Positions 1 to 64,000 of a DNA stretch of 64,000 bases are shown one piece after another; within the stretch, counting starts at the first letter, position 1, and each line of letters opens with the position of its first letter. Position numbers and translations under genes: made by a program. This DNA comes from Pseudomonas sp. 10S4 (GTDB taxonomy: Bacteria > Pseudomonadota > Gammaproteobacteria > Pseudomonadales > Pseudomonadaceae): NCBI RefSeq assembly GCF_034344865.1, contig NZ_CP133774.1, positions 4,898,001 to 4,962,000 on the forward strand, written 5' to 3'. A model generated the notes under the pieces. That model saw only the letters and a program-made list of their open reading frames with translations. It was not told where the DNA came from and did not search any database.

Positions 1-920
1 GCAGGCTCGTTGGGGCCATCCGGGAGGACATCGAGGCGCCGGCCCTGGTCACCAGCCTCAGCCTGCGACAGGCCTACCCGCGCCTGCTGCGCGTGGAGCT
101 CACGCCTGCTGAGGAACACTACAGCGGACACTACGTGACACGCTGGCTTGCCAGGGCCGCGAGTGGGGTCGCCAACGGGCGTTGCCCATTGCCGGAGCAA
201 TGGGCTCCCGGTGTTCTGCAGCCATGGTTGCAGGGCCAGCACGTGGCGTCCAACCAGTCACTGGAACAGGATGAAGAGCTGCCATCGCGCGAGGACGTGG
301 TGGCCGATATCCTCTCCCTTGCGCCGTTGACGATGATCGACGGTGCCTGGCTGGCGGGATTCGCCCATCCGGCGGTGGCCTCCACCGCGTACGGCAGCCG
401 ACTGTTCGAAACGCTTTTCGATGAGCTGGGCAACGGCATCGAGGCTCAGAACCATCCCGTCATCTACCGCCATCTGCTCAAGGCGATACATGGTGAGTTG
501 CCAGCCACCGCCGACCCCGGCTACGCCAATGCCGCCTGCTTCAACGACGAAGACTTCGAACTGCCGGTGTTCTGGTTGTCGATCAGACGATATTCCCAAA
601 CCTACTGCCCGGAGATCCTCGGGTTGAACCTGGCGATGGAGCTGTCCGGGGTCGGTGGCGGCTATCGGCGTACCCACAAGGCCTTGGTTGCCTATGGCTA
701 TCCGACGATGTTCGTCGACCTGCACAACTCCATCGACAACATATCCACCGGGCATACGGCATGGGCTGCCGCGAGCCTGGATGCCTACCTCAGCGCATTT
801 CCTCGAAGTGATCGTGACGAAATGTGGGCGCGGGTCCGTACCGGATTCGTCGCGCTCAATCCACCCAGGGAGCAAACCATGCTGGACAAGTTTCGCAAGA
901 AAGTGAGGGCGCTGCTATGA
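1..920 (+). CDS. Haem-oxygenase-like diiron oxidase (iron-containing redox enzyme family), 5'-partial
   Basis: The reading frame is open from base 3 with no stop, so the gene starts left of the window; the GTG at 93 is probably internal. The visible protein is all-helical in character. It carries the family signatures DELGNG followed by NHPVIYR (Glu and His ligands) in the middle, and DLHNSIDN followed by GHTAW near the C-terminus (His, Asp, His ligands). Family members (SznF central domain, UndA, CADD types) use a diiron centre to oxidise amino acids or fatty acids, including N-oxygenation. The stop overlaps the start of the carbamoyltransferase gene (ATGA), so the two are coupled in one operon. 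Family assignment is fairly secure; substrate is unknown. Confidence 0.75.
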   Translation, partial: RLVGAIREDIEAPALVTSLSLRQAYPRLLRVELTPAEEHYSGHYVTRWLARAASGVANGRCPLPEQWAPGVLQPWLQGQHVASNQSLEQDEELPSREDVVADILSLAPLTMIDGAWLAGFAHPAVASTAYGSRLFETLFDELGNGIEAQNHPVIYRHLLKAIHGELPATADPGYANAACFNDEDFELPVFWLSIRRYSQTYCPEILGLNLAMELSGVGGGYRRTHKALVAYGYPTMFVDLHNSIDNISTGHTAWAAASLDAYLSAFPRSDRDEMWARVRTGFVALNPPREQTMLDKFRKKVRALL

Positions 921-2758
921 CGTACACGCTTGGCATCTCGGCCTTCTATCACGACAGTGCGGCCACCTTGGTAATAGACGGCAAGATCGTTGCCGCCGCC
1001 CAGGAAGAACGCTTCAGTCGGGTCCGCCATGACCCGGGGTTTCCACGCCAGGCCATCGAGTACGTCCTGGTGCACGCGGGCATCAAATTGGCCGACGTCG
1101 ACCATGTCGCCTATTACGAAGATCCGGCGCTCAAATTCCGCCGTGTGCTCTCGACAGCCGTCGTGGCGGGGCTTTCAGCCGTGCGCACCTATGCGCCGGC
1201 ACTGGGTGACTGGCTGTCGACCAAGCGGCGGATGGACCGTGAGGTTGTACGTCATCTGAAAGCGATGGGCGACCGGGACGGTCGTCAGGTCGAAGTGCAT
1301 GGTCACCACGAATCCCACGCCTCTTCGGCGTTCTTTCCCAGTCCGTTTGAGAGCGCCGCAATCCTGTGCATCGACAGTGTCGGTGAATGGGCGACGACGA
1401 CCCTCTGGCACGGCAAGGCAGACGGCATCAAGCTGGTCGCGGAGTTGTCCTTCCCCCATTCGCTGGGCCTGCTCTATTCGGCGTTCACCTACTTCTGCGG
1501 TTTCAAGGTGGACTCCGGCGAATACAAGCTCATGGGGCTAGCGCCCTACGGCAAGACGACCTATGTCGACACGATTCTCTCGAATCTGATCGATGTGAAG
1601 CCCGACGGCAGTTTCAGGCTCGACTGGACCAAGTTCGAGTTCATCAAAGGCGAAGTGATGACGGGCAAGGCCTTCGAGCAACTGTTCGGTGGACCCCGGC
1701 GCTTGTCCGAGGCGCCACTGACCGAGCGCGAGTTCGACCTGGCGGCATCGGTGCAGAAAGTCACGGAAATAGTGGTGTCGCGCCTGGCCAGGACTGCCCG
1801 TGAACTGACAGGCGAGACATCGCTGTGCATGGCCGGGGGCGTCGCCCTCAACTGCGTGGCCAATGGCGTGATCTCCCGTGAGCGAACCTTCGACAGGCTG
1901 TGGGTGCAACCGGCGGCGGGCGATGCAGGTGGTTCCCTGGGTGCCGCGCTGCTGACCGACCGCAAATGCCGTGGGGTGACCCGCCGCGAACTGCCCGCTG
2001 GTGTCCTCGATGGCATGAGCGGAGCCTTGCTCGGCCCGGAATACAGTGAGGAACAGATCAGGGACGAACTGGAAGCCTGCGGCGCCGTTTTCCACAGGCT
2101 TTCACAGGAAGAGGTCGACCGCCGGGTGATCACCAGCATCGAGGACGGCGGGGTGATCGGCTGGTTCCAGGGGCGGATGGAGTTCGGCCCACGCTCGCTG
2201 GGCGGCCGTTCGATCCTCGGAGATCCGCGCCGCGCGGACACCCAGACGACCATGAACCTGCGCATCAAGTTTCGCGAATCCTTCCGCCCTTTCGCGCCTG
2301 TGGTGCTTGAGGAACAAGCGTCGGACTACTTCGACATTGTCGAGGAAAGCCCCTACATGCTGGTGGTCTCGCCGGTGGCTGAGGCCATTCGCAGGGTGAT
2401 CCCACAGGAACAGGCGCAGCTGACCGGCATCGACCTGCTCAAGGTGGCGCGCAGCAATTTGCCGGCGATTACCCATGTGGACTTCTCGGCCAGGGTGCAG
2501 ACCGTGGACCGGGAGCGCAACCCGCGGTTCCGCGCGCTGCTTGAGCGCTTCTACCAGCGTTCCGGGTGTCCCGTATTGGTCAACACCTCGTTCAACGTGC
2601 GTGGCGAGCCGATCGTGAACACGCCATTCGAAGCCTATCGCTGCTTCATGCGCACCAACATCGATGTGCTGGCGATCGGCGATTTCTACCTGGACAAGTC
2701 GGAACAGCCCCAGTTCGAGGAAGCCGTCGACTGGCGCGAGACCGTGCCGTTGGACTGA
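917..2758 (+). CDS. NodU/CmcH-family O-carbamoyltransferase
   Basis: I chose ATG 917, which overlaps the previous stop, over an upstream in-frame GTG at 824; this gives 613 residues, the usual family length. The N-terminus has the ASKHA-like start (LGISAFYHDSAATL) and a His-rich GHHESHASSAFF motif at about residues 129-140. The C-terminal part has FGPRSLGGRSILGDPR and NTSFNVRGEPIVNTP, typical of the YrdC-like carbamoyladenylate half. Known family members (NodU, CmcH, TobZ, NovN) transfer carbamoyl from carbamoyl phosphate, through carbamoyl-AMP, to a hydroxyl group of a small molecule. With oxidase, dioxygenase and ligase neighbours it probably carbamoylates a hydroxylated or N-hydroxylated intermediate. 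The acceptor is unknown. Confidence 0.88.
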   Translation: MTYTLGISAFYHDSAATLVIDGKIVAAAQEERFSRVRHDPGFPRQAIEYVLVHAGIKLADVDHVAYYEDPALKFRRVLSTAVVAGLSAVRTYAPALGDWLSTKRRMDREVVRHLKAMGDRDGRQVEVHGHHESHASSAFFPSPFESAAILCIDSVGEWATTTLWHGKADGIKLVAELSFPHSLGLLYSAFTYFCGFKVDSGEYKLMGLAPYGKTTYVDTILSNLIDVKPDGSFRLDWTKFEFIKGEVMTGKAFEQLFGGPRRLSEAPLTEREFDLAASVQKVTEIVVSRLARTARELTGETSLCMAGGVALNCVANGVISRERTFDRLWVQPAAGDAGGSLGAALLTDRKCRGVTRRELPAGVLDGMSGALLGPEYSEEQIRDELEACGAVFHRLSQEEVDRRVITSIEDGGVIGWFQGRMEFGPRSLGGRSILGDPRRADTQTTMNLRIKFRESFRPFAPVVLEEQASDYFDIVEESPYMLVVSPVAEAIRRVIPQEQAQLTGIDLLKVARSNLPAITHVDFSARVQTVDRERNPRFRALLERFYQRSGCPVLVNTSFNVRGEPIVNTPFEAYRCFMRTNIDVLAIGDFYLDKSEQPQFEEAVDWRETVPLD

Positions 2759-2802
2759 TGGACTGATGGACTGATCATTTCATTCACTAGGGAAGGTGCA
2801 CC

Positions 2803-2919
2803 ATGGATTACGTTCTGCTCTACCTGATCCTGCCGCTGGGGATGTTTATCCGTCGAACCCGCGCGTTCGCCCACCGGCCGGATCCCAAGGTCAGCTCATA
2901 CTTGAACCGCAAATCATGA
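2803..2919 (+). CDS. Small 38-residue protein inside the biosynthetic operon
   Basis: An ATG at 2803 follows a good ribosome binding site (GGGAAGG, 2790-2796) and opens a 38-codon frame whose TGA overlaps the dioxygenase ATG at 2916 (ATGA). The protein starts with a hydrophobic stretch (MDYVLLYLILPLGMFI, about residues 1-16), followed by a basic, Arg-rich tail ending in NRKS. That layout suggests a single membrane-anchoring helix with a cytoplasmic positive tail. Position, RBS and stop/start overlap all argue that it is translated. I do not recognise the family. It could be a membrane tether for the enzymes, a transporter accessory peptide or a substrate-carrier peptide; the first is the simplest reading. 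Confidence 0.6.
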   Translation: MDYVLLYLILPLGMFIRRTRAFAHRPDPKVSSYLNRKS

Positions 2920-3872
2920 GCCTCATGGCCATAGATGTTCAGCAGGCTTCGATGGTCCAGGTCATGATCATCGATTCGCCCGACCTGAGCGGGCTGGAGG
3001 GCTGTCGCGCGAAGTTGGCCGAAATGCCGCACCGCGCCGACAGCGTGGGAGAAATCGGCGGGGACTGGCTGAGCACCGTGTTGGGCAGCGACAACGTCGA
3101 GGCGATCCGTGCGTTCCCCGCCAGCCCGTTCAAGGCACTGCTGGTGCGGGGTATCTCGCTCTCCACGGATGTCGCGACGCCGTGCAATGGCTTCCTGCCC
3201 AATGCCCAGTGCATCCTGGACTTCGACCTGCTGCAGTTCGGCATGCTGCAGCTGCTGGGTGTCAGGCCGCATGCGGTCGAGTACGAAAACCTCGGCAAGC
3301 TGGTCAGGAACGTGGTGCCGGTGCCGGAGGCTGCGGGCACCACGAGTTCCTGGGGCGCGGACGTGGAGTTTTTCTGGCACACCGACAATCCCAACTGGCC
3401 CTTCGACGACCAGGGCCGGGATGTCACGACATCCGTGCCGAACTTCCTGGCCTTTGCCGCCGTGCGCAATTTCGAAGGTGCCTCCACCGACATCGTCTGT
3501 GTGGATCATATCCTCTCACAGCTGCCCGCCTGGGCAACGGCCCAGTTGCAGAAGCCTGCCTACACCTTCGGGGCTCCTGCTTCCAACGAGGGCTTCGATG
3601 GCCAGCAGAAGGTGCTGCCGATCCTGGAGCAGGGCGATAGCGGTTATCGCCTGCGCTTCGACGACGGCATCGTGGCGGCGCTCGACCCGGACAGCAAAGA
3701 GGCCCTCGGGCTCCTGTGCCAATGCCTGCGCGATGCCCAGGGTATCGAAGTGGTGATGCAACCGGGTGACTTCTTCATTTTCAAGAACGCCCGCGTGCTG
3801 CATCGACGCAAGGCGTTCCAACCTATGCCCAACAGCAAGGCGCGCTGGCTGCGCAGGGTGTACTGCAGTTGA
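2916..3872 (+). CDS. TauD/clavaminate synthase-like Fe(II)/2-oxoglutarate dioxygenase
   Basis: Start ATG 2916 overlaps the small-protein stop; ATG 2925 is an alternative, and a longer frame from GTG 2796 would run through the small ORF and is rejected. The 318-residue protein has the 2-His-1-carboxylate triad: HTD at residues 155-157 (FFWHTDN) and His296 (VLHRRKAF), with a conserved Arg close to it. The overall pattern is nearer the VioC/AsnO/clavaminate synthase branch, which hydroxylates or desaturates amino-acid side chains, than taurine dioxygenase itself. In this operon it probably hydroxylates the amino-acid precursor, perhaps providing the oxygen later carbamoylated. Substrate unknown. 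Confidence 0.82.
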   Translation: MSLMAIDVQQASMVQVMIIDSPDLSGLEGCRAKLAEMPHRADSVGEIGGDWLSTVLGSDNVEAIRAFPASPFKALLVRGISLSTDVATPCNGFLPNAQCILDFDLLQFGMLQLLGVRPHAVEYENLGKLVRNVVPVPEAAGTTSSWGADVEFFWHTDNPNWPFDDQGRDVTTSVPNFLAFAAVRNFEGASTDIVCVDHILSQLPAWATAQLQKPAYTFGAPASNEGFDGQQKVLPILEQGDSGYRLRFDDGIVAALDPDSKEALGLLCQCLRDAQGIEVVMQPGDFFIFKNARVLHRRKAFQPMPNSKARWLRRVYCS

Positions 3873-3915
3873 ACCTTTTCTTCAAAATCCATCACGATAA
3901 ATAGGGAACTCACGC

Positions 3916-6366
3916 ATGAACAAACGTATCGCAGTAATCGGTGGCCGCCCCGCGCCCATTCACGGAGCCAAGGAACTGGGCATCGACGTAGTGCTGGTGC
4001 ACCAGGAGGGTGACTACGAGCAGGAGATCCACGCTCATTGCGAACAGGTGGTGCATGCCAGGATCGACGACGCTGAGGCGATCATCAAGGTGCTCGAACC
4101 CCTGCATCGCGAACGTCCGTTCGATCGCATCATCACCACCACCGAAGTGGCGGGCGAGTCGACGGGCAAGGTGGTCGATCATTTCGGCCTCACCGGAGTT
4201 TCCTACAAGACCGCGCGCCTGCTCAAGGACAAGGTGGCTATGCGCGAACTGCTGGCCAAGCATGACCTGAGCCCGGTTGCCTATCGCCATGTCACCAGCG
4301 CGCAGATCGCCATCGCGTTCGTCAAGGAGCATGGCAAGTCGGTGCTCAAGCCGGCCGAAGGCGTCGCCAGTCTGCATATCCATCCCTGCGATGACGAAGC
4401 CTCCGCCACCAAGGCCTGGCAAGCGCTGCAGGACGCCGACGTCAAGCACATCATCATCGAGGAATACCTGGAGGGGCCGGTCGTCAGCGTGGACTCCTTC
4501 TCCTTCAAGCGCCGCCACCTGCCGATCGGCTACTCCCAGTACCGCATGAACGACAAGTACGTCGAGTGGGAGGTCAGCACGCCAAGCACCGATGCCAAGA
4601 AATGGCTGAAAGAGCTGAAGGAAATGACCTGCCGCCTGCTCGACGCCGTGGAGCTGGAGGAAGGCCCTTCCCACAGCGAGTTCGTGCTGACGCCAAAAGG
4701 CCCTCGGGTACTGGAGTCCCACGCCCGCCTGGCCGGTTCGGGTGCCCCGGAATTGGTGAGACGCGCGTTCGGCCTCGACCTGAACCGGATGTTCCTGACC
4801 GTGCCCCTGGGTATCGACACCCTGCCGGAAGTGTCGCCAGAGCCGAAGGCCGGTGCGGCGATCCAGTTCTTCGTGCCGACACCTGGCAAAGTGATGAAGG
4901 TCGAGCTCGACCTCAAGCCTGACGTCGACGTGCGTCACACCAAGCAGGGCGAGACGCCACTGGTGTTCCTGCCGTTCCTGTTCGAGCTGGGCCAGGCCGA
5001 GCGTGCCGTGGTCATCCAGAAGCACGAGGGCGACCAGATTCCACCTCTCGATACCGTTGCCGACTGCGTCTCGGGGTATGTCCTGGCAACAGGCGTCTCG
5101 CGTGAGGACGCGGTCCGGATCGGCGACGAACTCGGTGGAGGCCGTTCATTTCATCGTGGAGCCCAAGGCATGAGCTACCTGCTCTGCTTGCATCGTTGGG
5201 TCGGCTCCCAAGCCCTCTACGACCGATACGAGTTGCCTGCGGGGATGATGATTCGGGCGATCTGCACGCCCGAATCCATCGCATCGCTGCCGAGTGAGCG
5301 CCTGGCGTCGAGTTCGACGCTGGCCTCGCTGGACGATACCGGGGCGGTCATGGCCGAGGTCGAACGCCTGGTCGCGCAGCACGGTGTACCGGCGCTGGTG
5401 GTCGCCCTCAATGAGGGCGACCTGCTCAATGCCGCGTCGATTCGCGAGCGATGGAAGGTGCCGGGAGACCGGGTTGCCTGGACCGAGCGGTTTCGCGACA
5501 AGCTCACCATGCTGGACATCGCGGGTCGGCAGACGTCGATCAGCGTGCTGCCGGCGGTGAACGCCGATTCCCGTGAAGCCGTGGAGCAACTGGCGACCGA
5601 GCATGGCTATCCGCTGGTGCTCAAACCACGCTATGGTACGGCGAGTCGTGGCGTGAAGATCCTTCGCGGTCCTGGGGATCTTGATCCGTTGCAACAGGCC
5701 GTGGAGCCCATGATGGTCCAGGTCTACTGCGCCGCCCCGATCCTGCACGTAGACGGTTGGTGGGATGGGCAGCGGATCGTGGTGGTCACCGCGTCGCGCT
5801 ATGTGAACAGTTGTGCCGATTTCGGTCCGGACAGCCCGCTGGGCAGTATCGAGCTGGAGGAGGGCGAGGACGAGCAGCGGATTGCGCGGCGCGTCGAGCA
5901 GTTGCTGGCGGCCTTCGCGCCGGAGCGGGAAATCGTCTTCCACCTCGAACTGTTCGACCGGGGTGACGAGTTGCTGTTCCTTGAGATTGGTGCCCGTGTC
6001 GGCGGTGCTGAAATTCCGTTCCTCTGGCGGGAGGTGAGGGATATCGACCTGCTGGGGATTGCCTGGGAACTCCAGACAGGGGCGTCCACCCGCTACAGGG
6101 ACCTTGCACGCAGCCGCAGCAATGAGGGCAGACCCTTGCGTCGTGAACGTGGGGCCTGGGTGATCGCCCGGCGCGGCAGTTCGCCGCACGATGGGCTGGG
6201 AACCCTGTACTGGGCCCAACCACAGGACCTTGAGCACTCCGCCAGTGGTGTCTATGAGGGCTCCAGGACCCGCTTGCGCCTGCGCAGCTTCGATGGTCCC
6301 GCGCTGGTACACGATGTGGGGAAGGTCTTCGAACAGTTATCCGAACTATGGAGTGTTCAATCGTGA
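3916..6366 (+). CDS. Double-domain ATP-grasp ligase (816 residues)
   Basis: Two ATP-grasp modules are fused. The first (about residues 1-420) has an N-terminal Rossmann-like start, an ATP-lysine segment (SVLKPAEG), a central EEYLEGPVVSVDSF loop and a metal-binding ELxxRxxG-like segment (ESHARLAGSG). The second (about residues 430-816) repeats this with PLVLKPRYGTASRG and EIGARVGGAEIPF. ATP-grasp enzymes activate a carboxylate as acylphosphate and join it to an amine, so two successive amide bonds (dipeptide or peptide-carrier ligation) are plausible. A weak RBS (GGGAA, 3903-3907) precedes the ATG. The 43-base gap to the dioxygenase is the longest inside the operon. The fold is confident, the partners are not known. 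Confidence 0.83.
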   Translation: MNKRIAVIGGRPAPIHGAKELGIDVVLVHQEGDYEQEIHAHCEQVVHARIDDAEAIIKVLEPLHRERPFDRIITTTEVAGESTGKVVDHFGLTGVSYKTARLLKDKVAMRELLAKHDLSPVAYRHVTSAQIAIAFVKEHGKSVLKPAEGVASLHIHPCDDEASATKAWQALQDADVKHIIIEEYLEGPVVSVDSFSFKRRHLPIGYSQYRMNDKYVEWEVSTPSTDAKKWLKELKEMTCRLLDAVELEEGPSHSEFVLTPKGPRVLESHARLAGSGAPELVRRAFGLDLNRMFLTVPLGIDTLPEVSPEPKAGAAIQFFVPTPGKVMKVELDLKPDVDVRHTKQGETPLVFLPFLFELGQAERAVVIQKHEGDQIPPLDTVADCVSGYVLATGVSREDAVRIGDELGGGRSFHRGAQGMSYLLCLHRWVGSQALYDRYELPAGMMIRAICTPESIASLPSERLASSSTLASLDDTGAVMAEVERLVAQHGVPALVVALNEGDLLNAASIRERWKVPGDRVAWTERFRDKLTMLDIAGRQTSISVLPAVNADSREAVEQLATEHGYPLVLKPRYGTASRGVKILRGPGDLDPLQQAVEPMMVQVYCAAPILHVDGWWDGQRIVVVTASRYVNSCADFGPDSPLGSIELEEGEDEQRIARRVEQLLAAFAPEREIVFHLELFDRGDELLFLEIGARVGGAEIPFLWREVRDIDLLGIAWELQTGASTRYRDLARSRSNEGRPLRRERGAWVIARRGSSPHDGLGTLYWAQPQDLEHSASGVYEGSRTRLRLRSFDGPALVHDVGKVFEQLSELWSVQS

Positions 6367-6491
6367 GAACAGCAGTTGTAACGGATGCCAACGCTGGCAT
6401 TGACGAGGCGTACGGCCGCACCTTGGCCCGTCGTGGCGGGCGCGAACAGCTGCCGGCCACCCATTTTTCTGTACACGAAGGAGCACGCTGA
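6363..6491 (+). pseudogene. 42-codon coupled ORF resembling a decayed SDR N-terminus
   Basis: GTG 6363 overlaps the ligase TGA (GTGA) and the frame ends at 6491, overlapping the exporter ATG by one base, so it fills the gap exactly. The first 24 residues (TAVVTDANAGIDEAYGRTL and on) match the dinucleotide-binding start of short-chain dehydrogenases, TGxxxGIG, but with Gly to Asp changes at two of the three key glycines. The rest (GREQLPATHFSVHEGAR) has no SDR character. I read it as a remnant of a deleted SDR gene that still serves translational coupling. A functional short peptide is possible but less likely. Confidence 0.45.
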
Positions 6492-7126
6492 TGGTTTCGC
6501 CGGAAAACCTGGCCGGTGTGGCCATCATTGCCCTGGGCATGGTGCTGACACCTGGACCGAACATGATCTACCTGACCTCGCGGGTGATTTCCCAAGGGCG
6601 ACTGGCGGGGATGATTTCCTTGGCCGGCGTGGCCCTGGGCTTCGTGTGCTACCTGGTGGCTTCGGGACTGGGGCTGGCGGCCTTGTTCAAGGCCGTGCCG
6701 GTGGCCTACGACGTCGTCAAGATCGCGGGCGCATTCTATCTGGGCTACCTGGCCTGGAACATGCTCAAGCCCAGGGGCGCCTCCCCTTCGAAGGCGCGCG
6801 AACTGCCGCCTCACTCGCCGAAGCGGCTGTTCACCATGGGGCTGGTGACAAACCTGCTGAATCCGAAGATTGCGCTTATGTATTCCGCGCTGATTCCCCA
6901 GTTCATCGATCCTTCCGCGGGATCGACCCTACAGCAGTTCATTCAGCTGGGGCTGGTACAGATCGTCATTGCCGTCACCGTGAACGGTATCATCGTCCTG
7001 GCCGCCTCCCGGGTCAGCAGCTACCTGACCAAGCGCCCCACTGCCATGCGCACCCAGCGCTGGGTTTCCGGAACTGTACTTGCTGTGTTTGCGGTCGATA
7101 TCCTACTGCGCAAGCCGATGACCTGA
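6491..7126 (+). CDS. LysE/RhtB-family amino-acid exporter
   Basis: The 211-residue protein has the family start (MVSPENLAGVAIIALGMVLTPGPNM in outline, with the LTPGPN motif at about residues 19-24) and about six hydrophobic segments; the conserved NPK motif (LLNPKIALMYSALIPQF region) lies near residue 125. LysE/RhtB proteins export amino acids and analogues through the inner membrane by proton exchange. It is the last gene of the operon, overlapping the short relic ORF by one base. Such exporters commonly end amino-acid antimetabolite clusters, where they provide product export and self-protection. That role is inferred from position. Confidence 0.9.
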   Translation: MVSPENLAGVAIIALGMVLTPGPNMIYLTSRVISQGRLAGMISLAGVALGFVCYLVASGLGLAALFKAVPVAYDVVKIAGAFYLGYLAWNMLKPRGASPSKARELPPHSPKRLFTMGLVTNLLNPKIALMYSALIPQFIDPSAGSTLQQFIQLGLVQIVIAVTVNGIIVLAASRVSSYLTKRPTAMRTQRWVSGTVLAVFAVDILLRKPMT

Positions 7127-7181
7127 TAGAGGAGCGGGCCTTGCGCAGGTCCTGGAGCTGTACAGGGAACGGCTTTAACAC

Positions 7182-7206
7182 AAAAAGTCCCGCGTTGAGG
7201 TGGGAC
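7182..7206 (-). terminator. Rho-independent terminator of a truncated minus-strand gene
   Basis: On the minus strand the sequence reads GTCCC, ACCTCAACGC, GGGAC, then TTTTTGTGTT. The stem is 7187-7191 with 7202-7206 and the T-run lies at 7182-7186. It sits just behind the stop codon of the truncated gene at 7244 and shows where the old host transcript ended. It may also mark the convergent end of the biosynthetic operon. Confidence 0.6.
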
Positions 7207-7243
7207 CTGCGTCATTAAGAACGCAGCAATTACCAACAAAAGC

Positions 7244-7303
7244 CTAACGCATCGGAACCGGTTGTGGCTGGTAGTAGCCCGGTGGCGGTGCCTGGTAATA
7301 ACC
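7244..7303 (-). pseudogene. 3' end of a truncated Pro/Tyr-rich envelope protein gene
   Basis: A minus-strand frame ends in GYYQAPPPGYYQPQPVPMR and TAG (7244), directly ahead of a good terminator. This Pro/Tyr/Gln-rich tail is typical of small Pseudomonas envelope or glycine-zipper proteins. Upstream (to the right) the frame loses this character within a few codons and no start or signal peptide follows, so only the 3' end survives. It marks the left edge of the inserted or rearranged block. Confidence 0.5.
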
Positions 7304-7407
7304 GGACCATGAACATTGGGCTGAGCATCCAGGTCGCGGCGCTGCTGATGCTAACGGTTCCTGCGGCCTGGTTGACCATCCCTTGGGTAATGGGCGCTCA
7401 GGCGCTG

Positions 7408-7842
7408 TCAGGGATCGCCAAAGACCTGAACAAGATGAGTGCCAAAAGCTCCATCAAACTCCTGGTGTCCGATGGGCAACAGGGCCGGTTTTATCAATGG
7501 ATAGTCGGTCATTCCTTGCAGGTGGTGGCAAAAGAAGATGTTGCCGCCCACCGTCAGGCTGGATTCTTCCATGAGCTTTTGCAGATGCTCGATGGCGGTG
7601 CCGCTGAACTCCGTAAAGTCTTCGGTGCCAGCAAGGTATTTGCTGAGCCAGCCGCTGAAGCGGGGCGCGCCGGATTCGGCATGGAAGAAGCCCCAGCCTT
7701 TTCCAGTCTTGGCGTTATAGCTTTCGTTGAACTGTTGAACCAGCTCGTCGCGGGCTTGGCTCTCGACGAGTTCGCCGGCGCTACGGTGCAGAATATAGGG
7801 GCAAGCGATCGTAAGCATTTCAATTTCATGGCATCCCCCCAA
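7408..7842 (-). pseudogene. Nucleoid-associated protein NdpA/YejK fragment
   Basis: Residues from about 18 to 114 match NdpA: NESYNAKTGKGWGFFH, ESGAPRFSGWL, DFTEFSGTAIEHLQKLMEES, and QGMTDY. A full NdpA/YejK is about 330 residues; here similarity stops after MTDY and the frame ends 30 residues later at 7408. The first 17 residues also do not resemble the family. Both ends therefore look lost or replaced. NdpA is a host and phage-borne nucleoid protein, and this copy fits cargo of the prophage block. It may still be expressed as a 144-residue protein, but is unlikely to work. Confidence 0.6.
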
Positions 7843-7938
7843 AATTAAGTGCGAACTCTACCATTCGTGGCGCACGCCCACCATTGACGAGGAGGGCGGG
7901 CAGAACGAAAAAGCCCGTCGCGAGCTGAGTCGTAGATT

Positions 7939-8142
7939 TTAATGGAGGACTCTTCGGCTCTCCCCAATCCTGACCCGATCAAGCGCACGATTTAATGCAT
8001 CCAAGGCATCAAGTAGGGCTTTCGCCTCAGATTCCCGGCCATCACCCCAAAGGCGTTCAGCCATTTTGTTAAGGGCCTGGATAGAGCGCTCAATGTCAGC
8101 AGCGGTCGTTGCTATTTTGCTTTCCGGCTGTTTCTTCGGCAT
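7939..8142 (-). CDS. Small conserved-looking hypothetical protein (67 residues)
   Basis: The frame MPKKQPESKIATTAADIERSI and on encodes a helical, charged, possibly coiled-coil protein (AERLWGDGRESEAKALLDALDALNRALDRV). It lies on the same strand as the CI repressor and about 40 bases downstream of it. The composition is like many small phage-borne proteins. No function recognised. The helical amphipathic pattern and codon use make it more credible than the overlapping frames. Confidence 0.5.
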   Translation of the reverse strand: MPKKQPESKIATTAADIERSIQALNKMAERLWGDGRESEAKALLDALDALNRALDRVRIGESRRVLH

Positions 8143-8182
8143 TCAGTAACCCTTCTGCAGGGCATTGCTTTGTCGTTCAATT

Positions 8183-8944
8183 TTAGCGCGCAAACATGCC
8201 CCACCAGAAAACGTGGCCCAAGATTGCGATCTGCTGATCCTGGATCTCGGCAAAGGTGTAATCCTCGTCCGGGTGCTCATCGCGGTTGAAGCTGCGCAGA
8301 CGGATGCCGCTCGGCAGTCTGTAGAGTTGCTTCACGCGGAGTTGGCCGTGGTGGGTGATCGCATACATGTCGCCGTCGACGATGTCGCCCAGGGAGCTCT
8401 TGCCGACGTTGATACCTACGGTCGCGCCATCGCGCAGTACGGGCAGCATGCTGTTGCCGCTGACGAGCACGCACTTCGCGTTGCTGAACTGAACGTTGTT
8501 GTGACGAAGGTCTTTCTTGAAGAAGCGCAGCCTGGCGCTGTCGCTTTCCTCAATCACGAATCGGCCGGAGCCGGCGGCCAGTTCCACTTCGCGCAGGAAA
8601 GGGACGTAGACCTCGTCATCGTCGAGAGGGGTGTTGTCGTCCCAAGGCTGGATATCCGAGAGATGGACATCAGCTCGGATAGTTCGATCAAAGCCTTTCT
8701 CGGCTTCTGATGCCGAAAGAATATTGCCCATCCGATCGCTTAAGCCCCAGTGAGAAGGCTTCACAACGTCCGAGAAATACTCGATCAGCTCCATGAGCTT
8801 CGACTTATCGATTCGGCCCGTCTTCACCCAGCCTTGGACGGACGGACCCGCCACGCCGAAATCTTCGGCGAGCTTCTTCTTTGTAACGCGTTTGGCGACC
8901 CGAGCTTGCTCGATGGCTGCGCCTAATTCAGGACCTGTAAGCAT
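8183..8944 (-). CDS. CI-like phage repressor with S24 (LexA-type) autoprotease domain
   Basis: The 253-residue protein has an N-terminal helix-turn-helix (KKLAEDFGVAGPSVQGWVKTGRI, residues 24-45) and a C-terminal peptidase S24 domain. The self-cleavage site is Ala124-Gly125 (ELAAGSG), the catalytic Ser165 lies in GNSMLPVLRDG, and Lys205 in QLRVKQLYR. All three are present, so RecA-triggered self-cleavage should be intact. It is divergent from the cro-like gene at 9040, as in lambdoid immunity regions. Although the phage around it is gutted, the repressor looks functional and may give immunity to related phages. Confidence 0.88.
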   Translation of the reverse strand: MLTGPELGAAIEQARVAKRVTKKKLAEDFGVAGPSVQGWVKTGRIDKSKLMELIEYFSDVVKPSHWGLSDRMGNILSASEAEKGFDRTIRADVHLSDIQPWDDNTPLDDDEVYVPFLREVELAAGSGRFVIEESDSARLRFFKKDLRHNNVQFSNAKCVLVSGNSMLPVLRDGATVGINVGKSSLGDIVDGDMYAITHHGQLRVKQLYRLPSGIRLRSFNRDEHPDEDYTFAEIQDQQIAILGHVFWWGMFAR

Positions 8945-9039
8945 TGCCTAATTAAGCCTATTCGTTAGCCAAGTAGGCAATGGCTTGTCGGTAATTAGTT
9001 AATGACTTATATTTGGCGCATAACAAGCCGGAGAACCCC
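8945..9039. promoter_or_regulatory. Divergent CI/Cro operator-promoter region
   Basis: The 95-base gap between the divergent repressor and cro starts is AT-rich compared with its neighbours. It holds related segments such as GCCTAATTAAGCC (8946-8958), TATTCGTTAGCC and GTAATTAGTTAATGA, which could be operators. I cannot assign exact operator symmetry by eye. The last bases give the cro RBS (GGAGAA, 9030-9035). Confidence 0.45.
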
Positions 9040-9363
9040 ATGACACCAGCAGAAGCGGTTCGAAAGGCAACCGGGATTTTGGGCGGCCAAACAGCGCTGG
9101 CCAGCCGTCTTGATGTTCGAACTCCAACTGTTAGCCAGTGGTGTTCGGGAGGTCGGCCGGTCCCGGTGGCAAGAGCGATTCAGGTCGAAGCGCTCACAAC
9201 TGAGCGGGATTTTTGTACTCGAGGAATACCAATGACTTACAACACCGGCAACGCGCTGGGATCGAGCGACGTTCTCGACCTGAATGACAACGCGGTCAAT
9301 TTGGACTGGTTCGCCAACGGTCCCGCCGCGTTCTACCCCGACCGATTCGGTACATTCCGCTAA
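9040..9363 (+). CDS. Cro/YdaS-like repressor fused by deletion to a tail-fibre start
   Basis: ATG 9040 has the RBS GGAGAA. Residues 1-50 are a YdaS/Cro-like helix-turn-helix (AVRKATGILGGQTALASRL, then TVSQWCSGGRPVPVARAI). The usual C-terminus is missing; after QVEALT the frame runs into sequence that includes a second RBS and start (GAGGAATACCAATG) and then the N-terminus of a tail fibre (MTYNTGNALGSSD), ending at the TAA at 9361. The fusion is 107 residues. A deletion that removed the whole early, replication and morphogenesis part of the phage explains the joint. The DNA-binding part may still fold. Confidence 0.65.
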   Translation: MTPAEAVRKATGILGGQTALASRLDVRTPTVSQWCSGGRPVPVARAIQVEALTTERDFCTRGIPMTYNTGNALGSSDVLDLNDNAVNLDWFANGPAAFYPDRFGTFR

Positions 9364-11592
9364 TCCGTCGCGGGAATGAATGCCGAGTTCGTGGCGGCTC
9401 AGGTTTCAAGCGCTAACACCTTCATCTCCACACAAAACGCCAAGCAGGAAGCCTTCGACGCTGCGCAGCTTGCCAGGGCAAACGAATACACCACCGACAA
9501 GAGCGATCGAGATACTGGGTTCGCCGCCGATCAGGCAGAGCGAGTCGTCGAGTTCTGCGAGTTTCTGGAGTCCAGTGGCTACGAGGCGCCAGTCGATTAT
9601 GTAGCAGGTCTTGGCATCACTCGCCCGACGCAGACCGTCCGCTTCGGTGGCGAACTTTACCGAGCGAAGGGTGCAAGCCTGCCGTTCACCACCACCACTT
9701 GGCCGGCGGACTCGGCCAAGTTCTTTGCTATTGGTGATGCCGCCCTGCGCCAAGAGCTGGCTTCTACTGATTCGATCAAAGGCGCCACCCTGGTAGCCCA
9801 TTCGACCGTTCACGTCGCCTCCATTATGGATTTGCAGACAGCCAAACGCGATCCAGCGTGGGCGGTTCAGACCTCGGCGTATCGCCCGGGCGTGTTCGCT
9901 CTTGGTGCGCCCCGCAGCACCAACGGAGGTGGGCGTTTTATTTGGATGGAAAGCGTCCCGAAAACTCAACACAACGGCGGAACGGTTATCAGCCCTAGTG
10001 TTCCTTGGAGTGGTGAACAGAACACCCTTGCGGCATTCCTCAAGGCAACTGGCGAAACCAGTCCAGGCGGCAATGGCTGCTTTGTTTTGGTCTTGCAGGG
10101 CGAACTATATGCCGAGCAGTTCGGCGCAATTGGCGATAACGCCTCAGATAACAGTGCGAGTTTCCAAGCGGCAACCAACTACCTGCAATCGGTATCTACG
10201 GGCGGGAAGCTACGCATTGGCCTTGGTCAGTTTCAACTGTCCACCGCCATCAAGAACGATCGGTCGACTAACGCAGCCGTTGGACGGGTTTCCTACGTGG
10301 GGGCGGACGAAAACGGTACGCAGCTGCTGTACACCGGGTCGGGCAACTGCTTCGAGATCCTGAATAGCCACGCTGTTGGAGTCGAGAACTCGACTTCTTG
10401 TCAGATAGTTTCTGACATGTCGATATTCAAGGTTGGATCTGCAGGTGCGACCGTCGGTATCGTGGTGAATCTTGGAGCGTGGCCAAAGTTTGAGCGACTA
10501 AACATTCAAGGGTTTGATTACGGAATGTATCTACAGGACGTAGATCATCCATATTTCAGCACGGTCAATCTTCGCTTCAACAACAAGGGCATATATGCGC
10601 AACGAGCAATACCTGCCAGAGCGCTTAGCACCGCACCAAACAACTATACGTTTGTTTCGTGCAGTATCAGCAATAACGGCACGTATGGGATGTATATCGT
10701 AGGTGGATCAGCTATTAACTGGTATGGCGGATCTTGCGAGTATAACGGGCATGTTATTGGTTCGGCCGGATTTGGGGTTCAACTGGAAGACTGCGGGTAC
10801 GAAGGAGGGGTGGGGGCCAACTTTAATAATGTGTATTTCGAGGCTAACAACGGCATAGCCGATGTTATCCTTAAGACACAGAATGTCGACAGCGGTGCCG
10901 TGCTTGGCGCACTCCACAAAATCAGCTCGGACTTCCATCGAAATCTGACAGGCTCGAACATAAACAACATTCTGTGCGTTTTCGGGCCGCCCGGGTCAGT
11001 GGGCACGCAGGTTCTTAATGTGCATGGATCGGCCTTTAAGTCATTCGGTGGCTATGTGCCGAATGCGGCAACCAAGAACATCTCATTCTCTGACACTGTC
11101 GCAAGTGCCGGCAACTTCTTTGATGCTGGCGCGTTCTACGCAGACCCAGTAGAGCGTCCTGTATTTGCCCAAACGCATAACAAATATTATGCGACCGTTT
11201 CCAAGAGTGCTAATCAAGCAGTGCCTACTGCGGTCTGGACCAAACTATTACTTGACGCCGTACCCAATTTCTTTCTATTGGCTCCATCATTGTCGACTCA
11301 TGACATTTCGATTCCAGAAACCGCGCTATTCAACGTGTCTGCTACGATTAGTTTTAGTGGGAACGTTGCTGGTCTGCGCGGTGTTCGGTTTAAAATTGGA
11401 AGCCTTGTTGTCGCTTCTGCTAGTACCTCTGCCGTGGCGGACAATGTTGTATCTCTTGATATGACTCGGTGTATGTCCATAGGGAATACTCTTAGCGTGG
11501 AAGTGTTGCAGGCGTCCGGCGGAAGTCTCGACGTGCAAGGAGTTAATATTGGGAATACGCTTATAAACATAAATAAAGTAGTTGGGCAATAA
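9232..11592 (+). pseudogene. Phage tail fibre/tailspike gene with internal stop
   Basis: ATG 9232 with RBS GAGGAA starts MTYNTGNALGSSDVLDLNDN, a common Pseudomonas phage tail-fibre beginning, and reaches DRFGTFR. Then a TAA (9361-9363) interrupts, and the same frame continues SVAGMNAEFVAAQ to 11592. A Lys codon (AAA or AAG) changed to TAA would explain it. The downstream 738-residue part, from ATG 9376, has a helical neck, a right-handed beta-helix-like middle (GAIGDNASDNSASFQAA is a pectate-lyase-type start; repeated NNxG turns follow) and a C-terminal beta-rich domain. Its later third has weaker codon bias and lower GC. Translation could restart at 9376 but would lack the virion-attachment end. 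Confidence 0.75.
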
Positions 11593-11662
11593 TGGCGAGC
11601 TATTAACGAAAGCCTCTCCGTCGATAGCGCTATTTCCGCATGGAGAAAAGTGTAATCATCGA

Positions 11663-12067
11663 CAAGACACACGGGGCCGCAACCGCAACCCCGGAAACAT
11701 TTACTACAACCCAGCCAATCAGTGGCAGGGGTAGCTCAAGCCAGACCCCGCTATCGAGAAGCGATTTGCCAGATTCGACGTACCCGAGAACGGTATCCGA
11801 GCCCTGGGCATGACGTACCAGCGTAAGCGCGGGCTGAAGACGGTGAAGGCGATTATCAGCCGGTGGGCACCCTCGGCAGAGAACGACACCGACGCTTATG
11901 TGCGTGCCGTCGAGGCGAACACTGGCACCAAGCCTGGTGCCCAGATCGATCTGTCTATTCCGGCGGTGATGCAGGGCTTCGTGAAAGCGATCATTCACCA
12001 CGAGAACGCCGGGTATGCCTACCCCGAAACGGTTCTGACTGAAGGCGTGCGGCGGGCGCTGGCATGA
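11663..12067 (+). pseudogene. Phage virion protein (RGxRNxNPGN family) with internal TAG
   Basis: One frame reads DTRGRNRNPGNIYYNPANQWQG, stops at TAG 11732-11734, and continues LKPDPAIEKRFARFDVPENGIRALGMTYQRKRG to 12067. The RGxRNNNPGNI start and GIRALxxxxxTYQRKRGLxT segment are known from Pseudomonas phage structural proteins. A Gln codon CAG changed to TAG fits. At the 5' end ACACAC seems to carry an extra dinucleotide that shifts the start codon out of frame. Only the last 85 residues, from ATG 11810, remain as an open frame. It lies ahead of the lysis-gene stub, as in intact phages. Confidence 0.6.
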
Positions 12068-12162
12068 GCCCGGTGCAGAAGCTGGTCGGGCTGTTGGTGC
12101 TGAACGTGGCGCTGACGGCCGGCAGTGCGGCGGGCACCTGGAAAGTTCAGGACTGGTGCTAG
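12064..12162 (+). pseudogene. Truncated Rz-like i-spanin, first 32 codons
   Basis: ATG 12064 overlaps the previous TGA (ATGA). The frame gives MSPVQKLVGLLVLNVALTA, then SAAGTWKVQDWC and TAG. The start is the inner-membrane anchor typical of phage Rz/LysB proteins, whose next residues normally form a long periplasmic coiled coil. Here the coil is absent, replaced by unrelated AT-rich DNA. It marks the right end of the recognisable phage genes. Confidence 0.5.
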
Positions 12163-12303
12163 AGGGCCCACAACAATTGATTTGGATACGGAAGATAAAC
12201 CATGCACTTTTATACTGCGACGCCCATCTTAGATAAAAATTTAGCTCCTAGGGCTAAACCCCGTGAGCAAGGAGCTGTAAATGTGATGGCAAGTGGCTGT
12301 AAC

Positions 12304-13107
12304 TCAACTTTTTCGGCCACCTCTGTCTTTGTATTCGCCGACTACTTGATTATATATTTTGGCCCTTCGATGAGTGTCAGCATAGCCTCCCATCGCAGAG
12401 ACCGTTCCGCTTTGAAGATGGTCAAGATAACTAAATATTTTTCGCGGAGAAATAAAGTTGATCGTATAGCCTAGCGCAACCATTCTGTCTTGCAGTTCAT
12501 AACCGGGATTTCGATCATCCATTAGAAAGTGAAGTCCGTGTTTTTTAATTAATCGTACGTTCCTCAAAGCACAAAAGCTCTTTAAATACGTCTCTCTATA
12601 GGGTTTAGGATCTTTTGCTTGCATCCCTAACACCCGTAAGCCTCGTCGAGAGTAGTGCTTGATAAATCGCGAAACCAGGCGCCAGGTAGATCTGGTCCAG
12701 CCTCGATTCAACTGCTCAACGCATCCAACCGCTGCAACTTTGTGTGCGCCGGCGCAAGAGTCAATCATCATGGGGAAAATAGCGGGGTCATAAATAAATG
12801 TATCGGTATGCAGCAAAAATACATATTCGGTTTCAATCTTGTCTAGCGCCATATCCAGTGCTCGACCATGCGCCACGCTCCCAGCTTCGGGCCCCCATGA
12901 TTTTCGCTCGATCAAGTTGACCCAGTTCAAGGTGCGTAGGTATTCGCTGCTCGTATCGTTTGAGTCATTGTCCACCACGTAAACGGGAACCCCAATTTCC
13001 CGCAATCCTTCGTACAATAGGTTTAGGCAGGTCTGGGTGAGTTGAAGGGACCTATAGTTAACGAGGATAATGCTATAGTTCGTCGCGGAAGCAGAAGAAG
13101 AGTTCAT
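12304..13107 (-). CDS. Family 2 glycosyltransferase
   Basis: The 267-residue protein has the GT-A fold signatures: IILVNYRS at residues 13-20, VVDNDSND at 44-51, and a DxD-like acidic loop LLHTDTF at 98-104. No membrane segment is evident, so it is probably a cytoplasmic sugar transferase for surface polysaccharide. Base composition is clearly more AT-rich than the chromosome on both sides, and the gene stands alone next to phage lysis remnants, on the opposite strand. This fits a phage-borne moron or an island cargo gene, for example one that alters O-antigen. The donor and acceptor sugars cannot be told. Confidence 0.82.
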   Translation of the reverse strand: MNSSSASATNYSIILVNYRSLQLTQTCLNLLYEGLREIGVPVYVVDNDSNDTSSEYLRTLNWVNLIERKSWGPEAGSVAHGRALDMALDKIETEYVFLLHTDTFIYDPAIFPMMIDSCAGAHKVAAVGCVEQLNRGWTRSTWRLVSRFIKHYSRRGLRVLGMQAKDPKPYRETYLKSFCALRNVRLIKKHGLHFLMDDRNPGYELQDRMVALGYTINFISPRKIFSYLDHLQSGTVSAMGGYADTHRRAKIYNQVVGEYKDRGGRKS

Positions 13108-13748
13108 AATTAAAATCTCAGTAATCGAACGTTTTGATCCTTCGTTCCATCGACGGAGTTTCTTATGTGATCACCAGAAAAAGCCTTTGATCACGCAAGC
13201 GCACTTTTGCACCTGACACAATTTTCTTGTGGCGTACAACGTCACACCATCCTGAGTGTTTATTTAAATAAAAATAATTAAACTTGGATTTTGCACTGAT
13301 TGCACTTTTATACAAGTCTGTTCGGAATGCGAAGATTGAAGACGCAAAGAATGTGAATCGACGCCCAGCCACACCTCCGAAAACTAATACCAGGCATGTA
13401 GCCATTCAGTGAAAGGAATGTGAAATATTTAGTGTTTTTCGCTTATTTAATAACTCTTCTGTCTCCCCAGCTTTTAAATACACCGGCGCTTCTTTAAAAT
13501 TAACATGACTTAATTTCTATTTTTCCGTCTCTGATCTGAGCTATTTGTAGATGGAGATATGAGCAGTCTGGATAAGTTTTTAACTTGCGATGACTTATTT
13601 GTTCTGAGGTGCTCTCAGCCACAAACTCTCGGGTTGGGCGCCCATTTTGACTGTGGAGAGTAGATACTATCCGCTATTGACGTTGTGCCAATAGTTTCGG
13701 CAGCCGCTGCCACGATTACATCGGTAGCTTTCCGTTTTTCAGATTGCT
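13108..13748. other. AT-rich gene-poor stretch
   Basis: About 640 bases with long A/T runs and poor coding character. An 80-codon minus-strand frame (13163-13405) has no convincing start signal or family. I see no RNA gene or repeat here. It continues the foreign composition of the glycosyltransferase gene and probably includes that gene's promoter (13108-13150). Confidence 0.4.
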
Positions 13749-13958
13749 TTAATCCGGCGCCATCAGCACTGCCAGCGTCAGCTTAATGAACTCCTCGTTC
13801 TTGTCGATGGTGTCCAGGGCGCCGCGGACGTTGTCGGCGACATCGGCTGCGCCACGTGCCTCGACCCAGTTGGGAAGCTCCATGATGGCGGCCTCAAGGG
13901 CGAGTTGGTTTTCATTGATCTTGTACAGCAGGGAAGGGAGTAAGTCTGAATGGGGCAT
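13749..13958 (-). CDS. Small conserved Pseudomonas protein (69 residues), function unknown
   Basis: MPHSDLLPSLLYKINENQLAL begins a helical acidic protein with NWVEARGAADVADNVRGALDTIDKNEEFI in the middle. I know this pattern from small proteins that recur in pseudomonad accessory regions, without any known function. Composition is again chromosome-like (GC-rich), unlike the stretch to its left. It is a monocistronic gene between the AT-rich patch and tRNA-Ser. Confidence 0.65.
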   Translation of the reverse strand: MPHSDLLPSLLYKINENQLALEAAIMELPNWVEARGAADVADNVRGALDTIDKNEEFIKLTLAVLMAPD

Positions 13959-14138
13959 TGCGAGTCCTCAGTTTTGAGGACAGCGTAGCAGCGGAAATGT
14001 CGTGACACATATGGGAAATTGAAGCGGTCGGCAGGACGCCGGAGGAGGAAGAAAAGCGGCTAGTTTTGTAACGGTTACCAAATAGTTTTGTAACGCCTCC
14101 AAAAATCAGCGCCGATTCCCAAACCCCAGAAACGAAAA

Positions 14139-14158
14139 AGCCCTGACTAATCAGGGCT
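14139..14158 (-). terminator. Rho-independent terminator of tRNA-Ser
   Basis: A perfect 8-bp hairpin AGCCCTGA-TTAG-TCAGGGCT read on the minus strand is followed by TTTTTCGTTT. It lies 15 bases beyond the tRNA 3' end. Confidence 0.85.
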
Positions 14159-14173
14159 CTAACGTATTCAAGA

Positions 14174-14261
14174 TGGCGGAGGCGATGGGATTCGAACTCA
14201 TGGACCTGTTACAGTCGACGGTTTTCAAGACCGTTGCCTTAAACCACTCGGCCACACCTCC
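14174..14261 (-). tRNA. tRNA-Ser (UGA)
   Basis: The minus strand reads GGAGGTGTGGCCGAGTGG at the 5' end, an anticodon arm CGGTCTTGAAAACCG with anticodon TGA, a long variable arm, the T-arm GTTCGAATCCC and a templated CCA end. The acceptor stem GGAGGTG pairs with CGCCTCC. It flanks the decayed prophage block, and tRNA genes are frequent integration sites, but I found no convincing second copy of its 3' end near 7250. Confidence 0.95.
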
Positions 14262-14384
14262 GTTTGTGTTGCGGGCGCCATAATACCTGAATGAAACACA
14301 CTGTCAAACTCTCTGCATGGCTTGTTACAGAGCGTCTGTTATGATCTTTGCGACTGAACGTTTCAAACCAACAGGAGTGTCGCT

Positions 14385-15056
14385 ATGCGCGAACAGGATT
14401 ACGCAGTTAATAACAGCGTGCAGGCTGAGCAGCTAGAGGTTAGCCGCGTCCTGCGCAACACATACGGCTTGCTCGCTCTCACCCTCGCATTCAGCGGTGT
14501 GATGGCGTTCGTTGCTCAGCAGATGCGTGTCGGTTACCCGAACGTTTTCGTGGTGCTGATCGGCTTCTATGGCCTTTTCTTCCTTACCAACAAACTCCGT
14601 GACTCGGCCTGGGGCCTGGTGTCGGCTTTTGCCTTGACCGGTTTCATGGGTTTCTTGCTCGGCCCGATTCTCAACCGTTACCTGGGTATGCAGGGCGGGG
14701 CTGAAGTCGTGAGTTCCGCGTTCGCGATGACTGCACTGGTGTTCGGTGGTCTGTCGGCCTACGTGCTGATCACCCGCAAGGACATGAGCTTCCTGGGTGG
14801 TTTCATCACCGCCGGGTTCTTCGTGTTGCTGGGTGCGACGCTGGCGGGCATGTTCTTCAAGATCAGCGGTCTGCAACTGGCGATCAGCGCAGGTTTCGTG
14901 CTGTTCTCCTCGGTCTGCATTCTGTTCCAGACCAGCGCCATCATTCAGGGCGGCGAGCGTAACTACATCATGGCGACCATCAGCCTGTATGTATCGATCT
15001 ACAACCTGTTCATCAGTTTGTTGCAGATCTTCGGCATCATGAGCCGCGATGATTAA
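14385..15056 (+). CDS. Bax inhibitor-1/YccA family inner-membrane protein
   Basis: ATG 14385 follows CAGGAGTGTCGCT. The 223-residue protein has seven hydrophobic segments and ends with the family's conserved region SLYVSIYNLFISLLQIFG and acidic C-terminal residues. The N-terminus resembles Pseudomonas YccA-like proteins (REQDYAVNNS). In E. coli, YccA interacts with and modulates the FtsH protease; BI-1 relatives are linked to calcium/proton leak. It is monocistronic and ends at a strong terminator. Confidence 0.9.
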   Translation: MREQDYAVNNSVQAEQLEVSRVLRNTYGLLALTLAFSGVMAFVAQQMRVGYPNVFVVLIGFYGLFFLTNKLRDSAWGLVSAFALTGFMGFLLGPILNRYLGMQGGAEVVSSAFAMTALVFGGLSAYVLITRKDMSFLGGFITAGFFVLLGATLAGMFFKISGLQLAISAGFVLFSSVCILFQTSAIIQGGERNYIMATISLYVSIYNLFISLLQIFGIMSRDD

Positions 15057-15071
15057 TCGCAAGTCTTGAGT

Positions 15072-15098
15072 AAAAAACCCGCTTAGGCGGGTTTTTTA
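15072..15098. terminator. Bidirectional terminator
   Basis: AAAAAACCCGC, a short loop, then GCGGGTTTTTT. The symmetric A/T flanks allow it to work for the YccA-like gene on plus and for the convergent VOC gene on minus. Confidence 0.9.
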
Positions 15099-15128
15099 TT
15101 GTCTGCGATTCGGTGCTGGTCGTTGATT

Positions 15129-15521
15129 TCAACCTGGCTCGTGGCAACAGACGCAGAGCTTGTTGCCGTCGGGATCGCGCATGTAGGCGCCGTAGTAGTC
15201 AGGGTGGTAATGCGGACGAAGGCCCGGCGGCCCCTCGCAGGATCCACCATTGGCCAAGGCCAGCGCATGGCAGCGGCTAACGCTTTCTCGATTAGGAGCA
15301 AGCAGGGCGATCATCTGCCCGTTCCCCGGTGTGGCCGGGTGTTCGTCGAACGGAGTGCCGATGACAAACAACGGACGGGGTGCGTCCTTGCTCATCCATC
15401 CAGCCCAGGGTTTGGTCGAATCGCAGAATTTGGTCTGCAGATTGAGTGCAGCCATGATCGGTTGGTAGAACGCCATTGCGCGATCAAAGTCGGTGATGCC
15501 GATAAAAACGTGGGACAGCAT
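15129..15521 (-). CDS. VOC (glyoxalase/bleomycin-resistance) family protein
   Basis: A single VOC module of 130 residues: LSHVFIGITDFDRAMAFYQPI at the start (metal-site His4), a central GTPFDEHPATPGNGQMIA strand and YYGAYMRDPDGNKLCVCCHE at the end, with the usual DPDGN turn. Pseudomonas relatives are uncharacterised small metalloenzymes. It is convergent with the YccA-like gene and only 12 bases downstream of the lipoprotein gene, so the two may be cotranscribed. Function beyond the fold is unknown. Confidence 0.85.
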   Translation of the reverse strand: MLSHVFIGITDFDRAMAFYQPIMAALNLQTKFCDSTKPWAGWMSKDAPRPLFVIGTPFDEHPATPGNGQMIALLAPNRESVSRCHALALANGGSCEGPPGLRPHYHPDYYGAYMRDPDGNKLCVCCHEPG

Positions 15522-15532
15522 TCGCTTGCTCC

Positions 15533-15862
15533 TTACTCCGCCACGACAATGCTGCCATCGGCCTGCTGGCGATAGATGGTATAGGGCAACAGCATGGTGT
15601 CGAGGGCACCTGAAATGACCACGTCAATCAGCACAAATATCGTGCCGTTGTTGTACTTCTCCGGATCGACGCCCGCCTCCAGTGGCGCATGCAGGGTGCA
15701 AAAATCATAGGTCACGCCGCTGTAGATGCGTGGCACCGCGCCGCAGTAGCTACGTTTCTCCTTGAGGCTTTTTACCGCCGCTTCGTCACTGCGCACCACC
15801 GTCTGCACAGTACCGCAGCCCGCGAGCATCAGCGCCGCCAACATCATTGCCTGAATCTTCAT
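15533..15862 (-). CDS. YceK/YidQ-family lipoprotein
   Basis: I chose ATG 15862 (MKIQAMMLAALMLAGCGT) because it gives a clean lipoprotein signal with lipobox LAGC, cleavage before Cys16, and an RBS GGATTGGCGG; the longer frame adds 19 implausible residues. The mature part has PRIYSGVTYDFC and GALDTMLLPYTIYRQ, typical of the YceK/YidQ (DUF1375) family of about 100 residues. It is a probable outer-membrane lipoprotein of unknown role. Confidence 0.85.
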   Translation of the reverse strand: MKIQAMMLAALMLAGCGTVQTVVRSDEAAVKSLKEKRSYCGAVPRIYSGVTYDFCTLHAPLEAGVDPEKYNNGTIFVLIDVVISGALDTMLLPYTIYRQQADGSIVVAE

Positions 15863-15919
15863 ACCGCCAATCCTTAGCCGCAAACCAATAAATCTACGCT
15901 GATCCTGACAGAACGCCAT

Positions 15920-16357
15920 TCACGCCATCGGTGGCAACCGGCGTTTGACCGGGGTTTTCTTGACGATGGCGGTGTTGGTTTCAGCATGGGTGTTAAGGCG
16001 GTCGAGCAGAGTGTCCAGTTGTTCCATCGAGCGCACGTGCAGGCGCGCGATGAAGCAGTCTTCCCCAGTGACCTTGTCGCACTCGGTGAACTCCGCAATC
16101 GCCTGGATTTGCCGCTCGACTTCCTGTAATTGCCCCGGCAGCGGGCGGATTCGCACGATCGCCTGCAACTGGTAGCCAAAGCATTTTGGATCGATCTCGA
16201 CCGTATAGCCCTTGAGCACGCCACGTTCTTCGAGACGACGCAGGCGTTCGGCGACGCTGGGTGAGGAGAGGCCACTGATCTGCGCCAGCGCCTTGAGCGA
16301 ACGTCGTGAATCCTCCATCAATGCGCTGATCAGCACTTGATCAATGTCGTCGGTCAT
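15920..16357 (-). CDS. Lrp/AsnC-family transcriptional regulator
   Basis: Start ATG 16357 gives a normal 145-residue Lrp. The N-terminal helix-turn-helix is DIDQVLISALMEDSRRSLKALAQISGLSSPSVAERLRRL in outline, followed by the RAM ligand-binding domain (IARLHVRSMEQLDTLLDRL). The longer frame to 16480 adds 41 residues with no homology. It is divergent from the EamA transporter gene, 132 bases away, and such Lrp proteins commonly control the adjacent exporter in response to an amino acid. Confidence 0.9.
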   Translation of the reverse strand: MTDDIDQVLISALMEDSRRSLKALAQISGLSSPSVAERLRRLEERGVLKGYTVEIDPKCFGYQLQAIVRIRPLPGQLQEVERQIQAIAEFTECDKVTGEDCFIARLHVRSMEQLDTLLDRLNTHAETNTAIVKKTPVKRRLPPMA

Positions 16358-16489
16358 GGCGAAGCCCCTGTTAGGCAATTGAATGAAACGGCCTTGATAA
16401 AAAAGGCAGAAGCCGAGTTTAGCCTGATTTATGCGCTGGAGAAGACCACCGTTGGATTGACATAATTCGGGCTCAAACACAGGAGTCTG

Positions 16490-17386
16490 ATGATGGACAA
16501 AACACTACGCCGCGGCTCATTTGAAATGACTGCTGCCATGCTCATTTCCGGGACTATCGGCTGGTTTGTGCTGGTGTCCGGGCAACCGGTACTGGATGTG
16601 GTGTTCTGGCGCTGTGTGTTCGGTGCCGGCACCTTATTGCTGATCTGCGCGGCGTTTGGCTTCCTGCGGTCGGGCATTCTGACCCGCAGCACATTCCTGC
16701 TGACGGTGCTCAGCGGTGTGGCGATTGTCGGTAACTGGCTGTTGCTGTTTGCGTCTTACTCCCGCGCATCGATTGCCATTGGCACGGCGGTTTATAACGT
16801 TCAACCGTTCATGCTGGTGGGTTTGGCTGCGCTGTTTCTTGGGGAGAAAATCACCCTGCAGAAGCTGTTCTGGCTGGGCATATCGTTCCTGGGGATGCTG
16901 GCGATTGTCAGCGCCCACGGTGAGCAGGGCGCGGGTGGCAGTGATTACTTGGTGGGGATCGGCTTGGCGCTAGGCGCGGCGTTCCTATACGCGATTGCTG
17001 CATTGATTATCAAGCGCCTGACGGGCACACCGCCGCACCTGATCGCGTTGATCCAGGTCTGCACCGGCGTACTGTTGCTCGCACCCTTTGCGCACTTTTC
17101 GGCGTTGCCTCAAGCGCCAAGTGCATGGGCCAGCCTGGTGACCCTGGGCATCGTGCACACCGGCGTGATGTACGTGCTGCTTTACGGCGCGATTCAAAAA
17201 CTGCCGACGGCGTTGACCGGTGCGTTGTCGTTTATCTACCCGATTGCGGCGATTTTCGTCGACTGGTTTGCCTTCGGCCATCGTCTGGAACCGCTGCAAT
17301 GGCTCGGCGTCGCCGCTATCCTGCTGGCCGCCGCCGGTATGCAGCAGGGCTGGGGTTTGAAGCTGCGTCGAGTGGCCACGCAGTAA
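16490..17386 (+). CDS. EamA/DMT-family permease
   Basis: The 298-residue protein has ten hydrophobic segments arranged as two EamA repeats of about 140 residues, with the family turn PFMLVGLAALFLGEKITLQKLFWLGISFLGM in outline closing the first repeat. Family members move amino acids and other small metabolites across the inner membrane. ATG 16490 (or 16493) follows ACAGGAGTCTG. The divergent Lrp-type gene is its likely regulator. Substrate is not predictable from sequence. Confidence 0.88.
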   Translation: MMDKTLRRGSFEMTAAMLISGTIGWFVLVSGQPVLDVVFWRCVFGAGTLLLICAAFGFLRSGILTRSTFLLTVLSGVAIVGNWLLLFASYSRASIAIGTAVYNVQPFMLVGLAALFLGEKITLQKLFWLGISFLGMLAIVSAHGEQGAGGSDYLVGIGLALGAAFLYAIAALIIKRLTGTPPHLIALIQVCTGVLLLAPFAHFSALPQAPSAWASLVTLGIVHTGVMYVLLYGAIQKLPTALTGALSFIYPIAAIFVDWFAFGHRLEPLQWLGVAAILLAAAGMQQGWGLKLRRVATQ

Positions 17387-17389
17387 CAG

Positions 17390-18427
17390 TCAGATGTTCC
17401 AGCGCGGGGCAGTCTTGGACAGGCGCTGGCGCATTTCGCCGATGTTGGCGGCCAGTTGCCGGGTCAACAAGCGGTAGCCATCCAGCGGACTGTAAACCGG
17501 CGCATCGAGGCTGGCGTCCGGTAGCTCCACCGGCCGATTGAGCCGCTGGGACGCCCCGGACTTCAAGGCCCGGGCCATCCCGATCAGTTGCACCCGGATC
17601 TGCCGGTGCTCGGCCTTCAACGCCGTTTGCAGGTGAGCCATGGCGACCGGGTCACTGGCATCCGGTCGGGTGTTACCGAGGATCTCCAGCGTGCTGATGC
17701 ACATACGCAGATTGCGTTGGATGGCGTCCAACTCCGTCATGGATATCCGCACCTCCTTGGACACCGATGGCATCAGCGAGCGCAGTTGCACCATCACCGC
17801 GCTGAGGCGACCCATGATTTTGAGGTGTTCGTCAGCGCTAACCGGTTGGCCGTTGATGATGCGCCCGTAAATGGTTGCGCAGTCGCGCAAGGCATCGGCC
17901 AGGTTGTAGCGCCAGGAGAACACCGCGTACAGCGGCAGGGCAAAGGAAAACGCCAGGGCCAGGGCGATGCCGATGAGGATATCGACCCCGCGCCACAACC
18001 CGTCAGTGACCGGGTTGTCGCCATGCCCGGCGACGATAAACACGGTGATCGCCGACAGCAGCGCCGTGTAACCACCCTTGCCGATGGCGTGATACGAGAA
18101 GAACCCGCACACCACCGACATCGCGAAATAAGTCAGCCATGGCATCCCGAGCCAGGCCTGTTGTGCCACCAGCAGCAAGCCGACCCCTGCACCGATCAAG
18201 GTGCCTATTGCCCGCTCGGCGGCTTTTTTGCCAATGTTGCCGTGGTGCTGCAAGCCGCCGATCACCACCAGCATAGTCACCGACGCCCACTCGCCGTGGG
18301 GCAGGTGGATGCCGGTGGTCAGCAGGATCGTCGCCAGCAACCCCAGAGAAACCCGTACCGCGTGGATGACTCGGGCGTTTCGATAGCGCCGATAAGGGTC
18401 GAGTAACGGACGCAGCAATCGGCGCAT
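17390..18427 (-). CDS. FUSC-family inner-membrane transporter
   Basis: The 345-residue protein has about six N-terminal membrane segments (residues 20-185), including HLPHGEWASVTMLVVIGG and a following KKAAERAIGTLIGAGVG, the FUSC/AaeB-type signature. A cytoplasmic C-terminal half follows (about residues 190-345). This is shorter than fusaric-acid or p-hydroxybenzoate efflux proteins (about 650 residues) and matches single-unit YccS/YhfK-like members. It is convergent with the permease gene, with 3 bases between the stops, and sits 38 bases downstream of the dehydrogenase gene. Confidence 0.82.
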   Translation of the reverse strand: MRRLLRPLLDPYRRYRNARVIHAVRVSLGLLATILLTTGIHLPHGEWASVTMLVVIGGLQHHGNIGKKAAERAIGTLIGAGVGLLLVAQQAWLGMPWLTYFAMSVVCGFFSYHAIGKGGYTALLSAITVFIVAGHGDNPVTDGLWRGVDILIGIALALAFSFALPLYAVFSWRYNLADALRDCATIYGRIINGQPVSADEHLKIMGRLSAVMVQLRSLMPSVSKEVRISMTELDAIQRNLRMCISTLEILGNTRPDASDPVAMAHLQTALKAEHRQIRVQLIGMARALKSGASQRLNRPVELPDASLDAPVYSPLDGYRLLTRQLAANIGEMRQRLSKTAPRWNI

Positions 18428-18465
18428 CAGGGGTGGCAGGCGATAGGCTTTCAGGTCAGGTTTCC

Positions 18466-20091
18466 TCAGAAAATGTAATCAGTCGTCAGGAAGCTCGAAT
18501 CGCGCCCGCGAATGATCTCGCTAATGAGCGCTTTGTTGCTGTCCTGGAACTTGGTCGCCACCAGTGTCCGGATCGAAAACACCCGCAACGCATCATGTAC
18601 CGACAGTGTGCCTTCGGCGGAGTTCTTGCGGCCGTTGAACGGGAAGGTGTCCGGGCCGCGCTGGCACTGGGCGTTAATGTTGATGCGCCCGACCTGATTG
18701 GCGAAGGTGTCGACCAATCGGCCAACCGCCACCGGGTTGGTGCCGAAGATACTCAGCTGCTGGCCGAAATCCGATTCAAGGACGTAATCGATCACCGTAT
18801 CCAGATGCCGGTACGGCACGATCGGCACCACAGGGCCGAACTGCTCTTCCTGATAGACGCGCATCTGCGGGTTCACCGGGTACAGCACCGCCGGGTAGAA
18901 GAACGACGCGCGGGCCTCTCCACCGTTGGGATTGACCACAGTGGCGCCTTTACTGACCGCGTCTGCCACCAGCGAATGCAGGTATTCGACCTTGCTCGCT
19001 TCCGGCAGCGGCGTCAGCGCCACGCCGGTGTCCCACGGCATGCCGGGTTTGAGGGTGGCGAGTTTGGCGTTGAATTTCTCGATGAACGACTCGACCACAT
19101 CTTCATGGACGAAGAGGATTTTCAACGCGGTGCAGCGCTGGCCATTGAACGACAGCGAACCGGTGAGCACTTCGCTGACGGCGTTGTCCAGGTCCACCTC
19201 GGGCAGCACGATGCCGGGGTTTTTCGCGTCCAGGCCCAGCGCGGCGCGCAAGCGGTGTGGTTTCGGGTGAAGCTTTTTCAGGTCGCTGGCAGCTTTGTTG
19301 GTGCCGATAAACGCGAAGATATCGATCTTGCCGCTGGCCATCAGCGCGCTGACGGTTTCGCGGCCGCTGCCGTAGATCACATTGATCACGCCGGTCGGGA
19401 AGCTGTCGCGGAAGGCTTCCAGCAGCGGGCGAATCAACAACACGCCGAGCTTGGCCGGTTTGAACACCACGGTGTTGCCCATGATCAGCGCCGGAATCAG
19501 CGTGGTGAAGGTTTCGTTCAGCGGGTAGTTGTAAGGTCCCATGCACAGCGCCACGCCCAGTGGTACGCGGCGGATCTGGCCAAGTGTGTCCTGTTCCAGC
19601 TCGAAACGGCTGGAGCGGCGGTCGAGTTCCTTGAGGGCGTTGATGGTGTCGACGATGTAATCGCAGGTGCGGTCGAATTCTTTTTCCGAGTCCTTGAGGT
19701 TCTTGCCGATTTCCCACATCAGCAACTTCACCACCGCGTCACGCTGCTGGCGCATACGCCCCAGGAAGGATTCGACGTGTTGAATGCGCTCGGCCACGCG
19801 CATGGTCGGCCACAGGCCCTGGCCACGGTCGTAGGCGCGGACGGCGGCGTCGAGAGCGGTCAATGCGGTTTCAGCATCCAGCAGCGGCGTGCTGCCAAGG
19901 ATCACTTGTTCATCGCCATTCTCGCCGGTCAGATACACCGGGCTGCGGACTTGGGCGAGGGGGCCGCTCCAGGTTCGTAACTCGCCATCGACCAGGTATT
20001 CACGTTGCTCGGTCTGGCCGTCGAGGCGGTATTTTTCCGGGATGTCGCTGCTGTCGGGAAACAGATTGCCAAGGATGTGTGCTGTGGTCAT
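18466..20091 (-). CDS. NADP-dependent glyceraldehyde-3-phosphate dehydrogenase-like ALDH
   Basis: Start ATG 20091 gives 541 residues; the longer frame reads into a REP element. The protein is an aldehyde dehydrogenase with Rossmann segment GPYNYPLNETFTTLIPALIMGNTVVFKPAK (outline, residues 185-214), catalytic Cys320 in SFNGQRCTALK, and EEQFGPVVPIVPY late. Pseudomonas homologues are annotated as non-phosphorylating NADP-GAPDH, which oxidises glyceraldehyde-3-phosphate to 3-phosphoglycerate making NADPH. The motif that usually carries the general-base Glu (LELGG) reads LGLDAKNP, so its catalytic base is uncertain. An untested broader aldehyde specificity is possible. Confidence 0.8.
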   Translation of the reverse strand: MTTAHILGNLFPDSSDIPEKYRLDGQTEQREYLVDGELRTWSGPLAQVRSPVYLTGENGDEQVILGSTPLLDAETALTALDAAVRAYDRGQGLWPTMRVAERIQHVESFLGRMRQQRDAVVKLLMWEIGKNLKDSEKEFDRTCDYIVDTINALKELDRRSSRFELEQDTLGQIRRVPLGVALCMGPYNYPLNETFTTLIPALIMGNTVVFKPAKLGVLLIRPLLEAFRDSFPTGVINVIYGSGRETVSALMASGKIDIFAFIGTNKAASDLKKLHPKPHRLRAALGLDAKNPGIVLPEVDLDNAVSEVLTGSLSFNGQRCTALKILFVHEDVVESFIEKFNAKLATLKPGMPWDTGVALTPLPEASKVEYLHSLVADAVSKGATVVNPNGGEARASFFYPAVLYPVNPQMRVYQEEQFGPVVPIVPYRHLDTVIDYVLESDFGQQLSIFGTNPVAVGRLVDTFANQVGRININAQCQRGPDTFPFNGRKNSAEGTLSVHDALRVFSIRTLVATKFQDSNKALISEIIRGRDSSFLTTDYIF

Positions 20092-20238
20092 GTCGCTACC
20101 CCGTGTGGATTCTGATGCACTGATGAATCGTTTTAGCAGACCTCGACCTCGCTTGTCATGACTCATCTCAGGTGAAAGTTGCTTATTCAAGATAGTCGCT
20201 GATGTTGCCGCGAGTGGCTTGTTCGACGCCGGCCCATT

Positions 20239-20327
20239 GTGGGAGCGGGCTTGCTCGCGAAGACGGCGGGCCATTCAGTCTTGTAGTTGCCTGACACACC
20301 GTCTTCGCGAGCAAGCCCGCTCTCACA
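20239..20327. repeat. REPIN, class A
   Basis: Two inverted copies of GTGGGAGCGGGCTTGCTCGCGA flank a variable spacer; the right arm reads TCGCGAGCAAGCCCGCTCTCAC, with one change. Confidence 0.9.
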
Positions 20328-20468
20328 GGAGATTTGCTGGCCTCAGAAGCCCCCTTAATGTCCGGCAATGCCCTCAACCCCGCCACGTGCCTGGCTTAGT
20401 GTTGCCTCTCCTTGATCAGAATAAGAAATGTGCACCGGCTGGCTGGCGCACTCAACGAGAGGACTGCT

Positions 20469-20831
20469 ATGCCGACAATCAGGTACGCGGCGTTACTGGT
20501 CGCCGCTGTGCTACTTAGCGCTTGCGGTGATGAACCCAAAACTCAGGCCACCCGCAGCGAAGCCGGCAGCGCCGCACCCACCGACACCGCACTGGCGCAG
20601 GTCTACGCCAACAGTTGCAAGCTCTGCCACGCCAATCCCGCCGCCGGGGCGCCGATGACCGGCGACAAAAAAGCCTGGGAGCCGCGGGTGCTGCAAGGCG
20701 CCGACACGCTGCTCGATCACGCGATCAACGGCTACAACGGCATGCCGCCGATGGGGATGTGCATGCAGTGTTCCGAGGAAGAATTCCTGGCGCTGATTTC
20801 ATTTATGTCCGGTCAGTCCATCCAACAATAA
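20469..20831 (+). CDS. c-type cytochrome lipoprotein (cytochrome c5-like)
   Basis: ATG 20469 (with GAGAGGACTGCT upstream) gives a 120-residue protein with a lipoprotein signal, lipobox LSAC at about residue 19, and one haem site CKLCH in the motif ANSCKLCHANPAAGAPMTGD. The later MPPMGMCMQCSEEEFLALISFM contains the axial Met and a CxxC pair typical of cytochrome c5. It should be a periplasmic lipid-anchored electron carrier. It sits 18 bases ahead of the lactone oxidase gene and so is its likely electron acceptor. Confidence 0.9.
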   Translation: MPTIRYAALLVAAVLLSACGDEPKTQATRSEAGSAAPTDTALAQVYANSCKLCHANPAAGAPMTGDKKAWEPRVLQGADTLLDHAINGYNGMPPMGMCMQCSEEEFLALISFMSGQSIQQ

Positions 20832-20849
20832 GAACGGCAGGTGCACTTC

Positions 20850-22244
20850 ATGACAATGGACCTGACACGACGTCAGTTATTGCAACGGGCGAGCATCATC
20901 GGTGCCTTCACTGCGCTCGGTTCCAGCCCGGCGCTGGCCGAACTGCTGCGCGCGCCACGATTGATTCCCTGGCGCAACTGGTCCGGCGGCCAGAGTTGCC
21001 TGCCGGCGGCGCGGTTGGCGCCGAAAAACCTCGATGAACTGACCCAAGTGATTCGCCAGGCCCCCGGCAAGATCCGCCCGGTCGGCTCGGCGCATTCCTT
21101 CAGCGCGCTGGTGCCGACCGACGGCACGCTGTTGTCCATGAGCTACTTTACCGGCCTGCTCGACCACGATCCCAGCACGTTGCAGGCCGAGTTCGCCGGC
21201 GGTACGCCGATGTCACGCATGGGCACGCCGCTCAAGGACATCGGTCAGGCGCTGCAGAACATGGCCGACATCGACTACCAGACCCTCGCCGGTGCGATTT
21301 CCACCTCGACCCACGGTACCGGCAAGACGTTTCAATCCTACTCGGCCCACGTCTCTGGCCTGCAACTGGTCACCGCCAGCGGCGAAGTGCTCGACTGTGA
21401 CAGCACCCATCACCCCGAAGTGTTCAGCGCTGCCCGGGTTTCCCTCGGGGCTTTGGGCGTGGCGAGCAAAATACGCCTGCAAAATCGCCCGGCCTATCGT
21501 CTGAGAGAACGCCAGTGGATCGCCAAAACCGAAGAACTGCTGGAAGACATCGACAAAAACACTCAGGAAAACCAACACTGGGAAATGCTCGTGGTGACCC
21601 ATTCCGACTACGCCTTGTCGATCGCCCTGAATGAAACCACCGACCCGGCCACGCCGCCGATCCCGGCAGATGAGGAGGGCGGCAACGAGTTCGTGACCCT
21701 GATCGAGAAGATCGACAAGTACGGCAGCGACTTCCCCGACCTGCGCCGCACCATGCTCAATAACCTGCGCCACCTCGCCAGTTTCGATGACCGTGTGGGC
21801 GACTCGTTCGACATCTACGCCAACGTGCGCACCGTGCGTTTCAACGAGATGGAATACTCGGTGTCGGCCGAATACGGCCCGGCCTGCCTGCGGGAAATCC
21901 TCAAGCTGATTCAGGACAAAGACCTGCGTACCTGGTTTCCCATCGAATACCGCTACGTCAAAGCCGACGACATTCCCCTGAGCATGTTCGAAGGCCGCGA
22001 CAGCTGCTCGATCTCGGTTCACCAGCATTACCAGATGGACCATCACAACTTCTTCGCCGCCGTCGAACCGATCTTCTGGAAGTACAACGGCAGGCCGCAT
22101 TGGGGGAAATTGCACACGCTCAACGCGAAGAACCTGCAGCCGCTCTACCCACGCTGGCGAGAATTCATCGAGGTCCGCCAGGCGCTGGACCCCAGCGGCA
22201 AGTTTCTCAACGCGCATCTGATGTCGATTCTGGGGGTGAGCTGA
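20850..22244 (+). CDS. FAD-dependent sugar-lactone (arabinono/gulono-lactone) oxidase, Tat-exported
   Basis: I chose ATG 20850, not GTG 20841, because it follows GGCAGG at proper distance. The 464-residue protein starts with a twin-arginine signal (LTRRQLLQRASIIGAFTALG, cleavage after ALA near residue 30). An FAD-binding PCMH domain follows (KIRPVGSAHSFSALVPTDGTL, then STSTHGTGKTFQSYSAHVSG) and a C-terminal D-arabinono-1,4-lactone oxidase domain (YRYVKADDIPLSM, SISVHQHYQMDH). Such enzymes oxidise aldonolactones or alditols. Here electrons probably pass to the cytochrome encoded just upstream instead of oxygen. The stop overlaps the next gene's ATG by one base. Confidence 0.85.
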   Translation: MTMDLTRRQLLQRASIIGAFTALGSSPALAELLRAPRLIPWRNWSGGQSCLPAARLAPKNLDELTQVIRQAPGKIRPVGSAHSFSALVPTDGTLLSMSYFTGLLDHDPSTLQAEFAGGTPMSRMGTPLKDIGQALQNMADIDYQTLAGAISTSTHGTGKTFQSYSAHVSGLQLVTASGEVLDCDSTHHPEVFSAARVSLGALGVASKIRLQNRPAYRLRERQWIAKTEELLEDIDKNTQENQHWEMLVVTHSDYALSIALNETTDPATPPIPADEEGGNEFVTLIEKIDKYGSDFPDLRRTMLNNLRHLASFDDRVGDSFDIYANVRTVRFNEMEYSVSAEYGPACLREILKLIQDKDLRTWFPIEYRYVKADDIPLSMFEGRDSCSISVHQHYQMDHHNFFAAVEPIFWKYNGRPHWGKLHTLNAKNLQPLYPRWREFIEVRQALDPSGKFLNAHLMSILGVS

Positions 22245-23527
22245 TGGCCGTGAATCGACGCAATTTTCTGCTCGGCAGTGTAGGCGTGGGCGCCTTGCTG
22301 ATTGGCGTTGGCGCATGGCTGCGACCGGGGGACAGGGGCGGACCGTACAGCGAATATTTCCGTGCGTTGAATCGAGAACTCAAGGACCACGGCCCGATGC
22401 GTCCGGTGATGTTGATCGATCTGGACCGCCTCGATCACAACATCGACGTGGTGATGCAATCGGTCCAGCGCGCCGGCAAACACTTGCGGCTGGTGGAGAA
22501 ATCCCTGCCGGCGCCAGGGTTGCTGACGTACATCGCCCAGCGTGCCGGCACGAAGCGTTTGATGTCATTTCACCAGCCATTTCTCAACCACGACGCCGTG
22601 CAATTTCCCGACGCCGACATCCTGCTCGGCAAACCGCTGCCGGTGCGTTCGGCGCAGTTGTTTTACGAAACCCACAAAGGGCCATTCGACCCGGCGAAGC
22701 AGTTGCAGTGGTTGCTCGATACCCCCGAGCGACTCCGGCAATACCTGGCGCTTGCGCAAGGTCTGGGCACGCGACTGCGCGTAAACATCGAGCTGGACGT
22801 CGGCTTGCATCGCGGCGGTGTCAGCGACCTGGGCGTGCTCGGGCAGATGCTGGCGCTGATCAGCGCTCACCCGCAACACCTGGAGTTCGGCGGGTTCATG
22901 GGCTACGACCCGTTCGTGGGCATGGGCGTGCCGGGGATTCTTGGTTCGCCCGAGGAACTGTTCGCCAAAGTTATGGTGATCTACAACCGCTGTGTCGATT
23001 TCACTCGTCAGCAGTATCCGGGCTTGTGGCGTGAAGGTCTGACGCTCAATACCGCCGGCAGTCCGAGTTATCGCATGCACGAACAGGAAAGCCTGAGCAG
23101 CGAAGTCTCGGTGGGCACGGCGATGCTCAAACCGACGCACTATGATTTGCCATCGTTGGTGGACCATGTGCCGGCGGCGTACATCGCCACGCCGGTGTTG
23201 AAAAGCACCGGCGCGGTGAACATTCCGGCGCTGGACGACAAGTCGAAACTGTTCTCGTGGTGGGACGCCAATCAGCGCGAGACATTCTTCATTTGTGGCG
23301 GCAACTGGATGGCCGAGTTCGAATCACCCCAGGGATTGCAGAGCAACGGCGTGTATGGCCGCAGCTCCAACCAGGAAATGGTCAACGGCTCCAGCGCAGT
23401 GGGATTGGTGGTGGAAGATCAAGTGTTCCTGCGTCCGACCCAGACTGAGTCGGTGTTGTTGCAGTTTGGTGATTTGCTCGCTGTACGCGGCGGCAAAATC
23501 GTCGATACCTGGCCGGTCTACGCCTGA
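22244..23527 (+). CDS. DSD1-family PLP enzyme (D-threonine aldolase/alanine racemase-like), Tat-signal
   Basis: ATG 22244 overlaps the preceding TGA (TGATG). The 427-residue protein begins MAVNRRNFLLGSVGVGALL, a twin-arginine-type signal or anchor. It then has an alanine-racemase-like N-terminal PLP barrel (PVMLIDLDRLDHNIDVVM; candidate PLP Lys in LRLVEKSLPAPG, about residue 86; VNIELDVGLHRGG) and a C-terminal beta domain (GGNWMAEFESP, ending in GGKIVDTWPVYA) of the D-serine dehydratase/D-threonine aldolase type. Export of a PLP enzyme in folded form would be unusual. Coupling to the lactone oxidase suggests a joint periplasmic pathway, substrate unknown. Confidence 0.8.
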   Translation: MAVNRRNFLLGSVGVGALLIGVGAWLRPGDRGGPYSEYFRALNRELKDHGPMRPVMLIDLDRLDHNIDVVMQSVQRAGKHLRLVEKSLPAPGLLTYIAQRAGTKRLMSFHQPFLNHDAVQFPDADILLGKPLPVRSAQLFYETHKGPFDPAKQLQWLLDTPERLRQYLALAQGLGTRLRVNIELDVGLHRGGVSDLGVLGQMLALISAHPQHLEFGGFMGYDPFVGMGVPGILGSPEELFAKVMVIYNRCVDFTRQQYPGLWREGLTLNTAGSPSYRMHEQESLSSEVSVGTAMLKPTHYDLPSLVDHVPAAYIATPVLKSTGAVNIPALDDKSKLFSWWDANQRETFFICGGNWMAEFESPQGLQSNGVYGRSSNQEMVNGSSAVGLVVEDQVFLRPTQTESVLLQFGDLLAVRGGKIVDTWPVYA

Positions 23528-23557
23528 GCACCGTCACACCCATGGAATGCAAACCCT

Positions 23558-23692
23558 GTGGCGAGGGGGCTTGTCGGAATGCCGCACCACCCCGTTCGGC
23601 GGCGCAGCCGTCGCATGACCTGTATGCGAGATATGCCTGAAGGAATGCTGGGGTCGCTTCGCAACCCAACGGGGGCAAGCCCCCTCGCCACA
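23558..23692. repeat. REP pair, class B
   Basis: GTGGCGAGGGGGCTTG at the left and CAAGCCCCCTCGCCACA at the right form the outer stem; inner part includes TCGCTTCGCAACCCAACGGGGG. Confidence 0.85.
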
Positions 23693-23740
23693 GAGGTCTT
23701 TGGCGGTTTAGAGTAAGCGGCCACTCAAGGAAGAATCACT

Positions 23741-24262
23741 ATGCCCGCCACCGACCCCATCATCACCATCCAGCGCTTCAGCGAATCCCACATCGACGGC
23801 GTTACCGCGCTCTACAACGACCCGGCCATTACCCGTCAGGTGCTGCAAATGCCGTTTCAGTCCACCGAGGTTTGGCGCAAACGCCTGGCACCGGATAACG
23901 AGCGGGTGGTGCAATTGGTGGCGCTGCATCAAGGGACGATCATCGGCAACATTGGTCTGGAGCAGTTCTCGCGGATCCGCCGCAGCCACGCCGGCAACCT
24001 CGGTATGGGCGTCGCCGGGGAATGGCAGGGCAAGGGCGTTGGCTCCAAACTGTTGGCGACGGCGCTGGAGATCGCTGACAACTGGATGAACCTGCGCCGG
24101 GTCGAGCTTTCGGTGTACGCCGATAACGAAGCGGCCATCGCGCTGTACCGCAAATTCGGTTTTGAAGACGAAGGCCTGTTTCGCGACTACGCCGTGCGTG
24201 ACGGCGTGCTGGTGGATGCCTTGAGCATGGCGCGTCTGCGTTCCACGCCCAAGGTCGGTTGA
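23741..24262 (+). CDS. GNAT-family N-acetyltransferase
   Basis: A single GNAT domain of 173 residues. The acetyl-CoA pyrophosphate loop is GEWQGKGVGSKLL (about residues 92-104; R/QxxGxG/A type), and the C-terminal motif ELSVYADNEAAIALYRKFGFEDEGLFRDYAVRDG is characteristic of the SpeG/YhhY-like branch that acetylates amino acids or polyamines. ATG 23741 follows CAAGGAAGAATCACT. The gene ends one base before the stop of the convergent racemase gene. Confidence 0.88.
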   Translation: MPATDPIITIQRFSESHIDGVTALYNDPAITRQVLQMPFQSTEVWRKRLAPDNERVVQLVALHQGTIIGNIGLEQFSRIRRSHAGNLGMGVAGEWQGKGVGSKLLATALEIADNWMNLRRVELSVYADNEAAIALYRKFGFEDEGLFRDYAVRDGVLVDALSMARLRSTPKVG

Positions 24263-24263
24263 G

Positions 24264-24956
24264 TCAGTCGCCCAAGGCGAACGCCACCGCCGCCTGCGCA
24301 TGCAGTTCGGTGGTGTCGAACAGGGGCAGGGCGCTGTGCTCGGGTTTGATCAGCAAGGTGATTTCCGTGCAGCCAAGGATGATTGCCTGGGCGCCGCGCG
24401 CCGTCAGCGACTCAATGACTTGCTGGTAAACCTTGCGCGACGCCTCGCTGATCACCCCGACGCACAACTCGTCGTAAATGATCCGGTGCACGGCTTGGCG
24501 CTCTTCCACCTCAGGTACCAGCACCGTCAGCCCCATGGCTGCCAGACGATCCTTGAGGAAATCCTGCTCCATGGTGAACGCGGTGCCCAGCAAGCCAACC
24601 TTGAGCGCTCCGGCCTCGACTGCCGCTTGGCCGGTCGGGTCGGCGATGTGCAGGAACGGAATGCCGATCGCGTCCTGAATCTGCCCGGCCACCTTGTGCA
24701 TGGTGTTGGTACACAGCACCACGCATTCGGCACCGCCAGCCTCCAATCTGCGCGCGGCATCCACCAGAATCGCCGCCGCATCGTCCCAGCGCCCGGCATG
24801 CTGGGCTTGTTCGACAGGCCCGAAGTCGACGCTGTACATTAGCAATTGTGCCGAACGCAACGGTCCGAGTTGGTCACGGACCTGCTGGTTGATAAGGCGA
24901 TAGTATTCGGCGCTGGACTCCCAGCTCATGCCGCCGATCAGGCCGATGGTGCGCAT
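24264..24956 (-). CDS. Aspartate/glutamate racemase family protein
   Basis: Start ATG 24956 (MRTIGLIGGMSWESS) gives the standard 230 residues; the track upstream to 25328 reads antisense to the AraC gene. The two catalytic cysteines are Cys82 (VLCTNTMHK) and Cys196 (ILGCTEITLL). These PLP-independent racemases act by a two-base thiol mechanism, on aspartate or related acids. RBS CAGGAGCACGAC. Divergent from an AraC-type gene 78 bases away, its likely regulator. Confidence 0.9.
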   Translation of the reverse strand: MRTIGLIGGMSWESSAEYYRLINQQVRDQLGPLRSAQLLMYSVDFGPVEQAQHAGRWDDAAAILVDAARRLEAGGAECVVLCTNTMHKVAGQIQDAIGIPFLHIADPTGQAAVEAGALKVGLLGTAFTMEQDFLKDRLAAMGLTVLVPEVEERQAVHRIIYDELCVGVISEASRKVYQQVIESLTARGAQAIILGCTEITLLIKPEHSALPLFDTTELHAQAAVAFALGD

Positions 24957-25034
24957 GTCGTGCTCCTGTTGTTGGCTACCCTTTGTTAGAGAGTCTCCCG
25001 TGGATTCGAGCGTCGATCTATCAGGAAATTTCAC

Positions 25035-25802
25035 ATGCTGAGCCAAAGCCTGCTGAGCGATAAAGTTTGCCTGCAACTGCTGCCGCGCGCTGCTTACAGC
25101 GCGCGGGATCCGGCGCAGTGGCACACGCTTGGCGTGACGCTGGAGCGCCAGCAAGGTGTGCATGCCATCGATTCGGACCATCGGGTGGACTTCGACACAC
25201 TGCCCGGCGTACTGGCGCACACACCGGTCGGCGTCGAAGTGTTTTCCGAATCGGCCAGCGGCGGTGAATACCTGGTACTGCGGATGGACGAACAGTTCGC
25301 CCATCAACACGTGCCTTTGGTAAACCATCGCGTGCAGTCCGCCGGGAATGGCCGGGCGTTAGCGCTGGCGAGAGAGTTGCGGCGTTTGCTGCTGGCCCCG
25401 CAACCTGACCGGCTGGCCCTGGAACAAGGTGTGCTGGCGTTCGTCGCTCTGGCGGGTGTGCCAGCCGAAACCGCGCAGCGGACCACGGCCCAGGCGTTCG
25501 CCCGGGTGCTGGATCAGATTGCCGAGCAGTTCCACCAACCCCTGAGCCTGGAACAGCTGGCCGTTACTTATGGACACAATGAGCTGCGGTTCCTGCGCGA
25601 CTTCACCCGTGCCATCGGCCTCACGCCCCATGCGTATCTGATTGAAGTCAGGCTGCAGGCCGCGCGCCGGCTGATCGAACAGACGAATCTGCCCCTGGCC
25701 AGCATCGCCCAGGACGCAGGCTTCGCCCATCAGTCGCACATGGGCAGCGCCTTTCGCAAACACTTGGCCATGACCCCCAGCCAGTACCGCTCACGCTTTT
25801 AG
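25035..25802 (+). CDS. AraC-family transcriptional regulator
   Basis: The 255-residue protein has a cupin-like N-terminal sensing part (LGVTLERQQGVHAIDSDH) and a C-terminal double helix-turn-helix: SLEQLAVTYGHNELRFLRDFTRAIGLTPHAYLIEVRL and LPLASIAQDAGFAHQSHMGSAFRKHLAMTPSQYR in outline. The second helix-turn-helix is the canonical AraC signature. Neighbour and divergent orientation suggest control of the racemase gene. The inducer is unknown. Confidence 0.9.
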   Translation: MLSQSLLSDKVCLQLLPRAAYSARDPAQWHTLGVTLERQQGVHAIDSDHRVDFDTLPGVLAHTPVGVEVFSESASGGEYLVLRMDEQFAHQHVPLVNHRVQSAGNGRALALARELRRLLLAPQPDRLALEQGVLAFVALAGVPAETAQRTTAQAFARVLDQIAEQFHQPLSLEQLAVTYGHNELRFLRDFTRAIGLTPHAYLIEVRLQAARRLIEQTNLPLASIAQDAGFAHQSHMGSAFRKHLAMTPSQYRSRF

Positions 25803-25871
25803 TCGTACGTCGGTGGCGCGCATCTGCCATGCTCAAAGTCCGCAGCACTGCTTCAACATAGGAACACCGCA

Positions 25872-26366
25872 ATGGACGACGTACAGCAACTGGGCGAGAT
25901 GCTTCGCCACTACGCAGAAAGCGAAGCGCACAAGAAGCAATTGTTTGAGTCGCAATCGGCCGTGTGGGCGACGCGCATTGGTGAGCTGTTCGATCAGATC
26001 CAGCACTGGCTGGAACCGGTCCAGGCACCGAATCTGCTGGAAGTGAGCCGTGAGGTGTACGTCGCCTCGGGGCCGAGCGTGCCGGTCGAGACTTCGACCT
26101 TCAAGACCGAGAAGCTGACGGTTGTGATTGCCGGCAAACCGGTGGAGTTTGTGCCAGATGTGATGGGCGTGGGTGGTCAGATTTCACTGGCGGTGATGGG
26201 CCTGACGGCCGCGCGTTACGGCAGCATTTCGCTGGTGTGCCTGCCGCCATCCGCGAGCTGGCAGTGGCGCAAGACCAATGGCCTGAAAGACCCGGATACG
26301 TTCAGCTTTGATGCGAACTTCCTGGCGTTGCAGTTGCAGAGCCTGATACCCCGCGAACGCGGCTGA
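25872..26366 (+). CDS. Hypothetical protein (164 residues), conserved appearance
   Basis: ATG 25872 is preceded by ATAGGAACACCGCA. The N-terminal half is helical (MDDVQQLGEMLRHYAESEAHKKQLF), the C-terminal half beta-rich (TFKTEKLTVVIAGKPVEFVPDVMGVGGQISL). There is no signal peptide, metal motif or known fold I can name. It resembles cytosolic proteins of unknown function common in pseudomonads. It is monocistronic, followed by a REPIN. Confidence 0.75.
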   Translation: MDDVQQLGEMLRHYAESEAHKKQLFESQSAVWATRIGELFDQIQHWLEPVQAPNLLEVSREVYVASGPSVPVETSTFKTEKLTVVIAGKPVEFVPDVMGVGGQISLAVMGLTAARYGSISLVCLPPSASWQWRKTNGLKDPDTFSFDANFLALQLQSLIPRERG

Positions 26367-26388
26367 ATCCTGGCTGGCACATAACCCT

Positions 26389-26476
26389 GTGGGAGCGGGC
26401 TTGCTCGCGAAGAGGTCATCAGCTTCAACATCTTCGTTGACTGCTAGACCGCTATCGCGAGCAAGCCCGCTCCCAC
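26389..26476. repeat. REPIN, class A
   Basis: Inverted copies of GTGGGAGCGGGCTTGCTCGCGA separated by about 45 bases; both arms are perfect. Confidence 0.92.
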
Positions 26477-26492
26477 ATTGATCGGCGTTGCA

Positions 26493-26714
26493 TCAAATTT
26501 CGAGGTTGCCCCAACCAGGTTTAGCTTCCTCCGGCGCCACCGCCTTCACAGTCTTGCCCGTCGCCAACTCCACCCTTCGCGCCACCTCCGGGTCATCGGC
26601 AAACGGCATCAGACTCGCATCCTCCAGGCTCTCGGGCGTCTGGTGTTTCAGGCAATACTCAATCGCCAGCCAGAACCCGACAACCCCAAACAGATTCAAC
26701 ATCGTCTCGATCAT
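26493..26714 (-). CDS. Small membrane protein following ccoN4 (PA4134-like)
   Basis: The 73-residue protein has one N-terminal membrane segment (MLNLFGVVGFWLAIEYCL) and a soluble tail ending GWGNLEI. It lies 15 bases downstream of the orphan ccoN, on the same strand. In P. aeruginosa a small gene, PA4134, occupies this place after ccoN4 (PA4133) and has been called ccoQ4. I assign it by position and size only; it has none of the strong CcoQ sequence marks I could check. Confidence 0.6.
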   Translation of the reverse strand: MIETMLNLFGVVGFWLAIEYCLKHQTPESLEDASLMPFADDPEVARRVELATGKTVKAVAPEEAKPGWGNLEI

Positions 26715-26729
26715 CTCAAGCTCCTTGCC

Positions 26730-28157
26730 TCAAGCAATCTGCGCTTCACGCTCGGCCATCACCACGTCCGCCACCCGCACCGTGCGCCAGCAGTTGTAAG
26801 CCATCAGCAGCATGCCGCTGAGGAAGAACACCCCGCCGGCAAACCGCACCACAAACCCCGGATGGCTGGCCTGCAAGGCCTCGACGAAGGAATAAGTCAG
26901 CGTGCCGTCGTCGTTGATCGCGCGCCACATCAGGCCTTGGGTGATGCCGTTGACCCACATCGACGCGATGTACAACACGGTGCCGATGGTCGCCAGCCAG
27001 AAGTGCAGGTTGATCAGCGGCGTGCTGAACATCTGCTCGCGGCCGAAGACTTTCGGCACCATGTGGTAAATCGCGCCGAAGGTGATCATCGCGACCCAAC
27101 CCAAAGCACCCGCGTGAACGTGGCCGATGGTCCAGTCGGTGTAGTGGGAGAGGGCGTTCACGGTCTTGATCGCCATCATCGGGCCCTCGAACGTCGACAT
27201 GCCGTAGAAGGCCAGTGACAGCACCAGGAAACGCAGGATCGGGTCGGTGCGCAACTTATGCCAGGCGCCCGACAGGGTCATCATCCCGTTGATCATCCCG
27301 CCCCAGCTCGGCGCCAGCAGGATCAGCGACATGGCCATACCGAGAGACTGCGCCCAGTCCGGCAGCGCGGTGTAGTGCAAGTGGTGCGGGCCAGCCCAGA
27401 TATACAGGGTGATCAGCGCCCAGAAATGCACGATCGACAACCGATACGAGTACACCGGCCGTCCGACCTGTTTCGGCACGAAGTAGTACATCATTCCCAG
27501 GAACCCGGTGGTCAGGAAGAAACCCACTGCGTTGTGCCCGTACCACCACTGGACCATGGCGTCGGTGGCCCCGGAATACACCGGATACGACTTGAACCAG
27601 CCCACCGGAATCGATAGGTGATTGACCACGTGCAGCATGGCAATCACCACGATGAACGCGCCGAAAAACCAGTTGCCGACGTAGATGTGCTTGGTCTTGC
27701 GCTGCACCACGGTGGTGAAGAACACGACAGCGTAGGCGACCCAGACCACGGTCATCCACACCGCGCCGGAGAACTCGATCTCGGCATATTCCTTGGTGGT
27801 GGTGTAGCCCAGCGGCAAGGTGATCAGCATCACCACAATCACTGATTGCCAGCCCCAGAAGGTGAAGGCAGCGAGCTTGTCCGAGTACAGCCGCACCTGG
27901 CAGGTACGCTGTACCGCGTAGTAACTGGCGGCGAATTGTGCGCTGCCGGCAAAGCCGAAAATCACCAGGCTGGTGTGCAGCGGACGCAAGCGGCCGAAGG
28001 TGGTCCACGGCAGGTCGAGGTTCATTTCGGGCCACACCAGTTGCGAGGCGATAAACACCCCCATCGCCATCCCCACGACGCCCCAAACAATGGTTGCCAC
28101 GATGAATTGGCGGACGACCTTGTAGTTATAGGCCTGTCCGATTGTCGCTGTGCTCAT
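26730..28157 (-). CDS. ccoN4: Orphan cbb3-type cytochrome c oxidase subunit I (CcoN4-like)
   Basis: ATG 28157 ([18 protein letters not shown]) gives 475 residues, standard for CcoN. Twelve membrane segments carry the conserved histidines, in [23 protein letters not shown] (Cu-B/Tyr region), [13 protein letters not shown] and [10 protein letters not shown]. There are no ccoO or ccoP genes beside it. In P. aeruginosa the orphan CcoN4 replaces the normal subunit I in cbb3 isoforms and supports growth with cyanide or nitrite (established knowledge). The same neighbours here, a NirB-like gene divergent and a small downstream gene, support the identity. Confidence 0.85.
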
Positions 28158-28211
28158 GGTCAGTTCATCCATGCAAAGTCTTGCCAGGCCACCCGGTCTG
28201 GCATGGGATGC

Positions 28212-28272
28212 ACTGTAGAAACCCTGTCGGAAACAAAACAGACTCAGGAAAACTCGATTTATGCGGATTAGA
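28212..28272 (-). promoter_or_regulatory. ccoN4 promoter with shared upstream element
   Basis: Read on minus: TCTAATCCGC (28272 down to 28263), 15 bases, CTGAGTCTGTTTTG (28247-28234), 16 bases, TACAGT (28217-28212) as a -10 box. The same parts with the same two spacings stand ahead of the NirB-like gene and ccoG. It predicts a start of transcription about 48 bases ahead of the ATG. The first block is a likely activator site. Confidence 0.6.
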
Positions 28273-28303
28273 TGCAAGGCATGCCTGCGGCCATCTGCCG
28301 TGC

Positions 28304-28364
28304 TCTGATACGGTTTTTTAGGTTTCAGGTGGGTCTGTAACGCGCTGCGCCGTAGGTCCATAGT
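28304..28364 (+). promoter_or_regulatory. NirB-like gene promoter with shared upstream element
   Basis: TCTGATACGG (28304-28313), 15 bases, GTGGGTCTGTAACG (28329-28342), 16 bases, CATAGT (28359-28364) as -10. Blocks and spacings match those ahead of ccoN4 (divergent, 31 bases away) and ccoG. A REPIN then lies between this promoter and the coding start at 28569. Confidence 0.55.
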
Positions 28365-28421
28365 CGCCACCTAGAAAACGAGCCGCAGAGCCTGATGCCA
28401 TTCAGTGTTGACGCAAACCTT

Positions 28422-28509
28422 GTGGGAGCGAGCTTGCTCGCGATGGCGGCTGTTCATTCAGCACATGTGTTGTCTGTCAGTCAGCTATCGCGAGCAAGCT
28501 CGCTCCCAC
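28422..28509. repeat. REPIN, class A, inside the predicted 5' leader of the NirB-like gene
   Basis: GTGGGAGCGAGCTTGCTCGCGA at left and TCGCGAGCAAGCTCGCTCCCAC at right; perfect arms of the A-variant of the repeat (GCGAGC core). Confidence 0.9.
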
Positions 28510-28568
28510 AGAGATTGTGGTGACTGGCATTAGCCACCGAGCCCGATCAACCCTGATGAGGTAGCCAC

Positions 28569-30243
28569 ATGTATCAGTACGACGACTATGACCGGGCGCT
28601 GGTGTTTGAACGGGTCGCGCAGTTTCGCGATCAGGTCGAGCGCTTCATGGTGGGTGAACTGAGCGAAGAGGAGTTCCTGCCGCTGCGCTTGCAAAACGGC
28701 CTCTACATGCAAAAGCACGCCTACATGCTGCGGGTGGCAATACCCTACGGCACCCTCGGCGCCGGACAAATGCGCACGCTGGCGAGCATCGCCCGGGACT
28801 ACGATCGTGGCTACGGCCATTTCACCACCCGGCAGAACATGCAGTTCAACTGGATCGAACTGGCCCAGGTGCCGGATATCCTCGAACGCCTGGCCCAAGT
28901 GGAAATGCACGCGATCCAGACTTCCGGCAACTGCGTGCGCAACATCACCACCGAAGCGTTCGCCGGAGGTCGCGGCGGACGAACTGATCGACCCGCGCCC
29001 CCTGGCGGAAATCCTGCGGCAGTGGTCGACCATCAACCCGGAGTTCCTCTTCCTGCCACGCAAATTCAAGATCGCCATCTGCTCGGCCAAGCAGGATCGC
29101 GCGGCGATCATGATGCATGACATCGGCCTCTACCTTTACCCCGGCAGCGATGGGCAAATGCTGCTGCGAGTGATCGTTGGCGGCGGCCTGGGGCGCACGC
29201 CGATCCTTGGTTTGCAGATTCGCGAAGGCCTGCCGTGGCAGCACTTGCTGTCCTACGTCGAAGCGGTGCTGCGGGTCTACAACCGTCACGGCCGGCGGGA
29301 CAACAAGTACAAGGCGCGGATCAAGATTCTGGTGAAAGCGCTGGGCATCGAAGCCTTCGCCAAGGAAGTGGAAGAAGAGTGGCAACACCTCAAGGACGGC
29401 CCCGCGCAGTTGACCGACGTCGAGTATGAACGCGTTGCCAGTGCCTTCGTCCCGCCGGTTTATCAAGCGCTGGCGGGCACCAACCTGGATTTCGGCACGC
29501 GCCTGACGCAGAACCCGGCCTTCGCCCGTTGGGTCGCGCGCAACGTGCAGCCGCACAAAGTGCCGGGTTACGTCAGCGTCGTGCTCTCGACCAAACCGGG
29601 CATCGCCTCACCGCCAGGAGACGTGACTGCCGAGCAGATGGACGCTGTGGCCGACTGGTCTGAGCAGTTTGGTTTCGGCGAGATTCGCATCGCCCACGAG
29701 CAGAACATCGTGCTGCCGGACGTGACCAAGGCTGACCTGTATGCGTTGTGGTGCCTGGCCTGCGATCAGGGGCTGGGCTGCGCAAATATCGGTTTGCTGA
29801 CCGACATCATCGCCTGCCCCGGTGGCGATTTTTGCGCGCTGGCCAACGCCAAATCGATCCCGATTGCCCAAGCGATTCAGGGTCGATTCGAAGACCTCGA
29901 TTATCTTCACGACCTGGGCGACATCAGCCTCAACATCTCCGGCTGCATGAACGCCTGCGGCCACCACCACATCGGCAACATCGGCATTCTGGGCGTCGAT
30001 AAGAACGGCAGCGAGTGGTACCAGATCACCCTCGGCGGTGCCCAAGGCAGGAACAGCGCGCTGGGCAAAGTCATCGGCCCATCGTTCAGTGCGGCCGAAG
30101 TACCCGACGTAATTGAGCGGATCATCGCTACCTTCGTCCGTTACCGCGAAAGCGAGGAACTGTTCGTCGATACGGTACAGCGCATTGGTCTGGAGCCGTT
30201 CAAGGAACGGATCTACCCGAAAGTGCTGGAGGCGTCGGTATGA
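28569..30243 (+). CDS. NirB/sulfite reductase-like sirohaem protein (PA4130-like), frameshifted here
   Basis: Two frames make one protein of about 557 residues. The N-terminal part runs from ATG 28569 to TTEAFAG, the rest from VAADELIDPRP to 30243. At 28964-28969 one base is surplus (GCCGGAGGTCGC for expected GCCGGGGTCGC). The N-terminus has a ferredoxin-reductase-like half domain (RTLASIARDYDRGYGHFTTRQNMQFNW); the C-terminus binds [4Fe-4S]-sirohaem by CPGGDFC (C-x5-C) and CMNAC (C-x3-C). P. aeruginosa PA4130 occupies the same context and is cyanide-induced. The frameshift is probably a sequence error. Overlaps the DUF934 gene by ATGA. Confidence 0.82.
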
Positions 30244-30734
30244 ACAATCTGTTGCGGCTGGAGGAGGGACTAGCGCGGATCGTGACGAACGATCCGTGGA
30301 CGCTGGTGCGTACGCTCGAGGGTGACTTGCCGACAGGCCCGTTAGTGTTGCCTTTGGCCGGATGGTTGACGCGGCGCTTCGAACACAATCCAGCACGCGA
30401 TGCTGTGTGGCTGGGGCCGGATGATGAGGTCGAAAGCCTGAAACCATGGGCCAGGTTACTGCCAATGATCGCCGTGGATTTCCCGAGTTTTCGTGATGGT
30501 CGCGGCTACAGCCAGGCGTACCTGTTGCGTACTCGACTGGGCTGGACCGGTGAATTGCGCGCAATTGGCGACGTGCTGCGCGATCAACTGAGCCACATGC
30601 GCCAGTGCGGGTTCGACAGCTTTGCAGTGCGCGGGGACAAGTCCGCTGAAGATGCGCTGAAAGGGTTGGCGGGGATGAGCGTGTCGTATGGGCGTTCGGT
30701 GATTGAGCCGCGACCGTTGTTCAGACGCCGCTGA
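30240..30734 (+). CDS. DUF934 family protein (PA4129-like)
   Basis: ATG 30240 overlaps the reductase stop. The 164-residue protein has the DUF934 core: LLPMIAVDFPSFRDGRGYSQAYLLRTRLGW, then GELRAIGDVLRDQLSHMRQCGFDSFAVR (outline). DUF934 proteins regularly accompany sirohaem sulfite or nitrite reductases, where a helper or electron-transfer role is suspected but unproven. Context (PA4130-PA4129 order) is conserved with P. aeruginosa. Confidence 0.88.
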   Translation: MNNLLRLEEGLARIVTNDPWTLVRTLEGDLPTGPLVLPLAGWLTRRFEHNPARDAVWLGPDDEVESLKPWARLLPMIAVDFPSFRDGRGYSQAYLLRTRLGWTGELRAIGDVLRDQLSHMRQCGFDSFAVRGDKSAEDALKGLAGMSVSYGRSVIEPRPLFRRR

Positions 30735-30768
30735 ATATCACCACGCAACTTAAGGCCTGTGGGATTTT

Positions 30769-30887
30769 GTGGCGAGGGAGCTTGCTCCCGCTGGGTCGCG
30801 AAGCGGCCCCTGCATTTATCCAGTTGTACCGCGTCCGCTGGATTGACGACTGCTGCGCAGCCGAGCGGGAGCAAGCTCCCTCGCCAC
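30769..30887. repeat. REP pair, class B
   Basis: GTGGCGAGGGAGCTTGCTCCCG at left, CGGGAGCAAGCTCCCTCGCCAC at right, with an inner segment TGGGTCGCGAAGCGGCC matching other class B elements. Confidence 0.9.
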
Positions 30888-30946
30888 ATTGATCTTCAGT
30901 GAATAGGTATTTTTACTTGGGGCCGGTACTGGCATTTTGGTAGAGT

Positions 30947-30968
30947 CCGCCGCACTCAGCGGTTTTTT
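30947..30968 (+). terminator. Possible terminator or leader hairpin
   Basis: CCGC, CGCACTCA, GCGG, then TTTTTT. The short stem with T-run lies 38 bases ahead of the next gene's start, so it could close the DUF934 transcript or act in the leader of the membrane-protein gene. Confidence 0.45.
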
Positions 30969-31005
30969 GGCTGCATGGACGAAATCAAGAAGGGAGTCTG
31001 ACGTT

Positions 31006-31974
31006 GTGAGCTTCGGCAAGAAGATTTTAGGGCTGACGGCATTTTTACTGATGTTGACCCTCTGGGGCGGTTACTTCTACGTGTTCCAGGAAAACCGTGG
31101 CGGGCAGTTGGGCGGCGCCTACGACAGCACCGCCTGGTGCGGCACACCACCGTCTGCCGATGCGTTGTCGCTGGGCAAGGATCAACTGACCCTGCGCATC
31201 ACCAACAACCTGCGCGGTGAGTTTATGCTCGGCGGCTCGATCATCGTGTCCGAGCGCACTTTCAACCGCTACGACCTGGGCCGCAACGAACTGCGTTTGC
31301 GCCTGGAACCGTTGCAATGGTCCTACGGCGCCACGCCGATCTTCCTCGAACAGGTCCGGATTAAACCCCTGAGCCGCAACCTCGCCTCGGACAACAAAAG
31401 TGCCTACGTCGAACTCGAATCACGACCGATTGGCGTGCAGGGGCGGGCTACCGAGTTTCCTTTCGACACCTACCGCTACGGTTACAAACCGGTGCTCTAT
31501 TACCTCAAGGGCAACGAGCGCATCGACCTGCGCTTCCGTCACATCACCACGCTGATGGAGATGTCGAACACCTTCACGCCAATCCAGAAGTACAACCGCG
31601 TCGAGTACATCAACGAGAAAAACTCGATGGTGCGTGATGAGGATTACAAGGCTTACGCGCCCAACGAATGCGCGTTCAGCGTTGAGCGTAAGGGTTCGTT
31701 CAAGGTGATTGTTTTGCTGATGCTGCTGGTGCTTTGCTTGCCGCTGATGCACGTGTTTTATCGCGACGAGCCGGGTATCGACTTTCTGGCCACGCTGGTG
31801 GGGGTTGGTGCGGTAAGGATGCTGCTGGTGGGGCCGTTGCAGGATTTCCAGCTGTACAACATCGACTTTCTGTTTGGCGCGGCGATTCTGCTGGTGGGGA
31901 CGGTGTCGCTGATCAAGGCGATGCGGGCCAATAGTCGGCGGGTATTGGCGGCTAAGAGTGGTTCAACGTGGTGA
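31006..31974 (+). CDS. Membrane protein of unknown function (322 residues)
   Basis: I prefer GTG 31006, behind AAGGGAGTCTG, to the upstream GTG 30937, which would start inside a hairpin region. One N-terminal membrane segment (residues 9-27) is followed by a periplasmic domain of about 200 residues with NNLRGEFMLGGSIIVSERTFNRYDL and FPFDTYRYGYKPVLYY. Three hydrophobic segments close the protein (residues 220-310). The architecture resembles DUF4436-type periplasmic-domain membrane proteins, but I cannot confirm a family. Confidence 0.7.
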   Translation: MSFGKKILGLTAFLLMLTLWGGYFYVFQENRGGQLGGAYDSTAWCGTPPSADALSLGKDQLTLRITNNLRGEFMLGGSIIVSERTFNRYDLGRNELRLRLEPLQWSYGATPIFLEQVRIKPLSRNLASDNKSAYVELESRPIGVQGRATEFPFDTYRYGYKPVLYYLKGNERIDLRFRHITTLMEMSNTFTPIQKYNRVEYINEKNSMVRDEDYKAYAPNECAFSVERKGSFKVIVLLMLLVLCLPLMHVFYRDEPGIDFLATLVGVGAVRMLLVGPLQDFQLYNIDFLFGAAILLVGTVSLIKAMRANSRRVLAAKSGSTW

Positions 31975-32000
31975 TGCTCTAACAGGTCAACACATAACCT

Positions 32001-32129
32001 GTGGCGAGGGGCTTGCCCCGTTGGGCTGCGCAGCAGCCCTAAAACCTGTCGACGCGATTCTACAGACTTACCGCATTCGCCGGTTTTACGACGGCTTCGC
32101 CGCCGAACGGGGGCAAGCCCCTCGCCACA
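32001..32129. repeat. REP pair, class B
   Basis: GTGGCGAGGGGCTTGCCCCG at left, GGGGGCAAGCCCCTCGCCACA at right. Confidence 0.88.
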
Positions 32130-32152
32130 GAGGCCTCAAGATCAGCCCCCAA

Positions 32153-34511
32153 TCATTTCAACGCCGGATCGCCCATGTTCATCTTCTTCCAGCCCTGCAG
32201 CAGCACTTGGGCCTTCGGTTCCTTGCCGTTCTCCAAGTAATACTGGATCAACGACAACCGCGCATTACGGTTGGCCGGCTGAACTTTCAACAACCGCTCC
32301 AGCTCTTCGCACGCTTCATCAACCTTGCCGCTGTCATGCAGCGCCACCGCCAATACATAACCGTACTGCGCGCTCTGGGGCTCCAGCGCGGCGGCTTTGC
32401 GTAACAGCGGCATCGCTTGCGCGGTTTTACCGGCACGAATCAGCGACAAGCCCTGGGTGTGCAGCAACAGCGCGGCGTCCGGGTGCTCCTTGACGCTCTG
32501 CTCCAGCAGCGCTTGCGCCTCCGGGCCGCGCCCGTTGGCTTCCAGCCACTGCACCAGGGTTACCAGCGCCGGGTAGAAGTCCGGGTCACGTTTCAGGGCC
32601 ATACGCAGCAGCGGCTCGACGTCCGCCGTACGTCCAATGCCCTGATAGAGCATGGCCAGGTTGAGGTTGGCCTCGGCGCGTTCCGCCAGGCTTTTTGCAC
32701 GTCTTCGTATTCGGCGATCGCCGCTTCCCAGTTGGCCTGGGCGCTGCCCAAACCGTTGCGGGCCACGCTGAGCAGGTCCCGGGCCGCGACAATCCGCACA
32801 GCCTTCACCGGGTCAACAAGCAATGGCGTCAGTAGCGGCGCACGCTCCGGTGGCTGGAGGAACGCACTGATCGCCCGCACCGCGCTTTCACGCACCTGTG
32901 GCGCCAGGTTGCTCAAGTCCTGGGTCGCCAGTTTCAGCGCTTGCTCGCTCGGGTACAGCGGCAACTCGGCCAGCAACGTCGCCCGTTGAATCGCCGGCAG
33001 GTTGCTGCGCTGCAATTGCTCGTACAAGGCTTGCGCCGCGCCGGGTTGGCCGTTGCGGATCAGCCACAAACTTTCGTCATAACGCGGTGCCTGAACAGCA
33101 GACGCCGAAGCGGTGTTCCACAGCTTGAATTGCTCGGTGACCTTGTCCCCGGCCTTGCCCTGGTGACAGGTCAGGCAGGCGTCCGGCGTGCCAAGTTTTT
33201 TAGCGCGCTCGGGGTTGGGAATGCTGAAGCTGTGGTCATGCCGGAAGTCGTTGCCCATGTAGAACTTGCCCGGCATATGGCAATCCACACACTGCGAACC
33301 CGGCTGGCCCATGGTGTGGCGGGTGTGTTCGATGGAGTCGTAGTTCTTCGCTTGCAGGCCCTTGCCGTCGACGCCTTCCACCGCAGTTTTGCCGGCGGTG
33401 TTGTGGCATTGCAGGCATACGCCGTTGCCCGGCGCCTTGAGTTCGGTGCTGTGGGGGTTGTGGCAGTTGCTGCAACGCACACCTTTGTCGAACATTTTGC
33501 TTTGGGCGAAGGAGCCGTGCTCGAACACTTCGTCCTTGATCTTTCCGTCCAACGCATACAGCTCGCGGGTCAGGGTGCTCGGCAAGTAGTCGTCCATCAG
33601 CCGTTTGCCGACGGTGTAGCCATCGCCCAGCGGTGCGCGACGCGAGTGGCAGCGGGCGCAGGTTTCGATCTCGACAGTGGCGTTTTTGTCCTTGAGGTCG
33701 ACGGCAAAACCGGCGTGGATCAAGTCGGTTTTTTCGCCGTCCATTCCAGGTGATTGGACGCTGGGCCGTGGCACGCCTGGCAGCCAACGCCAAGGCTGTT
33801 CCAGTGACTCTCAAAGGTGTTTTTTACGGCATCGAAATTTCGGTTGTAGCCAGTGGTGTGGCACTCGACACACATGAAGTTGGCGTTCTGGCTCGGCTTG
33901 CTCCAGTGCAGCGGGTTCTTGAAGTTCACCCCTTGCCCCGGATAGAGATGAAACCAGCGCTGCTTCTCGGTATCCCAGGCCACGCCGAGGGCTTGCAACC
34001 GGCCTTCGCCGACTTCGATCAGGTATTGCTGAAGCGGCGCGATGCCGAAGGTGTAGGCGACTTTGAAATCGGCATTCTTGCCGTCGATCCCAGGTGTGTT
34101 GACCCAGAACTCGTCACCTTTGTGCGAGAACACAGTGGTCTCTTTTTCCGCCTTGAAGGTGACGTTTTTAAAGTCCCCCAGCATCGTGTCGGCGGTGGCG
34201 GGTTGCATCGCCAATTGGTGATGGGAGCCTTGCCAATCCTTGACCTGCTCGGTGTGGCAGCCCTGGCATTGTTGCTCATCAACCATCGTCGCCGGGGTCG
34301 CAGCCACTACCGGTTTGGCCGGTTGCACGACAGGCGCGCTGACCGCTACAGGCTTGAGCGGGGCGGGTGTGCTGCTGTTGAAAAGAAACCAGCCGATTCC
34401 CGCGACAGCCAGCAGCAAGACGCCGATGGTGACGGGAAACAGGTAACGGTTAATCAAGGTCGGTGGCGAATCAAGGTTTGTGTTTACTGCTTTATTTTTA
34501 TGCTTCGACAT
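32153..34511 (-). CDS. Octahaem c-type cytochrome with C-terminal TPR domain, frameshifted twice here
   Basis: Three frames in series form one protein of about 785 residues from ATG 34511. It has an N-terminal membrane anchor (residues 24-44) and eight haem sites: CQGCH, CVECH, CQACH, CARCH, CSNCH, CLQCH, CVDCH, CLTCH. Then come HEAT-like helices (LNLAPQVRESAVRAISAFL) and TPR repeats (YQGIGRTADVEPLLRMALKRDPDFYPAL and on). Frame breaks fall at an A6 run (33729-33734; A7 restores AKKTDLIH) and an A5 run (32692-32696; A6 restores DVQKSLAERAEANLNLAMLY), so they are probably sequencing errors. It is a periplasmic electron carrier of unknown partner, in an operon with DUF1254 and outer-membrane proteins. 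Confidence 0.82.
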
Positions 34512-34770
34512 TGCGACTTCCGTGGTCCGAGTGCGTTGGCCGTTGAAGGCGCGCTTTGACGCTCGATGCAGCTTTGCCGGATGGCGAACTCTTCCTTGGT
34601 CAGCGCCGGGCCGATCGGGGTGTTGGTGTTGATGCGGTTGTAATAGCCGAAAACCATGTTCAGGTCAGTCGGCAGGTTCTGCCAGTCGCGGGCGTTGTCG
34701 GCCTGGCTCAACAGCGGGGTCATGGCCAGCGTCAGTGCCGTCATTCCTTTTTTGATGTCTTCAAACGCAT
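34484..34770 (-). pseudogene. Truncated MetA-pathway-type outer-membrane protein gene
   Basis: With one more A in the A6 run at 34748-34753, an ATG at 34770 (RBS CAGGAGC) gives MRLKTSKKGMTALTLAMTPLLSQADNARDWQ, a signal peptide followed by LPTDLNMVFGYYNRINTNTPI. That is the typical start of Phenol_MetA_deg-type outer-membrane proteins of about 270 residues. After about 45 mature residues the match stops, and the frame ends inside the start of the cytochrome gene. Thus most of the barrel has been deleted. The paralogue at 36634 is full length. Confidence 0.55.
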
Positions 34771-34809
34771 CTTTTTGCTCCTGCAATGTTCTGAATGACG
34801 GTTTACGAC

Positions 34810-36216
34810 TTATTGACCAATCGGCGTCAGCAGCGGGATCTTCCACTGACCGTTCACCACTTCCGGTTTAGGCAGGTACAGGCGCAGCACGGTGTAGAAC
34901 GGCCCGTGCGGTGCCGGCAGCCAGTTGCTTTTCTTGCCGTCCACCGGCTCGGAATGCTGCACATACAGGGTCAGCCCGCCGTCAGCATCGCGCTTGAGCT
35001 TGGGCAACATCCGCGAATTGATCAGGTAGCGCTTCGTGTGGTTGGCCACCAGCAACTTGGTCTTGCCGTCGTACAGGGTCAGCGACCAGAAGGCGTCGGC
35101 CGGCGGCAGCTCGTCCTTGTTGAAGTGCAGGGTGTAGCTGTGGCGGGCTCCGTTGAGTGGTTTGCCCTGGTTGTCGACGAAGTAGCCGATGTAATTCGCC
35201 TCTTCGGCGGAGTTGCCGAAGATCCCGACATTGGCGCCGACGTAGCGATACAGGTAGTTGCCATTCAGGTGATCGCGGGTGCCGAAGAAGTCGCCGCTGG
35301 TGACTTGGTGTGTGTCGATTTTGTCCTTTTTGAACTGGGCGAACTCGGCCTTGCCGTCGGCGATGCCGTCGTCCAGCGCCTTGCGTTGTTCGGCGCTCAA
35401 GTCGCTGACTTTGAACGGCTGGCCACCGACGATGCCGATCTTGGCGAAGCGTGCCAGCAGATCTTTTTCCACGTCCTGGGGTGGGGCGAAACTCAGCATG
35501 AAGTTGAGGTAGCGGAACAGCTCCGGGCTGTCGCTCATCGTCGCCGTGGGTTTGGGCCAATCGACTTTTGGCGCGGCAGGTGGCGCCGGTTGCTTGAGGT
35601 ACTGGCTGAGGGTTTGAACCTTGTAGGCGTTCTGGATCAGCTTGACCTTGTTAAGGTCGGCATTGTCGAACAGCTGCGTGCGATACAGCGCGTAGGCAAT
35701 GTTGCTTTCACTGCGCACCAGGCGATCGATGTTCACCGGTTGCTGGCCTTGCCAGTCCGGGCCGGCAATCATGAACGTGCCGCCCTTGTTGCCGGTGCTG
35801 CGAGTGCCCAGGTACGCAAAGTTTTGCGTGTAGAGGTCGATCAACTGCACCGAGTAGTAACGGTTTTCTGCAATCGGCGGCAGGGTCAGCACCACGGGCT
35901 CAGTCCGCAGGTCCATCCAGACGAAGGAGTAGGGCGTGTCAGAGTTGGGGGTGACAAATGCAGTGTCTGCGGGCGAGAACACTTTGGTGGTGTTACCGAT
36001 CTTGTTGAACGGCGCCTTGAAATTCGGCCCGCCCTTGTCCACGGCTTGGGTGTAGAGGGTCTTGTACATCTCCACTACCGGGAAGCCATACAGATAGGCT
36101 TCCTTGGCGATGCCGCGGGCTTCTTGCGGCGTGGCGCTGAAATCCGCCCAGGCACTGCAACTGAGCAGTAACGAGAGACTGGCAAGCATCAGGCGTGGGG
36201 CTTTTTCAAACTGCAT
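34810..36216 (-). CDS. DUF1254/DUF1214 domain secreted protein
   Basis: The 468-residue protein has a signal peptide (MQFEKAPRLMLASLSLLLSCSAWA). An N-terminal DUF1254 (EARGIAKEAYLYGFPVVEMYKTLY, then TPNSDTPYSFVWMDLRTEPVVLTLPP) and a C-terminal DUF1214 (AFWSLTLYDGKTKLLVANHTKRYLI, ending in NWLPAPHGPFYTVLRLYLPKPEV) follow. Such proteins are common periplasmic proteins of unknown role, often duplicated near porin-like genes. Residues matching both domains are complete and in frame. Confidence 0.9.
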   Translation of the reverse strand: MQFEKAPRLMLASLSLLLSCSAWADFSATPQEARGIAKEAYLYGFPVVEMYKTLYTQAVDKGGPNFKAPFNKIGNTTKVFSPADTAFVTPNSDTPYSFVWMDLRTEPVVLTLPPIAENRYYSVQLIDLYTQNFAYLGTRSTGNKGGTFMIAGPDWQGQQPVNIDRLVRSESNIAYALYRTQLFDNADLNKVKLIQNAYKVQTLSQYLKQPAPPAAPKVDWPKPTATMSDSPELFRYLNFMLSFAPPQDVEKDLLARFAKIGIVGGQPFKVSDLSAEQRKALDDGIADGKAEFAQFKKDKIDTHQVTSGDFFGTRDHLNGNYLYRYVGANVGIFGNSAEEANYIGYFVDNQGKPLNGARHSYTLHFNKDELPPADAFWSLTLYDGKTKLLVANHTKRYLINSRMLPKLKRDADGGLTLYVQHSEPVDGKKSNWLPAPHGPFYTVLRLYLPKPEVVNGQWKIPLLTPIGQ

Positions 36217-36275
36217 GGTGTGTCCTTTTCAAGTAATGCCGGTCAGTCAGAGATAGAACTAACAATGAGTAACCT

Positions 36276-36366
36276 GTGGCGAGGGAGCTTGCTCCCGCTG
36301 GACTGCGCGGCAGTCCCTTTTATGGGGCCGCTTCGCGACCCAGCGGGAGCAAGCTCCCTCGCCACA
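36276..36366. repeat. REP pair, class B
   Basis: GTGGCGAGGGAGCTTGCTCCCG and CGGGAGCAAGCTCCCTCGCCAC are perfect inverted arms, enclosing GGGCCGCTTCGCGACCCAG. Confidence 0.92.
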
Positions 36367-36419
36367 GGTAATGCGCTCGCCGGTCCATTCCTTGACTGGC
36401 CGATATTGATCTTTGGGCA

Positions 36420-36623
36420 TCACTTCACAACGGTGATGTCATCCAGTTTCCAGCTCTTGTCGACATACGCTTCAGTCGGCGCATACAGCCGGGAGTCGCT
36501 GAACGAGTGCTTACCCGGCGGGGTTTGTACCCCGACTTCCTGTGCCTGCGCTTGAGCGCCAACACCACAACTGGCGAACATCGCCATCACACTGAACCCT
36601 GCCGCACGAAGTGAAATATGCAT
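36420..36623 (-). CDS. Small periplasmic protein (67 residues)
   Basis: ATG 36623 has a signal peptide of about 27 residues (MHISLRAAGFSVMAMFASCGVGAQAQA), giving a 40-residue mature part rich in polar residues (HSFSDSRLYAPTEAYVDKSWKLDDITVVK). It starts 10 bases after the outer-membrane gene, so it is cotranscribed. No family recognised. It may be a small partner of the DUF1254 or barrel protein. Confidence 0.55.
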   Translation of the reverse strand: MHISLRAAGFSVMAMFASCGVGAQAQAQEVGVQTPPGKHSFSDSRLYAPTEAYVDKSWKLDDITVVK

Positions 36624-36633
36624 ATGAGTGTCC

Positions 36634-37425
36634 TTATTTGCCAACCGTGACATTGATCCCGGCGAACAGCGTGAACTGCGGCAGGCCATCGCCTTTGCGT
36701 TCCACGGTCCACTGGGGTTCTACAAAGGCGTTGAGGATGTTGGTGCCGGACTTCCAGACCTTGCCACCACCCAAGCCGATGGGGATGTAATGGGTGTCGT
36801 TTTTCAGGTCGAAGGTCCAGGTGCCGGTGGAGCGCAGGTACCAGCCTTTTTCCAGGTTATGCATGATGAAGGGCTGCATCGTCGCGGTTTCGACGTGGGC
36901 GCGGTCACGGTCACCGGCGAACGAACTCTGATACTGAACCAGCGCACCCAATAGGCCGCGGGGTGACGAATCGATGGCGACGGCGGCCAGGCCGGCCTGC
37001 CACTTGCCGGTGCCCAACTCATCTTGCTCGGCGGTGGGCGCGGTGATCTGCGGGCCGATGCCCAACTGGATGCCGTCGGTCTTGAGCAGGAAAATATCGA
37101 ACAGGTTCAGGTCGCCGATACCGGTGCTGTAACCGTTCTGCGGGTCGGGTCGGGTGCTGATCGGCAGAGTCGCGCGCAGCAATTGCGGCACGCCGATGAA
37201 ATCGTTGGGCGCTACCGGCAGGGTGCCACGCAGCAATGCGTCATTGGTATGAACATTGGTGTCGTAGAGCCTGGGCGTGTAGTAATCCTGCAGGTTGGCG
37301 CCGGGCGCCAGGCTCAGCGGGTTGTTACTCTTGTTGGCTTCCTCTGCGTTATCCGCCTGAGCACAAGTGGCAGACGCCATGAGTGACACCAGCAAAAGGG
37401 CGTGCGCTCCTGGATTTTTCGACAT
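36634..37425 (-). CDS. Outer-membrane barrel protein, MetA-pathway/transporter-like
   Basis: The 263-residue protein has a signal peptide (to CAQA, about residue 23) and alternating beta-strand pattern through the C-terminus, which ends in a strand with aromatic residues (QFTLFAGINVTVGK). The segment QDYYTPRLYDTNVHTNDALLRGTLPV, followed by RATLPI, is the start typical of Phenol_MetA_deg-like proteins. It probably forms a small-molecule pore. It is the first gene of the minus-strand operon that leads to the octahaem cytochrome. Confidence 0.75.
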   Translation of the reverse strand: MSKNPGAHALLLVSLMASATCAQADNAEEANKSNNPLSLAPGANLQDYYTPRLYDTNVHTNDALLRGTLPVAPNDFIGVPQLLRATLPISTRPDPQNGYSTGIGDLNLFDIFLLKTDGIQLGIGPQITAPTAEQDELGTGKWQAGLAAVAIDSSPRGLLGALVQYQSSFAGDRDRAHVETATMQPFIMHNLEKGWYLRSTGTWTFDLKNDTHYIPIGLGGGKVWKSGTNILNAFVEPQWTVERKGDGLPQFTLFAGINVTVGK

Positions 37426-37724
37426 GATTCCCCAGTTCCTTGATGGCTCAGTGGACGAACCCGGCCATATGTTTGGCCGTTACTGTGTAATCTCTTTCCG
37501 ATCAAGCCTGTAGGACACATCAGTTGAAGCTAGCAGCTAACCACAAGTTAGCCAGCCGAAAGGGTTAATTCCTTCGTTTTGCGTACGCGTTCTCGTTATT
37601 TTTGTGTACTGGAAAGTTAAATTGAATCAGTGGGTTGGGGGCGGGAGTTTAGGAGGGAGTTAGGCTTTTCGGGGGGATGGGGGCGTGCGACGGGCACAAA
37701 TACTGTGCCCGTAGAAGATCAAAT

Positions 37725-37812
37725 GTGGGAGCGAGCTTGCTCGCGAAGGCGCCGTGTCAGGCAACATTTCTATCGACTGGTACGCCGCTTTCGCGAGCAA
37801 GCCCGCTCCCAC
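37725..37812. repeat. REPIN, class A
   Basis: GTGGGAGCGAGCTTGCTCGCGA at left, TCGCGAGCAAGCCCGCTCCCAC at right; the two arms are of slightly different subtypes. Confidence 0.9.
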
Positions 37813-37824
37813 AAGGGGGATCAC

Positions 37825-38191
37825 CTATTTAGGCAATTCGAAGTTATCCAGCATCCGATTCACCGCCAGTTCACCCAACATGACGACCTGTTGAATGCCC
37901 ATCAGGGTGTTGCGATGCGGTCCCCTCCATCAGTCCGGCGAAGTTACTGAGCATGACACTCGCCGACGCCATCGATTCGCAGGCGTGGGCCAGCAGGGTT
38001 TCCTGGTCGGCATCGGGGTAGATGTTGAAGAGGGTGCTGGGTTTTCGCGGTGGGATAGGGTTTTTCAGGGCCCCGGGGTTGAGGTAGAAATTGAGCGCGC
38101 GGTCGGCGGCCTCTTTGAGTTTTTTGGCGTCGAGGGCCGGGTCGTGCGGGACCGGATCTGTGTCCGGAGGATTAGGTGTTGCCTTGAACAT
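37825..38191 (-). CDS. DUF6124 family protein, frameshifted near the C-terminus here
   Basis: ATG 38191 starts MFKATPNPPDTDPVPHDPALDAKKL, the well-known DUF6124 beginning of fluorescent pseudomonads, and continues LFNIYPDADQETLLAHACESMASASVMLSNFAGLMEG. One surplus C in the CCCC run at 37922-37925 then shifts the frame. Without it the protein ends HRNTLMGIQQVVMLGELAVNRMLDNFELPK at 37825, the normal DUF6124 end of about 121 residues. Function unknown. A long repeat-containing leader precedes it. Confidence 0.78.
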
Positions 38192-38420
38192 AATTGCATT
38201 CCTTCCTAAGTAGGGCTGCAACCGTTTCGCTACTAAACGAAAGGGTGGCAGCTGTGCGCAAGTTAGTAGACCGGGAAGGAATGAAACCGGCGCGCCCGAG
38301 GACGCCATGCGCACAGCCACCATCAAGTACAGGCGAATTGCCTGACTGAATGACACTTGTGCAACGGTTCAAACCTTCCGGGCTACTAAACCCGATCACT
38401 GACCATCAGTGATGCGGACA
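38192..38420 (-). promoter_or_regulatory. Structured leader ahead of DUF6124
   Basis: On minus the leader holds three related elements: GGGTTTAGTAGCCCGG (a hairpin with GGG/CCC stem), CCGGTCTACTAACTTGCG, and TCGTTTAGTAGCGAAACGG (hairpin CGTTT/AAACG). TTAGTAG recurs twice and CTACTAA once, so the elements can also pair with each other. GCGCACAGC also recurs near an inverted copy GCTGTGCGC. The region has no ORF. A cis-acting RNA or multi-site operator is plausible. Confidence 0.45.
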
Positions 38421-38586
38421 AAGTTACCGAGCAGCCCCCAGACGCACAAGCCGGCGGATTCTGGCGTAGTTGTAGGCAAAGGCGCAAGACGATGTAGCCT
38501 CGCGGAAACCTTCTGACACGCCATTTAAACAGAGCGTTAAACACCCTCAATTACAACGGGTATTGAGCGCGCCGCGCCGGCCCTAT

Positions 38587-39012
38587 TCAGTTCTTTTTCC
38601 CCTGCGCCCGCACTCGCTCTTCCTGCTCGCGCAACTCAGGTGTGAACTCGGCACCAAAGTCCTCGGCCTCAAATATCTGGCGAATCTCGATCTCGGACTC
38701 TCTCCCAGGCATTGGGTTCGGACAGCGTTTGACCCACTCGATCGCTTCCTCTTTTGATTTCACCTGCCATATCCAAAAGCCGCCGATCAGCTCTTTGGTT
38801 TCGGCGAACGGCCCATCAATGACCGTACGTTTTTCGCCCGAGAACCGCACGCGAGCGCCTTTGCTACTGGGTTGCAAACCGTCGCAGTCGAGCAGAATCC
38901 CGGCCTTGGACAGTTCCTCGTTGTAATTGCCCATCGCGGTCATCAGTTCCTCGGAAGGCATCACACCGGCCTCGGAATCCTGGCTGGCTTTCACAATGAT
39001 CATGAATCGCAT
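38587..39012 (-). CDS. YCII-domain (YciI/DGPF-type) protein
   Basis: ATG 39012 (MRFMIIVKASQDSEAGVMPSEE) gives 141 residues; upstream codons in the longer frame are non-homologous. The family core is GKRTVIDGPFAETKELIGGFWIWQVKSKEEAIEWVKRCP in outline, with the conserved DGPF motif at about residues 68-71. These small ferredoxin-fold proteins often stand next to ECF sigma factor genes, but none lies here. Function unknown. Confidence 0.88.
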   Translation of the reverse strand: MRFMIIVKASQDSEAGVMPSEELMTAMGNYNEELSKAGILLDCDGLQPSSKGARVRFSGEKRTVIDGPFAETKELIGGFWIWQVKSKEEAIEWVKRCPNPMPGRESEIEIRQIFEAEDFGAEFTPELREQEERVRAQGKKN

Positions 39013-39118
39013 GGTTTTATCTCCGCTGGAAGTGAGTGATTCGCTACCTAGTCGAATGGCCGTCTGCTGAATCGACAACACCGCCCACAAAATTTAGCAG
39101 CACACCGATACCCGTGTC

Positions 39119-39198
39119 GGAGCTGCCGAAGGCTGCGATCTTTTGATTTTGCTTTTAAAGACGAAGATCAAAAGATCGCAGCCTTCGGCAGCTCCTAC
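39119..39198. repeat. Long inverted repeat with 28-base arms
   Basis: GAGCTGCCGAAGGCTGCGAT continuing CTTTTGAT, a spacer of about 25 bases, then ATCAAAAG continuing to GCCTTCGGCAGCTC. Arms are perfect inverted copies. It differs from both REP classes in the window, and its size and position between genes fit another Pseudomonas interspersed palindrome. Confidence 0.85.
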
Positions 39199-39268
39199 CG
39201 GGGGATGTGTCGGGGTTGAGCGCGGTGGTAGGCTGCGCGTTTCCTGGCCAATGGAATGCCTGTCAATC

Positions 39269-39712
39269 ATGCCCGTTCTGCAACTCACCACCCTGATCCC
39301 CGACCGCACGCCTGACCAAGTCCTGGATTTCTGCCTCGAAGGCGTCAACTTCCCGAAAATCTTCCCCGAACGCGTCACGCCGCTGGGCGATATCGACCTG
39401 AGCAATCTGCGTATCGAGGCCGGGCGCCAGTTCCGCTTTCGGCACTGGATGTTCAACGTCATCCCGTCGAACTGGACGGTGGTGATTCGTGAGGTCGGCG
39501 AAACGCATTTCATCGATGAAATGCTCAAGGGGCCGATGGCTGCCTTTCGTCATGAACATCGAGTGGCGGCGGGCGAGGGCGGTACGCTGTACACCGACCG
39601 GGTGACGTATGCGGCCATCGGCGGCGCACCGTTGGAATGGTTGCTGGTCAACGGCTACATGCGGCGGATTTTCGAGGCGCGGCATCGCAATATGCTGCGG
39701 TTGCTCGCCTGA
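39269..39712 (+). CDS. SRPBCC-family protein
   Basis: ATG 39269 (MPVLQLTTLIPDRTPDQVLDFCL) gives 147 residues; the longer frame reads into the inverted repeat. The helix-grip fold pattern is visible: an N-terminal strand, two helices, a run of strands (EAGRQFRFRHWMFNVIPSNWTVVIREV) and a long C-terminal helix (EWLLVNGYMRRIFEARHRNMLRLL). These are ligand-binding proteins of the polyketide-cyclase/START superfamily. Ligand unknown. Confidence 0.8.
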   Translation: MPVLQLTTLIPDRTPDQVLDFCLEGVNFPKIFPERVTPLGDIDLSNLRIEAGRQFRFRHWMFNVIPSNWTVVIREVGETHFIDEMLKGPMAAFRHEHRVAAGEGGTLYTDRVTYAAIGGAPLEWLLVNGYMRRIFEARHRNMLRLLA

Positions 39713-39733
39713 ATCAGCCTGTACGCAATCCCT

Positions 39734-39820
39734 GTGGGAGCGAGCTTGCTCGCGATGACGGACTGACAGTCACCCAATGTGCTGAATGCTAGACCGCTAT
39801 CGCGAGCAAGCTCGCTCCCG
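39734..39820. repeat. REPIN, class A
   Basis: GTGGGAGCGAGCTTGCTCGCGA at left, TCGCGAGCAAGCTCGCTCCC at right; last bases of the right arm differ. Confidence 0.9.
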
Positions 39821-39965
39821 CTGGTTTTGTGTCGTTTGTGCGAGTTGTATCCAATTTCACCTACGACACTTCACAATTTGTATCTGGGCATAGGTCGTCG
39901 GACAATTTCGTGGTTAACTTCGGCCTCTTCAGATTTTCAACAACACTTCCAGAAGGACTCCGTTC

Positions 39966-40466
39966 ATGGCTCAAGTCACTCTTAAAGGCAACCCGGTTCA
40001 AGTCAACGGCCAACTGCCACAAGCCGGTTCCAAGGCACCAGCCTTTTCCCTGGTTGCCGGCAATCTGTCCGACGTGACCCTGGCGAGCTTCGCCGGCAAG
40101 CGCAAAGTGCTGAACATCTTCCCAAGCGTCGACACCCCGACCTGCGCGACTTCGGTTCGCAAGTTCAACGCCCAGGCAAATGATGTCGCCAACACCGTCG
40201 TGCTGTGCATCTCTGCTGACCTGCCGTTCGCCCAGGCACGCTTCTGCGGCGCTGAAGGCCTGGAAAACGTTCAGAACCTGTCGACCCTGCGTGGCGCCGA
40301 GTTCATCGAAAACTACGGCGTGGCCATTGCTGACGGCCCACTCAAAGGCCTGACCGCCCGTGCCGTCGTGGTACTGGACGAAAACGACAACGTGCTGCAC
40401 AGCGAACTCGTTAAAGAAATTGCAGAAGAGCCTAACTACGAAGCGGCACTCGCTGTTCTGAAGTAA
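39966..40466 (+). CDS. tpx: Thiol peroxidase Tpx
   Basis: The 166-residue atypical 2-Cys peroxiredoxin has peroxidatic Cys60 in [12 protein letters not shown] and resolving Cys94 in [11 protein letters not shown], both in the positions known for Tpx. It reduces hydrogen peroxide and alkyl peroxides using thioredoxin, in the periplasm or cytoplasm depending on species; no signal peptide is seen here. RBS AGAAGGACTCCGTTC. Monocistronic, with its own terminator. Confidence 0.95.
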
Positions 40467-40484
40467 CCGGCTTTACAATTGTTA

Positions 40485-40510
40485 ACGGCCTGGCACTCGC
40501 CAGGCCGTTT
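40485..40510 (+). terminator. Terminator of tpx
   Basis: AACGGCCTGGC, loop ACTC, GCCAGGCCGTT followed by TTCATTTG; an 11-bp perfect stem. Confidence 0.88.
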
Positions 40511-40641
40511 TCATTTGTGTTTCAGTCCCTTGGACAAACATCCTGTTACGTAAGCCAAAGGTAAATAGCCGGTAAAGCCGCTTTGCTTAATGCTCGCCAG
40601 TGCTTATCGTTCAGCCTCCCGTAGAAGAAGCCCCCGCGCCC

Positions 40642-41952
40642 ATGGTTGATCATTCAATGCAATCCTCCTCCCGTAGTCCCCGTCGCTGGCTGTTCGGCCT
40701 GCTTGTCCTGTTGATCGTCGCGGGTGTGTGCTGGAAATTCTGGCCTGCCGGCACTGATCACAAAGCGGGCGAAAAGCCGAGAGCCGCCGCAGGGCATACA
40801 GGCAAGGCTGGAGGGATGCGTCCGGGGTTTGGCGGGGCGAGCGGCCCGATTCCGGTGCGCGTGGCGCCGGCGGTCAAGGGTGATTTCCCGCTGTACTACA
40901 AGGCGCTGGGCACGGTCACGGCGCTCAACACCATCAATGTGCGCAGCCGGGTGGCCGGAGAGTTGATGAAGGTTGCGTTCGAGGAAGGGCAGATGGTCAA
41001 GGCCGGCGACTTGTTGGCCGAGATCGACCCGCGTCCTTACCAGAATGCTTTGCTCCAGGCTGAAGGCACTTTGCTACAGAATCAGGCGCAACTGAAAAAC
41101 GCCCAGGTCGATGTCGAGCGTTATCGCGGCCTGTTTAAAGAAGACAGTATCGCCAAGCAGACCCTGGACACCGCCGAAGCGCTGGTCGGCCAATACCTGG
41201 GCACGGTCAAGACCAACCAGGCAGCGGTCAACGACGCCAAGCTCAATCTCGAATTCACCAAGATCCGCGCACCGATCACCGGGCGTGTCGGCTTGCGTCA
41301 ACTGGACGTTGGCAACCTTGTCGCCGCCAATGACACCACCGCACTGGCCATCATCACCCAGACCCAACCGATCAGCGTGGTTTTCACCCTGCCGGAAAAC
41401 AGCCTCGACACCGTACTGGCCCGCTATCACACCGGTGCCAAACTTCCGGTGGAAGCCTGGGACCGTGGCGATATGAAATTGCAGGCCAGCGGCGTGTTGC
41501 AGAGCCTCGACAACCAAATCGACGTCACCACTGGCACCCTGAAATTCAAGGCGCGCTACGAGAACCGCGATCAAGCGTTGTTCCCCAACCAGTTCGTCAA
41601 CGTCCACCTGTTGGCCGACACCCTCAAAGACGTGACGCTCGCACCGTCGGCGGCGATTCAGTTCGGTACCAACGGCACCTTCGTCTATGCCATGGATGGG
41701 GACAAGAAGGTCACGATCCGTCAGTTGAAAGTCGGCCCGAGTGACGGCAACAACACCGTCATCACCGAGGGTCTGGCCGTCGGTGATCGCGTGGTCCTGG
41801 AAGGCACCGACCGCCTGAAGGAAGGCAGCGAAGTGGAAGTGGTCAATGACACCCAGGATGTACCGACCACCCCGACCGAACACCTGCAAGGCAAATCGGC
41901 GGCCAAGACCCCTGACGCGACCGCCAACGACAAGGCGAAGAAGGGCGCATGA
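40642..41952 (+). CDS. mdtA: RND periplasmic adaptor, MdtA-like
   Basis: I chose ATG 40642 ([23 protein letters not shown]); ATG 40657 has no RBS. The 436-residue protein has an N-terminal membrane anchor, a barrel-sandwich hybrid domain split by a helical hairpin (residues about 110-200: [34 protein letters not shown] in outline), a beta-barrel domain and a C-terminal Lys-rich tail. It bridges the RND transporters MdtB/MdtC to the outer-membrane factor. The stop overlaps mdtB's ATG (ATGA). Confidence 0.88.
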
Positions 41953-44900
41953 ACATCTCGCGGCTGTTCATCCTTCGCCCGGTCGCCACGACCCTGAGCA
42001 TGCTGGCCATTATTCTGGCCGGCATCATCGCTTATCGTTTGTTGCCAGTGTCGGCATTGCCCCAGGTCGACTACCCGACCATCCGCGTCATGACGCTCTA
42101 CCCCGGCGCCAGCCCGGATGTGATGACCAGTGCGGTGACCGCGCCGCTTGAGCGTCAGTTCGGGCAAATGCCCGGCCTGACCCAAATGGCGTCCACCAGT
42201 TCGGGCGGCGCTTCGGTGCTGACCCTGCGTTTCAGCCTCGACATCAACATGGACGTCGCCGAGCAAGCAGGTGCAGGCCGCGATCAAGGCCGCGACCAAC
42301 TTGCTGCCCAAGGACCTGCCGGCACCGCCGGTCTACAACAAGGTCAACCCGGCGGACACCCCGGTGCTGACCCTGGCCATCACCTCCAAGACCATGCTGT
42401 TGCCCAAACTCAATGATTTGGTCGATACGCGCATGGCGCAGAAAATCGCCCAGATCAGCGGCGTCGCCATGGTCAGCATCGCCGGCGGCCAGCGTCAGGC
42501 GGTGCGGATCAAGGTCAACCCCGAGGCCCTGGCGGCCAATGGCTTGAACCTGTCGGACGTGCGCACCTTGGTCGGCGCGTCCAACGTCAACCAGCCCAAA
42601 GGCAACTTCGACGGCCCGACCCGGGTGTCGATGCTCGACGCAAACGATCAACTGACGTCGCCCAAGGATTACGCCAACCTGATCCTTGCTTACGCCAATG
42701 GCGCGCCGTTGCGGCTCAAGGACGTGGCGGAAATCGTCGACGGCGCTGAAAACGAACGACTGGCGGCATGGGCCAACGAAAACCAGGCCGTGTTGCTGAA
42801 CATCCAGCGCCAGCCCGGTGCCAACGTTATTGAGGTGGTCGACCGGATCAAGGCCTTGCTGCCGAGCATTACCGACAACCTGCCGGCCGGCTTGCAAGTC
42901 ACCGTTCTGACCGACCGTACCCAGACCATCCGCGCCTCCGTTACCGACGTACAACACGAACTGCTGATCGCCATCGCATTGGTCGTCATGGTGACGTTCC
43001 TGTTCCTGCGCCGGGCCAGCGCGACGATCATTCCTTCGGTCGCCGTGCCACTGTCGTTGATCGGCACCTTCGGCGTGATGTACCTCGCGGGTTTCTCGGT
43101 CAACAACCTGACCTTGATGGCCCTGACCATCGCCACCGGTTTCGTGGTGGACGATGCGATCGTCATGCTGGAGAACATTTCCCGATTTATCGAAGAGGGC
43201 GACAGCCCACTGAATGCGGCGCTCAAGGGCGCCAAGCAGATCGGCTTCACCCTGGTTTCCCTGACCCTGTCGCTGATTGCGGTACTGATCCCGCTGCTGT
43301 TTATGGCCGACGTGGTGGGGCGTCTGTTCCGGGAATTCGCCATCACCCTGGCGGTGGCGATCCTGATTTCCCTGGTCGTGTCGCTGACCCTGACGCCGAT
43401 GATGTGCGCGCGGCTGCTCAAACGTGAGCCCAAGGAAGAAGAGCAGGGCCGTTTCTACCGGGCCAGCGGCGCGACCATCGACTGGATGATCGCTGCTTAC
43501 GGGCGCAAGTTGCAGTGGGTGCTCAAGCACCAGCCGCTGACCTTGATGGTGGCCATCGCCACCCTGGGCCTGACCGTATTCCTTTACATGATCGTGCCCA
43601 AAGGCTTCTTCCCGGTGCAGGACACCGGGGTGATCCAGGGCATTTCCGAGGCGCCGCAGTCGATTTCCTTTGCCGCGATGAGCGAACGTCAGCAAGAGCT
43701 GGCCAAAGTGATCCTAGCCGACCCGGCAGTGGAAAGCCTGTCGTCCTACATTGGTGTGGACGGGGACAACTCGACGCTCAACAGCGGTCGCATGTTGATC
43801 AACCTCAAACCCCACAGTGCGCGGGACCTTAGCGCCACGAAAATCATTGCTCGCCTGCAACCGGAAGTGGACAAGCTGATCGGCATTCGCCTGTTCATGC
43901 AGCCGGTGCAGGACCTGACCATTGAAGACCGGGTCAGCCGTACGCAGTACCAGTTCAGCATGTCGTCCCCGGACGCCGAATTGCTCAGCCTGTGGAGCGG
44001 ACGCCTGGTGGAAGCCCTGGCCCATCGGCCGGAGCTGACCGACGTCGCCAGCGATTTGCAGGACAAGGGCTTGCAGGTGTACCTGGTGATCGACCGCGAT
44101 GCGGCGTCCCGGGTCGGGGTGTCGGTGCAAAACATCACCGATGCGCTGTACGACGCTTTCGGCCAGCGGCAGATTTCGACCATCTACACCCAGGCCAGCC
44201 AGTACCGCGTGGTGCTGCAATCGCAGTCTGGCGAGAAAATCGGCCCGGACGCGCTGAACCAGATTCACGTCAAGACCACTTCGGGTGGCCAGGTGCGCCT
44301 GTCCAGCCTGGCGCATGTCGAGCAACGTCAGACGCAATTGGCGATCACTCACATCGGCCAGTTCCCGGCGGTGATGATGTCGTTCAACCTGGCCCCCGGC
44401 GTGGCGCTGGGGCATGCGGTGGAGATCATCGATCAGGTGCAGAAGGACATCGGCATGCCGATCGGCGTGCAGACCCAGTTCCAGGGCGCGGCCGAAGCAT
44501 TCCAGGCGTCGCTGTCGAGCACCTTGCTGCTGATCCTGGCGGCGGTGGTGACCATGTACATCGTGCTCGGCGTGCTGTACGAAAGTTACATTCACCCGAT
44601 TACCATCCTCTCGACCTTGCCCTCGGCGGCGGTCGGCGCCTTGCTGGCGTTGCTGCTGACCGGCAATGACCTGGGGATGATCGCGATCATCGGCATCATC
44701 CTGCTGATCGGTATCGTGAAGAAGAACGCGATCATGATGATCGACTTTGCCCTCGACGCTGAGCGCAATCAGGGCATGGCGCCGGAGCAGGCGATTTACC
44801 AGGCGGCACTGCTGCGTTTCCGGCCGATTCTGATGACTACCCTGGCCGCATTGTTCGGCGCGGTGCCGTTGATGCTGGCCACCGGTTCCGGTGCAGAGCT

Positions 44901-45054
44901 GCGTCAGCCGTTGGGTCTGGTGATGGTCGGTGGTTTGCTGGTGAGCCAAGTGCTGACGCTGTTCACCACCCCGGTGATCTACCTGTATTTCGACCGTCTC
45001 GGTCGGCGCTGGGGCCATAAGTCTGCAGCCGTGGACGCGGTAGAACAGCCATGA
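41949..45054 (+). CDS. mdtB: RND transporter, MdtB-like, frameshifted here
   Basis: The first 106 residues ([23 protein letters not shown] to NMDVAEQ) and the remainder ([32 protein letters not shown] onward) lie in different frames. One surplus G at 42267 (GAGCAAGCAGGTG for GAGCAACAGGTG) explains it. Corrected length is about 1,034 residues with twelve membrane helices and two porter loops. Conserved proton-relay region [19 protein letters not shown] is intact. It forms a heterotrimeric pump with MdtC. Overlaps mdtC by ATGA. Confidence 0.88.
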
Positions 45055-48000
45055 ACCTGTCCGGACCTTTCATCAAGCGCCCGGTCGCGACCATGTTGCT
45101 GAGCCTGGCGATCATGCTGCTGGGCGGTGTCAGTTTCGGCCTGTTGCCGGTGGCGCCGTTGCCGCAGATGGACTTCCCGGTGATCGTGGTTCAGGCCAGT
45201 CTGGCGGGTGCGAGCCCGGAAGTGATGGCGTCGACCGTGGCCACTCCGCTTGAGCGCTCCTTCGGCTCCATCGCCGGGGTCAACACCATGAGCAGCCGTT
45301 CCAGCCAGGGCTCGACCCGGGTGATTTTGCAGTTCGACATGGACCGCGACATCAACGGCGCGGCGCGGGAAGTGCAAGCGGCGATCAACGCCTCGCGCAA
45401 CCTGCTGCCGAGCGGGATGCGCAGCATGCCGACCTACAAGAAGGTCAACCCCTCGCAAGCACCGATCATGGTGTTGTCGCTGACCTCGGACGTGTTGGAG
45501 AAAGGTCAGCTCTACGACCTGGCCTCGACCATTCTGTCCCAGAGCTTGTCCCAGGTGCAGGGCGTAGGTGAAGTGCAGATCGGCGGCAGCTCCTTGCCAG
45601 CGGTGCGCATCGAGCTCGAACCCCAGGCGCTGAACCAGTACGGCGTGGCGCTGGACGATGTGCGCAATACCATCGCCAACGCCAACGTGCGCCGCCCGAA
45701 AGGCTCGGTCGAAGATGACCAGCGTTTGTGGCAGGTCCAGGCCAATGATCAACTGGAAAAGGCCAAGGATTACGAATCGCTGATCATCCACTACAACAAC
45801 GGCGCGGCCCTGCGCCTGAAGGATGTGGCCAAGGTCAGCGATGGCGTCGAGGACCGCTACAACAGCGGCTTCTTCAACAATGATGCGGCGGTGCTGCTGG
45901 TGATCAACCGCCAGGCCGGCGCCAACATCATCGAGACGGTCAACGAGATCAAGGCGCAGTTGCCGGCGTTGCAGGCGGTGTTGCCGGCCAGCGTCAAACT
46001 GAACCTGGCGATGGACCGGTCGCCGGTGATCAAGGCAACGTTGCACGAAGCGGAAATGACCCTGCTGATCGCCGTGGCGCTGGTGATTCTGGTGGTGTAC
46101 CTGTTTCTCGGTAACTTCCGTGCCTCGCTGATTCCGACGCTGGCGGTGCCGGTGTCGCTGGTCGGTACTTTTGCGGTGATGTACCTGTACGGATTTTCCC
46201 TGAACAACCTGTCGCTGATGGCGCTGATCCTGGCTACCGGGCTGGTGGTGGACGATGCCATCGTGGTGCTGGAGAACATTTCCCGGCACATCGACGAAGG
46301 CGTGCCGCCGATGAAAGCGGCGTACCTCGGCGCCCAGGAAGTCGGCTTCACCTTGTTGTCGATGAACGTCTCGCTGGTGGCGGTGTTCCTGTCGATCCTG
46401 TTTATGGGCGGGATCATCGAAAGCCTGTTTCGCGAATTTTCCATTACCCTGGCGGCGTCCATCGTGGTGTCGCTGATCGTGTCGTTGACCCTGACGCCAA
46501 TGCTCTGCGCGCGTTGGCTCAAGCCGCACACACCGGGTCAGGAAAACCGTCTGCAACGCTGGAGCCAGCGCGTCAATGAATGGCTGGTCGCCAAATACGC
46601 CACCAGCCTCGACTGGGTGCTGCGTCACCGGCGCCTGACATTGCTCAGCCTGCTCATCACCGTGGGTGTCAACGTCGCGTTGTACGTAGTGGTGCCGAAA
46701 ACCTTCATGCCGCAACAGGACACCGGTCAACTGATCGGATTCGTCCGTGGCGACGACGGGCTGTCGTTCAGCGTGATGCAGCCGAAGATGGAGACCTTCC
46801 GACGCGCCGTGCTCAAGGACGATGCGGTGCAAAGCGTGGCCGGTTTCATCGGCGGCACCAACGGCACGAATAACGCCTTCATGCTGGTGCGCTTGAAGCC
46901 GATCAAGGCGCGCAATATTTCTGCGCAAAAGGTCATCGAACGTCTGCGCAAGGAAATGCCCAAGGTCGCCGGCGCTCAGCTGATGCTGATGGCTGACCAG
47001 GACCTGCAATTTGGTGGCGGTCGTGAACAGACCACCTCGCAGTACTCCTACATCATTCAAAGCGCCGACCTGGGCTCGTTGCGCGAGTGGTACCCGAAAG
47101 TCGTCACCGCGCTGCGGGCCTTGCCGGAGTTGACGGCGATTGACGCCCGCGAAGGTCGTGGCGCGCAACAGGTGACGCTGATTGTCGACCGCGACCAGGC
47201 CAAACGCCTGGGAGTCGACATGGACATGGTCACGGCGGTATTGAACAACGCCTATGCCCAGCGACAGATTTCGACAATCTACGACAGCCTCAACCAGTAT
47301 CAGGTAGTGATGGAGGTCAATCCGATATACGCCCAGGATCCGATCACCCTCAAGCAAGTCCAAGTGATCACTTCTACCGGCGCGCGCATTCCCCTGTCGA
47401 CCATCGCTCACTACGAAAATAGCCTGGAAGACGACCGGGTCAGCCACGAAGGCCAGTTCGCTTCCGAAAGCATCTCCTTCGACATGGCCGAAGGCGTGAC
47501 AGTGGAGCAGGGCACCGCGGCTATCGAGCGGGCGATTGCCAAGCTCGGCATGCCGGAAGACGTGATCGTGAAAATGGCCGGGACCGCCGACGCTTTCGCC
47601 GCCACCCAGAAGACCCAGCCATTCATGATTCTCGGCGCGCTGGTGGCGGTGTATCTGGTGTTGGGCGTGCTGTATGAAAGTTACATTCACCCGCTGACGA
47701 TTCTGTCGACGCTGCCGTCGGCTGGGGTCGGTGCGTTGCTGTCGATCTATGCGTTGGGCGGGGAGTTCAGCCTGATCTCGTTGTTGGGGCTGTTCCTGTT
47801 GATCGGGGTGGTGAAGAAAAACGCCATTCTGATGATCGACCTCGCGTTGCAACTGGAGCGGCATCAGGGCATGAGTCCGCTGGATTCGATTCGCAGTGCC
47901 TGCCTGCAACGTCTGCGGCCCATTCTGATGACCACCCTGGCGGCGATCCTCGGTGCACTGCCGTTGCTGCTCAGCCGTGCCGAAGGCGCGGAAATGCGTC

Positions 48001-48158
48001 AGCCGCTGGGCCTGACTATCATCGGCGGGCTGATTTTCAGCCAGGTGCTGACGCTTTACACCACCCCGGTGGTTTACCTCTATCTCGACAAACTGCGCCA
48101 TGGTTTCAACAAATGGCGTGGGGTACGTACCGATGCAGCTCTGGAAACTCCGCTATGA
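45051..48158 (+). CDS. mdtC: RND transporter, MdtC-like
   Basis: The 1035-residue protein is intact: [23 protein letters not shown] start, porter loops, [21 protein letters not shown] in the fourth helix (proton relay Asp pair) and a C-terminal helix block ([22 protein letters not shown]). It pairs with MdtB as a drug and bile-salt-type exporter. Long antisense frames covering it (for example 44979-48101 on minus) are shadows of strong codon bias. Stop overlaps the outer-membrane factor start. Confidence 0.92.
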
Positions 48159-49636
48159 CTGACCGTTCGCTTATCACTCTGGCTGCACCAATCGCCATGG
48201 CCCGTGGCTCGCGTTTGTTGAGCCTGGCGCTGTGTGTGGCCATGCTCAGCGCTTGCGCCGTCGGCCCGGACTACCAGCGCCCACCAACCGCGGAACCGGC
48301 GCAGTACAAGCAAGCCGAGGGCTGGCGTCAGGCCAATCCCAGCGATTCCCTGGCCCGTGGCGCCTGGTGGGAGTTGTACGGCGATCAGCAGCTCAACGGC
48401 CTGATCGAGAAACTCAACAACTCCAACCAGACCGTCGCCCAGGCCGAAGCCCGGTATCGGCAGTCCCAGGCCTTGGTCAGCACTGCCCGTGCCGCGTTTT
48501 ACCCAACGGTTGACTTGAGCGCGGGCAAAACCCGCTCCAGTCAGGGCGCCGGCAGCAGCAGTTCCAGCCTGAGCAGTTCCGCCAGCGGTATTCGCGACAC
48601 CTACAACGCTCAGTTGGGCGTCAGTTGGGAAGCGGACGTCTGGGGCAAACTGCGTCGCGGGCTGGAGGCCAACGAGGCCACGGCCGAAGCAAGCTTCGCC
48701 GACCTCGCGGCCATGCGCCTGAGCCAGCAGTCGGAGCTGGTGCAGAACTATTTGCAGTTACGGGTGATCGATCAGCAGAAGCGCCTTCTGGAATCAACAG
48801 TCACGGCGTACGAGCGTTCGCTGCAAATGACCCAGAACCAGTACCGCGCCGGCGTGTCCGGGCGTGATGCGGTGGCCCAGGCCCAGACTCAGCTCAAAAC
48901 CACCCAGGCCAACCTGGTGGACCTGATCTGGCAACGTGCCCAGTTCGAAAACGCCATCGCCGTACTGATCGGCCAGGCGCCGGCCGAGTTCAATCTGGCG
49001 GAAACCGAGGACATCCCGAAACTGCCGCAGATTCCCCTGAGCCTGCCGTCGCAGCTACTTGAACGCCGCCCGGACATCGCTTCCGCCGAGCGCTCGGTGA
49101 TTGCCGCCAACGCCAACATCGGTGTGGCGAAAGCCGCTTACTACCCGGATTTGAGCCTGAGCCTCAGTGGCGGTTACAGCAGCAGTACGTCCAGCAACCT
49201 GTTCAGCTTGCCGAACCGCTTCTGGTCGGTGGGGCCGAAAGTGACGTTGCCACTGTTTGACGGTGGCGCGCGCTCGGCAGAAGTTGATCGCAACGAAGCG
49301 CTCTACGATGAAACCGTGGCCAAGTACCGCCAGACCGTGCTCGACGGCTTCCGCGAGGTGGAGAACTACCTGGTGCAGCTCAAGGTTTATGAAAACGAAG
49401 CGACCGTGCGCCAGGAAGCCCTGGACGCGGCGCGCGACTCCTTGCGCCTGACCCAGAACCAGTACAAGGCCGGGTTGATTGCCTACTTGGACGTGGTCGT
49501 GGTTCAAGCCACCGCGTTGAGCAATGAACAAAGCGTATTGACCGTGTTGCAGAGCCGATTGATTGCCAGCGTGCAGTTGATTGCGGCGTTGGGTGGCGGT
49601 TGGGATGGGCAATTGCAGGTGAGTGACAAGGAATAA
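48155..49636 (+). CDS. NodT-family outer-membrane efflux lipoprotein (TolC/OprM type)
   Basis: ATG 48155 overlaps mdtC's TGA. The 493-residue protein has a lipoprotein signal (LLSLALCVAMLSACAVGPDYQRP, Cys at about 34) and two TolC-like repeats with long helices: QAEARYRQSQALVSTARAAFYP and LTQNQYKAGLIAYLDVVVVQATALSNEQS. It completes the tripartite pump, MdtA-MdtB-MdtC-OMF, in one operon with overlapping genes. Confidence 0.92.
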   Translation: MTDRSLITLAAPIAMARGSRLLSLALCVAMLSACAVGPDYQRPPTAEPAQYKQAEGWRQANPSDSLARGAWWELYGDQQLNGLIEKLNNSNQTVAQAEARYRQSQALVSTARAAFYPTVDLSAGKTRSSQGAGSSSSSLSSSASGIRDTYNAQLGVSWEADVWGKLRRGLEANEATAEASFADLAAMRLSQQSELVQNYLQLRVIDQQKRLLESTVTAYERSLQMTQNQYRAGVSGRDAVAQAQTQLKTTQANLVDLIWQRAQFENAIAVLIGQAPAEFNLAETEDIPKLPQIPLSLPSQLLERRPDIASAERSVIAANANIGVAKAAYYPDLSLSLSGGYSSSTSSNLFSLPNRFWSVGPKVTLPLFDGGARSAEVDRNEALYDETVAKYRQTVLDGFREVENYLVQLKVYENEATVRQEALDAARDSLRLTQNQYKAGLIAYLDVVVVQATALSNEQSVLTVLQSRLIASVQLIAALGGGWDGQLQVSDKE

Positions 49637-49663
49637 CGCAACTTTTGTGGATCGGCGCGATTT

Positions 49664-49783
49664 GTGGCGAGGGAGCTTGCTCCCGTTCGGCTGCGAAGCA
49701 GTCGTAGTCCGGCTAACTCGGTATACCTCAGAGACAAAACGGGGCCGTTTCGCGACCCAACGGGAGCAAGCTCCCTCGCCACA
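49664..49783. repeat. REP pair, class B
   Basis: GTGGCGAGGGAGCTTGCTCCCG at left and CGGGAGCAAGCTCCCTCGCCAC at right; inner TTTCGCGACCCAA resembles other class B copies. Confidence 0.92.
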
Positions 49784-49946
49784 ATGACGGTGTTGAAATA
49801 ACCATTTTTTGACGTCAAACAAGCGCCCCATCGGCTTGATGGCCATTTGATTATTTTGTCAGTGCGTTCTTCCGCGCAATCAGTACAATCGCCGACTTTG
49901 CCCCCGAGAACGGACGCAGTACGGAGGGGCGGTCACGAGAATTATC

Positions 49947-52028
49947 ATGCTCATCGGCACTTATTCCCCCACGCTGGTCTTCATCTCGCTGTGCGTGGCG
50001 ATTCTCGCCTCGTATACCGCCCTGGACCTCACCGGTCGGATTGCCACCACCAAAGGCCTGGCCGTCCACCTGTGGACCGCAGGCGGGGCGGTCGCCATGG
50101 GCATTGGCGTCTGGTCGATGCATTTCATCGGCATGCTCGCGTTCAAATTGCCGATTGATCTGGGCTACGACCTCGGCATCACCGTGCTCTCGCTGGTCAT
50201 CGCCATCCTGTCCTGCGGCTTTGCCTTGTGGCTGGTCAGTCAGCCGAAGCTGCCGGCCTGGCAACTGGCCTTTGGCGCGCTGGTCATGGGCAGCGGGATC
50301 AGCGCCATGCATTACACCGGCATGGCGGCCATGCTCATGCAGCCAGGCATCGATTACGACCCGACCTTGTTCAGCGCCTCGCTGCTGATTGCCATCGGGG
50401 CCTCGGCGGCGGCGTTGTGGATTGCCTTCCGCCTGCGCCAGCACACGCCATACGTGGGCCTGATCCGTGGCGGCGCTGCGGTGATCATGGGTTTTGCCAT
50501 TGTCGGCATGCACTACACCGGCATGGCGGCAGCGCGGTTCCCGGACGGCAGCTTCTGCGGAGCAGCCCTCAGTGGGTTGAGCGGCAAGGGCCTCGACAAC
50601 CTGGTGTTGATCACCACTCTCGCGGTGTTGAGCATTGCCTTGCTGACCTCGATTCTCGATGCCCGCCTGGAAACGCGCACCGCTGACCTCGCTCACTCGC
50701 TGACCGAAGCCAACCGCGAACTCACCCAACTGGCCTTGCACGACACCCTGACCGGCCTGCCGAACCGCACGTTGTTGGCAGACCGCATTGAGTTAGCCAT
50801 GTCGAAGGTACAGGAGCAGGGCGGTTGTTTTGCGCTGATGTTCATCGATCTGGACGGCTTCAAACCGGTCAACGATGCCTTCGGCCACCACATGGGCGAC
50901 CAGTTGTTGCGTGAGGTCGGTTTGCGACTGCGCGAAGACTTGCGCAGCCAGGACACCCTGGCGCGGATTGGCGGTGACGAGTTCGTCTTGCTGGTGCGTC
51001 TGAGCGAGCCAAACGATGCACTGAGCCTGGCGGCTCGTCAGGTCGGCTTGATCGCGCGCTCGTTCCGGGTGGCCGAACATGACCTGCAGATTTCCGCCAG
51101 CGTCGGCATCGCGCTCTACCCGGGCAACGGCCAGACCGCACAAGAACTGCTGATGAATGCCGACGCCGCGATGTACCACGCCAAGGGCGCGGGCAAAAAC
51201 GGCTACAGCTTCTTCGACGCCTCGATGAACAGCAACGCCCGCAAACAACTGCAACTGCTGCAAGACCTGCGCGCGGCCCTGGAACAGCAACAGTTCAGCC
51301 TTTATTACCAACCCAAATTCGACGCCAGCAATGGTCGCCCGGTGGGCGCCGAAGCCTTGCTGCGCTGGGAGCATCCGACCCAGGGCATGCTGTTGCCGGA
51401 CAAGTTCATAGAGCTGGCGGAAAAGACCGGGTTGATCATTCCCATCGGCGAGTGGGTGCTGAACGAAGCCTGCCGGCAGATGCGCGAATGGTACGTGCTC
51501 GGCTACACCGACTGGCGCATAGCGGTGAATCTGTCGGCGTTGCAGTTCTGCCACGCAGGCTTGGTCCAGAGCGTGGCCAAAGCCTTGGCCATGCACCATT
51601 TGCCAGCCAATAGCCTGACTCTGGAAATCACTGAAACCACCGCCATGAGTGACGCCGACGCGAGCATGACCGTGCTTCGGGAGTTGTCGGAAATGGGCGT
51701 CGACCTGTCCATCGACGACTTCGGCACCGGCTATTCGAGCTTGATGTACCTCAAGCGCCTGCCGGCCAACGAACTGAAAATCGACCGTGGGTTTGTTCGC
51801 GATCTGGAGCACGACAGCGATGACGCTGCCATCGTTTCGGCGATCGTTGCGCTCGGTCAGGCGCTGGGTTTACGGATTGTCGCGGAAGGGGTCGAGACCG
51901 GCGTGCAGCAGGACTTCCTGACCAAACTGGGTTGCGATTCGCTGCAGGGTTACTTGCTGGGGCATCCGCTGCCGGCGGAGCGCTTCATGATCGACATTCA
52001 CCGTGGCGAGCAACAGGCCACAGGCTGA
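49947..52028 (+). CDS. MHYT-GGDEF-EAL membrane protein (cyclic-di-GMP turnover)
   Basis: The 693-residue protein has seven N-terminal membrane helices with three MHYT-type sensor motifs (SMHFIGM, AMHYTGM, GMHYTGM; residues about 55-195), suggested to bind copper and sense diatomic gas. A GGDEF domain with intact ARIGGDEFVLL (about residue 345) and LTGLPNR precedes an EAL domain with intact GAEALLRW and FGTGYSSLMYLKRLP. Both enzyme halves look catalytic, so it could make and degrade cyclic-di-GMP. Start ATG 49947 lacks a strong RBS. Monocistronic between REP elements. Confidence 0.92.
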   Translation: MLIGTYSPTLVFISLCVAILASYTALDLTGRIATTKGLAVHLWTAGGAVAMGIGVWSMHFIGMLAFKLPIDLGYDLGITVLSLVIAILSCGFALWLVSQPKLPAWQLAFGALVMGSGISAMHYTGMAAMLMQPGIDYDPTLFSASLLIAIGASAAALWIAFRLRQHTPYVGLIRGGAAVIMGFAIVGMHYTGMAAARFPDGSFCGAALSGLSGKGLDNLVLITTLAVLSIALLTSILDARLETRTADLAHSLTEANRELTQLALHDTLTGLPNRTLLADRIELAMSKVQEQGGCFALMFIDLDGFKPVNDAFGHHMGDQLLREVGLRLREDLRSQDTLARIGGDEFVLLVRLSEPNDALSLAARQVGLIARSFRVAEHDLQISASVGIALYPGNGQTAQELLMNADAAMYHAKGAGKNGYSFFDASMNSNARKQLQLLQDLRAALEQQQFSLYYQPKFDASNGRPVGAEALLRWEHPTQGMLLPDKFIELAEKTGLIIPIGEWVLNEACRQMREWYVLGYTDWRIAVNLSALQFCHAGLVQSVAKALAMHHLPANSLTLEITETTAMSDADASMTVLRELSEMGVDLSIDDFGTGYSSLMYLKRLPANELKIDRGFVRDLEHDSDDAAIVSAIVALGQALGLRIVAEGVETGVQQDFLTKLGCDSLQGYLLGHPLPAERFMIDIHRGEQQATG

Positions 52029-52036
52029 TTGATCTT

Positions 52037-52157
52037 GTGGCGAGGGAGCTTGCTCCCGCTCGGCTGCGAAGCAGTCGTAGTTCCAGGCGGCTCGGTACCA
52101 TTGGAAGAATGCAGGGCGCCGCTTCGCGACCCAGCGGGAGCAAGCTCCCTCGCCACA
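52037..52157. repeat. REP pair, class B
   Basis: GTGGCGAGGGAGCTTGCTCCCG and GCGGGAGCAAGCTCCCTCGCCAC form perfect inverted arms. Confidence 0.92.
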
Positions 52158-52277
52158 AGGAAGCAGTTCGCCACAGGGCAGTGTTGTCGCTGATGGTAGA
52201 TGCAGGTCATGCAAAACCCGTCAATGGCGGTTATTCTTGCCTCCGACTGCTTAAGTTTGAAACGGGGGAACGTCAGC

Positions 52278-53024
52278 ATGGAAAAAGTCATCGTCATCAC
52301 CGGCGGCAGCCGAGGTATCGGCGCCGCCACGGCGTTGTTGGCCGCCGAGCAGGGTTATCGGATCTGTATCAACTATCAAGCTGACGAAAAAGCCGCGCAA
52401 AGCGTGCTGGAACAAGTCCGTGCCTTGGGCGCACAAGCGATTGCAGTGCGCGCTGATGTCAGCATCGAAGACGAAGTGATCGCCATGTTCCAACGGGTCG
52501 ACACTGAACTGGGCCGGGTCACCGCATTGGTGAACAACGCCGGCACCGTCGGGCACAAGTCCCGGGTCGACGAAATGTCCGAATTCCGCATTCTCAAAAT
52601 CCTCAAGACCAACGTCCTGGCGCCGATCCTCTGCGCCAAGCACGCGATCCTGCGCATGTCGCCCAAGCATGGCGGGCAGGGTGGCAGCATCGTCAATGTG
52701 TCGTCGGTGGCTGCACGGTTGGGGGCGCCGAGCGAATACGTGGATTACGCCGCGTCGAAAGGTGCGCTGGATACCTTCACCATTGGCCTTTCGAAGGAAG
52801 TGGCGGGCGAGGGGATTCGCGTCAACGCAGTGCGGCCCGGTTACATCTACACCGACTTTCACGCGTTGAGCGGCGACCCGGATCGGGTCAGCAAACTGGA
52901 ATCGGCGATCCCGATGGCCCGTGGCGGCCGGCCTGATGAAGTGGCAGAGGCGATTGTCTGGTTGTTGTCGGATAAGGCTTCTTATGCGACGGGGACTTTT
53001 GTTGATCTTGGTGGTGGGCGTTAA
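52278..53024 (+). CDS. Short-chain dehydrogenase/reductase (SDR)
   Basis: ATG 52278 (MEKVIVITGGSRGIGAATALL) gives 248 residues; the longer frame to 52200 lacks the fold. Cofactor motif TGGSRGIG (8-15), NNAG (about 88-91), and catalytic Ser (IVNVSSVAARLG), Tyr and Lys (YVDYAASKGAL) are all present. Arg13 suits NADPH. It belongs to the classical SDR group often annotated as glucose dehydrogenase or 3-oxoacyl reductase-like; substrate unknown. RBS GGGGGAACGTCAGC. Confidence 0.9.
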   Translation: MEKVIVITGGSRGIGAATALLAAEQGYRICINYQADEKAAQSVLEQVRALGAQAIAVRADVSIEDEVIAMFQRVDTELGRVTALVNNAGTVGHKSRVDEMSEFRILKILKTNVLAPILCAKHAILRMSPKHGGQGGSIVNVSSVAARLGAPSEYVDYAASKGALDTFTIGLSKEVAGEGIRVNAVRPGYIYTDFHALSGDPDRVSKLESAIPMARGGRPDEVAEAIVWLLSDKASYATGTFVDLGGGR

Positions 53025-53054
53025 GCCTTAAGGTTTGCGTTGCTCGAACGGGCC

Positions 53055-53151
53055 TCTTCGCGAGCAAGCCCGCTCCCACAATGGATTGATGTGAACACAT
53101 TATTTGTGAACACCACCGAACCCCTGTGGGAGCGGGCTTGCTCGCGAAGGC
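53055..53151. repeat. Two class A REP units in outward order
   Basis: TCGCGAGCAAGCCCGCTCCCAC (53058-53080) comes first and GTGGGAGCGGGCTTGCTCGCGA (53126-53148) second, the reverse of the order in the other REPINs here, about 45 bases apart. Confidence 0.8.
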
Positions 53152-53175
53152 AATGGACCAGGCAACATCAAACTG

Positions 53176-54585
53176 TCAGAACGACCGCACTATCCGCCCC
53201 AACGTTTCCATCGCCTTCTCCGCAGCTTCACTCCACGGGCTGCCATAGTTCAACCGAATACAATTCCTGAAGCGCCGGGTCGGTGAAAAGATCGGCCCCG
53301 GCGCGATGCTGATGCCTTGGGCCAGCGCCATCTGAAACAACTTCAACGAGTCCATCTGCGGTGGCAGTTCCAGCCACAGGAAGTAGCCGCCGGCCGGTTG
53401 GCTGACGCGGGTCTGTGCCGGGAAGTAGCGGGCGATGGCGGCGAGCATGGCGCTTTGCTGTTCTTCCAGGGCGTAGCGCAATTTGCGCAGGTGCCGGTCG
53501 TAGCCGCCGTGTTGCAAGTAGTCGGCGATGGCCGCCTGGGCCGGCATCGAGGCGCAGAGCGAGGTCATGAGTTTCAGGCGTTCGATTTTCTGCGCGTAGC
53601 GCCCGGCAGCGACCCAACCGATGCGGTAGCCAGGGGCCAGGCTCTTGGCGAACGAACCGCAGTGCATCACCAACCCTTCAGTGTCGAACGCCTTGGCCGG
53701 TTTTGGCGCCTGCTGACCGTAATAGAGCTCGGCGTAGACGTCGTCCTCGATCAGCGGCACCTGATGGCTGCGCAGCAGTTCCACCAGTTCCTGCTTCTTC
53801 GCCTCGGGCATGGTCGCGCCCATTGGGTTCTGGAAACTGGTCATGCACCAGCAGGCCTTGATCGGGTGGCGCTCCAGGGTTTGCGCGAGCACGCCGAGGT
53901 CGATGCCGTCACGCGGGTGCACCGGGATTTCCACCGCTTTGAGCTTCAGGCGCTCCAGCACTTGCAGGCTGGCATAGAACGCCGGGGCTTCGATGGCCAC
54001 CAGGTCGCCGGGTTCGGTGACGGCTTGCAGGCACAGGTTCAACGCTTCGAGGGCGCCGTTGGTGATCAGCAGTTCTTCCATCGGCAACATCAGGCCGCCG
54101 ACCATGTAGCGCAGGGCGATCTGCCGGCGCAACTGCGGGTTGCCCGGCGACATGTCGGTGACGACCATGCGCGGGTCCATTTCCCGGGCGGCACTGGCCA
54201 GGGAGCGGGACAGGCGTTGCAGCGGAAACAACGTTGGGCTGGGGAACGCTGAGCCGAACGGGACGGTGGTCGGGTCCTTGATCGAGTCGAGCACCGAAAA
54301 CACCAGTTCACTGACGTCGACTTCGGTGGACTCGTTGACCTGGCTGCTGATCACTGGCTCCGAGAACGGGCTCGGGGCGTGGGTGTTGACGAAGTAGCCG
54401 GAGCGCGGACGGGCGCGGATCAGGCCGCGACGTTCTAGCAGGTAATAGGCCTGGAACACCGTGGATGGGCTGACCCCGTAAGTCTGGCTGGCGTAGCGCA
54501 CCGATGGCACGCGCTGGCCAGGGCCGAGGACGCCGGAGCGGATCAGTTCAGCGATGTCATCGGCGAATTTTTCGTAGCGTTTCAT
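53176..54585 (-). CDS. MocR-type (GntR-HTH/aminotransferase) regulator, PA4132/MpaR-like
   Basis: ATG 54585 (MKRYEKFADDIAELIRSGVL) gives 469 residues. An N-terminal winged helix (PSVRYASQTYGVSPSTVFQAYYLLERRGLIRARPRSGYFV in outline, residues 29-68) is fused to a fold-type I aminotransferase domain with PLP Lys in GSFAKSLAPGYRIGW. It is adjacent and upstream of ccoG in order, as PA4132 (mpaR) is to PA4131 in P. aeruginosa, where it lies in the ccoN4/NirB-like cluster. MocR proteins usually activate neighbouring genes, so it is the best candidate for the shared promoter element. Confidence 0.85.
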   Translation of the reverse strand: MKRYEKFADDIAELIRSGVLGPGQRVPSVRYASQTYGVSPSTVFQAYYLLERRGLIRARPRSGYFVNTHAPSPFSEPVISSQVNESTEVDVSELVFSVLDSIKDPTTVPFGSAFPSPTLFPLQRLSRSLASAAREMDPRMVVTDMSPGNPQLRRQIALRYMVGGLMLPMEELLITNGALEALNLCLQAVTEPGDLVAIEAPAFYASLQVLERLKLKAVEIPVHPRDGIDLGVLAQTLERHPIKACWCMTSFQNPMGATMPEAKKQELVELLRSHQVPLIEDDVYAELYYGQQAPKPAKAFDTEGLVMHCGSFAKSLAPGYRIGWVAAGRYAQKIERLKLMTSLCASMPAQAAIADYLQHGGYDRHLRKLRYALEEQQSAMLAAIARYFPAQTRVSQPAGGYFLWLELPPQMDSLKLFQMALAQGISIAPGPIFSPTRRFRNCIRLNYGSPWSEAAEKAMETLGRIVRSF

Positions 54586-54623
54586 CGAGTGCCCGGGTTG
54601 AATTGATTCATGTGGTGCGCTTT

Positions 54624-54760
54624 TGTGGCGAGGGAGCTTGCCTGTGGTGAGGGGCTTGCCCCGTTGGGCCGCGAAGCGGCCCCTCCAATTCTTCAGACAT
54701 ATCGCGCTGCCCGGTCTACGACTGCTTCGCAGCCGAACGGGGGCAAGCCCCCTCGCCACA
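54624..54760. repeat. REP cluster, class B
   Basis: A partial unit GTGGCGAGGGAGCTTG is followed at once by a second GTGGTGAGGGGCTTGCCCCG, then the right arm GGGGGCAAGCCCCCTCGCCAC. It looks like one unit inserted into or duplicated beside another. Confidence 0.85.
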
Positions 54761-54796
54761 GAGACCGCGCCTGACAAAGGTCGGCATCTTAACGGC

Positions 54797-56227
54797 TCAA
54801 CGATTCATCGGCGCAACAAACCGACTCTTTGCCACGCTGTAAATGTCCGGCTCGTCACTGTCGACAATCTTGAAGGCAATGGTCTGCGAACTGCTGCTTG
54901 GCCGTTCCGTGGTCATTGCCACCGACACCGGCACATCGACAATCTCACCCGGCGCAAGGCTCAACTCGGTCTTGCCTTGCAGCTGGAAGCCATCGCCGTC
55001 CACCAGGCTCAGGCGATAATCCTGACGCTGCTGGGTCTTGTTGATGACTTTGAGGCTGTAGATGTTTTCGATCTGGCCTTCGCTGTTTTCACGGTACATG
55101 CCACGGTCTTTGGTGACGTCCAGCGACACCATCGGTCGTTCCACCAGCGCCATGGCCAATGCGCCAATCATCACCAGCAGCACCGCCGTGTAGCCGATCA
55201 ACCGAGGCCGCAGCAGGTGGGTCTTGCCACCTTGCAACTCATGCTCGGAGGTGTAGCTGATCAGGCCGCGAGGGTAGTTCATTTTGTCCATGATCGAATC
55301 GCAGGCATCGATGCACGCCGCGCAGCCGATGCATTCCATCTGCAAGCCGTCGCGGATGTCGATGCCGGTCGGGCAGACCTGCACGCAGAGCTGGCAGTCG
55401 ATGCAATCACCGAGACCCACCTCGGCCGGTTTGACCTCGCGTTTGCGCGGGCCACGGTTTTCGCCACGGGCCACGTCGTAGGAAATGGTCAGGGTGTCCT
55501 TGTCGAACATCACGCTCTGGAACCGCGCATAAGGGCACATGTGCATGCACACCGCTTCACGCAGCCAGCCGGCGTTGATGTACGTGGCGCCGGTGAAGAA
55601 GATCACCCAGAACAGACTGACGCCGGCCATTTGCAGGGTCAGCAGTTCTTCGGCCAGTGGCCGGATTGGCGTGAAGTAACCGACAAAGGTCAGGCCGGTC
55701 AGCAGGCTGATGCCCAGCCACAACGTGTGCTTGGCCGAACGCCGCAGCAGTTTGTTCAGGCCCCAGGGCGCGGCTTGCAGTTTGATTCGCTGGTTGCGCT
55801 CGCCTTCGGTGATTTTCTCGCACCACATGAAGATCCAAGTCCAGGAGCTCTGCGGGCAGGTGTAGCCGCACCAGACGCGGCCGGCGAACACGGTGATCGC
55901 AAACAGGCCGAACGCGGCAATGATCAACAGCGCCGAGAGCAGGATGAAATCCTGCGGCCAGAAGGTCGCGCCAAAGATGTGGAATTTGCTTTCAGACAGG
56001 TCCCAGAGCACCGCTTGGCGGCCACCCCAGTTCAGCCACACCGTGCCGAAAAACGCGAGGAACAGAAAGCCCGCGCCGCTCATGCGCAAGGTGCGGAACA
56101 GCCCGGTGAAGCTGCGGGTGTGGATCAGGTTGTCGCTGGATTTGGCCTTCATCTTTGGACGCGAAGGCTCATAGCGCTGTACGACTGGGGCGCTTTCTAC
56201 GGTTCGGACGGGGATTCTATCGCTCAT
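54797..56227 (-). CDS. ccoG: Cytochrome c oxidase accessory protein CcoG-like
   Basis: ATG 56227 (MSDRIPVRTVES) gives 476 residues. Five membrane segments and three cysteine-rich stretches occur: CGYTCPQSSW and CMHMCPYARFQ, and the bacterioferredoxin-like pair CIDCQLCVQVCPTG and CIGCAACIDACDS (two [4Fe-4S] clusters), then a C-terminal Ig-like periplasmic domain. CcoG-type proteins reduce copper for cbb3 assembly. This copy stands apart from a ccoNOPQ operon, next to MocR, as PA4131. Its promoter shares the ccoN4/NirB-like element. Confidence 0.88.
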   Translation of the reverse strand: MSDRIPVRTVESAPVVQRYEPSRPKMKAKSSDNLIHTRSFTGLFRTLRMSGAGFLFLAFFGTVWLNWGGRQAVLWDLSESKFHIFGATFWPQDFILLSALLIIAAFGLFAITVFAGRVWCGYTCPQSSWTWIFMWCEKITEGERNQRIKLQAAPWGLNKLLRRSAKHTLWLGISLLTGLTFVGYFTPIRPLAEELLTLQMAGVSLFWVIFFTGATYINAGWLREAVCMHMCPYARFQSVMFDKDTLTISYDVARGENRGPRKREVKPAEVGLGDCIDCQLCVQVCPTGIDIRDGLQMECIGCAACIDACDSIMDKMNYPRGLISYTSEHELQGGKTHLLRPRLIGYTAVLLVMIGALAMALVERPMVSLDVTKDRGMYRENSEGQIENIYSLKVINKTQQRQDYRLSLVDGDGFQLQGKTELSLAPGEIVDVPVSVAMTTERPSSSSQTIAFKIVDSDEPDIYSVAKSRFVAPMNR

Positions 56228-56262
56228 GGTCTTTCGCTCATCAGCCTCCATCAGGCCGGTGC

Positions 56263-56323
56263 ACTATGAGCGTCGATCTGTTTGCATAACAGGCTCAGCT
56301 ATTGCAATAAAAAGCGGATCAGA
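56263..56323 (-). promoter_or_regulatory. ccoG promoter with shared upstream element
   Basis: On minus: TCTGATCCGC (56323-56314), 15 bases, CTGAGCCTGTTATG (56298-56285), 16 bases, CATAGT (56268-56263). The spacings are exactly those of the ccoN4 and NirB-like promoters. The predicted -10 ends 35 bases ahead of the ATG. Confidence 0.6.
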
Positions 56324-56422
56324 TGGCATTCAAGCGAGTGCCTGCGACAAGTTGATGCACCTGCCGCCGCTGGCTGCGGGCGCCTATCTCAGGCGCCCGG
56401 GGCGGTTGTTGATCCGGGTCAG

Positions 56423-56662
56423 TCAAATCACCGAATCACTGTCGGTGGCCCTCAAATGCTTACGACCGTCGACAGCGCCTGCTACGGTCAATGCGTCGGC
56501 TTCTGCTTCGGTGATGTAGATGCGTTCGCCGTTCATCTCCACCGCGGACATGGCTTTTTCCGAGTCGGTGATGATGGTGACGTCGGGGCACAGACGAATT
56601 TCTTCGCCGTTCTCGGTGGTGAAAAAGCAAGTCTGGGTTTCGGTATCGATGCGCACGGTCAT
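56423..56662 (-). CDS. DUF3203 family small protein
   Basis: The 79-residue frame MTVRIDTETQTCFFTTENGEEIRL, with ERIYITEAEADALTVAGAVDGRKHL near the end, is the DUF3203 pattern of pseudomonads. RBS AAAAAGGACAGTCCC. Function unknown; it is monocistronic upstream (on minus) of the convergent-looking gap to ccoG. Confidence 0.85.
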   Translation of the reverse strand: MTVRIDTETQTCFFTTENGEEIRLCPDVTIITDSEKAMSAVEMNGERIYITEAEADALTVAGAVDGRKHLRATDSDSVI

Positions 56663-56820
56663 GGGACTGTCCTTTTTCAGCGGAGACTAAAACGTTAGGT
56701 CGCCAAGGACGGCCTTCGTTCTGTGCAACCGATTAATGGTCGGCGCGGTCCATCCTCTACAACCGACTTTCTGTTGAAGAAGAAGGAATGGCCCATGGAC
56801 GCCTGCGTGGGGGCGAAGTG

Positions 56821-56985
56821 TTATGGACTGCCGATCACCGGCGGCATGGTTGTCGGCGGTTCTTCGCGAGGTGGCGGGGTGGTGCCCGGTGGTTCTTGCT
56901 CGGGCACCGGGTCCGGTTCGGTCTCGGGAATGGTCGGGGTGTCGATGTTCGGGTCCGGCGTTTCGGCAGGGATCGGGATACTCAT
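56821..56985 (-). CDS. Proline/glutamate-rich 54-residue protein
   Basis: ATG 56985 follows a strong RBS AAGGAGG (56990-56996). The protein is MSIPIPAETPDPNIDTP, then repeated PEP/PP units to MPPVIGSP, about one third proline. No signal peptide or fold. The RBS quality and codon use favour translation; I have seen similar Pro-rich short proteins in Pseudomonas next to glycogen/trehalose genes. No function known. Confidence 0.7.
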   Translation of the reverse strand: MSIPIPAETPDPNIDTPTIPETEPDPVPEQEPPGTTPPPREEPPTTMPPVIGSP

Positions 56986-57203
56986 CGGTCAAGCCTCCTT
57001 GTGGCACATGGCGTGAGTCGTGCTTAAGTAGATTGACCACCGCGAAAAGGTTTTGATTCCCCCGAACGCTCAGGCAAATCCCCGTGAACTTTTAGCGGCG
57101 CCTGTCGCTCGGAACCTAAGTGAGTTCATTCCGGGACGGACTGGCCCATGTGGATGAACATCAAGCACAAGAGCGTCCTTGGGGCGTAAAGGAGAGATGC
57201 TCG

Positions 57204-59204
57204 ATGATCGCTGAAAAACCGACAGAACTCAGTTACAACCCGCACATGCCGCTGTCGCAGGCGTTGTTGCTGCCGCGCATCGTCATCGAAGACACCATGC
57301 CGATCCTCGACGGCGGGCAGTTTGCCGTCAAAGCTGTGGTCGGTCAGGACGTGTTGGTCACCAGCAAAGTCTTTGCCGACGGTCACGACAAACTGGCCGT
57401 GCGCATTCGTTGGCGCAACGAGGGCGAAGAGTCCTGGCACAGCGAAACCATGCAGGAGCTGGGCAACAATGGCTGGCAGGGCCGGTTCCGGGTCGAGCGC
57501 CAGGGCCGTCACATTTACTGCATCGAAGCCTGGATCGATCAGTTCGCCAGCTTCTGTTATGAGCTGGAAAAAAACACACCGCCCGCGTGCCGGTGAGCCT
57601 GGAGTTGCAGGAAGGCCGCACGTTGGTCCATCAAGCCGTCGAGCGCAGCGACGGTCAGCTGAGCGAGCAATTGGCGGGGCTGCACCATGAACTGTCCGGG
57701 CTGCTCGAAACCGAGCAGGTCGCGCTATTTCTGCACCAGCGTAGCGCCGAACTCATGGCCCAGGCGGATCACCGCGCCTTCCTGAGCCTGAGCCCGGAAT
57801 ACCCGCTGGACGTGGAACGGGAAATCGCCCAATTTGCCAGTTGGTACGAGCTGTTTCCACGCTCGATCACCGACGATCCCACCCGTCATGGCACCTTTAA
57901 CGATGTGCACGCGCGACTGCCGATGATTCAGGACATGGGCTTCGATGTGCTCTACCTCCCACCGATCCACCCGATCGGCCGTTCAGTTACCGTAAGGGCC
58001 CGAACAATTCCCTGACCGCCGGCCCCGACGATCCGGGCAGTCCGTATGCCATTGGCAGCGCCGAGGGCGGGCACGAGGCAATTCACTCCGAGCTGGGCAG
58101 CCGCGAAGACTTCCGCCGGTTGGTCGTTGCGGCGGCGGATCATGGGCTGGAAATCGCTCTCGACTTCGCGATCCAGTGTTCCCAGGACCACCCGTGGCTG
58201 GAACAGCATCCGGGCTGGTTCAACTGGCGCTCCGGACGGCAGCGATCAACTACGCCGAGAACCCGCCGAAGAAGTACCAGGACATCGTCAACGTCGATTT
58301 CTACGCCGCCGACGCAATTCCCAGCCTCTGGGTCGAATTGCGCGACATCGTGGTCGGTTGGGTCGAGGAGGGCGTGAAGATCTTTCGCGTCGATAACCCA
58401 CACACCAAACCGCTGCCGTTCTGGCAATGGCTGATCGCCGATGTGCGGGCGTTGCACCCGGAAGTGATCTTCCTCGCCGAAGCCTTTACCACCCCGGCGA
58501 TGATGGCGCGGCTGGGCAAGGTCGGTTACTCCCAGAGCTACACCTACTTCACCTGGCGCAACACCAAGTACGAACTGTCGACCTATTTCAGTGAACTGAA
58601 CGAGTCGCCGTGGCGTGAATGCTTCCGCCCGAATTTCTTCGTCAACACGCCGGACATCAATCCGGGGTTTCTCCACGAATCCGGGCGTCCGGGGTTTCTC
58701 ATCCGCGCGGCGCTGGCGACCATGGGCTCGGGCCTGTGGGGCATGTATTCAGGCTTCGAACTGTGCGAAGCCGCCGCTGTGCCAGGCAAGGAGGAATACC
58801 TCGATTCCGAGAAGTACGAGATCCGTCCACGGGACTTCAATGCGCCGGGCAACATCATTGCCGAGATCGCTCAGCTCAACCGCATTCGCCGGCAGAACCC
58901 GGCGCTACAGACGCATCTGGGGCTGAAGCTCTACAACGCCTGGAACGACAACATTCTGTATTTCGGTAAACGTAGCGCCGACGGTAGCAACTTCATTCTG
59001 GTGGCCGTCAGCCTTGATCCGCATAACGTCCAGGAGGCTGATTTCGAGTTGCCGCTGTGGGAAATGGGCCTGCCCGACGACGCCAGCACCCAGGGCGAAG
59101 ACTTGATGAACGGCCATCGCTGGACCTGGTACGGCAAATACCAATTCATGCGGATCGACCCGGTGCATCAGCCGTTCGGCATTTGGCGAATCACCACCTC
59201 TTGA
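57204..59204 (+). CDS. glgE: GlgE-type maltosyltransferase (alpha-1,4-glucan:maltose-1-P), frameshifted here
   Basis: ATG 57204 with AGGAGAG upstream. One protein of about 665 residues is spread over several frames. The N-terminal carbohydrate-binding part goes to YELEK, where the A7 run at 57568-57574 is one A short (A8 restores [14 protein letters not shown]). Shifts follow near 57981-57992 (after HPIGRS) and at 58232-58252 (two surplus [21 protein letters not shown] restored). The GH13 domain has nucleophile region [10 protein letters not shown] and acid/base LAEAFTTP. GlgE extends alpha-1,4-glucan with maltose-1-phosphate made by the TreS-maltokinase encoded next. The indels look like sequencing errors. 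Confidence 0.88.
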
Positions 59205-59205
59205 C

Positions 59206-59346
59206 TGTGGCGAGAGGGATTGCCTGTGGCGAGGGGGCTTGCCCCCGTTGGGCTGCGAAGCGGCCCCTACTTTTCCTTCAGCCACATCCAGTTATCCGGA
59301 TTTACGACTGCTTCGCAGCCGAACGGGGGCAAGCCCCCTCGCCACA
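59206..59346. repeat. REP cluster, class B
   Basis: A partial GTGGCGAGAGGGATTGCC unit precedes GTGGCGAGGGGGCTTGCCCC, and the right arm GGGGGCAAGCCCCCTCGCCAC closes the palindrome. Confidence 0.88.
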
Positions 59347-59411
59347 AAAGCCCTCTCACCATAGATAGGTGCTCGGCTCAGCGGTTAATTTGAATTCAAC
59401 AGGAGTTTCAA

Positions 59412-62400
59412 ATGGCGAAGAAACCCAAGTCAGCCACTTTTATCAAAGACCCGCTCTGGTACAAGGATGCGGTGATTTATCAGGTTCACGTTAAGTCTTT
59501 TTTCGACTCCAACAACGACGGGATCGGCGACTTTCCCGGTCTGATCGCCAAACTCGATTACATTGCCGATCTAGGCGTCAACACCATCTGGCTGTTGCCG
59601 TTCTATCCCTCGCCACGTCGGGATGACGGTTATGACATTGCCGAATACCGCGGCGTCCATTCCGACTACGGCACCATGGCCGATGCCAAACGCTTCATCG
59701 CCGAGGCCCACAAGCGCGGCCTGCGCGTCATCACCGAGCTGGTCATCAACCACACCTCCGACCAGCACGCCTGGTTCCAGCGCGCACGCAAGGCCAAGAA
59801 AGGCTCAGCCGCCCGGGACTTCTACGTCTGGTCCGATGACGATCAAAAGTACGACGGCACCCGCATCATTTTCCTCGACACCGAGAAGTCCAACTGGACG
59901 TGGGACCCGGTCGCCGGCCAGTACTTCTGGCACCGTTTCTACTCCCACCAACCGGACCTGAACTTCGACAACCCGCAAGTCATGAAAGCCGTGCTCTCGG
60001 TGATGCGCTACTGGCTCGACATGGGCATCGACGGGCTGCGGCTTGATGCGATCCCGTACCTGATCGAACGCGACGGCACCAACAACGAGAACCTCCCCGA
60101 GACCCACGACGTCCTCAAGCAGATCCGTGCCGAAATCGACGCCAATTACCCCGACCGCATGCTGCTGGCCGAGGCCAACCAATGGCCGGAAGACACTCAG
60201 CTGTACTTCGGTGACACCGACGCCAAGGGCCTGAACGGCGACGAATGCCACATGGCGTTCCACTTCCCGCTGATGCCGCGCATGTACATGGCGCTGGCCC
60301 AGGAAGACCGTTTTCCGATCACCGATATCCTGCGTCAGACCCCGGAAATCCCGGCCAACTGCCAGTGGGCGATTTTCCTGCGCAACCACGATGAGCTGAC
60401 CCTGGAAATGGTCACCGACAAGGAGCGTGATTATCTGTGGAATTACTACGCGGCCGACCGTCGAGCGCGGATCAACCTGGGGATTCGCCGCCGTCTCGCG
60501 CCGCTGATGGAGCGCGACCGCCGTCGTGTCGAGCTGCTCAACAGTTTGCTGCTGTCGATGCCCGGCACGCCGACGATGTATTACGGCGATGAAATCGGCA
60601 TGGGCGACAACATCTACCTCGGCGACCGCGATGGCGTGCGTACGCCGATGCAATGGTCGATTGACCGTAACGGCGGCTTCTCCCGCGCCGACCCGGCCAG
60701 CCTGGTGCTGCCGCCGATCATGGACCCCCAATACGGCTACCTGTCGGTCAACGTCGAAACCCAGGCCGGCGACCCGCATTCACTGCTGAACTGGACCCGG
60801 CGCATGCTTGCAGTGCGCAAGCAGTCCAAGGCCTTCGGTCGCGGCACGCTGAAAATGCTTTCGCCGAGCAACCGCAGGATTCTGGCCTACACCCGTGAAT
60901 TCACCGGTGCCGACGGCAAACACGAAATCATTCTGTGTGTGGCCAACGTGTCCCGCAGCGCGCAAGCGGCAGAACTCGACTTGTCAGCCTACGTCGGCAT
61001 GGTCCCGGTGGAGATGCTCGGCGGTAACGCCTTCCCGCCGATTGGCCAGTTAAGTTTCCTCCTGACCCTGGCGCCATATGGTTTCTACTGGTTTGTACTC
61101 GCGGCGGAAAACCAGATGCCGAGCTGGCACGTGGAACCGGCGCAAAGCCTGCCGGACTTCACCACGCTGGTGCTGAAAAAACGCATGGAAGAACTGCTCG
61201 AAGCGCCATCTCGCGGCACGCTGGAGCAAGGCATCCTGCCGAACTGGTTGCAGAACCGTCGCTGGTTTGCCGGCAAGGACACGGCCATCGACAGCGTCAA
61301 CATCGCTTATGGCGTACGTTTCGGTGACCCGCTGCACCCAGTGTTGTTGAGTGAAATCGACGTCACCAGTGGCGGCCAGACCAGTCGCTATCAACTGCCG
61401 TTCGGCTTTATCGCCGAAGATCAGGTTGGCGCGGCGTTGCCGCAACAACTGGCGTTGGCGCGGGTTCGGCGAGTGCGCCAGGTCGGTTTGATCACTGATG
61501 CGTTCAGCCTCGACACCTACATCCGCGCCGTGCTGGAAGGCATGCAAGCCAGTACCGTGTTGCAGTCCAGCGAAGGCGAGATTCGTTTCGAGCCAACTGC
61601 CGAACTGGCCAAACGCGGTCTGACCGCCGAATCGGACGTGCGTTACCTGTCCGCCGAGCAGTCCAACAGTTCGGTGGTGATCGGCAACAGCCTGGTGCTG
61701 AAACTGATCCGCAAACTTGCCTCGGGCGTGCACCCGGAACTGGAAATGAGCGCGTACCTGACCGCCGCCGGTTTCGGCAATATTTCGCCGTTGCTCGGTT
61801 CGGTGATTCGCCGTGATTCGAAGGGCGAAGACACCCTGTTGATGATTGCCCAAGGCTATTTGAGCAATCAGGGCGACGCGTGGGAATGGACGCAGAACAA
61901 CCTTGAACGGGCGCTGCGGGACGAACTGGCCGATGCCATGTCCGAGCAGGAGCAGCACTACAACGCCCTCGGCGAACTGAAAGATTTCGCCGGTATGCTG
62001 GGCCAGCGCCTGGGGGAAATGCACGTGGTGCTGGCAACGCCCACCGACGACCCGGACTTCGCCCCACAAGTCACGACACAAAAGGATGCCCTGGCTTCGG
62101 CCAAGGACGTGGCGGCACAATTGGAACACGCCTTGAAGTTGCTCAAACAGCATCAAAGCGAACTGAACCCGGCAGACAAAGCCTTGGTCAGTCATTTGCT
62201 GGACAACAAAAAAGCCATTCTCGGCCATGTCCAGGAACTCGGTAAAAAAGCCGCAGGGGGGCTGCGTATTCGGGTCCACGGCGACTTGCATTTGGGCCAG
62301 GTATTGGTGATCAAGGGCGACGCTTACTTGATCGACTTCGAAGGTGAGCCGGCGCGGCCACTCAGCGAGCGGCGCGGTAAGCACAGCCCGTATAAAGATG

Positions 62401-62753
62401 TGAGCGGGGTGTTGCGTTCGTTCGATTACGCGGCAGCGATGGCGATCAACGTGCATAACGTCGACAACACCGCCGATGCCCGGGCAGCCCGGCAACGGGT
62501 GGCCGATCGTTATTTAAGTGAAGCGCGACAGTCATTTATCGACGCTTATCGGCTGGCGGCAGCTAGTCTTGCTCATGCGTGGCAAGATCCTGAGGGCGAA
62601 GACGCTGCACTGGCGTTGTTCGGTCTGGAGAAGGCGGCCTATGAAGTGGCTTATGAGGCGGAAAATCGCCCCACCTGGCTGCCGGTGCCGTTGCACGGTT
62701 TGTATGGGTTATTGAGTGGGCTCAAACCCTTTTCCGATCTTGGTGGAGAGTAG
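59412..62753 (+). CDS. treS: Trehalose synthase-maltokinase fusion
   Basis: The 1113-residue protein joins two enzymes. The GH13 TreS half (residues about 1-545) has [11 protein letters not shown] (nucleophile Asp), [10 protein letters not shown] (acid/base Glu) and [11 protein letters not shown]. The C-terminal maltokinase half (about 560-1113) has a phosphotransferase catalytic loop HGDLHLGQ and metal site YLIDFEGEP. Together they convert trehalose to maltose and then maltose-1-phosphate for GlgE. RBS AACAGGAGTTTCAA. The gene is intact and 2 bases ahead of glgB. Confidence 0.94.
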
Positions 62754-62755
62754 TC

Positions 62756-64000
62756 ATGAGTTTCTCGAACACGGAACAGGGGCACCACAAAGAAACACTG
62801 CTGCCCAGGGCGTCGGACATTGATGCGTTGGTACGCGCTGAACACCACGACCCCTTTGCCATACTCGGCCCCCACGGCGATGACAATGGCGGGCAATTCA
62901 TCCGGGCCTATCTGCCAGACGCTTTAAGTGTCCAGGTGTTGGCCAAAGACTCCGGCGAAGAGCTCGGCAGTCTTGAAGCCACTCAGACACCGGGGCTGTT
63001 CGTCGGCCACTTTGACCGCGCCCAGCCGTACCTGCTGCGCACCCGTTGGGCCGGCGGCGAGCAAGTGGCCGAAGACCCTTACAGCTTCGGGCCGCTGCTC
63101 GGTGAGATGGACTTGTACCTGTTTGCCGAAGGCAATCACCGCGATCTCAGCGCCTGCCTCGGCGCGCAGTTGAAGAACGTCGATGGCGTTGATGGCGTGC
63201 GGTTCGCTGTGTGGGCGCCGAATGCCAAACGGGTGTCGGTGGTCGGCGATTTCAATGTCTGGGACGGTCGTCGTCACCCGATGCGTCTACGTCATCCGAC
63301 CGGGGTCTGGGAGTTGTTCATTCCGCGCCTGCAAGCAGGGGAGGCGTACAAGTACGAAATCCTCGGCACTCAAGGCATTTTGCCGCTCAAGGCTGACCCA
63401 ATGGCTTTGGCCACGCAGATGCCGCCGGACACTGCTTCGAAAGTCGCTTCGCCGCTGAGCATCGACTGGCAGGACCACGAGTGGATGCAGTCCCGTGGCG
63501 ACCGCCAAAAACCGAGTGCGCCGCTGTCGATCTACGAGCTGCACGCCGGTTCCTGGCAGTGCGAACTGGATGATCTGGGCGAAGTCGCCCGCCAGTACAC
63601 CTGGCACGAATTGGCCGAGCGGCTGATTCCGTATGTGAAGGAGCTGGGTTTCACCCACATTGAGCTGATGCCGATCATGGAGCACCCGTTCGGCGGTTCC
63701 TGGGGTTATCAGTTGCTCTCGCAATTTGCCCCGAGCGCCCGTTACGGCACGCCGGATGACTTCGCCGCGTTCGTCAACGCCTGTCACCAGGCTGACATCG
63801 GCGTGATCCTCGACTGGGTGCCGGCGCATTTCCCTACCGATACCCACGGTCTGGCGCAGTTCGACGGCACGGCGTTGTATGAATACGCCAACCCGATGGA
63901 AGGCTTCCACCAGGATTGGGACACGCTGATCTACAACCTCGGCCGCACCGAAGTGCACGGCTACATGCTGGCTTCGGCGCTGCACTGGCTCAAGCATTTC
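62756..64000 (+). CDS. glgB: 1,4-alpha-glucan branching enzyme GlgB, 3'-partial
   Basis: ATG 62756 starts 2 bases after the treS stop, with a GGAGAG RBS inside treS. The 415 visible residues have an N-terminal N1 and CBM48 domain ([15 protein letters not shown] in outline; [28 protein letters not shown]) and the first part of the GH13 barrel: [29 protein letters not shown]. The catalytic Asp/Glu come after the right edge. It branches the glucan made by GlgE. Confidence 0.94.

Follow-up and report, generated by a model that had tools for sequence, protein, structure and literature searches.

The window, which is the whole stretch of 64,000 nucleotides analysed here, opens inside an operon whose start lies 2.4 kb to its left. 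In their complete order the genes encode a CgnD-like SGNH hydrolase, a 31-residue peptide, a tandem-HDO protein, a carbamoyltransferase and a 38-residue protein, followed by a 2-oxoglutarate dioxygenase, a pair of ATP-grasp ligases that this assembly shows as a fusion, and a LysE exporter (Table 1). A preliminary description of the window had read six plus-strand genes here and had placed the left part of the cluster outside the window. Both statements held: Pfam matches were obtained for the 3' part of the HDO gene, the carbamoyltransferase, the dioxygenase, the ATP-grasp protein and LysE, each in the enzyme class that had been named, the 38-codon ORF is the sixth gene, and leftward extension uncovered a 372-residue SGNH hydrolase ORF, the peptide gene and codons 1-376 of the 681-codon HDO ORF. 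The statement that five of six junctions overlap was mistaken; two of five do so, namely that between the HDO gene and the carbamoyltransferase and that between the small ORF and the dioxygenase, each over 4 bases, and the remaining gaps measure 44, 43 and 124 bases. The cluster is bracketed by two direct repeats, which are 98.9% identical (blastn).

Table 1. Features of the operon and its flanking repeats. Positions are those of the window, or of the contig where prefixed.
Feature	Position	Strand	Remarks
Direct repeat, left copy, 1,023 bp	G000:C1:4893497-4894519		
CgnD/gvgA-like SGNH hydrolase ORF	G000:C1:4895580-4896698		left of window
31-aa gvgB-like peptide gene	C1:4896715-4896810		MLKRIRKALGGLFKRKKKAKKKNNSSIYPMY; left of window
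gvgC-like HDO gene, 3' part	1..920	+	whole ORF G000:C1:4896875-4898920; PF14518
gvgF/NodU/CmcH-type O-carbamoyltransferase, 613 aa	917..2758	+	PF02543 + PF16861
Small hydrophobic protein, 38 aa	2803..2919	+	gvgG-like by position and character
Fe(II)/2-oxoglutarate dioxygenase, clavaminate synthase / VioC group, 318 aa	2916..3872	+	PF02668
ATP-grasp ORF, 816 aa	3916..6366	+	two ligases fused (residues about 1-406, 407-816)
Short-chain dehydrogenase (SDR) gene remnant	6348..6458	+	tblastn with L027 SDR
LysE-family exporter, 211 aa	6491..7126	+	PF01810
Direct repeat, right copy, 1,023 bp	7949..8971		S24/CI-type repressor gene (PF00717)

This set is not a chance grouping, because 6 of the 297 other Pseudomonas genomes searched carry it with the gene order unchanged, three of them with an added SDR gene, and because its core is present in most of 80 named loci. 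A search for co-occurrence, suggested in the preliminary description, found the set to be widespread, with clusters in Pseudomonadota, Actinomycetes, Nostoc and Planctomycetes in which the core genes are kept and the accessory genes differ across phyla; no known product was found for the dioxygenase/ATP-grasp variant. Across the six relatives the LysE exporter is 84-94% identical and the 38-residue hydrophobic protein 49-95%, and a small hydrophobic ORF also follows the carbamoyltransferase in many other loci. The copy in the window strain carries two frame changes with respect to the relatives compared. The “double ATP-grasp” of the preliminary description is a single ORF in this strain, but two adjacent genes in 6 of 6 relatives. 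The SDR remnant matches the L027 SDR at 62% over the first 37 residues (E 1e-8), and the whole gene (PF00106) is found in some relatives. A phage origin of the cluster was rejected, the viral contigs being devoid of any HDO relative. Distant ATP-grasp pairs in other Pseudomonas (L032-L037) were set aside because the other cluster genes had no blastp match there.

The best solved relatives of the carbamoyltransferase are the novobiocin carbamoyltransferase, GdmN and TobZ, and the top PDB matches of the dioxygenase are clavaminate synthase and arginine beta-hydroxylases. For the ATP-grasp ligases the comparison was made with the separate genes of L044 in place of the fused ORF; the first matched the L-amino acid ligases BL00235 (E 1e-15) and BacD (about 1e-7 to 4e-8), a likeness that is nevertheless distant, and the second gave a weak match to PurT.

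Judged by homology and, for the tiny fifth gene, by position, the first five genes of the operon correspond to gvgA-B-C-F-G. With the gvg cluster of Pseudomonas fluorescens WH6, which specifies 4-formylaminooxyvinylglycine (FVG), the operon shares the SGNH hydrolase, the Lys-rich peptide, the HDO protein, the carbamoyltransferase and LysE, and its small hydrophobic protein occupies the place of gvgG; this comparison was made with five Pseudomonas loci that carry the gvg gene set (L145-L149), which stood in for the sequence of WH6. Homologues of gvgA, gvgB, gvgC and gvgF were found in the order seen in those five loci, so that the operon is gvg-like; the preliminary description had rightly noted a resemblance to vinylglycine clusters. 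It is not a complete FVG cluster. With proteins of L146 and L147 as tblastn queries, the gvgH aminotransferase, the gvgI formyltransferase and the gvgR regulator were all without a match at E 1e-5, both in L004 (19 kb) and in positions 1-12000 of the window, and the earlier remark that an aminotransferase and a formyltransferase are missing was therefore correct. By Pfam and tblastn, a regulator, a class III aminotransferase and a formyltransferase (truncated in L149, where the contig stops) are present in all five gvg-type loci, and in each of the five a small hydrophobic ORF follows the carbamoyltransferase. Four of the five, L145 being the exception, also encode a protein that we take, following the gvg papers, to be an amidinotransferase, its Pfam match being only a sub-threshold one to arginine deiminase (PF02274). 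The dioxygenase and both ATP-grasp ligases are additions compared with gvg, as is the SDR in those relatives that have it. The genes gvgA, B, C and F form the core of at least eight gvg-like variants (PMC8064604), in a paper whose main text does not mention ATP-grasp, dioxygenase, ligase, RiPP or crocagin and which was alone, in the literature searched, in linking the cluster to aldgamycin genes; no report in that literature joins crocagin with vinylglycine. In the FVG cluster, gvgA, gvgC, gvgG and the gene for the Lys-rich GvgB are essential and their roles are unexplained (PMC8067088).

When the profile of the SGNH hydrolase was compared with the PDB, the sole match was CgnD (E 3e-89), and the Ser-Asp-His triad is present, as in the CgnD family of leader peptidases. 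CgnD cuts the Lys/Arg-rich leader off crocagin before the IYW core and releases the encoded core, with no appended residue (PMC10070186). The crocagin cluster (cgn) of Chondromyces crocatus provides a second point of comparison, made by sequence for CgnD and by description for its other members. In addition to the hydrolase, the two clusters share a carbamoyltransferase, an iron oxygenase and a short precursor-like peptide with a basic leader and an Ile-Tyr pair opening the C-terminal core. They differ in that the crocagin core is IYW and that here is IYPMx, in that CgnC, the oxygenase of crocagin, depends on 2-oxoglutarate and its counterpart in the core here is a tandem HDO, and in the CgnL methyltransferase, which was not seen here; of the ORFs given an identity in the operon, none was recognised as a peptide binder of the CgnB/CgnE type.

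What is new here is the peptide. It is Lys/Arg-rich and ends in IYPMY, and a scan detected it once per locus in 73 of the 80 related loci, with the tail IYP[ML]x; the tail of the L147 peptide ends in MF. Its short length, basic leader and C-terminal core with a conserved Tyr agree with the description of the crocagin precursor (PMC10070186), although the Tyr-Trp core of crocagin is replaced by Ile-Tyr-Pro-Met/Leu-x. The peptide is present in 69 of 70 hydrolase-bearing loci, and L107 is a hydrolase locus in which none is recognisable. At four loci the peptide occurs but no hydrolase was detected: two of these (L052 and L099) lie on short contigs, a third (L100) is truncated on the left, and the fourth (L073) is uncut. 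In a search for HDO-less relatives of the hydrolase, 11 of 398 Pseudomonadota genomes had a match at E 1e-8; at one such locus, L182, a peptide-like ORF accompanies the hydrolase without a detectable HDO, at L183 and L184 no such peptide lies beside the hydrolase, and L185 and L186, where the hydrolase match is weak, had neither a tblastn match nor such a peptide. The role of the peptide might be purely structural, such as that of a basic anchor, to the membrane or to an enzyme, for the HDO protein and the carbamoyltransferase, with its tail docking in the former. The basic N-terminal part, the small hydrophobic partner protein encoded in the same operon, the conservative Met/Leu exchange and the variable last residue would all suit such a role, which we nevertheless judge very unlikely, since it leaves unexplained both the kinship of the neighbouring hydrolase with leader peptidases and the single hydrolase-peptide pair at L182.

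The HDO protein is a tandem-HDO protein of 700 residues, represented in this strain by an ORF of 681 codons, with a PF14518 match that spans residues 483-655. Since a comparison of its profile with PDB sequences gave no meaningful match, a predicted model of a near-identical protein was used. VIA alignments of this model point to two tandem HDO folds; Foldseek alone found nothing within an E-value limit of 0.001, its best hit being HrmI at 0.023. Six residues, E539, H549, E602, H639, D643 and H649, are invariant in 45 of 45 HDO sequences, and from motif and position we take these to be candidate metal ligands. In the N-terminal domain the fold is present but none of its Glu or His residues is shared by as many as 36 of the 45 sequences. 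The protein departs from RohS, HrmI and SznF both in the pairing of its folds and in the lack of a conserved Glu or His set in the first.

The preliminary description had reasoned that the product is an oxidised, O-carbamoylated amino acid or short peptide. The enzyme classes in that argument stand, but it did not take in the precursor-like peptide and the CgnD-like peptidase, which escaped it through their tiny size or their place beyond the left edge of the window, and with them the likely logic shifts to the modification of a ribosomal peptide. We hold with moderate confidence that gvg-like clusters encode RiPP pathways of the crocagin kind, the present one being a variant with a dioxygenase/ATP-grasp module. 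The starting material is probably a very small peptide made by the ribosome, the tail of which is turned into a small exported compound. The peptide as substrate, the site of cleavage, the order of steps and the class of product are inferred, as follows. The 31-residue precursor, with its basic leader and C-terminal core I-Y-P-M-Y, would be oxidised in the core by the tandem-HDO protein while still on the leader, the degenerate N-terminal domain probably holding the peptide and the C-terminal domain, with the candidate ligands, performing the chemistry. A hydroxyl would be capped by the carbamoyltransferase, and the SGNH hydrolase would remove the leader by a cut just before Ile. The released fragment might then be hydroxylated further by the dioxygenase and joined to one or more amino acids by the two ATP-grasp ligases, and LysE would export a small antimetabolite-like compound.

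Alternatively, as in pearlin-like pathways, a free amino acid might be added to a C-terminal handle on a carrier peptide and modified by the HDO protein and the carbamoyltransferase, after which the SGNH hydrolase would release it. Such peptides are described for the 3-thiaglutamate and ammosamide pathways, and a small amino-acid product (FVG), the LysE exporters, the ATP-grasp ligases and the fixed C-terminal motif would all fit. We regard this route as rather unlikely. The core has no evident ligase, and 50 of the 80 loci (five extra rows were left out of these module counts) lack a relative of the first ATP-grasp protein above 50% identity. A census of ORFs, which did not cover PEARL domains, revealed no other family in most loci, a weak argument given that its two largest groups were lumped together and include overlapping frames. 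Further, CgnD frees an encoded core and not an appended residue.

A regulatory or signal-making role for the peptide and hydrolase, with the exported product made from free amino acids as first proposed, is possible because knock-outs of gvgA and gvgC collapse transcription of the cluster. Together, the gvgA, gvgC and gvgR knock-outs alter 687 genes and the gvg operon is switched off (PMC8067088), and in vitro inhibition of CsrA by crocagin A has been reported (PMC10070186). However, a knock-out of the gvgH aminotransferase likewise reduces the cluster genes tested (PMC8067088), and therefore loss of product could explain the drop in transcription. This, with the maintenance of the core alongside different accessory genes across phyla, makes such a role quite improbable.

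The RiPP reading may be carried further, tentatively: in every gvg-like cluster, that of the herbicide FVG among them, the small amino-acid-like products would be made from an encoded residue of the ribosomal peptide, and the tandem HDO would be a novel type of RiPP enzyme. Such a residue could conceivably be the near-invariant Met, whose four-carbon skeleton is the same as that of vinylglycine, a suggestion we make with similar reserve. It is not obvious how FVG, with four carbons, would be a piece of IYPMF, and this counts against the RiPP reading. If the RiPP reading is right, clusters of Pseudomonadota, Actinomycetes, Nostoc and Planctomycetes join the RiPPs, HDO enzymes enter RiPP chemistry, and an unexplained bacterial herbicide pathway is tied to a known peptide-natural-product route. 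Once gvgA is recognised as coding for a leader peptidase of the crocagin type, and gvgB for a precursor-like peptide whose tail is fixed, their roles in FVG formation become directly testable.

The gvgB gene is present although missing from NCBI annotations (PMC8064604), and the IYP[ML]x tail offers a simple signature for locating such clusters. Among 298 Pseudomonas genomes, the DNA signature of the peptide marks exactly the 12 whose HDO cluster has this tail, and one extra stray match sits inside one of those 12. An extra motif match in G099 (L164) was rejected as due to chance, its frame being full of stops and not Lys-rich.

The genome that contains the window is a single contig of 7.27 Mb. 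The preliminary description had placed six plus-strand genes at positions 1 to 7126; these genes exist, but the operon is not whole within the window, its start lying further to the left. The overlap claimed for five of six junctions was not borne out, as genes overlap at two of the five junctions in the window.

Genes of the complete operon, in order (HDO, tandem haem-oxygenase-like oxidase; SDR, short-chain dehydrogenase)
Order	Feature	Size	Remark
1	SGNH hydrolase	372-aa ORF	
2	Precursor-like peptide	31 aa	
3	HDO	681-aa ORF	window strain
4	Carbamoyltransferase	613 aa	
5	Small protein	38 aa	
6	2-Oxoglutarate dioxygenase	318 aa	
7	ATP-grasp ORF	816 aa	
8	SDR remnant		before LysE
9	LysE exporter		last

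This gene set touches two published systems. According to PMC8067088, the 4-formylaminooxyvinylglycine (FVG) cluster encodes a lipase/esterase (gvgA), a Lys-rich product (gvgB), a haem-oxygenase 2 (gvgC), a carbamoyltransferase (gvgF) and a small ORF (gvgG), and each of these five genes is needed for the FVG phenotype; what the small ORFs do is termed unclear. PMC8064604 describes gvg-like clusters with a core of gvgA, B, C and F in at least eight variants, of which the great majority are uncharacterised; its main text mentions neither RiPPs nor crocagin. In the crocagin pathway, according to PMC10070186, CgnA is an 18-aa basic leader followed by IYW, CgnD frees the core and CgnI is a carbamoyltransferase; the term gvg does not occur there. 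The literature searched yielded no paper mentioning both crocagin and vinylglycine.

Judged from sequence, a crocagin-like RiPP route is the simplest account of the cluster: its peptide is basic and keeps an Ile-Tyr tail, it is tied to a hydrolase of the CgnD family at 69 of the 70 loci that have the hydrolase, and an oxygenase and a carbamoyltransferase lie beside it. In the window variant, the ATP-grasp ligases would probably extend the released piece with amino acids and LysE would probably export the extended product. That the encoded Met becomes vinylglycine is speculation from the carbon count only.

The distribution of the peptide was determined in named genomes, where an HDO scan gave 99 relatives, the best 80 being kept for locus counts. 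A six-frame scan of the entire fetched stretch of each locus, looking for reading frames rich in Lys/Arg with the ending [ILV]YP[MLIVA]x, found exactly one such peptide in 73 of the 80 loci. The tail Ile is preceded by Ser in 67 of these, Thr in four and Glu in two. Among the seven loci missed, L103, L105 and L111 are short stretches and the L113 tail reads IYRMF; L083, L085 and L107 have no peptide with a tail of the scanned form, and the first two of these also lack the hydrolase and carbamoyltransferase. A subfamily of loci (L101, L106, L108, L109, L110, L114, L117 and L150-L152) has a peptide with the tail SIYPLR, located after the hydrolase gene. The DNA signature [ST]IYPM[FHYL]-stop, which is blind to the IYPLR type, gave 13 matches spread over 12 of 298 whole genomes, and these are the 12 whose HDO clusters carry such a tail; the reversed pattern matched in none of the 298. 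The thirteenth match is a chance occurrence inside another frame. On an HDO tree of 83 rows, built by a quick method and with some long branches ("none" scored as a tail type, one row mislabelled), tail types require 9 changes, compared with a mean of 24.4 after shuffling, and none of 200 shuffles was as low. The tail codons differ by synonymous changes that leave the residues as they are, a rough result from nine codons only.

Among these best 80 of 99 HDO relatives, the nearest named relatives of the window cluster are Pseudomonas. Most loci are from Actinomycetes; Burkholderia, Pantoea, Dyella, Lonsdalea, Thalassobius, Nostoc, Planctomycetes and others also occur. The carbamoyltransferase is present in 74 loci and the hydrolase in 70. 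The first ATP-grasp gene (ATPg1, >50% identity) occurs in 30, the second (ATPg2) in 28 and the dioxygenase in 29, these three together in 27. At the thresholds used, no locus of the 80 has the dioxygenase without ATPg1, and one, L066, has ATPg1 without the dioxygenase. This pattern indicates that the dioxygenase/ATP-grasp module is largely one co-inherited unit, common to Pseudomonas, Reinekea and Actinomycetes. Among 298 Pseudomonas genomes, an ATP-grasp search found close relatives of both halves in six others, all six with the remaining cluster genes, including the peptide. An HDO search of the same number of genomes found full-length relatives in 15 genomes, comprising seven of window type, three of IYPLR type and five with the gvg gene set, all five with a GntR/aminotransferase regulator, a class III aminotransferase and a formyltransferase. 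Another Pseudomonas cluster (L032-L034, L037) carries two distantly related ATP-grasp genes separated by about 4 kb, with conserved genes between them.

At L182:8666-9822 (-) a CgnD/gvgA-like hydrolase, lying among genes that by eye resemble sugar biosynthesis, adjoins a small ORF ending DNYPMF; HDO and carbamoyltransferase were not detected at this locus. This one locus suggests that hydrolase and peptide together may form the basic unit; the pairing was not seen at L183 and L184, two other HDO-less hydrolase relatives. L181 has a hydrolase/dioxygenase/ATP-grasp set of window type together with an HDO nearer that of L088, a mixture that suggests exchange of modules; its peptide ends DSSIYPMF.

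In the six relatives compared first, the HDO starts at an ATG overlapping the peptide stop and the ATP-grasps are two separate genes; relative to these, length differences in the window-strain assembly, which may reflect sequencing errors or decay, shorten the HDO start and fuse the ATP-grasps. A database protein matching 678 of the 681 residues of the window-strain HDO has the full 703 residues, so close relatives do possess whole copies; a length of 681 aa is given in three Pseudomonas gingeri records. In G216, the other genome with this species label, neither an HDO match at E 1e-20 nor the tail pattern was found, and presence of the cluster therefore varies within the species.

The two copies of a direct repeat of 1,023 bp, 98.9% identical (window 7949-8971 and G000:C1:4893497-4894519), flank the cluster. 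The repeat encodes an S24/CI-type repressor and may be a trace of the way in which the cluster inserted. A transposase-like HTH gene lies with the repeat on the left side. Large ORFs flank the cluster on both sides (L004:3217-7170 and window 9376-11592), those tested having no Pfam match; on the left, two pairs of them overlap in different frames, as if frame-shifted.
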